Assembly (NCBI GenBank): GCA_020975725.1 | Contig: QXJR01000016.1 | Coordinates: forward strand, 310,001-374,000 | DNA: 64,000 bases | Source of the DNA: Picocystis sp. L7 | Lineage: Eukaryota > Chlorophyta > Picocystophyceae > Picocystales > Picocystaceae | Reading direction: 5' to 3' | Part shown: positions 1-64,000 of the stretch, in pieces | Numbering within the stretch: the stretch's first letter is position 1 | Layout of the letters: each line of letters begins with the position of its first letter | Notes under the pieces: model-generated | What the model was told of the DNA's origin: nothing | The model's input: the letters and a program-made list of their open reading frames with translations, nothing else | Databases searched by the model: none | Made by a program: the position numbers and the translations under genes

Positions 1-120
1 GCCTCCCCCGACCCGGGGCGACCCGACCCCAGTGGGGCGTCCTCCCAGTCGGGCCCTCCTTCCTTTCGTTCTATCCCAGGAACCAAGGGGATCCGACCGG
101 GCGGTGATTCGTCAGCATCG

Positions 121-147
121 ATGGCCACGAACGAAGGAGACGAGTAG
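121..147 (+). other. possible upstream ORF, 8 codons
   Basis: An ATG here opens a frame of eight codons (MATNEGDE) ending in TAG, 87 bp before the likely start of the next gene. If it lies in the transcript it would be a short uORF. Nothing else supports it. Confidence 0.25.
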
Positions 148-234
148 GACTTGATCGTTTCTTCGCGGCTTCGACCGAAACGCAGCTGCACGGGAAGAGA
201 GGGGCCAGGTGCCGGAGGGGAACCCACACTGGAA

Positions 235-1068
235 ATGGAGAAGACCATCCTGTGGTTGTTCGCCGCGATGGCGTTCGTATTTGCTGTCGACAAGAGCTTG
301 TGGCAGACCAAGGCCGAACAAGTGGACGTGCAAAGCTTGTGCTACCAAGGGCCTTTCATGTTCGCGAGCTTGAACAGCTCCCGCTTCTGCGGTGCCTGCT
401 CCGAGCTAGCCGGCTCCAACACCAATTACGAGATGGCAGGAGACTTTTCCTCCGGGAACTTCACCTGCAACGGCGTCTTGGGACGATGGGGGGGCGCAGA
501 ATGCTCGTTTCGTCCGTACGAACCTCGGACATGCATCCAAGCAGCCAACCTGACAGTGCATGAACCAACCTGCTCTAACGGCGGAAGCATGGACCCTTGC
601 GCATACAACCTCACCATGGCCATGATGACAACTGGTGAGGATCAAGACTACGTGTACTTGGGAAGAGGAGATGGAACCTGCCCAAAACTACAAGGATATG
701 CAAGCGGCTCAAGGGATGCTGTGGTATATTCATTGCCTGTGAGCTTTTCAGTTGGTTCATACGAGATCGTGAATGTAGGCGGTCAACTGCGCATACGTCA
801 TGATGACTGCAGCGCTGTGGTACATGTGCTGTCAGGTAGCTTTCTAAATGCAAGTGCTGGACCGCAACCTCCTAATGAAGAGATCCCTGGCACGGACGCA
901 GGGTCTGGTCTTCAACCTGACAATTCATCACCAACCGGAACACCTGGGAGCTCTACCTCTCCTGGGGCAGGTGACTCCACGAGTCCTGCACAAGATGCAG
1001 GGACCACACCCATTTACTTCGCGGTGCTGCTTGTTCCCCTTTTGATCACAGTGTTTGGTCAAGAATGA
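235..1068 (+). CDS. Cys-rich secreted protein, likely cell-surface anchored
   Basis: This 277-residue protein of unknown function was not matched to a family. It begins with a hydrophobic signal-like segment (residues about 3-17) and continues as a Cys-rich ectodomain with nine or more cysteines (for example FCGAC, GRWGGAEC, DPCAYN, GDGTCP) and several N-glycosylation sequons (NSS, NFT, NLT, NAS). A Pro/Ser/Thr/Gly-rich stalk follows from about residue 215. The C-terminus is a short hydrophobic segment (IYFAVLLVPLLITVFG) with almost no cytosolic tail, as in GPI-anchor signals. The frame is open from position 151, but the ATG at 235 starts directly at the signal peptide. It lies head-to-tail before XDH and has no visible intron. 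GPI anchoring is inferred from layout only. Confidence 0.65.
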   Translation: MEKTILWLFAAMAFVFAVDKSLWQTKAEQVDVQSLCYQGPFMFASLNSSRFCGACSELAGSNTNYEMAGDFSSGNFTCNGVLGRWGGAECSFRPYEPRTCIQAANLTVHEPTCSNGGSMDPCAYNLTMAMMTTGEDQDYVYLGRGDGTCPKLQGYASGSRDAVVYSLPVSFSVGSYEIVNVGGQLRIRHDDCSAVVHVLSGSFLNASAGPQPPNEEIPGTDAGSGLQPDNSSPTGTPGSSTSPGAGDSTSPAQDAGTTPIYFAVLLVPLLITVFGQE

Positions 1069-2218
1069 AAACATTGTAGTAATGTATCCTGGTGCAGCGA
1101 TGATCAGCAGCACAAATGGAGCACTCCACAACCTGGTCGAAATCACAACAACCTTTGAAGGACAAGTACTGCTTTGGGGCGGAATGTATGATCATGCCTT
1201 CCTTTTTTCTGGGACGGCTCGTATTGTTGGATGATAGGAGGCTCGTGCTGTCCATGCATGCAGACCAGTGTCTTATGCTTGAAGTCGCCGCGTTCAATTA
1301 CTATCGAAGATGTCCACGATTGTCCTTTTCTGCGTTGTTAAAGAGCTTCAATGCCTTTCAGCGACCAATCGGTTGTGTTTGAGCACTTTTACACACATTG
1401 TCCTCTCCGAACATCGAGGTCAGGTGAACCACATTGTGCAAGGATGATTGGATACGAATTGGATAGCCAGGAATAGAGACTCCGCAGCCAAAGTGGTTGA
1501 GGAATGGTTTTGTGAGGTAGCGTGTCCATTTAAGTAGGCAAGTATACAACACAACAAAGCCAACAGGATGTCGGTCCAACGCTTGAAACTCCATCCTAGC
1601 TCACGATCTTTTGAATTTGATGGGCAAGCCTTGAATACCATGGTGTGAAGCAAAGAAACTGCTTCGGTGGTTCTGCACCTTGGTGATGATTCCTTCATGT
1701 GCCATGTATTGAGGTTACTTTCCGTGCCAACCGATCGGAGTGTTGGCGGTTCAAGACAGGGTGCCACCTTCGCATCTCGTATTCAACCAGTCGGTTCCCC
1801 CTTGTCTTCATGCAAGCATGGTCCATGTTTTGAGGAGTCTGATCACGTGGATTCTTCCCCATTGCAAGCTAGTATGGGCAGGTGGGACTTCCCTTTCGTG
1901 GTGGATTCCCGCCTTGGATTCAAAGGCACATGCTGGATAGGGGAATGTAGGCTTGACATGCAATCCCACACCTTCATTGGTTTTGCTGTCTCGTCCGGCT
2001 GCGGAAGGGACCCATCGATCCTTGCAGGACATGGTCGTTTCTCTGTCCAACCCCACCTACGTCCAGGTCCCCCCCTCCTCCTCGCACGTGTACGTTGGAT
2101 GATGGTCTTGCCCCGTCCCATTCTCCCCGGTTTTCCTCGGACCGTCCAACCCACGTGGGTGGTGCCCCCCCGACTGGATCGGGGTCCACGTGCTCGATTC
2201 ACAACGAACTCGAGCAAC
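1069..2218. other. intergenic region, secreted protein gene to XDH
   Basis: No gene recognised. It holds the 3' end of the upstream gene and the XDH promoter. The XDH frame stays open upstream to 1667, but the translated stretch resembles no family and precedes the normal N-terminus, so I treat it as leader. The last 200 bp are C-rich. Confidence 0.5.
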
Positions 2219-5200
2219 ATGGCGAAGGCGCACGAGCTCGTGGCCTACGTCAACGGGAAGCGACACGTGCTGCCGAACGGAGCGGGAGAATGGACCCTGC
2301 TGCAGTACCTGCGACACGTCGGCTTGTCTGGGACCAAGCTGGGCTGTGGAGAAGGAGGTTGCGGCGCATGCACCGTCATGGTGTCGCGTCGAAACGTCTG
2401 GACGGATCGGATCGAACATCGAGCGGTGAACGCATGCTTGTGCGCGCTCTATTCCGTGGAGAACTGCCACGTGATCACCGTGGAAGGGATCGGGAACCTC
2501 AGGAAAGGACTGCATCCTGTGCAGGAAAAGCTGGCCCATGCACATGGGTCCCAGTGTGGATTCTGCACACCAGGTTTCGTCATGTCCATGTATGCACTCC
2601 TGCGATCCAAGCATGAAACGCCTACTGAAGAGGACATCGAAGAAGCACTCGCTGGAAATTTGTGCCGATGTACAGGTTATCGACCCATCTTGGATGCCTT
2701 TCGGGTCTTCGCCAAGGCCGACACCCGAGCATACACACATGAATTGGAAGGCAATGGCACACGTGCCTGTGGAAAAGATGGTAAGGAAAAGATGAAAGAT
2801 GGAATCTGTCCAGGGACTGGCCTTCCATGTAGGGGAGGATGTAGCCAGCAGAAATCTTGCTGCGAGAAAGGAGGCCACAACGGCAAGGAAAGAAGTGTGG
2901 ATTTGGATTGTGGTGATGCGGAGCTCATTTTCCCGCCGGAGCTTGTTACGCGTACTCCTGAAGAGCTGCATGTACCTGGAAAGAGGAGCACATGGCATAG
3001 GCCACTGTCTTTAGAGTCGTTGCTGGACGTTAAACACCGCTTTCCTGATGCGAAGATCATTGTGGGCAATACGGAGGTTGGTATAGAGATGAAGTTCAAA
3101 CATGCAGGATATCCACAGCTTGTTGATGGCTCTATCGTAGGAGAACTGAACGAAATCCACATCCTACAAGATTCTCTTGTAGTGGGATCTTCCGTCACAC
3201 TTTCGACAATAGTGGATTACCTGCGATACAACTCGAAATGCAAAGGAAGTAGCATGGCAATGGCCTTTCTGGGTCAGCTCAAGTGGTTCGCGGGTTTGCA
3301 GATTAGGAATGCTGCTGCCATCGGAGGCAATATATGCACAGCTTCTCCTATTTCGGATCTCAATCCGCTGCTCGTCTGTTGCAATGCAAGTTTTGAAGTC
3401 CAACGGAGAGGGAGTGCTTCAAGGTTCATCAGTGCGAATTCCTTCTTTCTTGGCTACAGGAAGACAGCCATGCATCCTGAAGAAGTACTGGTTAGAGTTC
3501 ACATTCCACTTTCAAAACCATATGAATATGTTCAAGAGTTCAAGCAGGCTCATCGTAGAGACGATGACATTGCAATTGTCAACGCTGGGATGCGTGTTCA
3601 GTTCAAGCCCCCAGAAGGTTCAAGCCTGCTGTGGGTGGTTGAGGATATAGCAATCGCCTATGGCGGTGTCGCTCCCAATACAGTTGCAGCTGAGGAGACT
3701 GCAGCTCACATTGTGGGAAAGCCATGGACTCTAGACACTCTGAGGAAAGCTGTGGACATAGTTTCTGAGGAAATCAAAGTGGGCAAGGATGCTCCTGGTG
3801 GGATGGTTGAGTTTAGAAACTCATTGGTGACATCGTTCTTGTTCAAGTTCTTTGCCATTTCAGGGCTAAAACTGGCTAAAGATGCAGGAGAGCAAGCAGT
3901 TGGGGAGATGCCAGCGGGTGCAGATTCTGCGGCTAAACCTTACGAGCGTCCCCCTTCCAAAGGGCTCCAATACTGGGGCCCGCCTGCAGATGGGAGACAG
4001 CTTTGTGGGGAGCGGATCCCTGTGGGAGAGCCAGTGATGCATATGGCAGCAGAGTTACAGGTCACGGGTGAAGCGCAGTATTCAGATGATTGCTGGCCAG
4101 CAGGTACTTTGGTTGGGGCATTGGTAGCGAGCAAGTACCCCCATGCAGAAATTGTTGCTGTTGATCCAGCGGATGCCATAGCAATGGAAGGAGTTCAAGG
4201 ATTCTTTTCTGCAAAAGATGTCCCGGGATCAAATGCTATTGGCGCAGTTGCATTGGATGAAGAGTGCTTTGCAACGAAAATAGTGACCGCAGTTGGGCAA
4301 CCGATTGGTATAGTTGTGGCAGAAACAGAACAACAAGCTAGAGCTGCTGCATTGAAGGTCCACGTTGAATATAAAGAACTACCACCCATTATATCTATCA
4401 AGGATGCGATTGCTGCAGGCAGCGAGTACAAGGGAGAGGGACATTCAATCATAAAAGGGAATGCTGATGGTGTGTTTGAAAGTGGCGAGTACCTTGTAAT
4501 GGAAGGGGAATGCCGGATTGGCGGACAGGAACACTTTTACTTGGAGCCTCAGAACACATTGGTTATCCCAGGAGAAGGTTCTGAGATCAGCATGTTTAGC
4601 AGTACTCAAGCCCCAATGAAGCACCAAAAACTGGTAGCTTCGGTGCTGGGTGTCCCAGCCAACAAAGTTGTTTGTCGCACCAAGCGTATAGGCGGCGGAT
4701 TCGGAGGAAAGGAAACACGAAGTTTTTATGTAGCTTGTGCTGCCGCTGTTCCCTCTTACCTTCTGAACCGCCCCGTGCGCTTGTGTTTGGACAGGGATGA
4801 GGATATGCAGACGTCTGGACATCGGCATGCCTTTTTGTGTTACTACAAGCTTGCCTACACGCCTCACGGTAAAGTTGTAGCCATTGATGCCCATCTCTTC
4901 AACAACGCAGGCAATTCGCTGGATCTGAGTACATCCATTATGGATAGGGCATTGTTGCATCTAGACAACGTGTACAACATTCCACACATGACGTGCAAGG
5001 GACACGTGTGCAAGACGAATCAGATGAGTAACACTGCTTTCCGTGGATTTGGAGGTCCCCAAGGTATGCTGGTGATGGAGATGATTCTAGAAAAGGTCGC
5101 TGCCCAGGTGCGCAAGACGCCTGTTGAAATCAGGGAGATGAACTTTTACAAGGTTGGCGAAAAAACACATTACGGACAAGCTCTGGATAATGCAAGGCAC

Positions 5201-6298
5201 CTTGACTGCTGGACACAAGTGATAGAAAACTCGGAATACCACCGTAGACGGCTTGCAGTTGACGAATTCAACAAGACTTCAAAGCTGAGAAAGCGTGGCA
5301 TAAGCGCAGTCCCAACAAAGTTTGGCATCTCCTTCACAACCAAGTTCCTCAACCAGGCCGGTGCGTTGGTTCACATCTACACTGATGGAACCGTCCTTTT
5401 GACACATGGTGGAGTGGAAATGGGACAAGGTCTACATACAAAGGTTGCACAAATCACCGCCGCAACATTGGGCATACCGCTGTCGAGTGTGTACGTTGCA
5501 GAAACTGCCACAGACAAAGTGCCCAATGCCTCGCCCACTGCGGCATCAGCTAGCAGTGACATGTACGGAGCAGCTGCGCTGGACGCATGCCAGCAGCTGA
5601 TGGTAAGGCTGAGGCCGTACATGGATGAAATGCCAGGAAAGACCTTCAAGGAAGTCGTGAATGCCGCCTACTTGGACAGAGTTGACCTCAGTGCCCACGG
5701 ATTCTACAAAACTCCGGACGTCGAGGGGTTCGGAAGCGCTAGGCCGTTCAATTACTTCTGCTTCGGAGCATCAGTGAGCGAGGTCGAAATCGATTGTCTT
5801 ACCGGTGACTTCCAAGTCCTCCGGACTGACATAGTCATGGATGCTGGAAATCCACTGAATCCTGCTATAGATGTTGGGCAGGTGGAGGGGGCGTTCGTGC
5901 AAGGGATGGGGTGGTGTTGCATCGAGGAGCTTGTTTGGGGCGACGAGGAGCACAAGTGGGTCAAACCAGGCCAGTTGCACACCCGTGGCCCCGGTACATA
6001 CAAGATTCCCACTGCAAACGACATCCCCATTGACTTCCGTGTATCCCTACTTGCTGGAAGGCCAAACGACCGTGCAGTTGCCTCGTCGAAGGCAGTTGGC
6101 GAGCCGCCTTTCTTCTTGTCCACCTCTGTATTCTTCGCAATACGAGATGCAATTAGGGCTGCTAGGTCTCAAGAATCCAAGTCCCTTGACTTCGAGCTGG
6201 ACTCACCTGCTACACCAGAGAGAATAAGGCTCTTGTCAGCTGACAAACTGACTGGAAGCCAAATAGCAGACGACATTCGGCCCGGTGGGAGCTGGTAG
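2219..6298 (+). CDS. XDH: xanthine dehydrogenase
   Basis: Molybdo-flavoenzyme that oxidises hypoxanthine to xanthine and urate with NAD+ in purine catabolism. It has 1359 residues, normal for the family, and no intron. The N-terminal 2Fe-2S domain has CGEGGCGAC (about 43-51). A second 2Fe-2S domain has CGFCTPGF and NLCRCTGYRP. The FAD domain includes GNTEVGIEMKF and RNAAAIGGNI. The molybdopterin domains carry GGQEHFYLEP, RIGGGFGGKETR, AFRGFGGPQG, GGVEMGQGLHTK and the catalytic-Glu segment VGEPPFFLS near the C-terminus. The start MAKAHELVAYVNG is where plant and animal XDHs begin. The linker after the 2Fe-2S domains is Cys-rich (about residues 195-225). It converges on histone H3 with 124 bp between stop codons. 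Confidence 0.97.
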   Translation: MAKAHELVAYVNGKRHVLPNGAGEWTLLQYLRHVGLSGTKLGCGEGGCGACTVMVSRRNVWTDRIEHRAVNACLCALYSVENCHVITVEGIGNLRKGLHPVQEKLAHAHGSQCGFCTPGFVMSMYALLRSKHETPTEEDIEEALAGNLCRCTGYRPILDAFRVFAKADTRAYTHELEGNGTRACGKDGKEKMKDGICPGTGLPCRGGCSQQKSCCEKGGHNGKERSVDLDCGDAELIFPPELVTRTPEELHVPGKRSTWHRPLSLESLLDVKHRFPDAKIIVGNTEVGIEMKFKHAGYPQLVDGSIVGELNEIHILQDSLVVGSSVTLSTIVDYLRYNSKCKGSSMAMAFLGQLKWFAGLQIRNAAAIGGNICTASPISDLNPLLVCCNASFEVQRRGSASRFISANSFFLGYRKTAMHPEEVLVRVHIPLSKPYEYVQEFKQAHRRDDDIAIVNAGMRVQFKPPEGSSLLWVVEDIAIAYGGVAPNTVAAEETAAHIVGKPWTLDTLRKAVDIVSEEIKVGKDAPGGMVEFRNSLVTSFLFKFFAISGLKLAKDAGEQAVGEMPAGADSAAKPYERPPSKGLQYWGPPADGRQLCGERIPVGEPVMHMAAELQVTGEAQYSDDCWPAGTLVGALVASKYPHAEIVAVDPADAIAMEGVQGFFSAKDVPGSNAIGAVALDEECFATKIVTAVGQPIGIVVAETEQQARAAALKVHVEYKELPPIISIKDAIAAGSEYKGEGHSIIKGNADGVFESGEYLVMEGECRIGGQEHFYLEPQNTLVIPGEGSEISMFSSTQAPMKHQKLVASVLGVPANKVVCRTKRIGGGFGGKETRSFYVACAAAVPSYLLNRPVRLCLDRDEDMQTSGHRHAFLCYYKLAYTPHGKVVAIDAHLFNNAGNSLDLSTSIMDRALLHLDNVYNIPHMTCKGHVCKTNQMSNTAFRGFGGPQGMLVMEMILEKVAAQVRKTPVEIREMNFYKVGEKTHYGQALDNARHLDCWTQVIENSEYHRRRLAVDEFNKTSKLRKRGISAVPTKFGISFTTKFLNQAGALVHIYTDGTVLLTHGGVEMGQGLHTKVAQITAATLGIPLSSVYVAETATDKVPNASPTAASASSDMYGAAALDACQQLMVRLRPYMDEMPGKTFKEVVNAAYLDRVDLSAHGFYKTPDVEGFGSARPFNYFCFGASVSEVEIDCLTGDFQVLRTDIVMDAGNPLNPAIDVGQVEGAFVQGMGWCCIEELVWGDEEHKWVKPGQLHTRGPGTYKIPTANDIPIDFRVSLLAGRPNDRAVASSKAVGEPPFFLSTSVFFAIRDAIRAARSQESKSLDFELDSPATPERIRLLSADKLTGSQIADDIRPGGSW

Positions 6299-6422
6299 AA
6301 GTAAACAAGGAGGTGGAGTTGATCAGGTTTCTTTTGAAAGAGTGGTGTTAATTGTTTAACACCGTTTGTTGTGCTCAGTGCATGGTTGTAATGTGCTCTT
6401 TTTTTTTGCTTTTCAACTGTGC

Positions 6423-7815
<1,393 letters not shown>

Positions 7816-8609
7816 ATACTTTCCCTCTTCACCACATGACACGGCATTCACGTGTCGAATGAGAAAAGAAAAAAACAAAATTGCACTTTTGCACAGCACA
7901 TGGCATAGCTTTGCCACAAACGGTGTTCGAAAAACACCACCCTTCAAGAGAAACATCATCAACTCTACAATTGTCCTGACTCTCCAAGTAGCACTGTCTT
8001 GTCTGGACAGGGTCAACTCAATCCTTAATGTCCTTCTAGAACGCTTGGTTGCTCGTTGGAAATGGAATGACTTCCTCGATCTTCGGTGATATTCGCTGTT
8101 GTCTTTAGGGATATCCCCTCCTGTGATGGCAGCTAGTGTGGGAGTCCTCTGCCAATTCTGTCGTTGCACAACTGATCATTTGTCTCCACCTAAAACTGAA
8201 GCAAGTCATTGTGCATCGTGAAATTCCTATCACTGTAATATGCCCTTTGCAAGGTGACACGAAGCCCCATGGGTGTCTCTGCAAACGGCAGATTCATGAC
8301 CAAACAGAATGCCAGGCAAGTGTTGTAGGGACCCAGCTGCAGTGGAACATCTTCCTGTGCCCTGTTAAGCATGATGATTTCTCAATTATTTGCGACCATG
8401 TTCATGTGCCCAATGACGCAGCCCTTGCTTTGCCAACTGGCTCAAGGAGAGTGGAGGATTGCATCGGTGTCTGGCTCCTAGTAGTTTGGGCACGAGACCT
8501 TCTGGATAATTATTACCAAGGTAGGAAAATTTATTCAAATTATTGTAACAACTGTGATGGTGCAGGGAGAGAAGGTTGTGCTTTCCGTGCGGATTGAATG
8601 CGGCAGGAA
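7816..8609. other. convergent intergenic region, H4 to ASH2-like
   Basis: 794 bp between two convergent stop codons. A frame of about 150 codons on the plus strand (8136-8597) has no recognisable content. No RNA gene seen. Confidence 0.5.
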
Positions 8610-10656
8610 TCATGAACCACATTGCGCTGTCCCTGTTTCTTCGGCTTTCACGTCACCATTAGCAGGATCGAACTTGGGCTCGGCAGGTGATGGATTGTCA
8701 AGTGTGATGTTCCTCGTAGGCTCGGAGTTCTTCACGGGTTCAGGTTCTACTTTAGGTGCGACTCCCACAGTGAACGTCATCTTGCACATTGGATTTGCAC
8801 AGGCCATGCCTTCATCTTTCGGAGGTTCATGCCGAAAGTTCGGTCCAAAGTTGAATTCTACCGTAGCACCTTCCCCCTGTTCTGGCGTTGTGAAGATTGA
8901 AGCGCCTGGGTAGTACACGCCACTAAATATGTCTCTGCGAACCGAAACCCCAAAATGTCAGCACATACGATATGGAAGGCGTGGTGATTCAGCGTGAGAA
9001 CAAGAGTATTGGTAGCCACTTACCTAAAAGCAATTCCTTGAAACTCCCCGTTCCTTGTGAAAGCAATGAAACTTCCAGGCATCGGCGCTGTTTCAGGAAG
9101 CTTTTTGTCCATCGCAAAGGTTCTCCCCTTCCACATAACAAGCTCCCTGTCGATCTTTTGGTCGTTGGCACCTTCGGGAATGTGGATGAGAAAACCAATT
9201 ACATCCCCCTCTTTGTATCCAGCCCCGTACTCCTGTCTATAGGCACAATGCACTTTTGATCCATCAATGTCTCTGTAGCTGTAGCCATGCTTGTCAAACC
9301 CAATCGGTCCCTGAATTTCCATGTGCCGGGTCGCCCATCCAATGCGTACGTGTCCCCCGTGGCCCAGGTGGGTTGGAGTGGCTTCAAAGTACCACGTGCC
9401 TGCAGTCACCCCATGAGTTGCAAGAACGCTTCGGTATCCTTTCCATGAAGTTACGCGCAATTTATCAAAGCTGAGTTCCATGGTCGAGGCCTTGAATGCG
9501 TCTGAGAGGCGCACAGGGCCGCACCATTCTAAGGACTCTGTCTCCGCAATGCCATACAACTTTTGACACAGAATCTACGTCAGCTACGCTCTTTCGAGAA
9601 AAAACCTGCGGTATTACCGGTCTGACTTACCTGAACGGTTTGCTCCTTTTCTCTCGTCGCTTGGGCTTGCTTTGCTTTTGTTCCCCTCTTAGAGGACTTC
9701 TTGCTTTTCAGATTGACAATTTCCCCAAGTTTGCGCTTGCCCTTTCCGGCATCCTGTTCTCCTTGCACGTGGATCGCACGTTTCGCTTCTGCATCAACAT
9801 CCCCTTCCGGCAATGCACATTTGTCCTTCTCATCGTTTTCCAGGTCAGGGTCACCACTCCCCAGGAGTTCGCGTGCGTTTGCCTTGCTCCCGGATGGCAA
9901 CGTTTGTTCATTCTTCCTGGCCCCGTCCAGGAGACGAGCCAGAGGTCCAGCTTCCCCGCTCATAGGCCTGGCAGTCACCAAGCCACACGTTTCATCTTCC
10001 ACGGGGGACGTTGGGGATGCCTTCCCATGTTCAGAGCGGATCTTTTCGGGTGCTGCACTCGGCAAGGCAATCGAAACGGCGCCAGTTCCATTCTCTTTCC
10101 TAGCATCGAGCATGCCTTGCGGCGGAGGCTTTGGGTCTCTCTCTGGATCTTGCACGTTCAGAGCTTCGACACCTTCGACTTTCGGCAGGAGGGCGCCTGC
10201 CAAGCTTTCTGGCGGTTGACTTGTGAGATCTGGCATTGCATGGTTCGGGTCCAGACGACCAGTAGTCATCCTGTACTCTTCTGCAGGCCTGTGCGCTGGT
10301 GCAGGATGGTTCTTGGCATCGTCGCACGTTCGCAATTCATCCGTGGCGGACGGTCCGTTCGCGGATGGCCCGTCCACAGGACGATGGCTTGGTCCATCGA
10401 TGGAACGTCCACCTCCGTCCACTTTCCCTTGGATGGACGCGCCATCCTGGTCCCAGACGTCGTGCTTCCCGCCTGCCACCTGCACCTCCGTTCCAGGCGG
10501 CTGCGCCGCTTGCACGCGGGACCAGACACCACCTACGAATCCGTTCGATCTCGGTGCGACGTCCTTCGCGTCATCGAGCTCGTATTCTTCTTTTTTTCTA
10601 GCCTCGTTCCGCGCCTTGGCGCGTGCGTCTGGGTGCGCTCCGTCGGCCGAGGCCAT
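8610..10656 (-). CDS. ASH2-like SPRY protein, COMPASS/SET1 subunit
   Basis: Likely homologue of ASH2/ASH2L, a core subunit of SET1/COMPASS H3K4 methyltransferase complexes in the nucleus. Exons (minus strand): 10656-9631, 9559-9024 and 8934-8610, with GT-AG introns of 71 and 89 bp and GTAAGT donors; 628 residues. The first 340 residues are low-complexity and charged, with a basic Lys-rich patch just before the first intron. The SPRY domain follows, with GTWYFEATPTHLG, RIGWATRHMEIQGPIGFDK, YKEGDVIGFLIHIPEG and DIFSGVYYPGASIF...EFNFGPNF, matching the ASH2L SPRY and its closing strand. I see no PHD/winged-helix region and no C-terminal DPY30-binding helix; the tail is Pro/Glu-rich. The 5' end is uncertain because an upstream exon cannot be excluded. 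Confidence 0.82.
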
Positions 10657-11378
10657 CCTGCATTCCTCCACTCCTTCGGCTGCGTCATGACCTCGATCGG
10701 AGCCTTCTTACGCCGAAGCAGCTCGTCAGTCGACCTCTTCCATTCCGCCATCCGCTCCTCTCGCGTCGTGGAAGGCGTGTCGCGACGCACGTCCGCGCTC
10801 GATCCGTCCGTCCGTTCGCTCTCGACGCGTCCCACCTCTTCCAGCCTGCCTTCCGCCTTCGAGGTCGAGTGGGGACGCCTCCTGGATCGCTTCGGACGCG
10901 TCCATGGCGCCTCGAAGGTGCGCGCGACGCGAAGAATGGACGCGAAATGCCGAGCTCGTGCCACTCGCCTCGAGCTCCGACCCGAAAGACCGACGGTCCC
11001 TCGGTGTTCGACCCCACAAAGTATGGACGGGAACGGCGGTCTTTCGGAAGAAAGGGAGGGGGTTTCCGATCGAACCCGAAAGGCGACCGGGCGGCGGTTC
11101 CCGATACCTTCCCTCGAAGATCTCGATACCTTCGTCGATACGAATCGAAGAGGTATCGATGCCCCCTGCTTCCCCCCTTGGGGGGGGAGGGGGCGGCGGT
11201 CCCTGGGGATGTTCCCCCCTTGTTTTCCTCCCCCCTGGCAGGCACCAAGGGGAGGGGTTAAGCTCCGATGTAAGTCCAAGGGGAGGGGTTAAGTTCCGAT
11301 GTAAGTCCAAGGGGAGGGATCCAGGACCGACGCCATTTCCATTCCATTCGATCGGATCCTCGATCGGATCTGCACGGC
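10657..11378. promoter_or_regulatory. divergent promoter, ASH2-like and OST48
   Basis: 722 bp, GC-rich. It contains a cluster of CGATACC/GGTATCGAT words (11101-11165), C- and G-runs, and a 31-bp direct repeat next to OST48. Overlapping open frames occur on both strands, but the codon content looks like GC-rich noncoding DNA. Confidence 0.5.
11247..11318 (+). repeat. 31-bp direct repeat in the OST48 promoter, 2.3 copies
   Basis: Units start at 11247, 11278 and 11309 (the last partial). Each full unit contains AAGGGGAGGGGTTAAG and CCGATGTAAGTCC; the two copies differ by one base. Each carries a GTAAGT word identical to a splice donor. The repeat ends about 60 bp before the OST48 ATG. Confidence 0.9.
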
Positions 11379-12995
11379 ATGGCGCGGCTCAGGCACCTCC
11401 TGATGGCGCTGGGATGCACGTGGTGGACGCTGGGCGCGGCCAAGGAGGTGCTGGTGCTGATGGAAGCGCCCGTGCTGGCGTGGAAGCACGCGAAACAGCT
11501 GCGAAACCTGCGAGAAGAAGGACACCAGGTCCAGGTGCAAGCGCCTGGACGCGGCGTCGTGCAGCTGGCTTCGGAAGACGCGAACGTCGCCGATGCGTTG
11601 ATCGTCTTCGCCAACGATCTCAAAAGTGCGCCTGGGAATCGATAGGGACCGAAGCACGCGTTGCGATCGCACGCGCCGCGAGGACGTAGATGCTGACCCA
11701 AACCCTCCCAACACGTAGAGTTCAAAGGCGTCAACGTCAAAGACGTGGTGCGGTTCGTGGAAAGAGGCGGAAACCTCGTCGTGGCGGTGGACGAACACGT
11801 GGAAAAAAGCATGGTGGATCTCGCCGCCGAGTTCGGTATCGAGCTCGATGCACGTGGAAGGATGGCCATGGACTTTGCACGCAACGTGGATCTCCACGAA
11901 CACGATCCCACCGTCTTTGTGACGGATCAGATCAACCCCGAACCTGCCTTCGTTGGAGAACAAGTGACGGGAGGAAGCGTGGTGTACCAAGGGATCGGCA
12001 TGTCCCTCCTGTCCACCTCGGACCTCCTCAGCCCATTGCTCACTGGATCCCCCACGACATACTCCTACTTTCCAGGAGAAGAGGTACAAGGATCGCCTAT
12101 CCTGGCCGGGAAGGAGGTCGTGCTGGTCGCCGCCGTGCAGGCACGCAACAATGCAAGAGCGGTGTTCTCCGGGTCGATGAAGATGTTTTCGGACGACTTC
12201 ATGGACATGCTTCTACCCGGAACGAACTCCGAAGAAGATGTGGACTCTGCAAACCAGGCCTTCGGCAGGGAAATCATGAAATGGGCGCTCCAAGAAAAAT
12301 CCGTTCTGAAGGCCAGCAACTTTGAACACCGGATCGTTGGAGGTGAAAAACAGAGCATCTACAGGATCAAGGACGAGGTGGAGTTCTTCGCACACATTGA
12401 GGAGTACTCGGATGGGGAATGGGTCCCGTTCCAGGGCAATGATGTGCAGGTACGCGTTGCGATCAAACAGCACGGTGTACGATGCACGCGACGGCACTGT
12501 ATCGAAGCTCAATCAACATCTGGCATTGTTGGTTGAGTCAAAAACAGGTGCTATATCAACGATCTGGCTCTGTGGGCGGCTGATGTGAAAATGGTGACCA
12601 TCGCTTCAATCGAGCAGCCAGACAACTTGCGTTTATTACATAGAGAAGGAGAGTGGGCTGACTTTTGCTACGCAATGTTTGTTCAGGTGGAATATGTCAT
12701 GCTGGATCCTTATGTTCGACGTACCATGCAACACAATGGGAAGGGGGATTTTTATGTGCAAATGAAGTTGCCCGACGTGTACGGAGTTTTCAAATTTGTC
12801 GTCAACTACCATCATCCAGGGTACAGCTGGATTAAGTACACGGAGAGGGTTCCTGCCAGGCCATTCCGGCACAACGAGTATGAGCGATTCATCTACTCGG
12901 CTTACCCCTATTACGTGAGTGCCTTCAGCAACATGATTAGTTTCTTTGCCATTGGCATAGTCTTCCTCTACAATACTGGGGGAAAATCCAAATAA
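11379..12995 (+). CDS. DDOST: oligosaccharyltransferase 48-kDa subunit (OST48/WBP1)
   Basis: Subunit of the ER oligosaccharyltransferase that moves the lipid-linked glycan onto nascent proteins. Exons: 11379-11625, 11719-12449 and 12687-12995, joined by GT-AG introns with donors GTGCGC and GTACGC; 428 residues, normal size. An N-terminal signal peptide (about 1-21) is followed by VLVLMEAP. The lumenal domain has GGNLVVAVD and the typical YSYFPGEEV. The conserved C-terminal part reads VEYVMLDPYVRR, KLPDVYGVFKFVV and YERFIYSAYPYY, followed by one membrane segment. Joining the frames at 12449/12687 restores the conserved continuity of the family. It converges on RNase Z with 4 bp between stop codons. 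AATAAA overlaps its own stop codon (12991-12996). Confidence 0.95.
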
Positions 12996-12999
12996 ATGT

Positions 13000-15354
13000 T
13001 TAAGCTTCCAACACACCGTTGCCGATCCCTTTTTCATCCACCTCGTCAGAGTCTGCAGGAAACATCTCTTTCAATGCAGGAAGAATAGTAGGGAGCCGTG
13101 GGACATCCGCAAGATTCACGCGCATCATGTCGAATGCAATCGATGTGCAAGACTGGAATGACTCTCCGAAAACAGGTATTTTGGGATACCTTTGGCTAAA
13201 GTGCGTGAGCAACGTTCGAAAAGCCATGGCCTTCTGTCCAGCTCGAACTGCCTCTCCTGTGGTGCAGTGATTCTTGTGCACGGCTTCTTCGTGCAGTGCA
13301 TCCTCGAATGTGGCTTCGTGTACCAGCAAAGTGGAATGAGCAGCCTTGTCTGCCAATAATTGGCTCGGCCTTGTATCCCCAGAGAATGTGAACTTCCATC
13401 CATCCACGTGTTGCAAGACGATGCCAAAGGAGTGAGCACAGTGAATCACTGGTACACTCTCGAGGCTTTCGAGCCTCATTCTTCTGCGTGCGTTTTCCAA
13501 GAAAGAGGCAGAGCTTTGATTGTATTGGTGATCGCCTCTCATGTCCCCAGCAACGGTTGACCAACTGTCCACAAATTGGATGGACAGGTCCAAAAACTTG
13601 CTGTGCATGTCGAGTACACGACGCAGTGGACGTGGACCAATTATCAGAAGGGGCTCACAGTGTCCTCCGATCAGGTGTCTTCGTGTCTGAAGAATGTTGA
13701 TTAGGCCAGCATGGTGATCCGCATGAATGTGCGAGATCCAGATGCAGCTCAAAGACTCCAGGATCTGCTCGGCTTGCTTCTTTCCGAAGCAACGTATCAT
13801 CTGCCCAAGCGTCCCCTCTCCTGCATCCAGCAGCATTCCCCCACCTGCAAACAGATTGAGATAAATTGATGTAACGTTTCTATATTTGGAAGGCACTGCC
13901 GCGCCCGTACCAAAAAATGTAACTTCGAGGGACTCCCTACCAGCTCTCAGGATGAGTTGTTCAATTTGACTGTCATGTGCCCCGTTCCATTTGCTTCTTG
14001 CTGCCTCGGCCACCTCAAGCGACTTGGGAAAGTTTTCTTTCACTTCATCCTTGATGAGATGATGTGGCAAAAGGCTGGGCACATCAGCTGTATCTATCCC
14101 TTGCTTTGCAATAGGTTTCAAATGAAATTTCATCAAGTTTTGGCCGCCACAGACGCTTTTCAAGCCCTGGATTGGGCTTCGCACGTCAGTGGCATCGTTC
14201 ACAAGTTCTGGGAAAAATTCAGGATGCAGTATGCTGAGCATACCACAAAGTTTGGAGGAAGCTGGGAAGAGCACTTCCTTCGCACAAGCCTCGGCATTGC
14301 TTACGATGTGATGCACACGTTCTGGAAAGGAGGCGATCCACTCCCTGTACGTCGGGTGGTTGATCACTTCCTGTGAGGCCAGATGGATCACACACATAAG
14401 TTTCTCTCCTTCATCTTGTATACACAGTGCATTGATGGGAGCCGATGCAGCCAGCTCCTCCACAAGCTCAACAGTTGGACAATCCACGATCAGCAGGATG
14501 GGTCCTGGCACTGTGGGTCCCACCACTTGCTCGGGTCGAATGGTCAGTCCGTTCACTTGGATGGTCTCCCCTTTGACCAGTTTCCCGTACAAGGGTCCTT
14601 TGGGAATGTTGAGTGCTTTTGCTTTCTCCGGCATAAATTTTCCGGGTATGGGCGCCAGCTTGCAAATGTAGCTGGCTGCCATGGTAGAGGTGCGTCGTTC
14701 GAGTCTTCTCTCGTTCAAGTCTATCCTAGGTCTCTTGTGCGTTTGTTCTGTTTCTTCGACCACCAGCACTTGCTCTTGGACCGCCTCCGTCTCTTTTCCT
14801 CCCACCAGCACTGCTTCTACGGTGAGTCTCTCGTCTTGGTGCACCACACGCGCACGCTCCTTTTCCCTTTGGAACTCCTCCACGTGCAATCCGATTCCTT
14901 TCACGTTGACGTAGGTTCTCAGCCCTCCCACCAGCTTCTGCAGGCCCGTGGGTCCGTGCAGCGCCATCCCGCCGCCATGGCTGGCCCAGAGCGGTGCGCC
15001 GACTCCTGAGTCCGCCATGGTCAGCAGTGCGCCAGGCAGCCCTCCGGCCGCCTCTGGCGCGTTTCTGGTGAGGAACACGCGGTTGACTTTGGCCAGCTTC
15101 ACCTTGTGTTCGGTGCAGAAGCGCTGGAATCCTTCAGGCACATTGAACACGTATCGCTGCGTGTCGAAGAACAGCAGCACCGACGCGGTGCTGGGACCCA
15201 TGTCACGTCCACAGGCCAGCATTTGCGCGTAGCAGCATTCGTTGGGACGTGTCGCCACCGCCATGTCGCTTGTGGACGCTCTTTTTCCGACCTTTCGCCA
15301 CGTGCTTCGTTGCCGACACCGTCCGACGAAGATGGACGTCAATGGACGAATCAT
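13000..15354 (-). CDS. long-form tRNA 3'-endonuclease (RNase Z, ELAC2-like)
   Basis: Removes 3' trailers from tRNA precursors. Single-exon gene; 784 residues from the ATG at 15354 or 754 from the in-frame ATG at 15264. It is the two-domain long form: a degenerate metallo-beta-lactamase half in the first 300 residues (NRVFLTRNAPEAAGGLPG) and an active C-terminal half. The active half has FFGTGAAVPSKYRN (PxKxRN loop), the zinc motif HIHADHHAG, FSGDTRPS, LLVHEATFED, KNHCTTGEA and LLTHFSQRYP. The 30 residues between the two ATGs are Arg-rich and lack acidic residues until their end, so they look like a mitochondrial presequence. Alternative starts could serve organelle and nuclear pools, as known for human ELAC2. 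Confidence 0.93.
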   Translation of the reverse strand: MIRPLTSIFVGRCRQRSTWRKVGKRASTSDMAVATRPNECCYAQMLACGRDMGPSTASVLLFFDTQRYVFNVPEGFQRFCTEHKVKLAKVNRVFLTRNAPEAAGGLPGALLTMADSGVGAPLWASHGGGMALHGPTGLQKLVGGLRTYVNVKGIGLHVEEFQREKERARVVHQDERLTVEAVLVGGKETEAVQEQVLVVEETEQTHKRPRIDLNERRLERRTSTMAASYICKLAPIPGKFMPEKAKALNIPKGPLYGKLVKGETIQVNGLTIRPEQVVGPTVPGPILLIVDCPTVELVEELAASAPINALCIQDEGEKLMCVIHLASQEVINHPTYREWIASFPERVHHIVSNAEACAKEVLFPASSKLCGMLSILHPEFFPELVNDATDVRSPIQGLKSVCGGQNLMKFHLKPIAKQGIDTADVPSLLPHHLIKDEVKENFPKSLEVAEAARSKWNGAHDSQIEQLILRAGRESLEVTFFGTGAAVPSKYRNVTSIYLNLFAGGGMLLDAGEGTLGQMIRCFGKKQAEQILESLSCIWISHIHADHHAGLINILQTRRHLIGGHCEPLLIIGPRPLRRVLDMHSKFLDLSIQFVDSWSTVAGDMRGDHQYNQSSASFLENARRRMRLESLESVPVIHCAHSFGIVLQHVDGWKFTFSGDTRPSQLLADKAAHSTLLVHEATFEDALHEEAVHKNHCTTGEAVRAGQKAMAFRTLLTHFSQRYPKIPVFGESFQSCTSIAFDMMRVNLADVPRLPTILPALKEMFPADSDEVDEKGIGNGVLEA

Positions 15355-16578
15355 CCATGGATCTGTCGATGGATCCCATCCTTTCCCCCCCTTCACCATT
15401 GTCCCATTCTTTCCATCCAACCCACCACGAACATGCATGGAACGGACCCACACGTGAACATGGACACAAGACCACGATCAACCACAAAAACACGGACACA
15501 TGCAACAACAAGTTCCCATGCAACGCCGGTGCGTGCACACCGCGCGATGGAGTGGCTCTTAAGGGATGATCCAACATGACCAAGGCGAGGACGAATGGGA
15601 AGACAGGTGGAGGTCGAAGAGACGAAGTCAACGGGCATGGATGGGATGGAAGAACCGCAAGCGTGGCCAAACGCGGCCTTGCTTTCCTCTCCCATTGGAG
15701 AATGAATGAGATGGCATGAGCGGAAGGCGTCGCCGAGCAACTAAACGTCTGGCTTGCAATATTATTCACTTGCGGGGCTCGCACAAAGCGTGAGCTTGGA
15801 TTGGGGAATGGATGGAGAAAAAGTACCCAACGTGATCGCAAAAATCAGTACCTATGCTACAATTGAGTTACGTGCATGAGATCGCTTTCCCAATTGGACC
15901 AGGCCATGCACAGCTCGACATGGGCAACATCTTGACTTGGTGCCAAACAAAACGTTTCCATCCGTACTCGACTCACGTTGCTGAGCCCTCGACGCCACGC
16001 CTCCCATTCTACTTGAAAGGCGTTCTTTTGCAAGGATTGTATCCTTTTTCGTCGGTCGGAAACAACGTTCTTCTTGGCAGTGCAAGGTCGACGTGCAAGG
16101 GCCGACGGGGTCCGATCTTCGACCGTGCCATGGGACCTTCGCGGACCACCTCTCCTGCTTTCGAAGCTGGCTTGACGTCCGCCATGCACGATTCTTTCCT
16201 TTCCCCGTTGTGGCACAACCCATGCCGCACCCTTGCCTCCACCGTCCACCCCCCCCCTTGGGAGAAGAAACTCCCCGTCCCACGTGTGTTAATCGCCTGC
16301 GATGGACTTAACCGACACTTGTGCGATCGCATCCCACGATCGTGCGCGGGTTTCGGATCGCAAGCGTGCGCGATCGCACCTGACCTTTCCCTGATCGCAT
16401 CTCGTGGCCCGAATCGGCTACTGGTAGGTCGAGGAAGACGCCTGGAGGGTCCCGAAGCGCAGGAGTAACGCGGACGAGAAGGATCGCGTCCGTGAGACGT
16501 GGGATCGTGTAGCAGGTGGACGAGCGTGCTCGCTCGTTTTTCGTCGGTCGTGGATTCGCAAGAGGAGGATCCAACGCC
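15355..16578. promoter_or_regulatory. divergent region, RNase Z and proteasome beta-4
   Basis: About 1.2 kb without a recognisable gene. Open frames on both strands (15854-16701) show no family signal. The PSMB2-proximal part carries TGCGATCGCA (16322-16331) and GCGATCGC (16370-16377). Confidence 0.45.
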
Positions 16579-17160
16579 ATGGACGTGTCCATGGGACTTG
16601 CCTGCAAGGAATTCGTGTTGCTTTGCACGGACATGGCGGCCACCAGCCAGATCATCACCATGAAGGATGACGAGGACAAGATCTTCGCACTGGACAGCCA
16701 CAAACTGGTGTCCACGAACGGCGAGCCAGGCGATCGCGTACGGTTTGCCGAGTACATCGAAGCCAACTGCAAGCTCTATCGGTTGAGAAACGGCATCCCT
16801 CTGAGCACGAAGGCGGTGGCGAACTTCACGAGGTCGGAGCTCGCCAAGGCCTTGCGAAAGGGACCGAAAGCGACGAACCTGATCATCGCTGGGTACGACG
16901 AGGGCGTGGGAGCTTCCATGTACTATCTCGACTATCTAGGCACGCTTCATAGAATGAATGCGACGGGCTATGGATACGGTGCGTGGTTCGTCCTGAGCAT
17001 GTTCGACAAGCTGTGGAGGCCCGATCTGACCCAGGAAGAGGCCCTAGAAGTGATGATGAAAGGGATCAACGAGATCAAGAAGAGGCTGGTGGTTGCCCCA
17101 CCCACCTTCTGCATAAAGATTGTGGACAAGGATGGGATCCGTACGATGGCCACGATATGA
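16579..17160 (+). CDS. PSMB2: 20S proteasome subunit beta type-2 (beta-4)
   Basis: Non-catalytic beta-ring subunit of the 20S proteasome (beta-4; human PSMB2). It has 193 residues and no intron. Family signature stretches are VLLCTDMAATSQIITMKDDEDKI, GEPGDRVRFAEYIE, KLYRLRNG, LIIAGYDEGVGASMYYLDYL, YGYGAWF and PTFCIKIVDKDGI, given here with breaks. The N-terminus is short and lacks the processed active Thr, as expected for beta-4. The start MDVSMGLACKEF aligns with the usual start of the family; an in-frame ATG 63 bp upstream would add an unsupported Arg-rich leader. It converges on the RRM gene with 213 bp between stop codons. Confidence 0.94.
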   Translation: MDVSMGLACKEFVLLCTDMAATSQIITMKDDEDKIFALDSHKLVSTNGEPGDRVRFAEYIEANCKLYRLRNGIPLSTKAVANFTRSELAKALRKGPKATNLIIAGYDEGVGASMYYLDYLGTLHRMNATGYGYGAWFVLSMFDKLWRPDLTQEEALEVMMKGINEIKKRLVVAPPTFCIKIVDKDGIRTMATI

Positions 17161-17373
17161 TGGCATCATGCCTACCAAGTATTTTGGTACGCATCACGAA
17201 TAATGGAAACGTTCTAGGTATGGGTAAAAGTTTCATTTCAATGACGAGAATCCACAGTGGGCGTATCTGCGCCATTGCCAACCCAAAATATCAAGCACAC
17301 ATCAAGTCAACATCCCGCTTGATGGTCGTCATGGTGCCCTTTCTCCATTGCTCGGGGATGTTCCAGCTGTGGT

Positions 17374-18229
17374 TCAGGCAAATCGGTCCATCCTCACAAC
17401 AATTCTGCGCTGCTCCACTTCGTTGTCGTTGAAGCGGGCGATGGCGTTCTCGGCGGCATCTGGGGTTTCGAAGCGAACCGTTCCGTACCCTTTGCTTCTC
17501 CCGTCGCGCCCTGCCACGACCTCAGCACTGATGATTGCACCGCAGGGTGAGAACATCTCATGCAGCTCTTGGCTTGTGAGGGACCAGGGCAGGTTCTGAA
17601 CAACAACTTGTAGTCCGCTGGACTTGCTTGTATCTCCGCCGCGAGGTGCTCTGGGACGGAAGGTCCCTGGCTCCTGCAGGTCGCGATCCTCGCGGTCTTC
17701 ACGGACGATCAGGGTGCGTCCCGCGAACTCCGTCCCGTTGAACATGCTGACAGCCGAGATGGCCTTGAATGCGCGAATGTAAGCGACGCGGGACGCGTGG
17801 GACGGCGTGGGTCAGCCCTGTTCGACGAGACGGGTCGAGTCGACGAGCGGGTTCGTCCGGATGTTTCGCGCACCTCTTCCGGTTTCTCGAACTCGACGAT
17901 TCCCCAGCCTTTGGAGCGACCTGCATGCGCGCATCGTGGAACGGAGTCGTCCTTGCACGTCAGTCTTGCGTCCGTGTGTGTTGCGAGGCGAACCTCCAGG
18001 ACCCTTCGGAGGGTCTTGGATCGGATCTCTTCGACTCACCGCTGGGCTCTCGGGTCACGTTGCAATACACCACCGTTCCAGCATCGCGGAAGTGGTCCTT
18101 GAGATCCTGCCAGGACGTGCTCCAGGCCAAATTGCCAACGAAGCACCTGCGTCCAATCTTCGGCAGGTCGCCTCCTGGTCCTCCCTCGGCGTCCTGGTTC
18201 GCGGGCATGGCGAATCCCGTCCCTTCCAT
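17374..18229 (-). CDS. RNA-binding protein with two RRM domains
   Basis: Exons (minus strand): 18229-18040, 17920-17874 and 17763-17374; introns of 119 and 110 bp with donors GTGAGT and GTGCGC; 208 residues. RRM1 (about 27-100) has RCFVGNLAW (RNP2) and GRSKGWGIVEF (RNP1), the latter encoded across the small 47-bp exon. RRM2 (about 125-200) has LQVVVQNLPW and GRSKGYGTVRF. A short linker rich in Arg, Asp and Glu separates them, so it resembles SR-like or hnRNP M/Gbp2-type proteins. Target RNAs and compartment cannot be told from sequence. It is divergent to UMP synthase. Confidence 0.85.
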
Positions 18230-19344
18230 CGATCCGACGAGCAGATAGAGCCTGTTCGTCCCACCCACGCCGTCGTGGAGAGTTCCGCGCGAGCATTCGT
18301 CAGTCCACGCGTTCTTGGACGAAGGTTTCCCGACGCATCCGGAGGCAGGTCTCCTCCTTTTCCCCGTCGCTCCGTCCGCCCGTCCTTCCCGCCGCTCCTG
18401 CAGCGCCTCGGACGGGTTCCAACGTCCAACGAGAGACGAAAGGCGACCTCCCAGAGCCGTGTGTTCGCGCGCACGCACCGCCTGCACGTGGTGGCGATGT
18501 CGGATGGATCCTGAGCCGACGTGTGGGTGCGGCCGGCGGCGTGAGTCCCTCGATTCGGTACGAAAAAGGACGAACGATACCGAAACAGAATGCGGAGGTG
18601 AGTCCCGGATGCTTATCCCCGGGAGGACGCTCGTATCCCCAAACGCCTCGTCGACAAGACGTCGATCGGGTAGAAAACGTGCCTTCGAACCCCGTTGAGA
18701 AAGGGCCGGAGAAGGGCTGCGATCGGCGAGGATCGCCCCCGCCCCTTCCCCTTCGCCTTCCCCGTTCGAGTGGTGGAGAACGTGGACCCGGATGGATGGA
18801 TAGATCTCTCGCGGGTCCAACCATCGAGATCCGAGGGCTCATCATCGATATCTTCCGAACAAGGTATCGATCGATGCCCCTGGGTCGGTCCCCCGCGGTT
18901 GGGGGGAGAGAAAGACCCGGGACCCATCCGACCGGTTCGTCCGTCCCCATCGAAAGCGCGTGTCGACCCCGGGCAGACCCCGGGTTCGAACCCGATGCGT
19001 TTCCCCGATCGAACCGCGCCAGAATCCGGACAAGGAAGCGTTTTCGATCGAGACAACCGCCCACCCCGGGATCCCTGGGCGGTGGAGTTAACCTCGAAAA
19101 TGGCGGTGAACATCCAAGGCGTCCACCGACATCGTGGATGCGCACTGCGCAGCTGCGAAGGTTTGCGGCGGCGCGCAGCGGATCCAGCGGCGTCGCACGT
19201 CGCGCCAGGCCCGTGTCCAGGGAAGAAGAAAACCCGAGGATACGAGAATTCGCCCTGGTGTGTCCTCGAGACGATGTGCGACGGACGTGCGTGCGAAGAG
19301 AAGCGACGAGCAGCTGACCGTGGAGAACCGAACCCACCAAGACC
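18230..19344. promoter_or_regulatory. divergent promoter, RRM protein and UMP synthase
   Basis: 1.1 kb, GC-rich, with overlapping meaningless open frames. It carries AAGGTATCGATCGATGCCCC (18861-18880) and GAGTTAACCTCGAAAA (19085-19100). The GGGTTCGAACCC at about 18982 looks like a tRNA B box but no tRNA folds around it. Confidence 0.5.
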
Positions 19345-20904
19345 ATGGGAGGAAAAGACGCCAAGGAACTCACGAAGGATGAGCTCGAGAAACTGGTGTT
19401 GAGGCTTCATCAAGTGGAGGTGAGGAGATACGCGAAGGGACGCTGCGCACGAGGAGATGTCAACCGAACCCGCGAGGCGGCCGCCAACCGAACCTAACGG
19501 ACTCTTCACCTTGCGCGTCCGCAGGCTGTCAAGTTCGGAGAATTCAAACTCAAAAGCGGGATCATGTCGCCCATCTATCTCGATCTCAGGGTGATCGTCT
19601 CGTACCCTGACCTGCTCGCCGACGTGGCTCGTGCGATGAACGGTGCCATGAAAGGAACGGAATACGAGGTCATGTGTGGGGTCCCATACACCGCGCTGCC
19701 CATTGCCACCGTCATGTCGATGTACACTGACGTACCCATGCTTATGAGAAGGAAAGAGGTGAAGGATTACGGGACGAAAAAAGCCATTGAAGGTGCGTTC
19801 CAAGCCGGACAGACATGTCTCATTGTCGAAGACTTGGTTACGAGCGGGATGTCTGTCATGGAAACCGTGGAACCTCTCAAGGCTGAAGGCCTGAAAGTCA
19901 ATGACGTAGTTGTGCTCATTGACCGCGAACAAGGTGGTGCCCAGCACCTGGCTAGCCAAGGGCTGAAGCTTCATTCAGCATGCAAGATCACCTTCATCAT
20001 GGAAGTGCTTGAGAAACATGGCAAGCTGGATGCGTCCATCGTACAGAAGGTGAAAGACTTTATCACATCCAACCAGACTCAGAAGCCGAAGGTCGCCGAG
20101 GCACCTGCCAAACGCAAACGCCTGACGTACGAAGAAAGGGCAAAGGTTGCGGAGAACCAAGTAGCAAAGGAACTCTTCGAGCTGATGGCTCGCAAGAAGA
20201 CGAACCTGAGTGTTGCTGCGGACGTCGATACGGCTGAAGAGCTGTTGGAACTGGCGGATAAGATTGGACCTTCCATCTGTGTGCTCAAAACCCACGTCGA
20301 TATCCTGCCCGACTTCACCCCGGAATTCTGCACGAAAATCCAAATGCTGGCGAAGAAGCATGACTTTATGATTTTTGAAGATCGAAAGTTTGCAGACATT
20401 GGAAACACCGTTAGCATGCAGTACGAGGGTGGCATTTACAAGATCGCCGACTGGTCCCACATCACCAATGCGCACCTTGTACCTGGCCCTGGAATCATCG
20501 ATGGACTGAAGCGGGGCGGTGCTTCAAAGGGTCGCGGACTCTTGTTATTGGCAGAGATGAGCTCAAAGGGGACCCTCTGCAAGGGGGAATACACCGAAGC
20601 AGTGGCTGCAGCGGCCGAGGCGAACAAAGATTTTGTCATGGGCTTCATCTCGATTTCCCCATCCTCCTGGAAGAACGGTCCCGGTTCTCCAGGATTGATT
20701 CACATGACCCCTGGTGTACAGTTGCAGAAGGGAGGAGACGATCTCGGCCAACAGTACAACACTCCCGAGTCGGTGATCCGCGAACGAGGCAGTGACGTGA
20801 TCATCGTCGGCCGTGGTGTGATCAAGGCTCAAGCTCCTGAGAAGGCTGCAGAGGAGTACCGCAGTGCAGGCTGGGAAGCTTACTTGATTGCTTTGAAAGA
20901 TTGA
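19345..20904 (+). CDS. UMPS: UMP synthase (OPRT-OMP decarboxylase fusion)
   Basis: Bifunctional enzyme for the last two steps of pyrimidine synthesis, orotate to OMP to UMP. Exons 19345-19419 and 19525-20904; 105-bp intron with donor GTGAGG; 484 residues, usual size. The orotate phosphoribosyltransferase half (about 1-205) has [25 protein letters not shown] and the PRPP-binding [17 protein letters not shown]. The decarboxylase half (about 230-484) has the catalytic [12 protein letters not shown], a C-terminal [17 protein letters not shown] phosphate loop and IIVGRGV. This OPRT-first order is that of plants and animals. AATAAA at 20966-20971 is a likely poly(A) signal. It converges on PsaK. 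Confidence 0.97.
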
Positions 20905-20965
20905 CGTCGATGGTTGCGCAGCGCGGGCATCCTTCGGGGGCACATCTGTTTCAAAGATGATATGC

Positions 20966-20971
20966 AATAAA
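20966..20971 (+). promoter_or_regulatory. likely poly(A) signal of UMP synthase
   Basis: AATAAA, 62 bp after the UMP synthase stop. Similar hexamers follow the type I membrane protein, ORP and LSm3 genes, so this genome appears to use AATAAA rather than the TGTAA of chlamydomonads. Confidence 0.5.
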
Positions 20972-21118
20972 CGCACAGGGTAGATTGATTGTTTGACCAC
21001 ACCTAGCGTCATCCCCATCGAAAGGGAAAATTTACATAGCGCATCCAGCGCTCGCACCGGCGCCCACGCGATCCCGAGACGAGCGCGGACGGTTTCCTTG
21101 TTTCACGTTCCACGGCGT

Positions 21119-21595
21119 TCAGTTGATGGCTCCGACGTTTTGAAGTCCGAGGATGATTCCAGCGCCGAAGATGTGTCCGAGGGCTCCGAAGGCAAGCACG
21201 TCTGCACCGGTGAAGCCTGTTCCGCCGTCCAGCTCGCGTCAGCACGCATGCCTTGCTTCGCAGACGTTCGCGCGTTTCGTTTCACGTGGGTCGACGGCTT
21301 CGTTTTCCGCACCTGCTGGATCCTTGGAGACCAATCCCGCGTCTCTGTCGGTGAGAGTGAGTGCACCCTTTCCTTCCACAGGTCCAGATTTGCGGTTGGT
21401 GGCAGGTGCGAGTCCGAAACGTCCTGCCACCATGAAAGCAGTGACGGACGCCACCATGATCACGTTCTCCGGCGATCCGATGTATCCCGCCACGGCGTTG
21501 CAGCGAACCGCACGAGAAGCGCGTGGCGCGCTCCTGCGGCTGGCCTGAGGAAGGCGGGCCACGTGGGCACGAGAAGACAGCTGTGCGACGGCCAT
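21119..21595 (-). CDS. PSAK: photosystem I subunit PsaK
   Basis: Nuclear-encoded thylakoid protein of photosystem I, at the side where light-harvesting antenna docks. Exons (minus strand): 21595-21313 and 21216-21119; 96-bp intron, donor GTGCGG; 126 residues. Residues 1-32 are a Ser/Arg/Ala-rich chloroplast transit peptide ([18 protein letters not shown]). The mature part has [27 protein letters not shown] with the family's Arg-Phe-Gly-Leu-Ala-Pro, then [21 protein letters not shown] and [12 protein letters not shown]. It contains two membrane helices. Splicing restores the DPAGFT junction typical of PsaK. It establishes that the organism is photosynthetic and of the green type. Confidence 0.95.
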
Positions 21596-22258
21596 GGCGG
21601 ATGGAAAAAGCACGGTGGAGCTCGTGGAGATGCGCAGGTCGACAAGGCGGTTGTGCTTCGGCAAGGAAGCCGGTCCATCCTTCCCTGCCCATCCACCCCA
21701 ACCACGGTCCATCACCGCAGAGGAAACCTACGTGGATTTCGGAGAGTCCTCGGCGGGCGAGGTGCAGAGGCAGGGTAGGATCGGTCGATCGAGGGACGAT
21801 GGGATGGGTGGGAAAGGGAAGGTCCCCCAATCGATTGGAGGAGAGGTCCCTTTCGTCTCCTGGTTAGACCCGAGGAAATAAACGAGGACCCGCCGGATCC
21901 CCGGGAACGACCCCGTTCCTTCGATCCGACCTCGTCCGATCCACCACTACCCTTCGAGGAGCGGCTGTCCACTTCGGTCTCCGTCCTCGACGGGCACGGT
22001 CCCGTCCCGCCTCACCGGGGGCGGATCTTGTCCTTGCACGCTGATAGGTCAGCCGATGGGGTGCGGATCAGTCTCCCCTGGGCAAGGCCCACACCCAGGG
22101 CCAGGCTCGGACGATCCAAGGAACTCCCACCCCAACCCCGAACGGATACCCCTCTCGGAACCCCACCCGGGACGAGAACCGTGTCACCACGGGTCGGGGG
22201 CGAGGGGGTTAAGTGCGAAAAGGGTCGCTTAATTCGAGTCGGACGTGGGCACCGGAGG
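21596..22258. promoter_or_regulatory. divergent promoter, PsaK and coiled-coil protein
   Basis: 663 bp, GC-rich, rich in GGATCC, GATCGA and runs of C or G. GGTTAAGTGCGAAAA (about 22208-22222) lies about 40 bp before the next ATG and resembles the TTAAC...CGAAAA element seen at UMP synthase and LSm3. Confidence 0.4.
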
Positions 22259-22624
22259 ATGGACATGGCGGAAGAAGACCGGCGAGAACAGGTGCTGCAG
22301 GCGCTGCCTCAGGCCGAGGAGTCGCTGAAGGATCTGGAAGAGGCGGGAAAGGGATTGTCCGAAGCACTCGCGAAGAAAATGGCGGAATTGGAAGCCAGGT
22401 ACAGCCATGCCAACGAAGGAACCGAAGAGCTGCTGCGGATTTCCTCCGACGCTGCGGAGGCGGTACGGGTAGTCTGCGTTCGAAACGACGAGCAGTCCTC
22501 CAAGATCTTGGTGGAGATGGACTTGCTCGAGCACGAATTGGGAAGGTTGGAACACGTGGCCGAGAAAGTCCAGAGCTTGCACAGGTTGGCCAAAGCCCTA
22601 GACTCGGTGGCGGATTCCAGATAA
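22259..22624 (+). CDS. small coiled-coil protein, possibly BLOC-1/BORC-like
   Basis: A 121-residue protein, almost wholly helical and heptad-rich, Glu/Leu/Ala-rich and without a signal peptide or membrane segment. The C-terminal pattern MDLLEHELGRLEHVAEKV followed by LHRLAKALDSV loosely resembles the final helix of BLOC1S2-type subunits, which act in lysosome or endosome positioning. This is a weak resemblance and other small coiled-coil families fit too. The ATG at 22259 is followed by a second at 22265. It is head-to-tail with CAP-G, 631 bp apart, and intronless. Confidence 0.6.
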   Translation: MDMAEEDRREQVLQALPQAEESLKDLEEAGKGLSEALAKKMAELEARYSHANEGTEELLRISSDAAEAVRVVCVRNDEQSSKILVEMDLLEHELGRLEHVAEKVQSLHRLAKALDSVADSR

Positions 22625-23255
22625 ACAGGGAGACCCGCAGAGACGTGGCCACATCCGAAGACGAAGAACCCTCCGTTTGGCGATGGGATCGATCACGGCA
22701 GGATCCGTCCGCCATCGGACGCTCGAAAGCCGACCTGCGGCGTGCGGACCGCCCTTTTGCACAGGTCTGCTCCGAAGCCTCTTGTGGGCTTCGCCTATGT
22801 CGCACCCACCACGCACAATCCGTTGCACCAGCACCTACGCCTCGTTTGTAGGGGCATTGGGGAATCATTTGCGCCCTTTCCCACCACGCGTTCCATCGGT
22901 TCCGCCTTTTCCCTTCGCCACCACACGCGCGTTCCGACACCTGTGCCGACGGTTCGCGGACCCCATCGATATCTTCATCGAGATCTCGATATCTATCTCG
23001 AAGTCTCGATCGAACTTCGAACCCGGGCCCGACAGCCCCCGTCCAGGTGACCGTTGGGGACCTGCAAACGCCCTTCCCCGACGGTACCGCGGAGGATTTC
23101 CTTTCGGGATTGAATCGATTCCTCGACGGGGATGGTTCGGGTTTCGCGAGACAGGGGTCGGACCTGTCCTTGTCGCATTTTCAAACTTGGAACAAGTTCA
23201 TTCGCGACCACGCCTCAAACCTTCCACGTGCTTTTACGAGCGCCTGCATGAGACC
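22625..23255. promoter_or_regulatory. upstream region of CAP-G
   Basis: 631 bp. The CAP-G frame is open back to 22677, but its translation is Arg/Pro-rich low-complexity with no similarity to condensin, so it is taken as promoter and leader. A dense cluster of ATCGATAT/TCTCGATAT words lies at about 22964-23010. Confidence 0.45.
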
Positions 23256-26174
23256 ATGACGTCCCTTGGGGTGCTTCTGAACGAGTGCCAGCGCAGCCAA
23301 GCGGCCCACAAGAAATGCGTGCGGATGTTGCTCGAGAAGCGGAGGGAGATGGGGGAGGCGTTCTTGGAGGAGCTGGTGTTTCATCTGCAACACGTGCTGC
23401 TTGTGTTCAAGCACGATGCAGGCGTGGAACGCGTGCTGGGATTCGTGGTGGCGTTCGTGACGCACCGAGAAGAAGGACGAGAGGACGAAAGCGACGAGTT
23501 CCTGGAGAACATGCTCTCCTTCCTTGTCTGCATCGCCAAAGCCAAGGACAAAGCCGTGAGATACCGCGTATGTCAACTCATCGCCGGAATATTCAACGGC
23601 ATGGAAGAAGATGCGGAAGTAAGCGATGATCTGGCCGAAGAAATCATGTCCTCCATGTTAGAAAGGCTGCAGGACAAAGTACCGCAGGTTAGAGCACAGG
23701 CAGCTCGGGCCCTGGCAAGGCTGCAGGATCCTGGAGATGATGCCACATTCGAACACGATCCCATTGTGGAGGCGTACAGGCATCTACTGGCTTGTGACAA
23801 GAACAAGGACGTGAGGAAGGCAGTGCTGGCATCAGTGGCCATCGCAGACACCACCATGCCAGACATTGTGGACAGGACTAGCGACGTCAACGATGAGGTC
23901 CGTAGGGTTGCCTACCACGTGCTGGCCGCAAAGGTGCCCCTGCAGAGCATGAAGATAGCGGACCGCGTATTGGTGCTCCGTCGAGGTCTAGGTGATCGTG
24001 TGAAGCGTGTGGCTGATGCTGCACACCAGCTTCTGGAACATTGGTTGAAGACTTCGGCCCAGGGGGACGTATTGAAACTGCTTGGGATGCTTGATGTAGA
24101 ACTGTACGAGAAAGAGGCTGTCGTTGTAACGGAGGCTCTCATCAATCTTGGTATCGTTAAGCCCATGGAGGCAGCCAAACAAGCTGCAGAGAACGGGGAG
24201 GGGCTAAGAGGAGTCACCACTCACAGATTGCTCCTGTCTGAAGAAGCGCTGCTATGGCGTGTCATAGTGGAGAAGCTTGACCAAGAATCACAGCAGCACG
24301 GTAGTGCAGCTGCAAATTCCCTGGGAGCTACCGCAGCGGTTGAGGCTGCGGTGACATCTGACTATTTGGAAGCAATTGAGAGCGCCCTGCCCGCCACTGT
24401 AGAAGAATACGTTGCTGGAATTGAGCAACATGCACACGCAGGAAAAGAGTTTCGCTTCACCACACGTCAGCTCTTGGAACTCTCGAGTCGTATGGATATG
24501 ACAGAAGCTACTGGGAGAGTATCAGCTTCCAAACTGGTTGCGGAGCTGCTGCAAGAAATGCCAACTGGTGAAGACCGCACACTAGTTGCTGATGGAGGAG
24601 ATGGTTCTTGGGAACGCACACTTCTGAAGATGGCAAACCATGTCCATCTGGAATCAAATGAGTTTGCCAGTTTTATGTCTGGCATCATTCTAGAGTTGTT
24701 CCAAACATGGTTGGGAAATGGAAACCTCAGTTGTAACGGTGCCCTCTGGACCCAGGTGCTGGCCCTGTTGGGCGCCTACTGGGAGATTGCTGCAAGCACC
24801 AGGACCGCCAGTTCAAGTGTATTTTCATCCTGCACTATGCTAGAGCGTTTGGTTATTCCTGCATTGCAGCATGACAATCATGCTGTTCGCAGGGAGTCCA
24901 TGAAGTGCCTCGGGCTATATTGCATTGTGGACCCCACTGGGAGCACAAGGTACTTCCAATTCTTCTACAGTGCAGCAGCTTCGAAGATGGAGGCCCCTGC
25001 TGTGCGTGCAGCTGCAGTGAGTGCTCTTCTTGACCTAGCCCTTTTGAGGGGGTTCCATTCGGTGGAAGAGTACTTCCCTGCTCCTCAAGCTGATGGGGCT
25101 ACAGAGCAATCTCTGTTGTCCTTGATGATGGGAGCCCTCCAGGAAAGGCTGCCGGAGGACAACGCAATCGGCCTTCCGGCCGACGAGGATGAGCCCAGGA
25201 CAGTTGTGGCAGAAGGAATGGCTAAGTTGCTGATGCATCTGGACCTGATGCCAGCTGGAAAAAGTTTTTCAGAGGAAGAGGCAGCAAGAGTTTTTTCGAA
25301 ACTTGTTTTGCTGTACTTTGATTCTTCCACTGAAAACTGCCTCCGTTTAAGGCAGTGTTTGTCAGTGTTCTTTGATGCATTCGCGTGCTCTTCGGCAAGG
25401 CATCACCGTATCATATGCGCAGCTTTCTTACCTTCTGTCAGAAAGGCAGGATGGTGTGTAGCACCCAAGAGGGGCCGAGGATCATCAGGCACTGCACAAG
25501 TTTCACGCTTTCTGATCCAGCTTCTCCAGCAACCTGTCGATTCTTCTTTAGGCACAGATGCAGGTGAAGACACGGGACATATGGATTTGATGTTCAAAAT
25601 TGCCGTCGAGCTACGATCATGTGCACCTGGTTGTTATGACAAAGAGGGAAAAGCATTCGTTGCTGCCTTGTGCAAAGCCCTCGCTACTGTGCCTTGTGAT
25701 TTGAGGGAAAGGGAGCGTACCTTTCACCTGTACACCTTGGCTGTACAATTGGCCAACATCAACACCATCAGGGCAGACCGTTGCGCAAGAAAGGATCTCG
25801 AAAATTTGCAGGGAATCCTTCACGCAACCATACCAGAAAAGCACGAGCCCATGTCTGAGGAAGCTCTGGATGAACTGTGGACCATTGCAATGCAGATGCA
25901 CAGCAACGACGTACAGCTTCAAGAAGCCCCTCTGCCCTTTGAATTGAAGGAGCAGGTGATGGAGAGGAGAACCACGCGGTTGAAAAAGGCCAGGGACGGG
26001 TCATCAACAATAGCAAGCAGTGATGAAGGACCTACATCAGATGGATCGGATAACGACTTCAAGGACTGCGAGGAATACGGAAACGAAAATCAGATAGATA
26101 TGCTGCACGTAGAAAAATACGAGGAGAAGAATAGAGGCGAGAGAACTGCACTAAAGGAAAATGTTGCCTTGTAG
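23256..26174 (+). CDS. NCAPG: condensin complex subunit 3 (CAP-G)
   Basis: HEAT-repeat subunit of condensin I, which compacts mitotic chromosomes. It is intronless, with 972 residues, close to the 1000 usual for the family. It starts MTSLGVLLNECQRSQAAHKK, the expected start of the N-terminal HEAT array. HEAT-type helices run through residues 30-320, with VRAQAARALARLQD and VRKAVLASVAIADT typical of CAP-G and its Cnd3 C-terminal domain after about 500. The C-terminal 70 residues are acidic and Ser-rich (TIASSDEGPTSDGSDNDF), a likely phosphorylated tail. It converges on the PNPase-like gene with 82 bp between stop codons, so their 3' UTRs probably overlap. Confidence 0.92.
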   Translation: MTSLGVLLNECQRSQAAHKKCVRMLLEKRREMGEAFLEELVFHLQHVLLVFKHDAGVERVLGFVVAFVTHREEGREDESDEFLENMLSFLVCIAKAKDKAVRYRVCQLIAGIFNGMEEDAEVSDDLAEEIMSSMLERLQDKVPQVRAQAARALARLQDPGDDATFEHDPIVEAYRHLLACDKNKDVRKAVLASVAIADTTMPDIVDRTSDVNDEVRRVAYHVLAAKVPLQSMKIADRVLVLRRGLGDRVKRVADAAHQLLEHWLKTSAQGDVLKLLGMLDVELYEKEAVVVTEALINLGIVKPMEAAKQAAENGEGLRGVTTHRLLLSEEALLWRVIVEKLDQESQQHGSAAANSLGATAAVEAAVTSDYLEAIESALPATVEEYVAGIEQHAHAGKEFRFTTRQLLELSSRMDMTEATGRVSASKLVAELLQEMPTGEDRTLVADGGDGSWERTLLKMANHVHLESNEFASFMSGIILELFQTWLGNGNLSCNGALWTQVLALLGAYWEIAASTRTASSSVFSSCTMLERLVIPALQHDNHAVRRESMKCLGLYCIVDPTGSTRYFQFFYSAAASKMEAPAVRAAAVSALLDLALLRGFHSVEEYFPAPQADGATEQSLLSLMMGALQERLPEDNAIGLPADEDEPRTVVAEGMAKLLMHLDLMPAGKSFSEEEAARVFSKLVLLYFDSSTENCLRLRQCLSVFFDAFACSSARHHRIICAAFLPSVRKAGWCVAPKRGRGSSGTAQVSRFLIQLLQQPVDSSLGTDAGEDTGHMDLMFKIAVELRSCAPGCYDKEGKAFVAALCKALATVPCDLRERERTFHLYTLAVQLANINTIRADRCARKDLENLQGILHATIPEKHEPMSEEALDELWTIAMQMHSNDVQLQEAPLPFELKEQVMERRTTRLKKARDGSSTIASSDEGPTSDGSDNDFKDCEEYGNENQIDMLHVEKYEEKNRGERTALKENVAL

Positions 26175-26212
26175 ATCGAGATTGAAAAAAAGCAGGATGC
26201 TTTGCCAACCAA

Positions 26213-26218
26213 TTTATT
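26213..26218 (-). promoter_or_regulatory. likely poly(A) signal of the PNPase-like gene
   Basis: AATAAA on the minus strand, 39 bp past the PNPase-like stop and 39 bp from the convergent CAP-G stop. Cleavage downstream of it would place the mRNA end at or inside the CAP-G 3' end. Confidence 0.4.
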
Positions 26219-26256
26219 TCATTTGAAAATCCAGTGGATTCTTGCAAAAAGTTCCT

Positions 26257-28800
26257 TCACCTCTTATTATGAAATGCGCGTGCTCTATCATGCCCCCCCT
26301 TCCTGGGACCCCGTGATGGTGCTTCACCATCCATATTGGCTGAACCCACCTTGGGTATCAACGTCTTCCTCGAAAGCTTCACATTTCCAGTCTTGGGATC
26401 AACCCCAACACATTCCACGGTTAATGATTCTCCATCACCCACTACATCGCGTACAAACCGTACATGCTCGTGAGCAAGTTCGCTGATATGGACGAGTCCC
26501 TGGGATCCGCCAGTTCCCTCCAGTTCCACGAATGCTCCATAGTCCATGATTTTGACCACCTTAGCATTGTACACCTTTCCTATCTCGACGCGGCTCTTGC
26601 AATTTTGTAGGATGGACAGCTTGGCTTTCTCAAAGGCACTCTTACTAGGTCCAAATACAAGCACGTCGCCGTTGTCATTGATGGACAGCTTCGCTCCTGT
26701 CTCAGACTCCAAAGCCCGGATCGCACTCCCCCCTGGTCCAATCAGCTTTCCAATGGACTCTGGATTTATCGAAACTACTTCGCAGTGGGGCGCATTTTCC
26801 TTCTGCGGCCGCTCTACCCCTGCTGGAAGCACCTGCTCCATTCGTTCAAGAAGTTGCAGGCGCGCAGTCTTGGCCCTTTCCAGTGCCAATCCCAGTTCGT
26901 CAAGGCGGATGCCTGGGCCGTTCATCTCCAATTGCAGGGAAGTGATTCCTTTCAGAGTACCAGCTACTTGAAGTTCCAGCTCTCCTAGGGAGGACTCCAC
27001 CCCAGCAGGATCTGTCAAAAGAGCAATACCTCCGTCAGTTTGCTTCAAATCCTCTACCTCAACACCTTCCTTGCCATCATTACATGAATTGTGCAAGGTC
27101 CTCTTCGGATAGGCATGCATGCCTATAGTAACCCCCGCGCAATGATAGGGCAAGGGCACACCAGCCTCCACCAAAGCCAAGGAAGCCCCACAAACTGCCG
27201 CACTTGCGGATCCTCCGTCGCTGGCCAGCACATCTGCGTTTAATTTTACAGTGTACGGGAATTCTTTGTCAGAGGGCATTAGTGGCAGCAGGGCACTCTC
27301 GACCGTATATTCGTGGGCGGCCTCTACATCCTGGGTGGCACTCTTCATCCCTGTCTCTCCAACGCTGTACAACGGGTATGTGCAGTGCACCATGAATCGT
27401 TTCTCAGTGGGTCCATCATCCCCATCTACTCGCTGCGCATCGTCCAGAGCTCCTAGGGTGGCAGTGGTCCACACACTGGTGTCTCCTTGATGAAATTGGC
27501 TGCTGCCATGCACAATCGGCAGTGTGTTTACCTTTGCTGCCACCTTGCGTAGTTCGTTGACCCTCCTCCCATCTTGTCTTGTGCCCGTGGCCTGGAGCTT
27601 ATCCATCGTCACTTCTTTCTCCAGCTCCTCCAGCAGTCTCCCATGCACAGCATGTGCCATGTGTGGGACCCGTGCCAGTCCTTCCAGCCTGAGCCTCTCC
27701 CTAACCTCGTCTTTGAGCTGTTCTAAGGCCTGCTTCAATTGTTCAGGTTCACTTCCAGCACTTCCATGGACGAGGATGTCTGTCATGCGTCGATGTGCCA
27801 GCTGCCGTATCCGATCCCGTGATGCTTGGTGTGGCACCGGTCCGTGGTCGTTCCGGAACGGGGACGGACGCTTCCACCCAGGGCTTGCAGGATCAATCTT
27901 TTCGTTTGCGATCCAAGCCACATCCTCGTGTGACCGCCGTTCCAGACTGCTGTTTTCGACGACTTGTTGCTGTTCTTCCAGCAGCGACCGGGTCCCCTCC
28001 ATAGCTTTTCTCACCGCTTCGACGACCTCTGCTTCTTGGCAGGTCTGGTCCTTTCCATTCACCACCAATTCCATCCAATACACGCGTTCTGGATCTGCAG
28101 CCACCCGCACGTATGCTCCATGGCTTTCCTTTCCTTTCCCATTGGCGGTGGGTGGGGATGGTACCCCTTTGCGTTTCGTGTCCACCTCCTGGCACACACC
28201 TGTCACTGGTCTGCACGTAGGTGCATCTCTCACCAGCCGCACTGCAGTGGATGCTGCACGTATGGCCATGACGACTGCGTCGGCTTGCACGCCTTCCTTT
28301 CCTGCGCTGGTCAGGGTGGCGGTCACGTGTGTTTCGGCTCTCCTGCTCTTGGGATCGTCCTCCAGGCAGGCTCTCACCGCCTTGGCCACGCTCCTGGCGA
28401 CGTGTTTCTCCTTGGCGCTGGCCATGTGCGCTTCGTTCCTCGTGGCGGTGGCGGGGATGCGTCCACGTGCCGCTGCACGTTCGCGATACGCCACCTCCAG
28501 GAGGCTCCCTCCGCGTCCCAGGAAGTTGGAGGACGTGGGAGGTCGCGGTGGACGCCATCTTTCGCACGTGGCGACGGCGAGGACGGAGGTCTCGCCGACG
28601 CGACACGTCGCTGCGCCGCCGGCCCTTCGCGCTTCGTCCACCCTCTCCAGTTCCGCTCCTCGCGCCGCCGTTTCTTCCTCGGCGTCTCCATTCGTGTTGG
28701 TGGACGCCATGGCCATCTTTCGGACCTCCATCTTCCTCCATCGATGCGCCATCCCTCGTGTCCATCCCGTCTTCAACACCGCCATCACCGCCATCGCCAT
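26257..28800 (-). CDS. divergent polynucleotide phosphorylase-like protein, KH-S1
   Basis: Two RNase PH domains plus KH and S1, the PNPase architecture; 847 residues, intronless. A basic, hydrophobic N-terminus (MAMAVMAVLKTGWTRGMAHR) suggests an organelle presequence. RNase PH-1 is degenerate: YRERAAARGRIP is recognisable but the FFRR and RPLRPLF motifs are absent. RNase PH-2 keeps GTRQDGRRVNELR, FMVHCTYPLYSVGE, CGASLALVEAGVP and VAGTLKGITSLQ. The phosphate-binding Arg-Arg of GRREIGHG is missing, and the GDEDHLGDMD metal site reads GVESSLGELE. KH (about 670-735) has GKLIGPGGSAIRALESETG, and S1 (about 740-810) has YGAFVELEG and GLVHISEL. Phosphorolytic activity is therefore doubtful. It is divergent to PIG-V. 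Confidence 0.85.
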   Translation of the reverse strand: MAMAVMAVLKTGWTRGMAHRWRKMEVRKMAMASTNTNGDAEEETAARGAELERVDEARRAGGAATCRVGETSVLAVATCERWRPPRPPTSSNFLGRGGSLLEVAYRERAAARGRIPATATRNEAHMASAKEKHVARSVAKAVRACLEDDPKSRRAETHVTATLTSAGKEGVQADAVVMAIRAASTAVRLVRDAPTCRPVTGVCQEVDTKRKGVPSPPTANGKGKESHGAYVRVAADPERVYWMELVVNGKDQTCQEAEVVEAVRKAMEGTRSLLEEQQQVVENSSLERRSHEDVAWIANEKIDPASPGWKRPSPFRNDHGPVPHQASRDRIRQLAHRRMTDILVHGSAGSEPEQLKQALEQLKDEVRERLRLEGLARVPHMAHAVHGRLLEELEKEVTMDKLQATGTRQDGRRVNELRKVAAKVNTLPIVHGSSQFHQGDTSVWTTATLGALDDAQRVDGDDGPTEKRFMVHCTYPLYSVGETGMKSATQDVEAAHEYTVESALLPLMPSDKEFPYTVKLNADVLASDGGSASAAVCGASLALVEAGVPLPYHCAGVTIGMHAYPKRTLHNSCNDGKEGVEVEDLKQTDGGIALLTDPAGVESSLGELELQVAGTLKGITSLQLEMNGPGIRLDELGLALERAKTARLQLLERMEQVLPAGVERPQKENAPHCEVVSINPESIGKLIGPGGSAIRALESETGAKLSINDNGDVLVFGPSKSAFEKAKLSILQNCKSRVEIGKVYNAKVVKIMDYGAFVELEGTGGSQGLVHISELAHEHVRFVRDVVGDGESLTVECVGVDPKTGNVKLSRKTLIPKVGSANMDGEAPSRGPRKGGHDRARAFHNKR

Positions 28801-29121
28801 CACGTCCTTCTGCCCCCTTCCCTTTCGTCTCCCTTTCGAGATGCCTCGAACCCGGTCCCAGCCCCAATGGACCCGTCCGATCCGTCCGATCAAGCCAGGA
28901 ATCGAAAGGAATCGAACCCTGGTTTTCCCTGGATCGGACCGATCCTCGACGAGGATTCGAGAAAGGGGAACGAATGGCAGATCGAAAGGGTGGGAACCCG
29001 GGTTCCCACCCCACACCCCGGGTTCAGTCCTGTCCAATCGAACCGGATGGGATCCGTCCCGACCACAAGGACAACCATCCGTCCACCAGGCAACCACAGC
29101 TCCGACGCACGAACGAAGGAG
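28801..29121. promoter_or_regulatory. divergent promoter, PNPase-like and PIG-V
   Basis: 321 bp rich in GGATCGGACCGATCC-type words, including CGATCCTCGACGAGGATTCG, an imperfect inverted repeat near 28941. No TATA box seen. Confidence 0.45.
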
Positions 29122-30417
29122 ATGGAGCGATCGAGAGCGACCTGGAAGATTGCATGTGCGTCGAGGATACTCACCTTGAGCCTGTCTCTCCTCTTCGGAT
29201 GCTTGTTCGAGGACCATGTCCCCACCACGTCCACCGAGAAGCTGGTTTGTACAGGCAAGGATAGGTGGGAAGGGACAGGTGGGACGTTCCAGCGGATCTT
29301 GGAAGGATTCGCCCAGTGGGACACCCAACACTTCCTGTACATCGCACAATGTGGATACACACACGAGCAGAATCACGCGTTCTTCCCACTCCTGCCGGGT
29401 CTGCTGCGCTTGTCTTTGCGTATCACTCCCCTGAGCATGCATTCCTGGCTTGGAAGCCAGGCCACGGCCATGCTCTGGGGTCTGCTCCTGTGCAACGCTG
29501 CTTTTGTGGCCTCGGCCCTCGTCTTCCAAAAGATGAGCAACCATGTGATTGCCAACAGACAACTTGCGAGATACGCGACGCTTCTGTACTGCTTCAATCC
29601 AGCATCGATATTCTGCAGCGCAGTGTACACAGAAAGCATCTACGCCTTGTTCTTCTTCGGTGGGCTGTATCAGATCTACGTGAGACAGAACTGGTGGCTA
29701 GCAGCACTTTCATTCTTCCACTGCAGTGCTGCTCGGTCGAATGGGATGCTCTGTGCTGGGTTTTTCTGGTATGCATTCCTCATCAAACTACATCCCGCAC
29801 CTTTTGGTTACTCAAGAAGGATCCTTGCTAGAACCCTGGGCACTTTGACTTGCACGTTAGTTTGCTTCGTGCCTTTCCTGGCATTCGAGGCCTTTGGCTA
29901 CCACCGACAATGCGTGGGTGTGGACCCTCTTCCAAATTGGTGTACGTCTCGATTGCCTCTTCTCTATGGACATGTGCAAAAGGTCTATTGGGAAAATGGT
30001 CTATTTGCATTCTGGCAATTCAAGCAGATCCCTAACTTCATACTTGCAGCCCCAATTCTGTCGTTTGGGTTCTTCACATCCTGGATGTGCATCTCTAAGC
30101 GATGGACACACTTCTGGAGGGCACTACTTCCATGCAGCAGCCCCAAACTCACGCTAAAAGGTTGGCCAGCAACTGGATTATATGGCAGGATATCATTTTG
30201 TCTAGTTGTGCACCTTGCATTTCTATCTGGATTTTCTTTCTGTTTCATGAATGTGCAAGTTGCCACACGCTTTCTAGCAGCCAGTCCACCACTGTACTGG
30301 TTTGCTGCACATATCGCGCAGCGGTCACGCAATCTGGAGAGGATCATTTGGGGATACTCGTACACCTACATCGCTTTGGGAAGCCTCCTTTTTACAAACG
30401 CCTATCCGTGGACATAG
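29122..30417 (+). CDS. PIGV: GPI mannosyltransferase 2 (PIG-V/Gpi18)
   Basis: ER membrane mannosyltransferase that adds the second mannose to the GPI anchor precursor, using dolichol-phosphate-mannose. It has 431 residues, intronless, like yeast Gpi18. A first membrane helix (about 10-25) is followed by the lumenal catalytic-loop segment FAQWDTQHFLYIAQCGY with the family W-D, then HAFFPLLPGLLR. YCFNPASIFCSAVYTESIYALFFF and AARSNGMLCAGFFW are PIG-V signature regions, each recognised in parts. It has multiple further membrane spans. The start MERSRATWKIACASR precedes the first helix directly. A long open frame upstream to 27964 overlaps the antisense PNPase-like gene and is not coding. Confidence 0.92.
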   Translation: MERSRATWKIACASRILTLSLSLLFGCLFEDHVPTTSTEKLVCTGKDRWEGTGGTFQRILEGFAQWDTQHFLYIAQCGYTHEQNHAFFPLLPGLLRLSLRITPLSMHSWLGSQATAMLWGLLLCNAAFVASALVFQKMSNHVIANRQLARYATLLYCFNPASIFCSAVYTESIYALFFFGGLYQIYVRQNWWLAALSFFHCSAARSNGMLCAGFFWYAFLIKLHPAPFGYSRRILARTLGTLTCTLVCFVPFLAFEAFGYHRQCVGVDPLPNWCTSRLPLLYGHVQKVYWENGLFAFWQFKQIPNFILAAPILSFGFFTSWMCISKRWTHFWRALLPCSSPKLTLKGWPATGLYGRISFCLVVHLAFLSGFSFCFMNVQVATRFLAASPPLYWFAAHIAQRSRNLERIIWGYSYTYIALGSLLFTNAYPWT

Positions 30418-31472
30418 GCGCATACGGCAGCGTTTACCTATGGCCCCCTTGCGGATCTGGACATGCACTGCTTGGTTTCTTCTAACCTGCAACGGATGTA
30501 TCATCGGTGATTCACTGCACAGCAATCCACAGGTATATGCACTACAAATTTGCACTTTCGATTCCACGAGAAATATAATAAAACACCTTCAGGAACGGTG
30601 GGCACATGCATTCCACTTTTTGAATGAAACCTACGTGCATGACTTGAATTAGGAAGGGAATGACCTGGAGATACCACTCAGCGGTTGGTTTGTGGAGTCC
30701 AGAACAATACTGCTATGCAGGAAGAGAGATTCCGACCAACTATCAGCCTCGAACCCGAGGAGAAAGAGACAGCATCAAGCTCGAATTCAGGAGCGAGCTT
30801 TGGAGTGACCGTTCATTGCCGCTCGTAGGATTTTCGCTGCCCTTCATCACAAAGCATGGTATGTGGTTTGCTTCTTTCTGTTCCTCCCCTCCACGCATTC
30901 CCAACCCTCAACACGTTGAGCACCAGAACTGTGGGAGGTCATTCGAGGCCAGAAAAGCATCGTTTTCCATTCTGAAGCCCTCTGATCCCAGGATTGGCCA
31001 CTTCAGGATCCTGGTTTGGCTTCCATTCCACCTTGTCCATCGAATTGCTCTATCGACAGTGTTCAATCCACCCTCATCGATGTTAACCCCCTTCGAAAAC
31101 TCTGGATCTGCAGCAGCTTTGGCGGGAGCGGGCCGACCCCATGCCGGAAACCATGCGAATGCTACCATCGATCGTCGAGGGTCTGTCGCAGAGGACAGAG
31201 AGACTCCTCGTCATGCGACGTTCGAGCAGCCTCCCTGTTCGAGCCCATGGTAGAGGATGGTGAGCCGCTCCCCCCTCCGGGTCGATCCTTCCATCGCCCG
31301 CGGAGGACCCCCGAGCTGCCTCTGCTATCTCCTCTGTGAGCTTTGCTTTCCCGTTCCTCGTCCTTCCGTCATTCCTCGCCGAGGATCTCTCTTCGCCCCT
31401 GTCGTATCCTCCACGTGCATCGCAACACTGGGCCAGGAGGGGTGCAGCCTTTGGACGTGCCGCGTGTGGCAG
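30418..31472. other. intergenic region, PIG-V to TM9
   Basis: 1.06 kb. An ATAATAAAAC word near 30576 may end PIG-V transcripts. A frame of 197 codons (30660-31253) shows no family features. GTTAACCCCCTTCGAAAAC (31082-31100) resembles the TTAAC...CGAAAA promoter word. Confidence 0.45.
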
Positions 31473-33590
31473 ATGGACGTCGCCAAGATGCGCACCACCA
31501 CGAAGATGGCGTCTCTCCTGGCGCTCGCCTCGCTGCTGCACGTTGCACGTGGGTTCTACCTGCCTGGAGTCGCACCTCAGGACTACGTGCAGGTGAGGGT
31601 CGGGACCGAGACGCGCGGCATGGACGAGAAGACGTGGCTGACCAAAGGACACGAACGTGCGACAGGGAGACGAACTCAATATCAAAGTGAACAAGCTGTC
31701 TTCCGTGAGGACGCAGCTGCCGTACGAGTACTATTCGCTTCCATACTGCAAGCCGAAGAAAATCATCGACAGCGCCGAGAACTTGGGAGAGCTGCTGCGT
31801 GGAGACCGGATCGAAAACTCCGTGTACCAGGTGAGGAAATGGATCCAAACAAGCAGATGCAGCAATGATGTGTGCGGAAACGTGCGAAAATACAGGCGAG
31901 CTGACCTGGATGCATTTTGGAAACGATGCAAAACGTGCAGATCCGTATGCTCCAAGATCAACAGTGCAAGATCAGTTGCAGAATTGAAGCGCTTAACAAA
32001 GTGCAAGCCAGGCAGTTCCAAGAGAAAATTGGCTATGACTACAAGGTCAACATGATCCTGGATAACTTGCCCGCCGCTGTGGTGAAAATGGAAAGCGATG
32101 ACGGGGTGCCCATCAAAACTTATGAACGAGGCTTCCCTGTGGGATTCAAGTCAAGCATTGAGGGGGGCGACACTGTTCAGTACTACCTGAACAATCATCT
32201 ACGGTTCACCATCCTTTATCATCGGGACACGGAATCTGGACTCTCTCGTATCGTCGGATTCGAAGTGGAGCCACTTAGTGTCAAGCACTCTTATGGAGCT
32301 TTCTGGGAGGAGGAAGACACCCTCCTGCAAACATGTAACCCCTCCAGGGGAGTCTACGTATCTGATGCAATGGAATCACAGCCTGTTTCAGAGGATGAGG
32401 AAATCGTGTTCTCCTACGATGTATTGTTTGAAGGTTCAGATATTCGCTGGGCCTCTCGATGGGATACGTATCTTTTGATGAGAGATGAGCAAATTCATTG
32501 GTTCTCTATCGTTAACTCGCTGATGATTGTGTTTTTCTTATCAGGGATGGTAGCCATGATCATGCTTCGCACACTTCACAAAGATATTTCCAACTACAAC
32601 CAGCTTGACAATATCGAAGAAGCGCAGGAAGAGACGGGATGGAAGCTAGTCCATGGAGATGTCTTCCGCCCTCCCCAACAACCAGCTCTTTTTTGTGTGT
32701 TTGTAGGCACTGGAGTACAACTGTTGGGTATGGTCGTCATCACCATGATGTTCGCACTTCTAGGATTCCTGTCCCCAGCTAATCGTGGTGGCTTAATGTC
32801 AGCAACTCTCATGCTTTTCGCTTTCATGGGCCTACTAGGAGGCTACTATTCGTCTAGATTGTACAAGACCTTTAGACTGACAGACTGGAGAGCAACATCC
32901 CTCAAAACAGCACTTCTCTTTCCTGGGGTGATCTTTGGTATATTCTTTGTCTTGGATCTTCTCATTTGGGGCCAGAGGTCGTCCGGGGCTGTTCCTCTAG
33001 GAACACTCCTTGCATTGTGTTTCCTCTGGTTCGGGATCTCTGTCCCCCTAGTATTCTTGGGCAGTTACTTTGGCATCAAGAAACCCCCCTTCGAGGAGCC
33101 AGTGAGGACAAATCGCATCCCTCGCCAGATCCCACAGCAGGAGTGGTACATGAATCCCGTCTTCTCCATAATAATAGGGGGGGTGCTTCCATTCGGTGCA
33201 GTATTCATCGAGCTGTTTTTCATCCTCTCTTCCATGTGGCTGCATCAGTTCTACTACATGTTTGGCTTCCTTCTCATTGTGTTCACCATCTTGATTGTTA
33301 CTTGTGCGGAAATAAGCATAGTGTTAAGCTACTTCCAGCTCTGCAGTGAAGATTACCGTTGGTGGTGGAGATCGTATCTCAGCTCAGGATCATCAGCTGT
33401 GTACCTGTTCATTTATTCCATCTTCTACTTCATGACAAGGTTAGAAATCACAAAACCAGTTTCTGCAGTTCTTTATTTTGGATATATGACTATTGTGAGC
33501 TGCTCATATTTCACGCTCACTGGTACAATTGGGTTTCTTGCTAGCTATTGGTTCGTGAACAAGATCTACTCGGCAGTTAAGATAGATTGA
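31473..33590 (+). CDS. TM9SF: transmembrane 9 superfamily protein (TM9SF/EMP70)
   Basis: Endosome/Golgi nonaspanin. Exons 31473-31592, 31666-31830 and 31941-33590; introns of 73 and 110 bp, both with GTGAGG donors and phase 0; 644 residues. Signal peptide about 1-26, then [11 protein letters not shown], the family's mature start. The lumenal part has [26 protein letters not shown] and [13 protein letters not shown]. The membrane part has nine helices with [60 protein letters not shown] and [15 protein letters not shown]. The C-terminus SAVKID is the KxD/E Golgi-retention and COPI-binding motif. All introns sit in the first 15% of the coding region. It converges on RtcA with 249 bp between stops. 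Confidence 0.96.
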
Positions 33591-33839
33591 GGATCCAGTC
33601 ACTTGCTATCCAACAACAACAAAAGTTCAAAAGCCATGCATGTCTGCAATTGCATTCTCGGCGATATCTTTTAGTAATGAACACATTCTCAACTGATTCG
33701 TCCCATACTCAATACTTCCAGTAGCATGCTCGGTGGGGACAAGTTATTCCGAAGATGCAGCACCGCTTTTCTTACCACGAAGAGTCAGAGTGTTTTGACC
33801 GTGACTTGCATCCAGTATTGGGGGGTGCACGAATGGATT

Positions 33840-34982
33840 CTATTGCAGCAGCGAGCTCTTGAGCCCTGCCCCATGGCAAGTAATTATCCAAGGTTCCGTG
33901 TCTGTGGAGGGCTCTTTCACTACAAAGCAGGCGCCTATCACTTGCTCTGCCACGTACATCACTGCAAGAGCATGAGCAGTAGGAGCACAACAGCTGCCAA
34001 GCCTGGAGGTGCCCTCCGCCATAGCCATGAATACGAGCAGCTGATCCTGCAAGTGGCTATCTGTGCAGCCTCCACGCTTCAGCAGAGTAAGAACTTCCAG
34101 TGCAGCTTCCCTACCGGCTTGAGCGGCCTCCGATGCTTTCTTTGTGTTCAGCAATGGAGTACACACCCCTAAAACCCACCCCTCATCAGACACAGCACTG
34201 ACCAGCAAGCCCCCTCGCTCATTTTGCTCGTATTTCTTATCAGTTGTGCAGCATACTTCCACTTGGTGTCTTTCTGCTATGCACTGCTTCGCAGAATCGG
34301 CTGCAATGTGTGCCGCTTCTTTCGGCCCAAAGGTAAAAAGCTGAAAGCGCTGCAATTTGCCAAAGTAAACGCAGTCGAATGGACTGACAACATTCTTTGC
34401 TATTGGTTTGACGTACAACGTCACTTTGCCACCACCTCGGGGATTGAATCCTCGCCTCGTGCATTCCACGTTCAACATAGCACCACTGGATTCGATGCAC
34501 CGGTTCAATGCTGGTGCAAAAACGTGAGCTAGGTAATCAATGCTTGGAGCCATTGGTACATCCGTCCCTCCTGTCAGCTCCACCTGAGAAGTTGTATGGG
34601 CTACCAATAGAGGAGGGACTACGCACTGCGCAAAGAGGGCGCAGCTTGCAGCCGTCTCAGCATAGCATTGCTGAAGTCCTCCTCTGATGCCTTTCGGATG
34701 AATCAATTCCAAACGTTCAGATTTCTTCTCATCGCCCTTCAAACTAGCAGAGGAGATGGAGGCGACCAGGCGCGCTCCCAGGAGGTGCTGGGGCCTCATA
34801 CCTGGAGGTTTCCGATTGGCACGTATGCGGGATACCGCCACGCTTTTTCCAGCAGCGGCTGCCAGTGCAAGTGCAACTCGTACCACCTGCCCACCTCCTT
34901 CATGCACACGTCCATCCACTTCCACCATCTCTTGCGTCCATACCTTGCCTGTCGCTTGTTCACCACCGTCCTGCGACGCCAT
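33840..34982 (-). CDS. RTCA: RNA 3'-terminal phosphate cyclase
   Basis: ATP-dependent enzyme that converts RNA 3'-phosphate ends to 2',3'-cyclic phosphates. It has 380 residues and no intron. It begins with VEVDGRVHEGGGQVVRVAL (family: EGGGQ), then IRANRKPPGMRPQHL, GGLQQCYAETAASCALF, LTGGTDVPMAPSIDYLAHV and RRGFNPRGGGKV. CTDSHLQDQLLVFMAMAEG holds the nucleophilic His of active RtcA, which the rRNA-processing relative RCL1 lacks. This supports RTCA rather than RCL1. It is single-copy here, with no RtcB ligase neighbour. Confidence 0.94.
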   Translation of the reverse strand: MASQDGGEQATGKVWTQEMVEVDGRVHEGGGQVVRVALALAAAAGKSVAVSRIRANRKPPGMRPQHLLGARLVASISSASLKGDEKKSERLELIHPKGIRGGLQQCYAETAASCALFAQCVVPPLLVAHTTSQVELTGGTDVPMAPSIDYLAHVFAPALNRCIESSGAMLNVECTRRGFNPRGGGKVTLYVKPIAKNVVSPFDCVYFGKLQRFQLFTFGPKEAAHIAADSAKQCIAERHQVEVCCTTDKKYEQNERGGLLVSAVSDEGWVLGVCTPLLNTKKASEAAQAGREAALEVLTLLKRGGCTDSHLQDQLLVFMAMAEGTSRLGSCCAPTAHALAVMYVAEQVIGACFVVKEPSTDTEPWIITCHGAGLKSSLLQ

Positions 34983-36830
34983 GGCAAGTAGACTTTCCAG
35001 CGAAGCACATCTCCCTTTTCGTTCCGTCGGTCAATTGATGGGGAGGAACTAATTAGTAAGCTTACACTCGGTCCCTTCTATGAACTCGTCATTCACCCAG
35101 TTGTTGTGAATGTGTCGTGAATCTTGGACGGAGAGATCTTGAGAATCCCGAAGTGGGTTCGTGTAGATCGAAGAGGACAATCCGCCTTCGGCGGCGCGCC
35201 TGGGTCGAAGGTGGAGTGCAACTCCGGGGTTCGGAGTAGCGTATCAAGACAATCAAGCAAAAGGAATCTAGCATCACAAGGATGGCATGCGCACTATTCG
35301 CAGCGCTTCGGGTTTGTCTGAACGAGGTATATCAGTAGGTTGACAACTACAGAGGATCAATGTCTTGAACCTGTTTGACTCTTCCACTGCTTCTTTCTTC
35401 GTGACGTCCCCTCTTGCACACCTAGGCATCGTTTTCAAAGGCCAATTCTGAATTCGACTCGAACGAATTTCAAGTGTTCACATGGAATGGGTTTGTTGCC
35501 CAATTGAAGAGGTGGGTCTTTGGATAAGACTTCCCACTCAAGCGGTGTACCTCAAGCCTTGAGCGCTCTTTGTTTGTAACCAACGACCTCCAATGCATCA
35601 CTCGGGTCAGAAAACCGGGGGTCTCAATTCGATCCTCGTGCTCTCGGAACTCCCACTCATGAAATCAATCGTTGTAGAGCAAGGACACATCCAACCACAA
35701 ATGTTTTTGAAAGGGATGAAACTGGAGCTTCACGTCCCATTCATTTGGTCAGCCTTCCATCCACAAGCAGCATGGTGAGCGCTTCGTGCTCGCAAGGCTA
35801 GTGCGAAGGAGCATAATGCGCTAGCTGAACCTTAAGTCCAAGCATTTAAAGACATTGGATCAACTTAGTACCTTGTTGGAGACGCCAATCCATGGCATAT
35901 TCGACATACGTAAAGAAGTGGTGCATAGTGGCCCGTTACCTTTGACATACTGTCCGTGAAGTTCATGTCCACGGCTTCCATTAGCATATAGACATTCCCT
36001 ATGATATACGGCGCGAGATGTTCGAGGATGACCGTGAAGCAGTAAACTTCGTGTCAAGGTTGTATGTATCGATCTCTTTAAAATCTTTAAGAGCGTTACG
36101 CCATATTAAACCTCAACCGAAGCTGTGTGAGGCCGAAGTTGCCCCGCTTGTCATATGCTTTCAACTCGAATGTAGCAACAACATTTGACAAGAGAAAACT
36201 GCACCAAGTGAGACCACATGTTTAATTTTGCGCTGCAAACCGTGGCTCTTCCGCGGTGCGGGAAAGGTTGCTCTCCGCAATAATAGTAGGACGTCGTGAA
36301 GCAATTGAAACCTATTCTCCATGCTTTTAGCATGGAGAACAAGCTCCTGTTTTTGAAGTCCCGAGCGTGATAGATAGAATTCATAAACGCGTGGAGAATG
36401 TGCACATGACGTTCCATTTCCGCTGCTTGCATGTGCTCCATGTACCTTGCAATTTTGTATCGAACCGCTTTGTCGCCAAATTCATTTGGACAAAAGGTTG
36501 GCAGTATGCACCGATGAGAAGAATCATTCCTCGCGCTTCACTTGATTTTGGAAAGCGCGATTAGATCGGCTTTAGGGTGTTCTTGTGGAGCCACGGATTC
36601 ATTGTCCAACTTTATCCTTCCATCGAGCAGTTCATGAAAGCCAAGTGACCCCTACGTCGCCTTTGCCGCGATGTGTGAGGCGCCACGAGCCCATCCACGT
36701 GATCCTTCTTCTCCAAGAGGGGAGGAGGGGGAACGAAGCCCACGTGGACGGGGCCTTTCCCGCCAATAAAAGCCCCCCCGTCCACTGGGTTGCGGTAGCA
36801 ACCGACACCGACACTTTCCAAGGTGGCAGC
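34983..36830. other. intergenic region, RtcA to membrane protein
   Basis: 1.85 kb, noticeably more AT-rich than its surroundings between about 35,050 and 36,600, and without an open frame above about 100 codons. I see no gene, RNA or transposon signature. The last 170 bp are G/C-rich promoter, with CCAATAAAAGCC (36763-36774) as a possible TATA-like word. Confidence 0.5.
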
Positions 36831-37505
36831 ATGCACGTGTCGCAATGCGTCGCACGTGCGTTCTGGCGGACAGCGCTGCTGCTGGCGATCGTGTGGGAAG
36901 GTGCTGGTGCATTCCGAGAAGGCGACGTGGTGCCGACGGCCCGGCGCTTGCGCTGGAAGGACAAGGAAGCACCGTGGGAGGACCTCTTGGCTCGCCATTG
37001 TGCGCGGTTCAAGCACAATGCACGGGTCGCAGTGCCGCTGCCGAAGGCGGAAGACCTAGAGAAGAGACAGGAGGAGCAGATCGGGGCTTTCCAAAAGCTG
37101 CTGCGTGGTCGTGTGGACACAGAAGCTGCGATGGACGACAAAGGAGATGAGGATGGCGGCGCTTGGAGCGTAGCTTTGGCATTTGAATCTGGCAGCGTGG
37201 CCACCTCTTGGACACGTGTCAACGTGGAAAGGCAAGAAGTGCTGGTCAAAATACAGCACAGGGACGGGAACTTGATTGGGGTGGAGATGCGAGCTGTGCA
37301 AGCAAGTGGAGGCGTTCATGATAGGGATCACCTACTGGTGCGATACCATTGGATAGAAGAAAAGGGAGTGGATGGTACGAGGGGGGTGCTGTGGATGTCA
37401 GCCAGTGCTCTTCTCATGGTTGCAGCCATGCTCATTCACATAGGAAGGAACACAATACTAGATGTGAAACCTCGGAGACGTGGCAGCGATGCCAAATTGG
37501 AATAG
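36831..37505 (+). CDS. unknown type I single-pass membrane protein
   Basis: 224 residues, unrecognised. A signal peptide (about 10-28: WRTALLLAIVWEGAGAF) is followed by a basic then acidic lumenal domain with one predicted coiled stretch (DLEKRQEEQIGAFQKLLRG). After an Asp/Glu-rich spacer comes a beta-rich segment (WSVALAFESGSVATSWTRVN, VLVKIQHRDGN, LLVRYHWIEE). One membrane helix (VLWMSASALLMVAAMLIHIG) and a short basic tail ending DVKPRRRGSDAKLE complete it. It could be a small ER or Golgi protein. The start is the first ATG before the signal peptide. It converges on HisRS; AATAAA at 37562-37567 is its likely poly(A) signal. Confidence 0.65.
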   Translation: MHVSQCVARAFWRTALLLAIVWEGAGAFREGDVVPTARRLRWKDKEAPWEDLLARHCARFKHNARVAVPLPKAEDLEKRQEEQIGAFQKLLRGRVDTEAAMDDKGDEDGGAWSVALAFESGSVATSWTRVNVERQEVLVKIQHRDGNLIGVEMRAVQASGGVHDRDHLLVRYHWIEEKGVDGTRGVLWMSASALLMVAAMLIHIGRNTILDVKPRRRGSDAKLE

Positions 37506-37561
37506 TTCGGTTGATATGTCCTAGCCGACCAGTAGAGATACCTTCGCTGGAAATTGACAAG

Positions 37562-37567
37562 AATAAA
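37562..37567 (+). promoter_or_regulatory. likely poly(A) signal of the type I membrane protein gene
   Basis: AATAAA, 57 bp after the stop and 42 bp before the convergent HisRS stop. Confidence 0.45.
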
Positions 37568-37608
37568 AAATGGTTTTGAGACAAAAACTGCTTATTACAT
37601 GTGCAGGA

Positions 37609-40233
37609 TTATGCACACATGACTGGTAAAGCATCATCTGCGCTTCTCCCAAGCATTTGCCACAGCGTTGCAACCATATCCTCCCGCGGCACTGTGCTCT
37701 CCGCCCTCTCAGAGAGATTCTTTATTTTTACTACCTGGTTTTGCAGTTCTGTTTCCCCCACAAGCACCAAAAATGGAATGTAATTCTCCAAGCAGAAGTT
37801 GAGCTGGTCCCCCATTTTCGGATTCGGCTTGAAGCCGAACTCTGCTTTGATTCCTGCCTCCCACAGCTCTCCAGCAATTTTCATTCGTTCGGTCAACAAG
37901 CCAGAGCCTATGCTTGCAACAAGCACTTCAGTTTCGTTGCTTCTGACTTTTGTTCCTTCGGCCTGCGCTTTTTGCCGTTCCTGCTCCTCCTTGATGGCAA
38001 ACACCCGCTCTATTCCTAAGCTGACCCCTACTGCTGGCACGTCCTTGCCGCTGAACATGCCTACCAAATTATCATAACGGCCTCCAGCAGCAATGGAACC
38101 TACCTGAGACTCGCCACAGAACACGGCTTCATAGATCACCCCTGTGTAATAATCCAGCCCCCTTGCCAGGCTCAGATCAAAATGGATGCGACCTAAAGCA
38201 CCCATTGCATCCAAATAACCAAAAAGTAGACGGAGCTCCTGAAGGGTGGCTAATGAACCCTCATGGCCGGCAAAAGGGCTGCTTGCGCCTTCGAGCACTT
38301 CTAGAAGCTCATACGGCTTACCCTGAAACTGCACAAACTCCCCAACACGATCTGCCACGTCCTCGGGGAGACCCTTCTGCTCCGTCATTTCAACCTTCAC
38401 TTCAGCCCAGGGGGATTTGTCTAGTTTGTCTATAGCACTGCAGATGGAGCGAAACTTCTGTGGAGGCACGCCAGCAATCTCCATGCATGCGTCCAAAAGC
38501 TTCCTATGGTTCAATTTGATCACAAAATCTCCAATTTCCAAATCAGACAATATCTCAACGATGACCTTGAGAACTTCCGCATCGGGAACCATCGTGGCGT
38601 ATGAACCAGCTATGTCAAAGTCGCACTGGAAAAATTCCCGAAAACGGCCCCGGTTCATTGCCGGGTTGTCTCGGCGGTATACTCTGGCGATGTGGTACCT
38701 CTTGATATTTCCTGCATTGTGCAGTGCCACGTAGCGAGCAAAAGGCACAGTCAGGTCGTAACGCAGGCTCAATATTTCCCCTCCTTGATCGGCCAGATCG
38801 TAAATCAGTTTGCTATCCTCCCCGTATTTTCCCATCAGCGTCTCTCTCAACTCAAACACCGGAGTGTCTATGCACACTGCCCCGTGACGTTTGAAAACTG
38901 CTACAATTTTGGCAAATGCTTTCTCTCGGATCGCCATTTGCTCTGGCATGAAGTCCCTGGTGCCTTTAGGAATCTTGGGCTTCCTACGACCTTGATTACT
39001 CTCAAGCACCCGTTGAATGGCGTCGAGCTCCTGGATAAGCTTGGCATCTGTGGCATCCAATGCAAGTTCTAGAGGGTCAGGTGCATCGTTAGAGTTTGGT
39101 TCGCCATTGTTCAGATTCATGGATTCCAATCCGACATTGGCAGAGCAAGCTTCAAGGAACTGATAAAACAACGCAGTTCCCTTTCCAAGATCGCTACCTT
39201 GTCCTCTTTTCTTTTTCGGCTTCTTGCCATCCTTCAGGCGTGCTTCTTCTGCCTCTTCCGCAGCGCGCGCTTCCATAGAAAGCGATTTGAAGGCAGAAGC
39301 GCCTTCCTTTGCAAGGACAAGTGACAATGCATGCACAGAATCACAGGCCATGCGTGCGGCTCCGAAAGTCGAGCTGGGTGGAACAGTCCAAGAAGACCTG
39401 TGCACCACACCCATTCCCTTTGCTGTGGCATTGAAGCGTTCCAGGCTGCAATCGTATGCCGCTGCAGATGCCGCTGTCACAGAAGCGCATGCACATGCAA
39501 TGGCAACGCCGTCATCCGAGGCGTCTGCAAATTCCATCTTAAGCGACTGTTCCAGGCACTGCGCTGCATCTTTCAGTGCAGCATGGACACGCGTGGCCAT
39601 CGTAACGCCACGCAGGCGTCCGGACGAGGACTTCTGGCGTGCCATTTGCACACGCTTCGAGCCTTCAATGTAAGCCCTGAAGCCAGTTGCAGACGAGGCA
39701 GTTTCTTCCACGTTGGCATTTTCGACGCAGGCGCGCAAGGCTTCCGCCGAGAGGGCTGCCGCAGCGTCGGCGAGGCGCAGAGATGCTCTCGCTCGGTGTG
39801 CAGCGATTGCGGCTACGGCCGAGCATGCGACGGATTCGTCGATGGCTCCAAGTCGCTCATCTGCAGCCGGCAGCATCGCTTTCACGAGTCCAACTCGAGC
39901 GACCTCCTTCGCCACTGCGTTCATCCTTTCGTCGTCTGCGTTGGCAAGGGTTTCCAGTCGATCTGCATCTTCGGCAGCGATCCGCAGGGATCCAGACGCG
40001 GCTCTCCACAGCAGAAGCAAGGCGGCTGCACGCATTTCACGTGCGCTCAAGGCGATTTCGACGTCGGCCTTGGTCGGTCTTTCCTGGACGTTTCCCGCGT
40101 CGCGACCCCCTTCTGGCTTCATCCGCGCACGTGCGGCGGCGTCCAGCTTCGCTTGGACGCGTCCCACGGCCACGCCATGCACGTCCGAAGGGCTCAGCCG
40201 CGCGCCAAAGCCGCCGACGATCAGCGCCGCCAT
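37609..40233 (-). CDS. HARS: histidyl-tRNA synthetase with long N-terminal extension
   Basis: Class II aminoacyl-tRNA synthetase charging tRNA-His. Intronless, 874 residues. The catalytic core begins near residue 420 with IPKGTRDFMPEQ. It has motif 2 (YRRDNPAMNRGRFREFFQCDFDI), the histidine motif LARGLDYYTGVIYEA, motif 3 (GVSLGIERVF) and a C-terminal anticodon-binding domain (VLVASIGSG, GIKAEFGF), each cited in short parts. The first 420 residues are an Ala-rich helical extension ending in a Lys-rich patch (KKPKKKRGQG). Plant cytosolic HisRSs are of similar length, so this is the plant-type enzyme. ALG11 ends 140 bp upstream on the same strand, so the promoter is short; it includes the inverted TTAAC word at 40286-40308. 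Confidence 0.95.
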   Translation of the reverse strand: MAALIVGGFGARLSPSDVHGVAVGRVQAKLDAAARARMKPEGGRDAGNVQERPTKADVEIALSAREMRAAALLLLWRAASGSLRIAAEDADRLETLANADDERMNAVAKEVARVGLVKAMLPAADERLGAIDESVACSAVAAIAAHRARASLRLADAAAALSAEALRACVENANVEETASSATGFRAYIEGSKRVQMARQKSSSGRLRGVTMATRVHAALKDAAQCLEQSLKMEFADASDDGVAIACACASVTAASAAAYDCSLERFNATAKGMGVVHRSSWTVPPSSTFGAARMACDSVHALSLVLAKEGASAFKSLSMEARAAEEAEEARLKDGKKPKKKRGQGSDLGKGTALFYQFLEACSANVGLESMNLNNGEPNSNDAPDPLELALDATDAKLIQELDAIQRVLESNQGRRKPKIPKGTRDFMPEQMAIREKAFAKIVAVFKRHGAVCIDTPVFELRETLMGKYGEDSKLIYDLADQGGEILSLRYDLTVPFARYVALHNAGNIKRYHIARVYRRDNPAMNRGRFREFFQCDFDIAGSYATMVPDAEVLKVIVEILSDLEIGDFVIKLNHRKLLDACMEIAGVPPQKFRSICSAIDKLDKSPWAEVKVEMTEQKGLPEDVADRVGEFVQFQGKPYELLEVLEGASSPFAGHEGSLATLQELRLLFGYLDAMGALGRIHFDLSLARGLDYYTGVIYEAVFCGESQVGSIAAGGRYDNLVGMFSGKDVPAVGVSLGIERVFAIKEEQERQKAQAEGTKVRSNETEVLVASIGSGLLTERMKIAGELWEAGIKAEFGFKPNPKMGDQLNFCLENYIPFLVLVGETELQNQVVKIKNLSERAESTVPREDMVATLWQMLGRSADDALPVMCA

Positions 40234-40373
40234 GCCGCCTCGGAATGCGTCGATATGGCGTCTGTGCCTGCACCTGAGCGGGACCAGGTTAACTCGATGG
40301 TTAACCGAGGAGACAAGGCGAGAGGAGTTCCAGCATTACAGAGGAGGGTGGTGGATGTGGATGGTGCAGGTGG

Positions 40374-41798
40374 TCAAGTGGAAGCCAGGGTGGAGAGGAC
40401 AGGACGCACAGCAGTGGTGAACGATGCCAGGAAACGTGCGGTGGAGAAAGTGGAGGCGTGGGCACGGGCCGCCCTGGCCATGGAACGCCTGGCAGGCACG
40501 GGCATAGAAAGCACCTCCAAAATGGCCGAGGAAAACTCCTCCAGGGTAGTGGCCAGGAAGCCCGTACCTCTGCCCTCATAGGGAACGACGATGTCGGTCA
40601 ATGGACCTCCCGAATGGTGGGCAATGGGAATCGTACCGGCTGCCATGTACTCCACCACACCGATGCCAAAGTGCTCGTCGACCATGGTATGTATCCCACA
40701 CGTAGCAGCACCCAGGTGCTTCTTCAGCTCTGGATAGGAAATGCCCACACTGAAGTGCACGTGATGCTCCACACCTAGTTCTTCGCTGAGCAAGCGTAGC
40801 TCCTTCACCCTGGTTTCGTCTGCCGCATTTCTGCAGCTACCCACTAATCGTAACCGCATGTTGCTGAGGTGCTTCATTCCTGGCACGTCTTTCACCCTGG
40901 ACAAAGCATGCGCGAACGATTCTATCTGCAATCTATGATCCTTCTCCGGGCGAAACTGTGCGATTGAAATGATCTCTAATTCTCTTGGTCCATCATAGTC
41001 AAGCCTTTCTAGACCGCCGGTGTCGCAAGGTGGGTAAACAATGTGCACCTCCCTGCCCTGCCAGATTTGTGCGATGTGATTCCTGGTCCAAGTGCTGTTG
41101 ACCATGGTCACGTCGGCACACCTACCAACCATCCCATACATAGATGCGAACCAACGGTAGTACAGAAGCTTGATGTTCGACTTCCAAGCGCTTCCTGACA
41201 CACCCTGGTCGTTGTTGTACATACTCTTCCGCTGCCGAACACGCGCAAGCATGTCTGTGCTTATGGTGGGGTAGTGCACGTAGGCCACGACCTTACTTCC
41301 GGCCAATTTAGCAAGAGGATACGTAAAAGCATATCCTGAAGTGTCGATGAACACCGCAGGCGTCAACTTGAAAATGGCTTCTAATCCCAACAAGATCGAA
41401 CCTACGGCTTGTCCGATCATCGTGAACCTAGGGTAGGTTTCGGCCTGAACCAGGCGACGCAGCTTCAGCCTCACCACGTGTACTGGTCGGTGTATCTCGA
41501 CACCAAACACTTCAATCGCGCGTTTACGCAGTTCTTCAGCATCTGCATCATCGCCCGAGTACAGGTGAACCACTGCATTCGGAAGGTCGGATTGCACGGC
41601 CTGCACGGCGCACCACAGCACTCGTTCTCCGCCTCCACCGTCTCGTGCGAACGGATGGAAGAACGCCACGTCTTTCTTCTTGGGTTTCATACTCCTCAAG
41701 ATCACCAGGAGAGGCGCAAAGGCCGCGACGATGGCGGCGAGCACCGACGCTGTCAACGCCATGTCGCTCCCACAGAAATGACTGTGAATAGGACCCAT
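40374..41798 (-). CDS. ALG11: GDP-Man:Man3GlcNAc2-PP-dolichol mannosyltransferase ALG11
   Basis: ER-membrane mannosyltransferase that adds the fourth and fifth mannoses to the dolichol-linked N-glycan on the cytosolic face. GT-B fold, GT4 family; 474 residues, or 462 from the in-frame ATG at 41762. An N-terminal membrane anchor (ALTASVLAAIVAAFAPLLVIL) precedes the family signature FFHPFARDGGGGERVLW. KVVAYVHYPTISTDML, VNSTWTRNHI, VYPPCDT and AQFRPEKDH follow. The donor-binding E-x7-E region is EHFGIGVVEYMAAGTIP with HHSGGP. No intron. It is divergent to the first THI5-like gene. It and OST48 and glucosidase II beta all serve N-glycosylation. Confidence 0.95.
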   Translation of the reverse strand: MGPIHSHFCGSDMALTASVLAAIVAAFAPLLVILRSMKPKKKDVAFFHPFARDGGGGERVLWCAVQAVQSDLPNAVVHLYSGDDADAEELRKRAIEVFGVEIHRPVHVVRLKLRRLVQAETYPRFTMIGQAVGSILLGLEAIFKLTPAVFIDTSGYAFTYPLAKLAGSKVVAYVHYPTISTDMLARVRQRKSMYNNDQGVSGSAWKSNIKLLYYRWFASMYGMVGRCADVTMVNSTWTRNHIAQIWQGREVHIVYPPCDTGGLERLDYDGPRELEIISIAQFRPEKDHRLQIESFAHALSRVKDVPGMKHLSNMRLRLVGSCRNAADETRVKELRLLSEELGVEHHVHFSVGISYPELKKHLGAATCGIHTMVDEHFGIGVVEYMAAGTIPIAHHSGGPLTDIVVPYEGRGTGFLATTLEEFSSAILEVLSMPVPARRSMARAARAHASTFSTARFLASFTTAVRPVLSTLAST

Positions 41799-42570
41799 TT
41801 TATCGGTCCATGGACGGTCCCCTGCTGGATTCACCGAAAGGTGGCGACCGCGAAACGAAACCGAGGTGAGTTCGAACAGCGCACACACGAGCCTCGCGTT
41901 GCTTGCCAAGCGATCGCCTGCATCGCATCGTGTTGGATGGCGAGCTGGGACGATGGGGAGGGGCCCTGCTCGCCTGTGCGGCGTTCCGCCTGTGGATGGT
42001 GAAGGGGCGATTGGCTGCACGCGTCTTCCAACCACCTCTGCATCGAGTTTGGAAAGCGCCTCCAGTCACGAGCCACGCGTTCGGAGCGGAAGCAGCAACG
42101 CCCTCGAGATTCGCCTTGACAAGCATCGGATTCGACGTCGATAGATGGCCCCGCCCCACCTCACCTCGGGTACGGGAGAGGCTACAACAAAGGGACACAA
42201 CGGGAAGCGAAGGTTGCACCCTTTCCCGCCTTTCTTCGACAACCGAGGTGCCACAGTTGTGATACGGTTGTGTGCTACAGGTCCACCAGGAGAGGTACGG
42301 CTCTACCCCGTCTAAGCTGCCTTCTATCCCCGACGCGATTCGGTCTGAACCCGGCCTCGCCCCCAATCGAAGCAGGCCAAAAGGAGGGTGCATGCCGCCG
42401 CCACGTGAAGATATCGATGGGAGCGCATAGATATCGATCATCTATCGAAGGTATCGATGCATGGATCTCGGTCGAGCCCCAACGAGATCTTGTTCCCCAT
42501 TCACAACGCTGGCTTTTCGCACACCGGTGCCGCACCGCTTCACGAACGCGTTCAAGACGCCTGCTTCACC
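41799..42570. promoter_or_regulatory. divergent promoter, ALG11 and THI5-like gene 1
   Basis: 772 bp. TATCGAT words cluster at 42410-42460 (GATATCGATGGG, GATATCGATCATC, GGTATCGATGC). No TPP riboswitch core was found. Confidence 0.45.
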
Positions 42571-43732
42571 ATGAGAGAGGTAAAGCTGGTCCTCGACTGG
42601 TACGTGCAGACGAAAGAGATGGGCTGGAACGCTCGAAGGAAGAGGCAGGGCGCGCGGTAATCGGATAACGTTTCGGAGAAAAAGTGGGAACACACGTCTG
42701 ACACCAATCTGCGTTTCCGCGTGCAGGACACCGAACACAAACCACACGGGCTTGTACATAGCCAAGGAAAAGGGGTATTTCGCAGAAGAAGGACTGGACG
42801 TCAAGTTCATCAGCCCGCACATCTACGAATACAAGAGAACTCCGGCTTCCTTCGTCGAACGAGGGGAGGCGACGTTTGCGATTGGTCCCGCAGAATCAGT
42901 CATTAGTTACAGCTTGCCGCCTGAGAGACCGAAGATGCAGGCAATAGGAGCGCTTCTGCAGGGCGACGCCACCTGCATTGCGACCCTGAAAAGCAGCGGC
43001 ATAGATAGACCCGCCAAACTGGACGGAGAAACGTACGCATCGTATGCTGCCAGATTCGAAGGGAGGATCATCAAGTGTATGATCAAACACGATGGAGGGA
43101 AAGGTTCCTTCATCGAGTACGTACCAGATAAATTGGACACGTGGGGAATATTCCTAGAAGGTAAAACCAGCGCTGCTTGGATTTTCGAGCATTGGGAAGC
43201 CACGGATGCTCTGCTGAAGGGGATCGAGCTCAACAAGTTCAGATTGAAGGATTACGGCGTGCCGTACGGGTTCTCGCTTCTCGTATTTGGATGCAAACAA
43301 GAGCTGGAAAAGGATCCCGAACTATGTGCCGCATTCTTGAGAGCGTGCGAAAAAGGGTTTCAAGAAGCTGCGAAGGACACTTCAGCTGCAGCGGAGATTT
43401 TCTTGACCGCGGTATCAAAGGAACATCAACACGATTCGGTGAGCTTGGATCCAGCACAGGTGCGCAAATCTCAAGAAATCATTAGCAAATACTACATAGC
43501 TGAGGATGGCAAGTGGGGGCGCATATGCAAGGAGAAGGCCCATACTTTATTCAAGTGGTTGGCTGAGAGCGGTTTGCTCACAAGTCTGATGCAATCACGC
43601 AGCCCTGTTCCCGGTGTCAGCACGACTTTGGATGAACTGCGAGAGGGACATGCTGGAGACCCTGTCCCTTGTGACGAAGTGAACCCCGATGAGATTTTCA
43701 CCAACCAGTACTTCTCAGACCTGCCAGTATGA
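42571..43732 (+). CDS. THI5/NMT1-family binding protein, copy 1
   Basis: Periplasmic-binding-protein fold of the NMT1/THI5 (SsuA/ThiY-like) family. Exons 42571-42599 and 42727-43732; 127-bp intron, donor GTACGT; 344 residues. The spliced start reads MREVKLVLDW then TPNTNHTGLYIAKEKGYF, matching the pyrimidine-ligand N-terminal motif LDWxPNxxH. GEATFAIGPAESVISY is the second conserved block. The CCCFC iron motif of fungal THI5 suicide enzymes is absent, so it more likely binds than makes a thiamine pyrimidine or related compound. There is no signal peptide. An in-frame ATG at 42457 could add 38 residues. Copy 2 lies 1.3 kb downstream. Confidence 0.82.
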
Positions 43733-43796
43733 CGCAATTAATAAGAGAAGTATTGCGCATCGGTGCATGCCCTTGTGAAGTGGCATGAATGCAAAT

Positions 43797-44220
43797 TCAC
43801 ACCAGCCTGTTGCCTGCAATGCATTGCTCTTCCATGTACGGTGGAGGAACGAACATGTTGTATTCTACCTCCTCGTGATCTTTCTTCCCGATGACCGCGC
43901 AGTACTAGAAAGCCCCTACCATCCTCTCTCACTTTGCTCCTCCAATCGCTTGCTCGCAGATGCTGCTGCTGATCACCGTGTACAAGCATCCGGCACGACC
44001 TGTTCGTCTTTGGTCTGGCTAGCTTCCTCCGTGGGACAGATCTTGCCTTGCTACTGTTGCCGTGCTCGCATCTACCAACGGCCTGGACCCTATCCGCATC
44101 CACCTGTTCCTCCGCCGCCACAACGAAACGTGTTGCCCCGAGACTTCTGGCAACACGTGCGCCGCTAGGGTTTATCACGTGACCTGCGTTTTCCCCTCCG
44201 CAACGTCTCCATCACCTGGT
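43797..44220 (-). CDS. possible small multi-exon gene, unidentified
   Basis: Weak candidate. A minus-strand stretch 43904-43797 is preceded by TTTCTAG and reads YCAVIGKKDHEEVEY then NMFVPPPYMEEQCIAGNRLV before TGA, exactly 36 codons. Its composition looks protein-like. Upstream segments at about 44033-43992 (ICPTEEASQTKDEQ) and about 44150-44109 (SLGATRFVVAAEEQ) could be earlier phase-0 exons, but their donors (GTCGTG, GTGGAT) are poor and no start codon is secure. No family recognised. It may be chance. Confidence 0.25.
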
Positions 44221-44500
44221 CCAGGCAGGCGACTTGGAGGGCCTCGACGGGTGCTCCCACTCGCCGTCCTGTTCCTTCGGTTCCTTCCCATCCGTGCACG
44301 GTGCCGTTTTGCGGCGGTGTCGGGCTGCGATCCGGCCGGATCAGGCTCGCACGTGACGTTTCCTTTCGCTTGGGCGCGTGTCCATCCGTCTTCCCTCCCC
44401 TCCCTTCTCCCAGAGGCGTCTTCCTGGACGTTCCTCGACCTCGCACGTGACTCGTGCGCTCTGGCTCGTTCGTTACGTGCTGCGTCACGTGACACGTCAG
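44174..44500. promoter_or_regulatory. cluster of four CACGTGAC E-box/G-box sites
   Basis: CACGTGAC occurs near 44177, 44351, 44446 and 44488; the first and last extend to TCACGTGA palindromes. Such sites bind bHLH factors in plants and animals. The cluster lies 560-880 bp before THI5-like copy 2. Confidence 0.45.
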
Positions 44501-45059
44501 CCCCTTCGGACCAATGGGAGCTTCCCCCGGGCCGAATCGGGTTCCGAGAACCCGGGAAACGCCCCGGTCTACCCTCGGACGGACCGAAAGGTACCAGGAA
44601 AAAAGGGGAGGTGTGGGTGTGACTGGCGCGCGTGGCGAGGAAGGGGAGGGACCGTCGGCGCGCGACGGCTTCCTCCCGCGACCTGCACCGCGCAGCGGCG
44701 GCGGGCCTCGTGCGCCCGGTGCGGATCCGTCCTCGCCATGCACGAAGAGGCGTGCACGTGGCGGATCCCGCCATGGACGGTGGCCCTCTCCTCCTCTCCT
44801 CTCTCCTCTCCCTCTCGACCGTCCCTCCACCCTGGACACGGGGTGCCCCCCCCACCCCCCCCCCCCCCGAAAAGGCGCCCCCCATCGATAGCATCCCGCC
44901 CGTCCATCGCGTTTTCGCCCGAGATCTCGATCGAATCGGGATAAGGTATCGATCCGGGGGGACCCTGGGAGGATACCCACCTGGTGGATCCGACGACGAC
45001 CGCCAAAAAGGCCCGAGCGCGTCTGCGCGTTCGTGTGCGCCTCGCGGGACGAAAGCAAC

Positions 45060-46307
45060 ATGCGAAGGGTGGTGCTGGCGCTCGACTGGTGCGTGGGAAG
45101 GAAAGGAAGGACACCCCGGCGTCCGAGGCGGTCGAAACGGAAGCGAAGGAGGGGGACGAGGGAGAGAAAACGCCACGGATGGACGTCGAGCCGCCGAAAG
45201 TCGTGGCCGTGGAAGCATGGGCCAAGAGGCCGTGCGGAGATGCGAACACGTGGAAGAGAACGTGAACGTGGAGATTCGCTGACGTAGACTTGCGTCGGAC
45301 TTCGCAGGACGCCGAACACGACGCACTCGGGACTGTACGTGGCCAAAGAACGCGGATACTTCGAACAAGAAGGGCTGGACGTCAAGCTGGTCAGCCCTCA
45401 TGTCACAGGATACAAGATCACGCCAATCAATCTGTTAGATGCAGGCGAGGCAGACTTCGCACTTGGAACCTCAGAGGCCATATACGGATACAGCGCGATG
45501 ACGTCCAAGCCGAAACTGCAAGCGGTCGCGTCGGTCATGGCCAGAGACATCAGCCGCATCGTCACTCTGAAAGAGGACGGTATCGACAGACCTGCGAAAC
45601 TTGACGGCCAGTATTACGCCTCCTATGCCTCTAGATTCGAAGGAGTCGTTGTGAAAAAACTGATCCAGAGCGATGGTGGCAAAGGCACCTTCATCGAATG
45701 TATAGCCGAAGACATGGACACCTGGAATATGTTTTTGGAGCGAGAGAGCAGTGCCTGCTGGGTCCTGCTGCACTGGGAGGGCGTCGAGGCAGCTATGAAA
45801 GGGGTAGAACTCAACACTTTTGCCATGGGAGATTATGGGGTTGAGTATACCTTTTTGGAGGTGATATTTGCACGGACGGAAAAACTGGAGGAGGATCCAG
45901 ATCTGGCACATTCGTTCTTGAGGGCTTGCAGAAAGGGCTACACAGAAGCAGCAAAAGATCCTGCAGCTGCTGCAGAGATGTTCATGACGGCTGTTGCAAA
46001 AGAGTACAAAGATCACCCTGTTACTCTAGATGTCGAGTTGGTGCGGAGGTCGCAAGAAATCATCAGCGAATATTTCTTGGATGAGGATGGGGTTTGGGGT
46101 CGGTTTGATCGTAGATGTGTGGATCGAAATATTGACTGGTTGTCAGACAATGGATTGTTGACTAGATTGATCAATTCCTCTTCACCGGCTGTTGGCGAGG
46201 GATCCAATTCCAACGAGCCTGAGGGATGGGGTTCAGATGAACGTATTCCACGCGAAGAATTGGATTCTAGAAGAACGTTCACCAACAGGTACTTGGACGA
46301 CTGTTGA
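45060..46307 (+). CDS. THI5/NMT1-family binding protein, copy 2
   Basis: Paralogue of the previous gene in tandem. Exons 45060-45088 and 45308-46307; 219-bp intron, donor GTGCGT; 342 residues. Spliced start MRRVVLALDW then TPNTTHSGLYVAKERGYF. The intron interrupts the same Trp codon, after exactly 29 nt, as in copy 1, so the intron predates the duplication. It aligns end to end with copy 1 (DGIDRPAKLDG, YASYASRFEG, DGGKGTFIE, SQEIISEYFLDEDGVWGR). The CCCFC motif is again absent. The C-terminal tail differs (Ser/Glu-rich) before a shared RTFTNRYL/IFTNQYF ending. Confidence 0.82.
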
Positions 46308-48085
46308 AGGCCTTGAACCAAGAAATTTTGGCTGCGGTATTGGACAGGCTCCAATGGCAAAACTGCTTCGCACTCGATCATTCCTAATCCAGAGGCATAC
46401 ATCTGATTCCTGCATCTTGCATGCAGCAGGCTGGTGCCCTCTCCCCTTCCTTATAACTCTTTCTGTCCTTTCCACCCCAATGCATCATCCGCTTTGCCTC
46501 AATTGTAGTTTGCAAGTCCTCAGATGCTTGATAGAGCTTGCTAGCCTCTTGGGGACGTTTGAGCTATCCATAGTCGCTTAGTGTATCACTCTATTGTCAA
46601 GCCCTTACTACGATTTACCATTCTTATGTAGTATGTTCTCTTTAGCAACCGGGGAAATGAACATGCGTGCATAAAATCACGAATTCAGTTTGTCGCAATT
46701 TAGTCCTTGCGGACTTGTAGTTTCTTTGTGGGCATTCAATCTATTTGCATCGTCGACGGCAACTTTTGATGGGCACTTGTAAAAGACGAGGCCAGGGTCA
46801 ATTGTACCCCCACGCTCCCAGCCTACAGTCTTGCCAAAGTGCATCTTCCATCTCTCGTGTTCCCAAACAGCACTTCCAACACCCCTTCTCCCTTCTCCTT
46901 GGGTCATGCGGGGGAGATTCGCAATCTTGGACGCGTCCCTTCTTTGAACAAGAAGCGTTCTCTTGCACTAACCATTGTGCCTTTTCCACCCTCAAGGGGT
47001 GGCCAAATGATTGGTGGTCTTGTCGATACCCTTTGTCATGAGTTCGTCAAACACATAGTCCGAGCACATTTTGGAATCGCTAGTCATACAATTCCTCCTA
47101 TTCACGATCGTTCGACCTTTTGTTTCTTGGAAGAGTTGTTGCCATGCTTGAGAAGCAATTGATTCCTACACTTGCACTCGGATCCTCGGAAATATGCCGC
47201 GGGTACGGAAGCAAGCTCGCAATGAACTAGTAAATTCGCTTTACCCATTGGGTATCGATCCACATGCTGCTAAAGCACGGCCCATGGAAGTGGATATGCA
47301 CAATTGTGTTTTTTATTTGCCATAATTTGAATGTAGAATCATCCCACTGTTTCATCCTTTGCTTTGTAAGTGAAGGCTTGAGAGTTACCGGGCGGGTACG
47401 TTGGTGCGGTGCACAGGGCTGAGGAATAGGGAAAAACAGCAGCCAATTGCAGACAGTGGCGTAGCCCTCGCATGTAGGCCAATCGAAGATGTACACACGC
47501 CCCCGCATTGTATGCATGAGTACTCATTGAATGTCTTCGGAGTACAAAGGCATTGCAAGTCCATGCCATGAAGCGGTGACGGACGCGAAAGGATGTCGGA
47601 GTAGAACCATCTATCACAAGTGTTCACGACATAGCGGTCTTGTCCAACTCGAGGAGCTCGGCGACCATGCCGGATGCGAGGGCGGGTACAAGCACTGTAG
47701 CAAGGGAGAGTTACTTCTTCCGGCTCTTTCGATCGTGAGGGTGCTCGCGATCGCTTGGGACGAGGTGCGGGGTCTGAGGCGGATGGATTGCAGGGCTGTA
47801 GGTTCCACGCCTGATCCTTGTCCGATGCGCACAGGTAAGCGTGGCTTGCCGCTCTGCCTTCCCATCCCGTCTCCTTGGGTCCAGGTTTCGGAGAAGAAAC
47901 TCCTCTGGGTCCCTCCCCCCGCTCGGACGAAAAGGGGAGTCGATTTCCTCTGCCGAGAACGGGTTCACCCTCCCCCCTCGAGGGACCGACCCTCTCGAGA
48001 GAAGAAACTCTCCTTCGGGCATCTCGACCCCCCCGGGGCATCCTGGACGTTTCCACAACGATTGTTTCTTTTTTAGTTTTTCGCG
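46308..48085. other. intergenic region, THI5-like copy 2 to ORP
   Basis: 1.78 kb. The first 1.2 kb are AT-richer with no frame above about 130 codons. The last 0.5 kb are GC-rich promoter with GGGTCC/CCCCGG runs. No gene recognised. Confidence 0.5.
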
Positions 48086-49516
48086 ATGGGATGGCTTCGC
48101 CGATCGAAGAGCGGACGCGGAACGTCTCAACCTTCGTCTCCAGGGGACGGATCGGCACGCCTCTCGGTGGTGTACGGGGACGACTCGAGGTTCGACGAAG
48201 AGGAGGGCGAATTCGACGTCTATTACGACGCCTGCGAGGTGAGGCAGCGGAGGTGCAACGGACGAATCGGTGGGAGGCACGAACGAAGGAGATGGTGGTG
48301 CGAAGAAACGGAAGGAAGGCTGACCGAAGGCATCCGACGGACGGACGTACGCGCACAGGCACAGCTGCACCCATGGGCGAGCGAAAACGGAGGGCTCAGC
48401 TGCCCGCCAGACATACTCGCCCAACAGAGGAAGTGCGTGGAACGAACGAAAAAAAAACACAGATCCGAACAGAACCGCTCGATCGAAGAAACACGCTGAC
48501 ACCAAGCCTCTGCAACGATTGCGCGATGACCGTGATGAAGATGTGCGATGGAGATGATGAAATCCGCAGGAAGGAACCTGCTCAAGGGGAAAATGAACCT
48601 CATCAGCGTATCCATGCCCGTCAAAATGTTTGAACCCAGGTCGTACCTGGAAAAGCTGACCGACGTGTGGGTGCACACCAAATACCTGCAACAAGCGGCC
48701 GAGACCGAGGATCCAGTGGAGCAAATGAGATTGATCGTAGCCTGGTTCATCTCGGGCATGCAGTTCGTGTTCCTTGGCTTCAAGAAACCCTTCAACCCAA
48801 TCCTAGGGGAGACTTGGCAAGGGATATCTGACAGCGGCTTGCGTATTTATGTAGAGCAAATCAGCCACCACCCACCCATTTCGGCTTTTGAAGCAGATAT
48901 GCCTGATGGTAGCTTTGTGTTTCGGGGTTTATCTGAACCGACGGCTTCGTTCAGTGGGAAGACTGTGAAGACAACCGCCAAAGGAAAGCGTGGTGTGTAT
49001 TTCAGGGATGGTTCGTGCATCGATATCACTTATCCGGCCTACTATCTGCGAGGCGTTCTTTACGGAGAATTGCGCGGAGAGCTCGGCGGGTCGGCCATGT
49101 TTGTGAACGAGAAGAAGGGGCTGCAATGTGAGATCAAATTTGGCCCGTATGCCGAAGGATCGACGAAATCCTTTGAAAGCCGCTCAGATTATTTTGAAGG
49201 AGAGATAGTTCCAATCGAGCCTGAAGATCACACTCCGAGATTAGGTGAAAACATGATCATATCCAATGCCTCCGGGTCTTGGCTGTCCCACCTGAATTGG
49301 GACGGGAAGCGCTATTGGACGCTTGCTGAAGATGAACCAGATCACTTTGCTTCACTGCCAGAAAGCGAGTTCATCTTACCGTCCGATGTGCGCTATCGTG
49401 AAGACCTACTGTTCGTGGGACAAGGGAATCTCGACGATGCCCAGAAAGCCAAGCATAGGTTGGAGAAGCTGCAGCGACACGACAAGAAGCTGCGGAAAGC
49501 ACACGCATCTGACTAG
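48086..49516 (+). CDS. oxysterol-binding protein-related protein (ORP)
   Basis: Lipid-transfer protein of the OSBP/ORP family, exchanging sterol or PI4P at membrane contact sites. Proposed exons 48086-48238 and 48554-49516; donor GTGAGG; the acceptor is the only phase-compatible AG found and is weak, so the junction is tentative; 371 residues. The domain begins LISVSMPVKMFEPRSYLE. The fingerprint EQISHHPPISAF (family EQVSHHPP) is complete, preceded by NPILGETWQG. GKTVKTTAKGKRG and YGELRGELGGSAMF follow. There is no PH domain, as in short plant-type ORPs. The first exon is Ser-rich then acidic. AATAAA at 49545-49550. Confidence 0.88.
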
Positions 49517-49905
49517 AAAGCAAGTTCCAGAATGAAAGGTGAACAATAAAGTGCATCTGCAACATCGTTGCAGAGCACCAGTTCTTGTATTTACAAAAGC
49601 CCTGCTAGCATTGCCGATCCAATGCAGGCAGGTTCATTCTTTGAGGGTTCACGTGCCTTTGCCTGATGTGAATATGTACAGTCTAGTGGCATGCTCCTGG
49701 ATGGAAACAGATTCGTTCCAAAGTAACAATTCCAACGGTTCTACGAATCTGTGACCACGTTCTTGCTTTCAGCTCGGACACGAGAAAGCGACTAGGACAT
49801 CGGTCACGCTCTTCGCCTGCGAGTCTGGATCGTTGCAAACGAAGGTGTTCAAGGAGATTCGGGATCGGGTCGAGCACACGAGGAGCATCCGGAGACGGAA
49901 TCCCT
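49517..49905. other. convergent intergenic region, ORP to CNOT11
   Basis: 389 bp between convergent stop codons; only 3' UTR sequence expected. Confidence 0.5.
49545..49550 (+). promoter_or_regulatory. likely poly(A) signal of the ORP gene
   Basis: AATAAA 29 bp after the stop codon. Confidence 0.5.
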
Positions 49906-50593
49906 TCAACCGACGCTTTTGATGAGCCGATAGAGCTGGACCGCCTCCGGCACGCGCGAAAACTCGATACAGAACGCTTGCAGTTCCACCAGCGCTTCTT
50001 GCACTGTTCACGTGCACCAGCTCGTCAGCATCGGCTCCGCCTCGCTTCCGTTGTTGTTCGTGCGCGTTCGACGCACCGTCCACGAGTCCATCTCGTATCA
50101 TTTTCTGCAGGTACAAGCAGAAGAGCCTCGCTTTTCTGTTCTTTCCAGATCCTTCGTCTCCTTCCCTGCATCGTTCCAAGCAATTCAGGAGGTGCACGAG
50201 GACGTACTCTTCCGCCATAGCACCTTTGGCCACCAACATGTGCACCACTTCGAGGCTGGCGAGGCTGACGTCCATCGCCACCAGGGCCATTCTCGTCGCG
50301 TCTCCTGCGCCTTGATCCGCAGACAGCGCTTCCACGAGGACTTCTGGGTTGTGTTCCACAAGCTTGTCCATCCATTCGCTCGACCAGCGCTCGGCGCGGG
50401 TGCGTCCCGACGCGATGGCCATGGCGAGTTCTCCCTTCCGACGCGGAGAGAGCGGTCCACGCACCGCTTCTTCCAGCATCGAATCCACCGGATCCTCCTC
50501 GTGCCTCCCTCGCACCTCCCACGACGCCACGGACTTCAGTTCGCCGCGCTGGATCGCCATCAATGGCGGAGGCGGCACGCGCCATGGCGCCAT
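49906..50593 (-). CDS. CNOT11: CCR4-NOT complex subunit 11, C-terminal type
   Basis: Subunit of the cytoplasmic deadenylase complex. Exons (minus strand) 50593-50077 and 50003-49906; 73-bp intron with donor GTGCGT; 204 residues. The conserved C-terminal domain is clear: LVEHNPEVLVEALS, MDVSLASLEVVHMLVA, YVLVHLLNCLERC, RLFCLYLQKMIRDGLVD, then after splicing [21 protein letters not shown] and LYRLIKSVG. Splicing recreates the human-like order ending [21 protein letters not shown]. It is much shorter than animal CNOT11 (about 500 residues) because the N-terminal NOT1-binding half is absent or lies in an unrecognised exon. It is divergent to IPMK. Confidence 0.85.
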
Positions 50594-51711
50594 GTCGGTT
50601 TTCACCGAAGACGTCCCGGTTGGATTTCCGACAGGAAAGTCAAGCCAAGGCCCATCCCCGTTTCAACCACATGGAGGATGGGAAACATGACAAGGAAGAT
50701 CCAAGCATGGCAGGAAACGAACCCATGGTTCCATGGTCGAAGGATGGAACGGAACGCCAAGACATACCCCGCTCCAACGCGGCCATCGTAGGAACTCGCG
50801 GCGATTGCGCACGGATGTCGGTCGTTGCATCATGGCGGAGAAGAGCCGAAGGGTGAACACCACCCTCGCGCTTCTCCGCATGGTGAGAAGCGTGCAAGCG
50901 GACACGTACGATTGAACTTGCATCGATCCACGATGGAACAAAGGTGGTCGAACATCAAACCCGTCTTGCCAACTTACACGGGAAAGCAGTTGGCAAACCA
51001 CATCGAAAATGCGACCGACGAGATGGACCTAGCGACACGGGAAAGAAGAAAATTGGCGCATCGTTGGAGCACACCTATGTTAGAATCGCAAACCGAGGGG
51101 CCTTCGATTCGTTGTTGGGAATCTAGATCCACAAAGCCTTCGGGGTGACGGTTGAGATGCTCCTCGGCGGACACACTTGGGACTTGCGCCAATTTCAAAA
51201 GTCGAGTTCGTGGATTGTTGCAAATTCGTAAAGGTCGAATGGATCGACACGTGTGGTGGACATTGGATGTCGCGAGAAGAGACCCCAAGCCTCCGCGTCT
51301 TGGGTTTGCTTGTCGTGGTTCGAGTCCGTTCCCCTTGGATCGCACGTCGTCCGATCACGAAGGAGTCTCACGCGAACGACAACAACCTCCCTCGCTACAC
51401 CACGGGAGGTTGTTCGTGCACGCACGTGCATCAGTTCCACGCGGTGGATGGCATCGCCACACGCGTCTTTCTTCCCAGAGAATCCCAAAGCTTCGTCCAT
51501 GGGATCTTCCACCCACCTCCCTTCGCATCCCCACCGTCCGATCGGAACGGGCGTCCCCGATGGGTTTCGAGATTCCTTCCCCCCCGGGTTCGAGGACCGT
51601 TCGATTCCCGCGTGGACCGCTGTCTTTGCTGTCTTTCTGGGGTGGGTCCAGGCCAGTGGTGTGGAGGAGTCGGCTGGAGTCCACGAAATTCGCGCCGAAC
51701 CGCCACACGCG
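50594..51711. promoter_or_regulatory. divergent region, CNOT11 and IPMK
   Basis: 1.1 kb, no recognised gene. A missing 5' exon of CNOT11 could lie here. The open frame continuing upstream of IPMK to 51177 has no similarity to kinases. Confidence 0.45.
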
Positions 51712-52880
51712 ATGGAAGCTTCGCTCGCGCCTTGTGCGCACCAAGTCGCAGGACATCGCTTCGAAGGTGCGTGTGGGAGGTCGTGGAAGACGCAGGAAGG
51801 GTCCGACGGAGCGACGGGGGTCGCAGGCGATCGCCAGGCGCGACGGAACGGAGACGTGTGCGTTCGTCTGACCTCGCCAACTGCGCAGATGGGAAGGTGG
51901 GATCCCTCGTGGATGCGCTTGGGCACTTCTACAAGCCCATGCAGGTGCGTGTTCGAACGTGGAGAGGGAAGGAGGACACGCCAAGGACGAAACAGGAACG
52001 ATGGAAAGCAGGCGCGTGGCCTCCTCGGCGCAGTGGAAAAGTCGAACGGACGTCGAACGTGGACGCGGCGACCGCAAAGGATCGAATTCTGACGCGAAGG
52101 GCGCCACAGGACGAGGTGCGAGGAGCCAGAGAAGTGCAGTTCTACGAGACCTTGCGAAAAATGATCGGACCGAGGTTCCAGGAGGGAGTGGAATGGGCGT
52201 CGGAGTCGAACGAAGGAGTCGACGACGAACTGCGAAGCGTGATGTCGGCCTTGGCCAGCGTGGTACCAAGGTACTACGGGACGTACGTGCTGCACGGGGA
52301 ATTGGGCCTGAAAAGGAAACACATCAAATTAGAGGATCTCACTAGGAAATACGAAAACCCGTCCATCGTCGATATCAAGGTGGGATTTCGAACATGGTAC
52401 CCAGAAGCCGACGAGAAGTACAAAATGAAATGCCGGGCCAAAGACGCGGCCACCACGTCCTCCACGTTGGGGTTCAAAATCTGCGGGATGCAAGTGTACA
52501 ACGCAGTCAAAAAGAAACATTGGAGAGCAGATCGGAATTGGTGCAAGCAGGTCAGTGGGGAATCCATACACGTTGCGCTCGCTGCGTTCGGGAATAACGG
52601 CTCGGCAGCTACTCCAGAGGGGATATATCTGGGAAGGAACGGTGTGCTGGATCAACTCCGCCGAATAAAGGATATCTTCAAGATCCAAGAGAAATTTTTA
52701 TTCCACTCCACTTCCGTCCTGATTCTGTATGAGGGAGCTGCGGAGACAGTTGAAGACTTGAGGGTGACGTTAAAGCTAGTAGACTTTGCACACACCTTCC
52801 ACGCAGATCGCACTATAGACACCAATTTTCTATCGGGTCTGACAGGACTGGAACAGGTCATTCAAGGCATGTTCTTCTGA
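51712..52880 (+). CDS. IPMK: inositol polyphosphate multikinase
   Basis: Kinase of the IPK family that phosphorylates inositol phosphates (IP3 to IP5). Exons 51712-51766, 51889-51944 and 52110-52880; introns of 122 and 165 bp, both donors GTGCGT; 293 residues, as in plant IPK2. The spliced N-terminus gives HQVAGHRFEDGKVGSLVDA and GHFYKPMQ, the nucleotide-binding start. REVQFYETL, the PxxxDxKxG motif in NPSIVDIKVGFRTWYPEA, LGFKICGMQVY, LVDFAHTF (metal-binding Asp) and DTNFLSGLTGLEQVI follow. All introns lie in the first 13% of the coding region. It converges on the KEN-box protein gene with 56 bp between stop codons. Confidence 0.94.
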
Positions 52881-52936
52881 TGATCATCCCGTGACCAAAA
52901 AGAGTGGAACCGATGAGTCGAGTGTGATTTTGCTGT

Positions 52937-53611
52937 TCATCTTTTTTTCTGGCATGAGCGCTGCTTTGCAGCTTTCTGGCGAGCAATGAATTTTTCTTCA
53001 GCTGCTTTTCTCCTCTCTGCCAAGTTTTTGCAGACGTAGGGAGTGTTCCTCCCTGGGTTGGGCCCTTCCCTGGGCTGAGTTGAGCACGCATTTTCTTTTC
53101 CTGCAGGTGTCCTGCATGCTACACGTCTTGGGGTGACAATCATTGTATTCGGTGAGGTTGTAACGCTTGTTGCTTCCCTTTTGAAATTTGCGTATGAAGA
53201 ATTGACGTTCTTTTCGCGGAGTATCTCGTTGTCTTTCTTGCCACCCTCCTGGTTTACCTTTCCCAGCATGGCCCTGGTGATCCTCTGGTTGCCGGATATC
53301 CCTTGCGATGCCATCTTTCGCCGCTTAGCAGTTAGGTGAGGTTTCTTCCCATCCGTTTTGTCTTCCTGTCTCCTTTCTCTCTTGGTCGGCGTGTTTTTGA
53401 CCACTTGCCATTCTTTGCTCAACGACTGCAGACGTGTCCGACAGGAGGCTTCCCAGAGTGCGCTTCTGCGACCTTGTTCGTAGGCGTCGGCCACGAGTGG
53501 CGACATCAGTCCTACACCCGCAGCTGGAGATCTCGTCTCGCCTCTCCTGGACCTCCGACGTATCCGTATCGGCGTCAGAATCTCCTCGAAGTTCGCGTTT
53601 GGTTGCGCCAT
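52937..53611 (-). CDS. basic nuclear protein with KEN box, unknown
   Basis: 224 residues, very basic, predicted mostly disordered and unrecognised. It has eight Ser/Thr-Pro sites (T13, S28, S37, T74, S153, T160, T168, T190), nuclear-localisation-like clusters (RIRRRSRR, TAKRRK), a KEN box (GKEN, 172-174) and a D-box-like RAML at 113-116. The C-terminus is a charged helix (LAERRKAAEEKFIARQKAAKQR). This set is typical of cell-cycle proteins phosphorylated by CDKs and destroyed by the APC/C, so a mitotic or replication regulator is a reasonable guess. The start is the first ATG; the frame begins just upstream. No intron seen. Confidence 0.6.
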   Translation of the reverse strand: MAQPNANFEEILTPIRIRRRSRRGETRSPAAGVGLMSPLVADAYEQGRRSALWEASCRTRLQSLSKEWQVVKNTPTKRERRQEDKTDGKKPHLTAKRRKMASQGISGNQRITRAMLGKVNQEGGKKDNEILREKNVNSSYANFKREATSVTTSPNTMIVTPRRVACRTPAGKENACSTQPREGPNPGRNTPYVCKNLAERRKAAEEKFIARQKAAKQRSCQKKR

Positions 53612-54256
53612 TCCGACGCCCACACGTCGGTCGGTCGAACGGTCAATTGGGGTTTCGAATCCCCGATCCCCGGAGGAACCGGCCTTTTAGAAGGGAAGGA
53701 TTGACCCAGGAGCTTCCCTTTCCCATCGGGGAGCTGTCGGGGGATCGTTCGTGTGGACGTGGGGGGCCTCGATGAGGACCCCAAGATGGAACAGGGAAGA
53801 GGGCGGGGAACCATGCAGGCGTGGCTCGTCCACACCCCAAGGAGGAAAGATGAAGCGGCGGGAAAGGGCAGGGAATGTCGTTCGGGCTGCATTGCGTGAA
53901 GGAAAGGTTCAAGGAATGTGGCATGGTGTCATTGGATTGCGAACGAACTGGACCTGGACTACATGCAGAACACTAAACCAGAACAACCGGTCGAGATCCA
54001 TTGAGTCATGAATGAACACGTCGAAAACTTGATATCTGAGATGATAAACAAACACACAGACGATCGGAGAATGGGCTGGTAAGTATCGGACATGTTCTTA
54101 CTCAGGTACTGAACCACCTCTCGCACCTCAAATTCTCGGAAAACCTGCACCTCAAGATCTACGAATCAAGGATCCTCCAGGGCAGTAAAAATGCCAGTCG
54201 ATTATTAACAGGGGCTCGCTTGGCCTCTTCATGAATGTGTCCAGTTTCTGCTCCTC
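53612..54256. other. intergenic region, glucosidase II beta to KEN-box gene
   Basis: 645 bp, promoter of the KEN-box gene. GGGGTTTCGAATCCCC (53647-53662) is a perfect inverted repeat that mimics a tRNA T-arm, but no tRNA is present. Confidence 0.45.
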
Positions 54257-56038
54257 TCAGAGCTCCTCGTGCATGGATGCCAACTGTGCAGCTGCCTCAG
54301 CCTCTTCATGAACTTTGAGGCTGTGAGCCACGTGGCTTGCAGAGCAGGCTGCTGGAGTCGTCAGAACACCCACATACTCACATCTGCTTGGTTCATCTAT
54401 CTTGGCGACCTGTTCCTCTTCACCGCAGGCCAACCTCACTCTCAAGCTGCGATTCGGCCCCTGCCAGCAATGCTGGCCATTGGTGAAACTCATGACTTGA
54501 TAGTTTTCTTCAAATCCGCTCCACTTCCCGAGCTGGGTGGCCCCATGTCCTTCTTTTTGCTTTGCATTTTTGAAGGGGCAAACTTCGTAGATGTACTTTT
54601 CTACATTGGTGCTGAAGCACTTGTCCTTCAAGGGTAAGAATTCCCTTTCTGGCCCATAGTCTGCCTCAAGCCATTCGGTTAGTTCATCGATACGCTGTTG
54701 CAACATTTTTTTCTTATGTCTAAGGTCTTTTTCTTCTCTTTTCAGCACATGTAGATCTGCAACACCACAAGACTAGGTTAGCCGGTCATCCTAATATACT
54801 GCAGTAAAAATCAAGCGCTGGCTTACCTCTGGTGTCTTCGCTTTCGAGGGTCCTAGCAGATTCTGACGAGAACATTTTTTTCAGACGAGTTGGAAAGGCC
54901 TGCAGGGCATCCAGCACAGCACGAATGCTAAGGGATCTTGGTGATATTTCTGATGGATGCTCTTCTTCTTCCGCTACACTGCCATCTTCATCCTCGTCAT
55001 CGAAGTCAGCCTCCTCTTCATCCTCGTGGTCAAAGTCGTAATCTTCATCCGTATAATCTTCCTCGCCGTGATCATACTCATCGTCAGGATGATCATCCTC
55101 CATGTCATGCAAGGACCCTGCAGCTGCTTCATCTGTCGTCCACCGGGATGCTACTCTCCGCCCCAGTTCTTCAGGATCAAGTTCTTCTTCGCTTTCCATC
55201 GCCGCTTCATCCTCCACGTCCTCTTCCTTCGTCACGTCGTCAAGCACCTGTTCTTCCTCCTCGCGTTCGACGTCTGCGTTTCCCACCGCTTCACTTTCCA
55301 CAGGCTTCGCGTCGACTTCAGGCGGTGGTGGTTCGGGCGTCGCGGTCTTTTCTGCGGCACGTTTCTCTTCCTCCACTTTCTCGAGCTGTGCAATTCGTTT
55401 CTCCAGGATGTCCAGTTCCTTCGATACGGGCAAGAGGGATTCCTTCTTCTCGTGAAGTTCTTCGTTCCATTCCTTCATCGTCTTGGTCGCTTCTCGGATG
55501 TACGTGATCCTGGTTTCGAATCCGCTCTTGGCTGCTTTGGCCACTTTTTCGGCTTCTCTTCGCTTCTCTTCTCCCAGCTTCAAGCAGTTGTTTTCGCACC
55601 TCACCTTTCCGGACCATTCGTCGCTTCCGTCGCAGCAGTCGCAGATCCCGTCGTCGACGAAGGAGGCGTAGATCGTCTTGGCTTCGTGGCCGTAGTTGTT
55701 GCAGTAGAACTTTCCGTTCACACAAGCATTCGTCCCTGCGGTCCATCGCGTCCATTCGTCAGTCCTTCCTCACGAGGAGGACGCTTTCGCATCGCAAGAC
55801 CGATCACGGGATCCTTTCACGCACCAGGTTCGTCGCTTCCATCCACGCAATCGCAGTAATCGTCGTTGAAGCGATCGATCTGGAAGGTCTTGCTGCCGTC
55901 TTTGCAGGCGAACTTCTGGCCGCTGTACCGCGCCAGATCCGACGGATGCACGCCTCGCATGCGGTCCAGGGACCCTTCTGTCCTTCCCACCGTCCACAGG
56001 ACCGCCACGGTCCACGCCATCGCGACGGAAGCGCCCAT
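54257..56038 (-). CDS. PRKCSH: glucosidase II beta subunit
   Basis: Regulatory subunit of ER glucosidase II, which trims glucose from N-glycans during folding. Exons (minus strand) 56038-55825, 55735-54827 and 54756-54257; introns of 89 and 70 bp (donors GTGCGT, GTAAGC); 540 residues. A signal peptide (about 1-25) is followed by two LDLa-type repeats ([28 protein letters not shown]), a coiled coil and a long acidic stretch (about 225-325). The C-terminal MRH lectin domain keeps the binding residues: ATQLGKW (Gln), LRVRLACG (Arg), [14 protein letters not shown] (Glu, Tyr). The last four residues HEEL resemble the HDEL ER-retrieval signal. Splicing restores DEPGTNAC. It is divergent to LSm3. 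Confidence 0.96.
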
Positions 56039-56378
56039 CACGTGGCGACGATGCGCCACGATCACGTCGAAATGGAAGCACGAAGGGAAGGTCCTGGAAG
56101 AGACAGCTGAGGCCCTCCCATCGATACCTTGCCCCCAATATCGATACCTACGCAAAGATATCGATACGGACCGCTTCCGACCGGAGTTAACCTCGAAAAC
56201 GACCGTGAATCGGGTCCAGGCAGGAAGGGAGGGAGCGCGAGAGGAGGGTTGTGGCGCACGCCTCGTCGCCTCGTTTGCAGGAGCGCCAGCGATCCATCGA
56301 TCCGAGGGCGAGAGAAGAAAGGAGGTGCTCGTACAGCCGCAGACGTGGTGGGAAACGCGCCGGAAGGAGCGGGACGAA
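56039..56378. promoter_or_regulatory. divergent promoter, glucosidase II beta and LSm3
   Basis: 340 bp. It contains three TATCGAT words (CCATCGATACCTTG at about 56119, AATATCGATACC at about 56140, GATATCGATACGG at about 56158) and GAGTTAACCTCGAAAA (56184-56199), identical to a word at 19085-19100 before UMP synthase. Confidence 0.55.
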
Positions 56379-56672
56379 ATGGCCGAGGTCGAGGAAACCG
56401 TCGTCCACGAACCCATGGACCTCATCCGGCTCAGCTTGCTCGAAGAAGTCAAAGTGAAGCTGAGAGGGGATCGGGAGCTCAAGGGAATACTGCATGCCTA
56501 CGACCAACACCTGAACATCGTGCTTGGAGACGTGGAAGAGACCCTCACCACGGTGGAAATCGACGACGAGACCTACGAAGAGATCGTCAAAGTCACCAAG
56601 AGGAAAATGAAGTACTTGTACGTGCGAGGAGATGGCATCATTCTGATCTCTCCGCCCCTGCGCACCTCGTAG
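56379..56672 (+). CDS. LSM3: U6 snRNA-associated Sm-like protein LSm3
   Basis: Subunit of the LSm1-7 (mRNA decay) and LSm2-8 (U6 snRNP) rings. It has 97 residues, no intron and full length for LSm3. Sm1 motif: [20 protein letters not shown], then [21 protein letters not shown]; the [15 protein letters not shown] insert is typical of LSm3. Sm2 motif: [15 protein letters not shown], cited in parts. The frame upstream is open but the ATG at 56379 gives the normal N-terminus. AATAAA at 56746-56751. Confidence 0.96.
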
Positions 56673-57188
56673 AAGGATTCGATGCGTCCACAAGCTTGCC
56701 TCCCAGTTGGAGAAGGAGGCCTGTAGGACTGCTGTCGCCGTCTGAAATAAACGAAAAATGTCCAATCCGGGACAACTCAACGATGGACCGTCGAGTGCAG
56801 AGCCACAGGTCGATCCACGGTCCCACTGCTGTTCCCTTCGATCCAGCACAGTCGACGCCTCGGCGTATCCATCCTCTTCCCTCGTTTGCAACGGGACCGT
56901 TCGCCGAGGATGCATTGCTGCTCCACCTGAACACGGCGCTGCGTCCTTGACAGAATTGATGCCATGTTTTCCTACTGCCTGTCGGCGCATACCAATCTGC
57001 AACGAGCACGTACCTTGTGTACAGGACAACCTTGTACCACCACATCGATGGTGCGAGTGGAAGGCTCTGTCCCAGGAAACATGGGTGAGAAGATTCTCCC
57101 TGCTAGGGTTGGCCTCCAACCGACGCCTGAACCCCGCCTGGACGTACGGGTACGTGACCGACCGAGGCGGTCACTCGAGGCGCGCAAC
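56673..57188. other. intergenic region, LSm3 to aquaporin
   Basis: 516 bp with LSm3 3' UTR and the aquaporin promoter. The aquaporin frame is open back to 56964, but the added residues are polar and precede the first helix. No other gene. Confidence 0.45.
56746..56751 (+). promoter_or_regulatory. likely poly(A) signal of LSm3
   Basis: AATAAA 74 bp after the LSm3 stop. Confidence 0.5.
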
Positions 57189-57920
57189 ATGAACGACCGT
57201 GCGCCTTCACCCGCGGCGTTTGCACTGCTAGAATGTGCATTCCACGTGCTGTGGGTCATGTACTGCTCCTGCTTCGGTCTCATGGGATCCCTGTTGGCGA
57301 CGCGACTCGGAGGCGTGGACGAAGACCTACTCACACTCGCCATCTTCGTGGCTTCGGTGCTCGTCGTTGCTCCAGTTGCCCAAAAAATGGGCGGATTGTC
57401 TATGAATCCGGCCAACGAGACCGCACTCCTTGCAGCAGGAAAGATAGGGATCAAAGAGGCGGCCGTGAGGGTCCCTGCGACCATGGTGGGAGGGACCTTG
57501 GGCGCAGGCATGTTGCTGTCGATACTTCCCCAAGAGTACGTCAACTTCGTGCCCACACCCAGCTTGAAACCGGGTGTGACGTTGGCCGTAGGGTTTGCGG
57601 TAGAGTTGTTGTTGTCGTTTGTGAACAACTTCATCCTCCTCCTGTGCATGGGAAGACCAGGCAGGTTCTTCCAGTTGTTTCCGCTGGGAATCACCCTGGC
57701 ATCCCTGGTCCTTTTCCAAGCATACACCGGGCCGATGATGAATCCAGCTCTCGGGTTCAGTTGGGGATACCACCTAAACAACGTGCACGACGTAGAGACA
57801 CAACTTGTATATATTGGGGCACCATTAGTTGGCGCATTCTCTGCAGGCGTGGCTTGGAAAATGGCAGCACGGCCGATGAAAACGGGCAGGATAAAGGACA
57901 AGAGAGGCAGGGAGGACTGA
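57189..57920 (+). CDS. aquaporin, SIP/AQP11-like
   Basis: Major intrinsic protein with six membrane helices and two NPA boxes, GLSMNPANE (73-75) and TGPMMNPALGF (185-187); 243 residues, intronless. The small size, the basic C-terminal tail (KTGRIKDKRGRED) and the sequence around the first NPA resemble plant SIP and animal AQP11-type superaquaporins, usually in the ER membrane, more than plasma-membrane PIPs. Cargo (water, H2O2, small solutes) cannot be read from sequence. The Arg of the selectivity filter after the second NPA (normally NPAR) is replaced by Leu, as often in SIPs. It converges on CURT1 with 50 bp between stop codons. Confidence 0.85.
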   Translation: MNDRAPSPAAFALLECAFHVLWVMYCSCFGLMGSLLATRLGGVDEDLLTLAIFVASVLVVAPVAQKMGGLSMNPANETALLAAGKIGIKEAAVRVPATMVGGTLGAGMLLSILPQEYVNFVPTPSLKPGVTLAVGFAVELLLSFVNNFILLLCMGRPGRFFQLFPLGITLASLVLFQAYTGPMMNPALGFSWGYHLNNVHDVETQLVYIGAPLVGAFSAGVAWKMAARPMKTGRIKDKRGRED

Positions 57921-57970
57921 GCCATACGCGAGATGCAAGATTGTATTTCGTCCGTTCGTGGTCGAGCTCT

Positions 57971-58718
57971 CTACTCTTCTCCAATAGTTGCTCCGGCAAT
58001 CTTGGACTTGAGCTCTTCGATATCTTCAACGAGCTCCTTGCGGGAGTTCTTGAAGATCAGGTAGCGGTAGGTGAACCAGGCCGTGTATCCGAGGCCCACC
58101 AGCTCCATCAACTTCGGGAGCTGCTCGTGTAAGTGCATTCAGCAAGGAAAGAAGGTGTGGAATTGCACGGTCAGGTTATCTTCGTTCTCGTTCGCCACAG
58201 AGACCGAACGCGAGCGCCTTTGCGTTCACTTACCAGTGGGACGGAATCCACCGCGCTGACCACTGCACTGGAGAACCAGATGAACACGAGGGAGGCGCCG
58301 GCAATGATGGCCACCTCGCTTTTGTTCTCAACTCCCTCCCACTTGGCGACATCGAACGCACGCTTGTCAGTCGCAACGAGTCTCGACGGGGGTCCATCGT
58401 CGTCGCTTCGAACCTCGACTCGAACTCACCTTCTCGGACAGCGTCTTGATGATTTCTTCCGGTTCCAGCTTGTCCTCCTTGGCACGGACGACGAAGTTGG
58501 CGCTCCTTCCCACCGTCTGGCCTCGCATCGGCTCGAGTCAGCACGCATTCGCTCGTCCCTCTGGCGTCGTTCGTTCGTCCGTCCTTCGCACGCACCGCAG
58601 GCTTGGCCGCCTGCACGAGCCGCTGGCGACCGGCGAATCCGGACCTGGTTGCGCGGCATGGCGTCGTGCGCATGGAGGCACGCATGCAGGTGGAGGTGCC
58701 GGCGGCAAGGGCGGCCAT
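57971..58718 (-). CDS. CURT1: thylakoid curvature protein CURT1-like
   Basis: Bends thylakoid membranes at grana margins in plants. Four exons (minus strand): 58718-58596, 58516-58430, 58362-58234 and 58120-57971; introns of 79, 67 and 113 bp with donors GTGCGT, GTGAGT and GTAAGT, all phase 0; 162 residues. Residues 1-41 form a Ser/Thr/Arg/Ala-rich chloroplast transit peptide. The mature part has an amphipathic helix (KLEPEEIIKTLSEK), WEGVENKSEVAIIAGASLV, then FIWFSSAVVSAVDSVPL and LPKLMELVGLGYTAWFTYRYL, the two membrane helices of the family. A final charged helix (RKELVEDIEELKSK) follows. It is the most intron-dense gene in the window. A Harbinger element begins just upstream. Confidence 0.93.
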
Positions 58719-59109
58719 GGTCGATGGGTAGCTCCCGTTTGCTCGTGGGATGGCGCAGTGGAAGTCGAACGATGTGCACGTCTGATCAATAGAGGACTTC
58801 GGATTTGCCCCGACGAACAACTTCGGAGGGTTTTTAACCAAAAAAAATCCCTAAACCCGGATTTGGGGATCCTCCGTCGAGCCAAAACCGGACGAAATCG
58901 TGGGGTTTTCGGCGGATGAAACCTTGCGTCCTCTACGCATCTCGTACAGTTGGGGGATGAGAAAGCCTACGGATTGGCCCAGTATGGGATCCTAAAAAAC
59001 AGATGCGCAGAGGATTTCGTCGGACGGTCAGCCTCGACCGAAACCTAGAGGATCCTCCGCGGTATACATTCGCATCGAGGAACGCGGGAAGCAAACAACG
59101 CCGAGCACG
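58719..59109. mobile_element. left end of Harbinger element and CURT1 promoter
   Basis: 391 bp between the CURT1 start and the transposase start. It must hold the CURT1 promoter and the left terminus of the transposon. Repeated words CGGATTTGCCCC/CGGATTTGGGGA and A/T runs (about 58829-58862) differ from the rest of the window. The exact terminal inverted repeat cannot be fixed because the right end is outside the window. Confidence 0.4.
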
Positions 59110-60300
59110 ATGCCTCAAAGGTATGGTCGAGTGCTCCAGATCATCCAGACGGAGGAGATGCGGGAGAAGAGCTTGCGGATGCGGGAGGCAATGCTCGTCG
59201 CGTTCCCTAACCATCCGGAGCTGTCGATTGCACTCTCGTCTGCTTTTGCAATGGTGGTCCTGCGTTGCCAACGCTTGCTGCGTCAGATGAAGCAACGCTG
59301 GAATCCTCGGGTTGCTATTTCGAACAACGCGCGTTGGCTGGACGATTTCGAGGACGCTACGTTGCGTGGGAACTTTCGTTTTGATCGTGGTCACATTCGG
59401 GAGCTTATCCGCTTGTTAGAGATCCCCGAGCGGTTGCGGAGTCCTACTTGTGGACGTGTTTTCAAGGGAGAAGAAGCGTTCCTTCTCTTGTTGCGCAGAC
59501 TAGCGGGACGGGAAACCCTGACACACTTGGCCACGATCTTCGATCGTTCACCTCCTGCCCTGTCCGAGATGTACAACGTGATCCTTCGTCACGTGTACAG
59601 GATCGCAAGAGTATCAATGCGTTTAGAGCTATGGGAGGACGAGTTGGCAGCTTTCGCGCATGCATTACGGGAACAGGGATGTCCGTTGCCTCATTGTTTT
59701 GGGTTCATTGATGGGACGATGTTTGACATATGTCGTCCCATCATTGACCAGGAAAGCATGTACAACGGATGGAAGCGAGGGCACAAAACGAAATACCAAT
59801 GCGTGGTGTTGCCTAATTTTTTGATTGGTGATTGGCATGGACCGGCAAGTGGCCGAACGAACGACTCGGTGATGTTGGATGACTCTAGATTGATTCCGAG
59901 GTTGCAGGGGATGCGCGATCGTTTTGGTAGCACGCTGTACATGTATGGTGATTCAGCTTATCCACAGTGTGACGTCCTCCTACGCGCTCCAAAAGGAAAC
60001 AGGATCACACGCTCAGAACGCATGCTGGCGCGGGACATGTCTCGATACCGTGAAAGTGTGGAGTGGGTGTTTGGAAAGCTTGGGAACATATGGCCCTTCA
60101 TTACTGACAAGACGAGGAAGGTTACAGGTTCGCGAGCAACAGGTATGGAGGACTGGGTAGCGGCAATGTTGACTAACTTCCACACTTGTGCATACGGAGG
60201 CGTTGCGAATAGGTTCTTCGAGATGCAGCCTCCATCTATGAGTGAATACAAGGCGAAGTTTGCTGCGCATGTAGATGTGTCATCTGCATCAGAGCCATGA
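59110..60300 (+). CDS. Harbinger transposase (HARBI1-like, DDE_Tnp_4)
   Basis: 396 residues, intronless and intact. An N-terminal helical part is followed by a helix-turn-helix-like region with FRFDRGHIRELIRLLEIPER, CGRVFKGEEAFLLLLRRLAG and TLTHLATIFDRSPPALSEM, quoted in short parts. The catalytic triad is visible: FGFIDGTMFDICRP (first Asp), LYMYGDSAYPQ (second Asp) and YRESVEWVFGKLGNIWPF (Glu). GHKTKYQCVVLPN and GPASGRTNDSVML are further DDE_Tnp_4 hallmarks. It is the catalytic partner of the Myb-like protein encoded at 63086-63952. Its stop codon is immediately followed by degenerate minisatellite units. Confidence 0.95.
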   Translation: MPQRYGRVLQIIQTEEMREKSLRMREAMLVAFPNHPELSIALSSAFAMVVLRCQRLLRQMKQRWNPRVAISNNARWLDDFEDATLRGNFRFDRGHIRELIRLLEIPERLRSPTCGRVFKGEEAFLLLLRRLAGRETLTHLATIFDRSPPALSEMYNVILRHVYRIARVSMRLELWEDELAAFAHALREQGCPLPHCFGFIDGTMFDICRPIIDQESMYNGWKRGHKTKYQCVVLPNFLIGDWHGPASGRTNDSVMLDDSRLIPRLQGMRDRFGSTLYMYGDSAYPQCDVLLRAPKGNRITRSERMLARDMSRYRESVEWVFGKLGNIWPFITDKTRKVTGSRATGMEDWVAAMLTNFHTCAYGGVANRFFEMQPPSMSEYKAKFAAHVDVSSASEP

Positions 60301-60304
60301 GAGT

Positions 60305-62793
60305 CATCTCTCGCTCCTTGCAAAAATTATCTGGACGGTTGCAAAAGTCTGCTGGATGGTTGCTGGAAGGTTGCAGAAATCTGCTGGATGGTTTCTCGCT
60401 GGTTGCAGAAATCTGCTGGATGGTTGCTGGATGGTTGCAGAAATCTGCTGGTTGGTTGCTGGAAGGTTGCAGAAATCTGCTGGATGGTTTCTCGCTGGTT
60501 GCAGAAATCTGCTGGATGGTTGCTGGATGGTTGCAGAAATCTGCTGGTTGGTTGCTGGAAGGTTGCAGAAATCTGCTGGATGGTTTCTCGCTGGTTGCAG
60601 AAATCTGCTGGATGGTTTCTCGCTGGTTGCAGAAATCTGCTGGATGGTTTCTCGCTGGTTGCAGAAATCTGCTGGATGGTTGCTGGATGGTTGCAGAAAT
60701 CTGCTGGTTGGTTGCTGGAAGGTTGCAGAAATCTGCTGGATGGTTTCTCGCTGGTTGCAGAAATCTGCTGGATGGTTGCTGGATGGTTGCAGAAATCTGC
60801 TGGTTGGTTGCTGGAAGGTTGCAGAAATCTGCTGGATGGTTTCTCGCTGGTTGCAGAAATCTGCTGGATGGTTTCTCGCTGGTTGCAGAAATCTGCTGGA
60901 TGGTTTCTCGCTGGTTGCAGAAATCTGCTGGATGGTTTCTCGCTGGTTGCAGAAATCTGCTGGATGGTTGCTGGATAGTTGCAGAAATCTGCTGGATGGT
61001 TTCTCGCTGGTTGCAGAAATCTGCTGGATGGTTTCTCGCTGGTTGCAGAAATCTGCTGGATGGTTTCTCGCTAGTTGCAGAAATCTGCTGGATGGTTGCT
61101 GGAAGGTTGCAGAAATCTGCTGGATGGTTTCTCGCTGGTTGCAGAAATCTGCTGGATGGTTGCTGGATGGTTGCAGAAATCTGCTGGTTGGTTGCTGGAA
61201 GGTTGCAGAAATCTGCTGGATGGTTTCTCGCTGGTTGCAGAAATCTGCTGGATGGTTTCTCGCTGGTTGCAGAAATCTGCTGGATGGTTGCTGGATGGTT
61301 GCAGAAATCTGCTGGTTGGTTGCTGGAAGGTTGCAGAAATCTGCTGGATGGTTTCTCGCTGGTTGCAGAAATCTGCTGGATGGTTGCTGGATGGTTGCAG
61401 AAATCTGCTGGTTGGTTGCTGGAAGGTTGCAGAAATCTGCTGGATGGTTTCTCGCTGGTTGCAGAAATCTGCTGGATGGTTTCTCGCTGGTTGCAGAAAT
61501 CTGCTGGATGGTTTCTCGCTGGTTGCAGAAATCTGCTGGATGGTTTCTCGCTGGTTGCAGAAATCTGCTGGATGGTTGCTGGATAGTTGCAGAAATCTGC
61601 TGGATGGTTTCTCGCTGGTTGCAGAAATCTGCTGGATGGTTTCTCGCTGGTTGCAGAAATCTGCTGGATGGTTGCTGGATAGTTGCAGAAATCTGCTGGA
61701 TGGTTTCTCGCTGGTTGCAGAAATCTGCTGGATGGTTTCTCGCTGGTTGCAGAAATCTGCTGGATGGTTGCTGGATGGTTGCAGAAATCTGCTGGTTGGT
61801 TGCTGGAAGGTTGCAGAAATCTGCTGGATGGTTTCTCGCTGGTTGCAGAAATCTGCTGGATGGTTGCTGGATGGTTGCAGAAATCTGCTGGTTGGTTGCT
61901 GGAAGGTTGCAGAAATCTGCTGGATGGTTTCTCGCTGGTTGCAGAAATCTGCTGGATGGTTTCTCGCTGGTTGCAGAAATCTGCTGGATGGTTTCTCGCT
62001 GGTTGCAGAAATCTGCTGGATGGTTTCTCGCTGGTTGCAGAAATCTGCTGGATGGTTGCTGGATAGTTGCAGAAATCTGCTGGATGGTTTCTCGCTGGTT
62101 GCAGAAATCTGCTGGATGGTTTCTCGCTGGTTGCAGAAATCTGCTGGATGGTTTCTCGCTGGTTGCAGAAATCTGCTGGATGGTTGCTGGATGGTTGCAG
62201 AAATCTGCTGGTTGGTTGCTAGAAGGTTGCAGAAATCTGCTGGATGGTTTCTCGCTGGTTGCAGAAATCTGCTGGATGGTTGCTGGATGGTTGCAGAAAT
62301 CTGCTGGTTGGTTGCTGGAAGGTTGCAGAAATCTGCTGGATGGTTTCTCGCTGGTTGCAGAAATCTGCTGGATGGTTTCTCGCTGGTTGCAGAAATCTGC
62401 TGGATGGTTGCTGGATAGTTGCAGAAATCTGCTGGATGGTTTCTCGCTGGTTGCAGAAATCTGCTGGATGGTTTCTCGCTGGTTGCAGAAATCTGCTGGA
62501 TGGTTTCTCGCTGGTTGCAGAAATCTGCTGGATGGTTGCTGGATGGTTGCAGAAATCTGCTGGTTGGTTGCTAGAAGGTTGCAGAAATCTGCTGGATGGT
62601 TTCTCGCTGGTTGCAGAAATCTGCTGGATGGTTGCTGGATGGTTGCAGAAATCTGCTGGTTGGTTGCTGGAAGGTTGCAGAAATCTGCTGGATGGTTTCT
62701 CGCTGGTTGCAGAAATCTGCTGGATGGTTGCTGGATGGTTGCAGAAATCTGCTGGATGGTTTCTCGCTGGTTGCAGAAATCTGCTGGATGGGA
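60305..62793 (+). repeat. 32-bp minisatellite, about 77 units
   Basis: Nearly perfect tandem array. Each unit has a constant part GGTTGCAGAAATCTGCTGG and a 13-bp variable part: ATGGTTTCTCGCT (type C), ATGGTTGCTGGAT (type D) or TTGGTTGCTGGAA (type A). Types often run C-D-A, a 96-bp higher-order unit, with interspersed runs of C; some D units carry GGATAGTT. The first two units (60305-60368) are degenerate (for example GGTTGCAAAAGTCTGCTGG), and the last breaks off at ATGGGAAGCGG. No unit contains a stop on either strand in any frame over long stretches, hence spurious long open frames. Confidence 0.98.
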
Positions 62794-63085
62794 AGCGGAG
62801 TACGGTGTGTACAGTATGAATGTTACATTGCGAAATGTTTTGCATTGGTGAGTGACAACCTGTGGATGTGGATGATGAAAGGTTGCAAGTGGTGGAGTTG
62901 TGTTCTGTCTTTTCCACCCTACTGAGTCATCGCACTCTTTGTAATAAAGGTAAGAAACAAAATTTCTTTTATGCAACAACATCGCGGTCGACATAGCTCG
63001 CAAGTAGGGAACTTCCGAGGACGCAAAGTTGTGGAATGGACGAAAAAGAAGTAGGAATAGAAATTTGCAAATCTACTTTACGTTC
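62794..63085. other. spacer between minisatellite and Myb-like gene
   Basis: 292 bp, AT-rich, with GTAATAAAGG (62941-62950) that could end plus-strand transcripts. No gene. Confidence 0.4.
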
Positions 63086-63952
63086 TCAAGTAGCTTCGTT
63101 CACGACAACCTCCTCCATCTCCGACGAAATGGTCGAGGGTCTGGAAGATGAACGGCGGAGAAGGCTCCCATTCTCCTCCTCGAAGGTGTTCACAGCAGCT
63201 GCTACCCATTCGTCGCGTGGTCCTGGGCTTGGAAAGTCGTTCGGGAACCTCTTGTGAAGCTCGAACTCGCGTGCCCACTCGGCACGTGCATTGGAACGCG
63301 TCGCATGGAGCAAAGCTTTACGCGTGAGATCGCAAATGTCGTCCATGCTCTTACGAGTGTCTTCGACCTCAGCACACAAAGCACCATCGTTTCCTTTGGA
63401 CATGGACGACCGTCCGCGCTTCGCCGTTTGGCGGTGCGTCTCCATTTGACGACTCACGTTGTTGCGCCCTTGCTCCGTCAATGTTGCACGTCGCAAAGCA
63501 AGTTCGTCACGTACAGCCTTCGATGCTGCAGCTCGCTCGTCGATCTTCTCCACCAAACGTTGTTGAAGTTCCTCCACCTCTGTATGGGCATACCCCCCTC
63601 CTCGACCAGTAGAGGCCCTTGCATCCTCGTTCCACTTCCGCGCCTCTCGGGCCAACATAGCTACCCGCCGCTGAACAGAATCGATAGACAATTCGAACTC
63701 CGCGAAAAGTCCATCAGTGTGCTCTCGGAGGGATGCAACCAAAGCCTCCCACGCTTTCTTCCTCTGATCACGATTTGCATCGACCTTGAATGGGTCACAT
63801 GACTCCACGCAAATCTGATTCAAGAGCGCGTACTTCCGTGCGTTCGTCCACGTATTGCGTGATCTTTGATCTTCCATCGACTTGGCGGCCTTCGAGGTTG
63901 TTACGTTGACATCTTTCCTTTTGAGAGGAGGCCTGTCCTCTTCTTGCACCAT
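63086..63952 (-). CDS. Myb/SANT-like DNA-binding protein of the Harbinger element
   Basis: 288 residues, intronless. A Myb/SANT-like trihelix domain (about 33-110) has the Trp-containing helices TWTNARKYALLNQICVE, KKAWEALVASLREH and VQRRVAMLAREARKW. A Glu/Arg-rich coiled coil follows (VEELQQRLVEKIDERAAA), then a basic spacer and a C-terminal charged part (WAREFELHKRFPNDFPSPG). PIF/Harbinger elements carry such a second protein, which binds the transposon ends and carries the transposase to the nucleus. The ATG at 63952 is close to the window end; no upstream in-frame start is visible in the 48 bp that remain. Confidence 0.85.
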   Translation of the reverse strand: MVQEEDRPPLKRKDVNVTTSKAAKSMEDQRSRNTWTNARKYALLNQICVESCDPFKVDANRDQRKKAWEALVASLREHTDGLFAEFELSIDSVQRRVAMLAREARKWNEDARASTGRGGGYAHTEVEELQQRLVEKIDERAAASKAVRDELALRRATLTEQGRNNVSRQMETHRQTAKRGRSSMSKGNDGALCAEVEDTRKSMDDICDLTRKALLHATRSNARAEWAREFELHKRFPNDFPSPGPRDEWVAAAVNTFEEENGSLLRRSSSRPSTISSEMEEVVVNEAT

Positions 63953-64000
63953 CGCATGCGCGATTCGGAAGTTGCTCCTGGCGCCCTTGACAGCAAGATC

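Follow-up and report, generated by a model that had tools for sequence, protein, structure and literature searches.

The window analysed here, a stretch of 64,000 nucleotides, covers C14:310001-374000 in the 20.5-Mb, 30-contig genome of the green alga Picocystis sp. L7. A histidyl-tRNA synthetase frame in the window also points to a host that is probably a green alga: a few animal proteins lead its matches by E-value (49–56% identity across about half of the query), green algae reach higher identity (e.g., Micractinium at 66% and Bryopsis at 64%, over 59%), and one unnamed protein is 82% identical. At its right end lies a transposon of 5,511 bp, which by comparison of six copies extends from window position 58791 to C14:374301, so that the window holds all but its last 301 bp. 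Two stop-free frames face each other in this element, and Tandem Repeats Finder (TRF) counted 76.7 copies of a 32-bp unit between their 3′ ends, in agreement with the original prediction of two intact facing genes separated by about 77 such units. The features are as follows, with window positions unless a contig is named:

58788..58790, no strand: left target site duplication AAT (3 bp), from equal 3-bp flanks among the copies
58791..58835, + strand: left terminal inverted repeat, 45 bp, beginning AGAGGACTTC, from comparison of both ends
59110..60300, + strand: coding sequence of a DDE transposase, 396 aa, starting MPQR (start picked from an alignment; frame open from 58996)
60337..62791, + strand: 32-bp minisatellite, 76.7 copies, unit types A–I (TRF), beginning 36 bp past the transposase stop
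60339..60370, + strand: diverged first unit (type H) at the left edge of the array; type H also occurs inside the array of the C11 copy
62823..62827, − strand: TGTAA, candidate poly(A) signal between the second ORF and the array (role suggested by Chlamydomonas)
62940..62944, + strand (that of the transposase): TGTAA, candidate poly(A) signal beyond the array (putative role)
63086..63952, − strand: second ORF, 288 aa from the ATG at 63952, facing the transposase (earlier called Myb/SANT-like; domain unconfirmed)
ending at C14:374301, outside the window: right terminal inverted repeat, 45 bp
C14:374302-374304, just beyond the window end: right target site duplication AAT, from equal 3-bp flanks

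The transposase frame, open from 58996 to 60300, matches PF13359 (DDE_Tnp_4) with an E-value of 4.9e-17, and its 434 codons are free of stops in all six copies. Residues D239, D319, and E356, each at least 90% conserved among 13 aligned transposase sequences, sit within FIDGT, GDSAYP, and VEWVFG, respectively, which we take to be the catalytic motifs. The nearest named relatives come from the EukProt sets of Pavlova lutheri (47–63% identity) and Pico_ML (52–60%), the latter presumably Picocystis (proteins P0005, P0016, P0020, P0021, and P0035). The matches from P. lutheri, a haptophyte, could reflect contamination or horizontal transfer, and a scan for relatives in viral contigs gave none confirmed. 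No stop interrupts the second frame between the window end and 63086, nor in any of the six copies. Several groups of the PHIS/Harbinger superfamily have a Myb/SANT domain in their second ORF, but for the window element this label is unconfirmed: profile searches of Pfam and PDB returned no match to such a domain, the best PDB match was no better than E 0.39, and an AlphaFold model with a mean pLDDT of 46.8 is too weak to judge a Myb/SANT fold.

The six copies of the element are found on contigs C14, C11, C27, C23, C21, and C3. All of them, as read from filled sites, are bordered by equal 3-bp flanks: AAT at four copies, ATT at one, and AGT at one (AGT/AGT for the C3 copy). An insertion of 1,510 bp close to the left end of the C3 copy (C3:57428-59108) has similar inverted ends, TTCT...CGTCACCCC, of its own, so that it is probably a nested DNA transposon. 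A genome search with the end sequence of the element gave 14 matches; 13 of these are ends belonging to the six copies, the other is diverged and lies at C14:599123, and small non-autonomous relatives were not found by this search. The nearest sister family shares 66% transposase identity, has ends beginning AGAGGACTT, and is flanked by AAT duplications in both of its two copies. Four of the six copies lie no more than about 85 kb from the end of a contig (C11:57-64 kb, C3:53-59 kb, C21:60-65 kb, and C23:80-85 kb), perhaps indicating a subtelomeric bias. Because the copies are near-identical, recent activity of this apparently intact transposon is suggested.

In having a DDE_Tnp_4-type transposase with conserved D, D, and E, terminal inverted repeats, and a 3-bp target duplication, the element agrees with the PHIS/Harbinger transposons. 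Furthermore, the duplications follow 5′-ANT-3′ at the six copies and at the two copies of the sister family, which fits the Pangu group of the PHIS superfamily (PIF/Harbinger, ISL2EU, Spy); Pangu elements, as far as the available text describes them, share with ours the ANT duplications, ends starting with AG, and the pairing of a DDE transposase with a second ORF (PMC4482050). The Pangu inverted repeats of 11–40 bp start with AG or GG, and those of the window element start with AG but at 45 bp are slightly beyond this range; the five copies without the insertion are 4.4–7.3 kb long, compared with a Pangu average of about 3.5 kb (PMC4482050). The description of Pangu likewise reports no known motif detected in the second ORF (PMC4482050, text available in part). 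With its convergent transposase and second gene and its ANT duplications, the element fits a Pangu-like member of the PHIS superfamily.

The array in the window is regular (91% matches, 0% indels, TRF score 3944), and its length is different among the six copies. Written as strings of unit types, the arrays contain 75 units in C14, 132 in C11, 41 in C27, 52 in C23, 52 in C21, and 55 in C3; the lengths differ by whole units, and there are five distinct arrays among six near-identical elements. Outside the array, over 3,111 bp, the C11 copy has no substitution relative to C14, the C27 copy two, and the C23 and C21 copies three each, and the C3 copy has one over the 3,035 bp compared. For example, the C11 array consists of the first 49 units of C14, the units DAABCAB, the edge unit H, and then all 75 units of C14 with one changed; judging from this unit order, it looks like a large, near-whole tandem duplication of the C14 array in which the edge unit was drawn inside. 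The C21 and C23 elements are identical and lie between different flanks, indicating that an array can also be carried unchanged. A genome search for the unit (up to three mismatches) gave 413 matches, and all 413 were within the six copies. Given the shared ends, the range of 41–132 units, and this confinement, the array varies in length within the element and moves along with it. This is what the original prediction had proposed, together with the comparison of copies on which it could be judged; no copy without the array and no unit at an unrelated locus was found. Its further suggestion that the array could seed satellite DNA received no support, as every match to the unit fell inside the six copies. 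A coding role was considered and rejected for the window array: 32 is not a multiple of three, the transposase stop comes before the array, the two longest frames across the array (858 and 922 aa) are off the frames of both genes, and stop codons occur in units of types D, E, and F.

Arrays of this kind recur in related elements. A protein search of the genome gave 93 transposase and 70 second-ORF matches, some being pieces of one gene, and many of these form facing pairs. From such pairs 33 spacers were sampled: that of the window, then 2, 20, and 8 others, and 2 partial ones (L078 and L079, each covered for its first 701 bp out of about 8.0 and 7.6 kb, respectively). The sample is non-random, as pairs were matched by eye, mostly among the strongest transposase matches, and further pairs were left out. 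An array was called at a TRF score of at least 100, at least 2.5 copies, and a period of at least 9, a rule that drops one 6-bp background array (L017). With near-identical sister spacers counted separately, a minisatellite was present in 27 of the 33 spacers between transposase and second ORF, the window's included, vs. 4 of 118 background segments, the spacers being 501–2786 bp long and the segments 1,000 bp; the background comprised 60 kb flanking the copies and 58 kb from within the window, rather than annotated convergent host gene pairs. The expectation that Harbinger spacers are usually short and plain thus does not describe this sample. Since six spacers are without an array by the rule (L050, L058, L060, L074, L075, and L078, the last for its first 701 bp only), the array is not required.

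The spacer arrays fall into 13 groups by shared 11-mers, a count that depends on the 11-mer rule. Between related spacers the unit lengths differ and the sequences largely differ, with the place of the array remaining the same; the units are short, 14–69 bp, apart from a 4-bp TGGA run in L062. Copy number varies in other families as well. In a second family, the C1 and C13 spacers hold 22.1 and 99.1 copies, respectively, of one 23-bp unit and align at about 99% in pieces covering both flanks. For a 41-bp unit, the genome search gave 179 forward matches (up to one mismatch), of which the 100 listed are all in one spacer, C3:818,728-822,779; the spacer at C23:332k contains 1.9 copies of a similar unit.

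There are several individual cases. The spacers L051 (C4:474300-475300) and L071 (C4:950250-951190) are identical over 941 bp, array included, which points to segmental duplication or to transposition in the very recent past. The sister-family spacer at C8:584621-592627 is about 8 kb long, its first 701 bp (L078) being without an array; perhaps another element has inserted there. In L076 (C4:496200-497000), the transposase frame stays open through an array of 63-bp (21-codon) repeats, so translation at this locus may run on into the array and give the protein a C-terminal tail of repeats. When reversed, the window unit is similar to an array in another element, at C11:8000-9300 (score 103, against a maximum of 50 among 60 null scores), and, more weakly, to those of L060 (56 vs. 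36 in the null) and L072 (52 vs. 41), which suggests that an inversion or exchange between elements may have occurred in the C11:8000-9300 case. A likeness to L052 suspected by eye was rejected at a score of 29 against a null mean of 26.6.

The position of the arrays was surveyed at 28 loci (L050–L077) with a looser TRF score, yielding 25 arrays. These begin at a median of 43 bp past the transposase stop and end at a median of 248 bp short of the second-ORF stop, with the exception of L076, where the array precedes the transposase stop. TGTAA is the main poly(A) signal in Chlamydomonas, according to the available part of one report (PMC3439250). Among ten long ORFs of the window, it occurs within 300 bp after the stop in five, and on the opposite strand there in none (0/10). 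Around the spacer arrays, with near-identical sisters counted separately, TGTAA in the transposase sense is present for 16 of 25 arrays, and all 21 instances fall on the side of the array that faces the second ORF, as do 24 of 26 on the opposite strand. The signal beyond the array on the transposase strand would place the array in the 3′ UTR of the transposase, as we infer from these motifs.

The arrays also share an orientation. In 22 of the 23 spacers with at least five CAGCAG/CTGCTG words, near-identical sisters again being counted separately, CAG is in the transposase sense, and the one exception is the window, flipped to CTG; in the background the two words occur at 0.54 and 0.56 per kb. 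For RNA in the transposase sense, predicted folding of four arrays shows no consistent departure from shuffled sequence (z −0.62, −2.26, +1.05, and +1.01). On the opposite strand, z is −4.47 for the window, −5.05 for L067, −0.33 for L051, and −0.32 for L066, and the predicted fold beats all 200 shuffles in two of the four; such strong folding can be explained by the repeat holding an inverted repeat alone.

Taken together, the array is best explained as a recurrent, tolerated 3′-UTR minisatellite in an apparently intact Pangu-like PHIS transposon, grown by slippage, unequal exchange, or repair, to which we assign a probability of about 0.75. Arrays would arise where CAG/CTG- and TGGA-like words form short direct repeats immediately after the transposase stop; slippage, unequal exchange, or repair-template switching would then enlarge them. 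They would be tolerated because a place in the 3′ UTR of the transposase keeps them clear of the ends and of the coding regions. Instability may, hypothetically, be promoted by facing transcription across a CAG/CTG-rich tract; converging transcription has been described to destabilize CAG tracts in an experimental system, in the part of that report available (PMC3463551). Pure tolerance does not obviously explain why CAG has the same orientation in 22 of 23 spacers and why arrays recur in 13 unit groups. Common descent could be behind both, but the units mostly differ too much to reveal it.

Or the array may be a functional 3′-UTR or terminator module whose presence is selected while its sequence turns over, for example, a strand-oriented CAG-bearing tract that dampens transposase expression or separates the two converging transcripts. 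In favour of such a module are the shared position in 27 of 33 spacers, the median distances of 43 and 248 bp from the two stops, and the CAG orientation set against its background density; against it, the window family is flipped to CTG, six spacers are without an array, RNA folding is inconsistent among the four arrays with an opposite-strand signal that the inverted repeat can explain, and an orientation can persist through descent alone. We therefore consider this reading rather unlikely, and give the same low weight to its fuller form, in which a transposon clade in one alga keeps an oriented, CAG-bearing 3′-UTR module as a tunable brake or spacer, with presence and orientation selected and units replaced.

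Much less probable is a role of the units as internal sites to which the second-ORF protein or the transposase binds. Harbinger accessory proteins presumably bind DNA, and the inverted repeat GCAGA-AA-TCTGC is kept in 405 of the 407 units in the six unit strings, although homogenization of the array alone would keep it. The kinship of unit and element ends that the original prediction had raised did not emerge, since resampled units scored as high in 220 of 300 trials against the left end and in 300 of 300 against the right. Moreover, related families have quite different units, and profile searches detected no DNA-binding domain in the second ORF. Lowest of all we rate the reading of the array as an unrelated minisatellite captured by the transposon or as an assembly artefact. 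The reversed likeness to the array at C11:8000-9300, and more weakly to L060 and L072, would suit exchange or inversion between elements. Against this reading stand the confinement of all unit matches to six elements, the ordered duplications in the unit strings, the length differences in whole units, and the regular occurrence of arrays in the sampled relatives, which already weakens capture. The tolerated 3′-UTR minisatellite thus remains the preferred reading.

Comparable arrangements are known in part. An ANT-targeting Harbinger of Ectocarpus also has two tail-to-tail genes and ANT duplications, but unlike in the window element no intergenic minisatellite is mentioned, “minisat” being absent from the text available (PMC12477816). 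Similarly, “tandem repeat” and “minisatellite” do not appear in the main text on Pangu, in contrast to the internal minisatellite found here (PMC4482050, seen in part), and “tandem” and “spacer” are absent from the accessible text of a survey of fish Harbinger elements (PMC9179366). Merlin transposons have internal tandem repeats in several families, as the window element does, but they belong to a different superfamily, and the part of the report available describes no fixed place between convergent genes (PMC8101967). Tetris, a foldback element of Drosophila virilis, also carries tandem repeats inside a transposon; according to the available text, these measure about 220 bp, are part of the inverted ends, and occur in satellite-like arrays as well (PMC4079207), whereas the repeats of the window element are internal and found only within it. 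In the open-access literature searched, none of the titles and abstracts listed described a minisatellite between the two genes of a Harbinger or Pangu element.

Tandem repeats inside transposons are thus already known, and the main new point is that, in this genome, most sampled relatives of the element carry such arrays. One fixed place with units differing between families, ranging from no array to at least 132 units, offers many replicate cases of the birth and growth of a minisatellite. With near-identical copies holding 41–132 units, one could measure how much the repeat changes per substitution or per transposition, and the arrays open a test of whether converging transcription fosters minisatellites.
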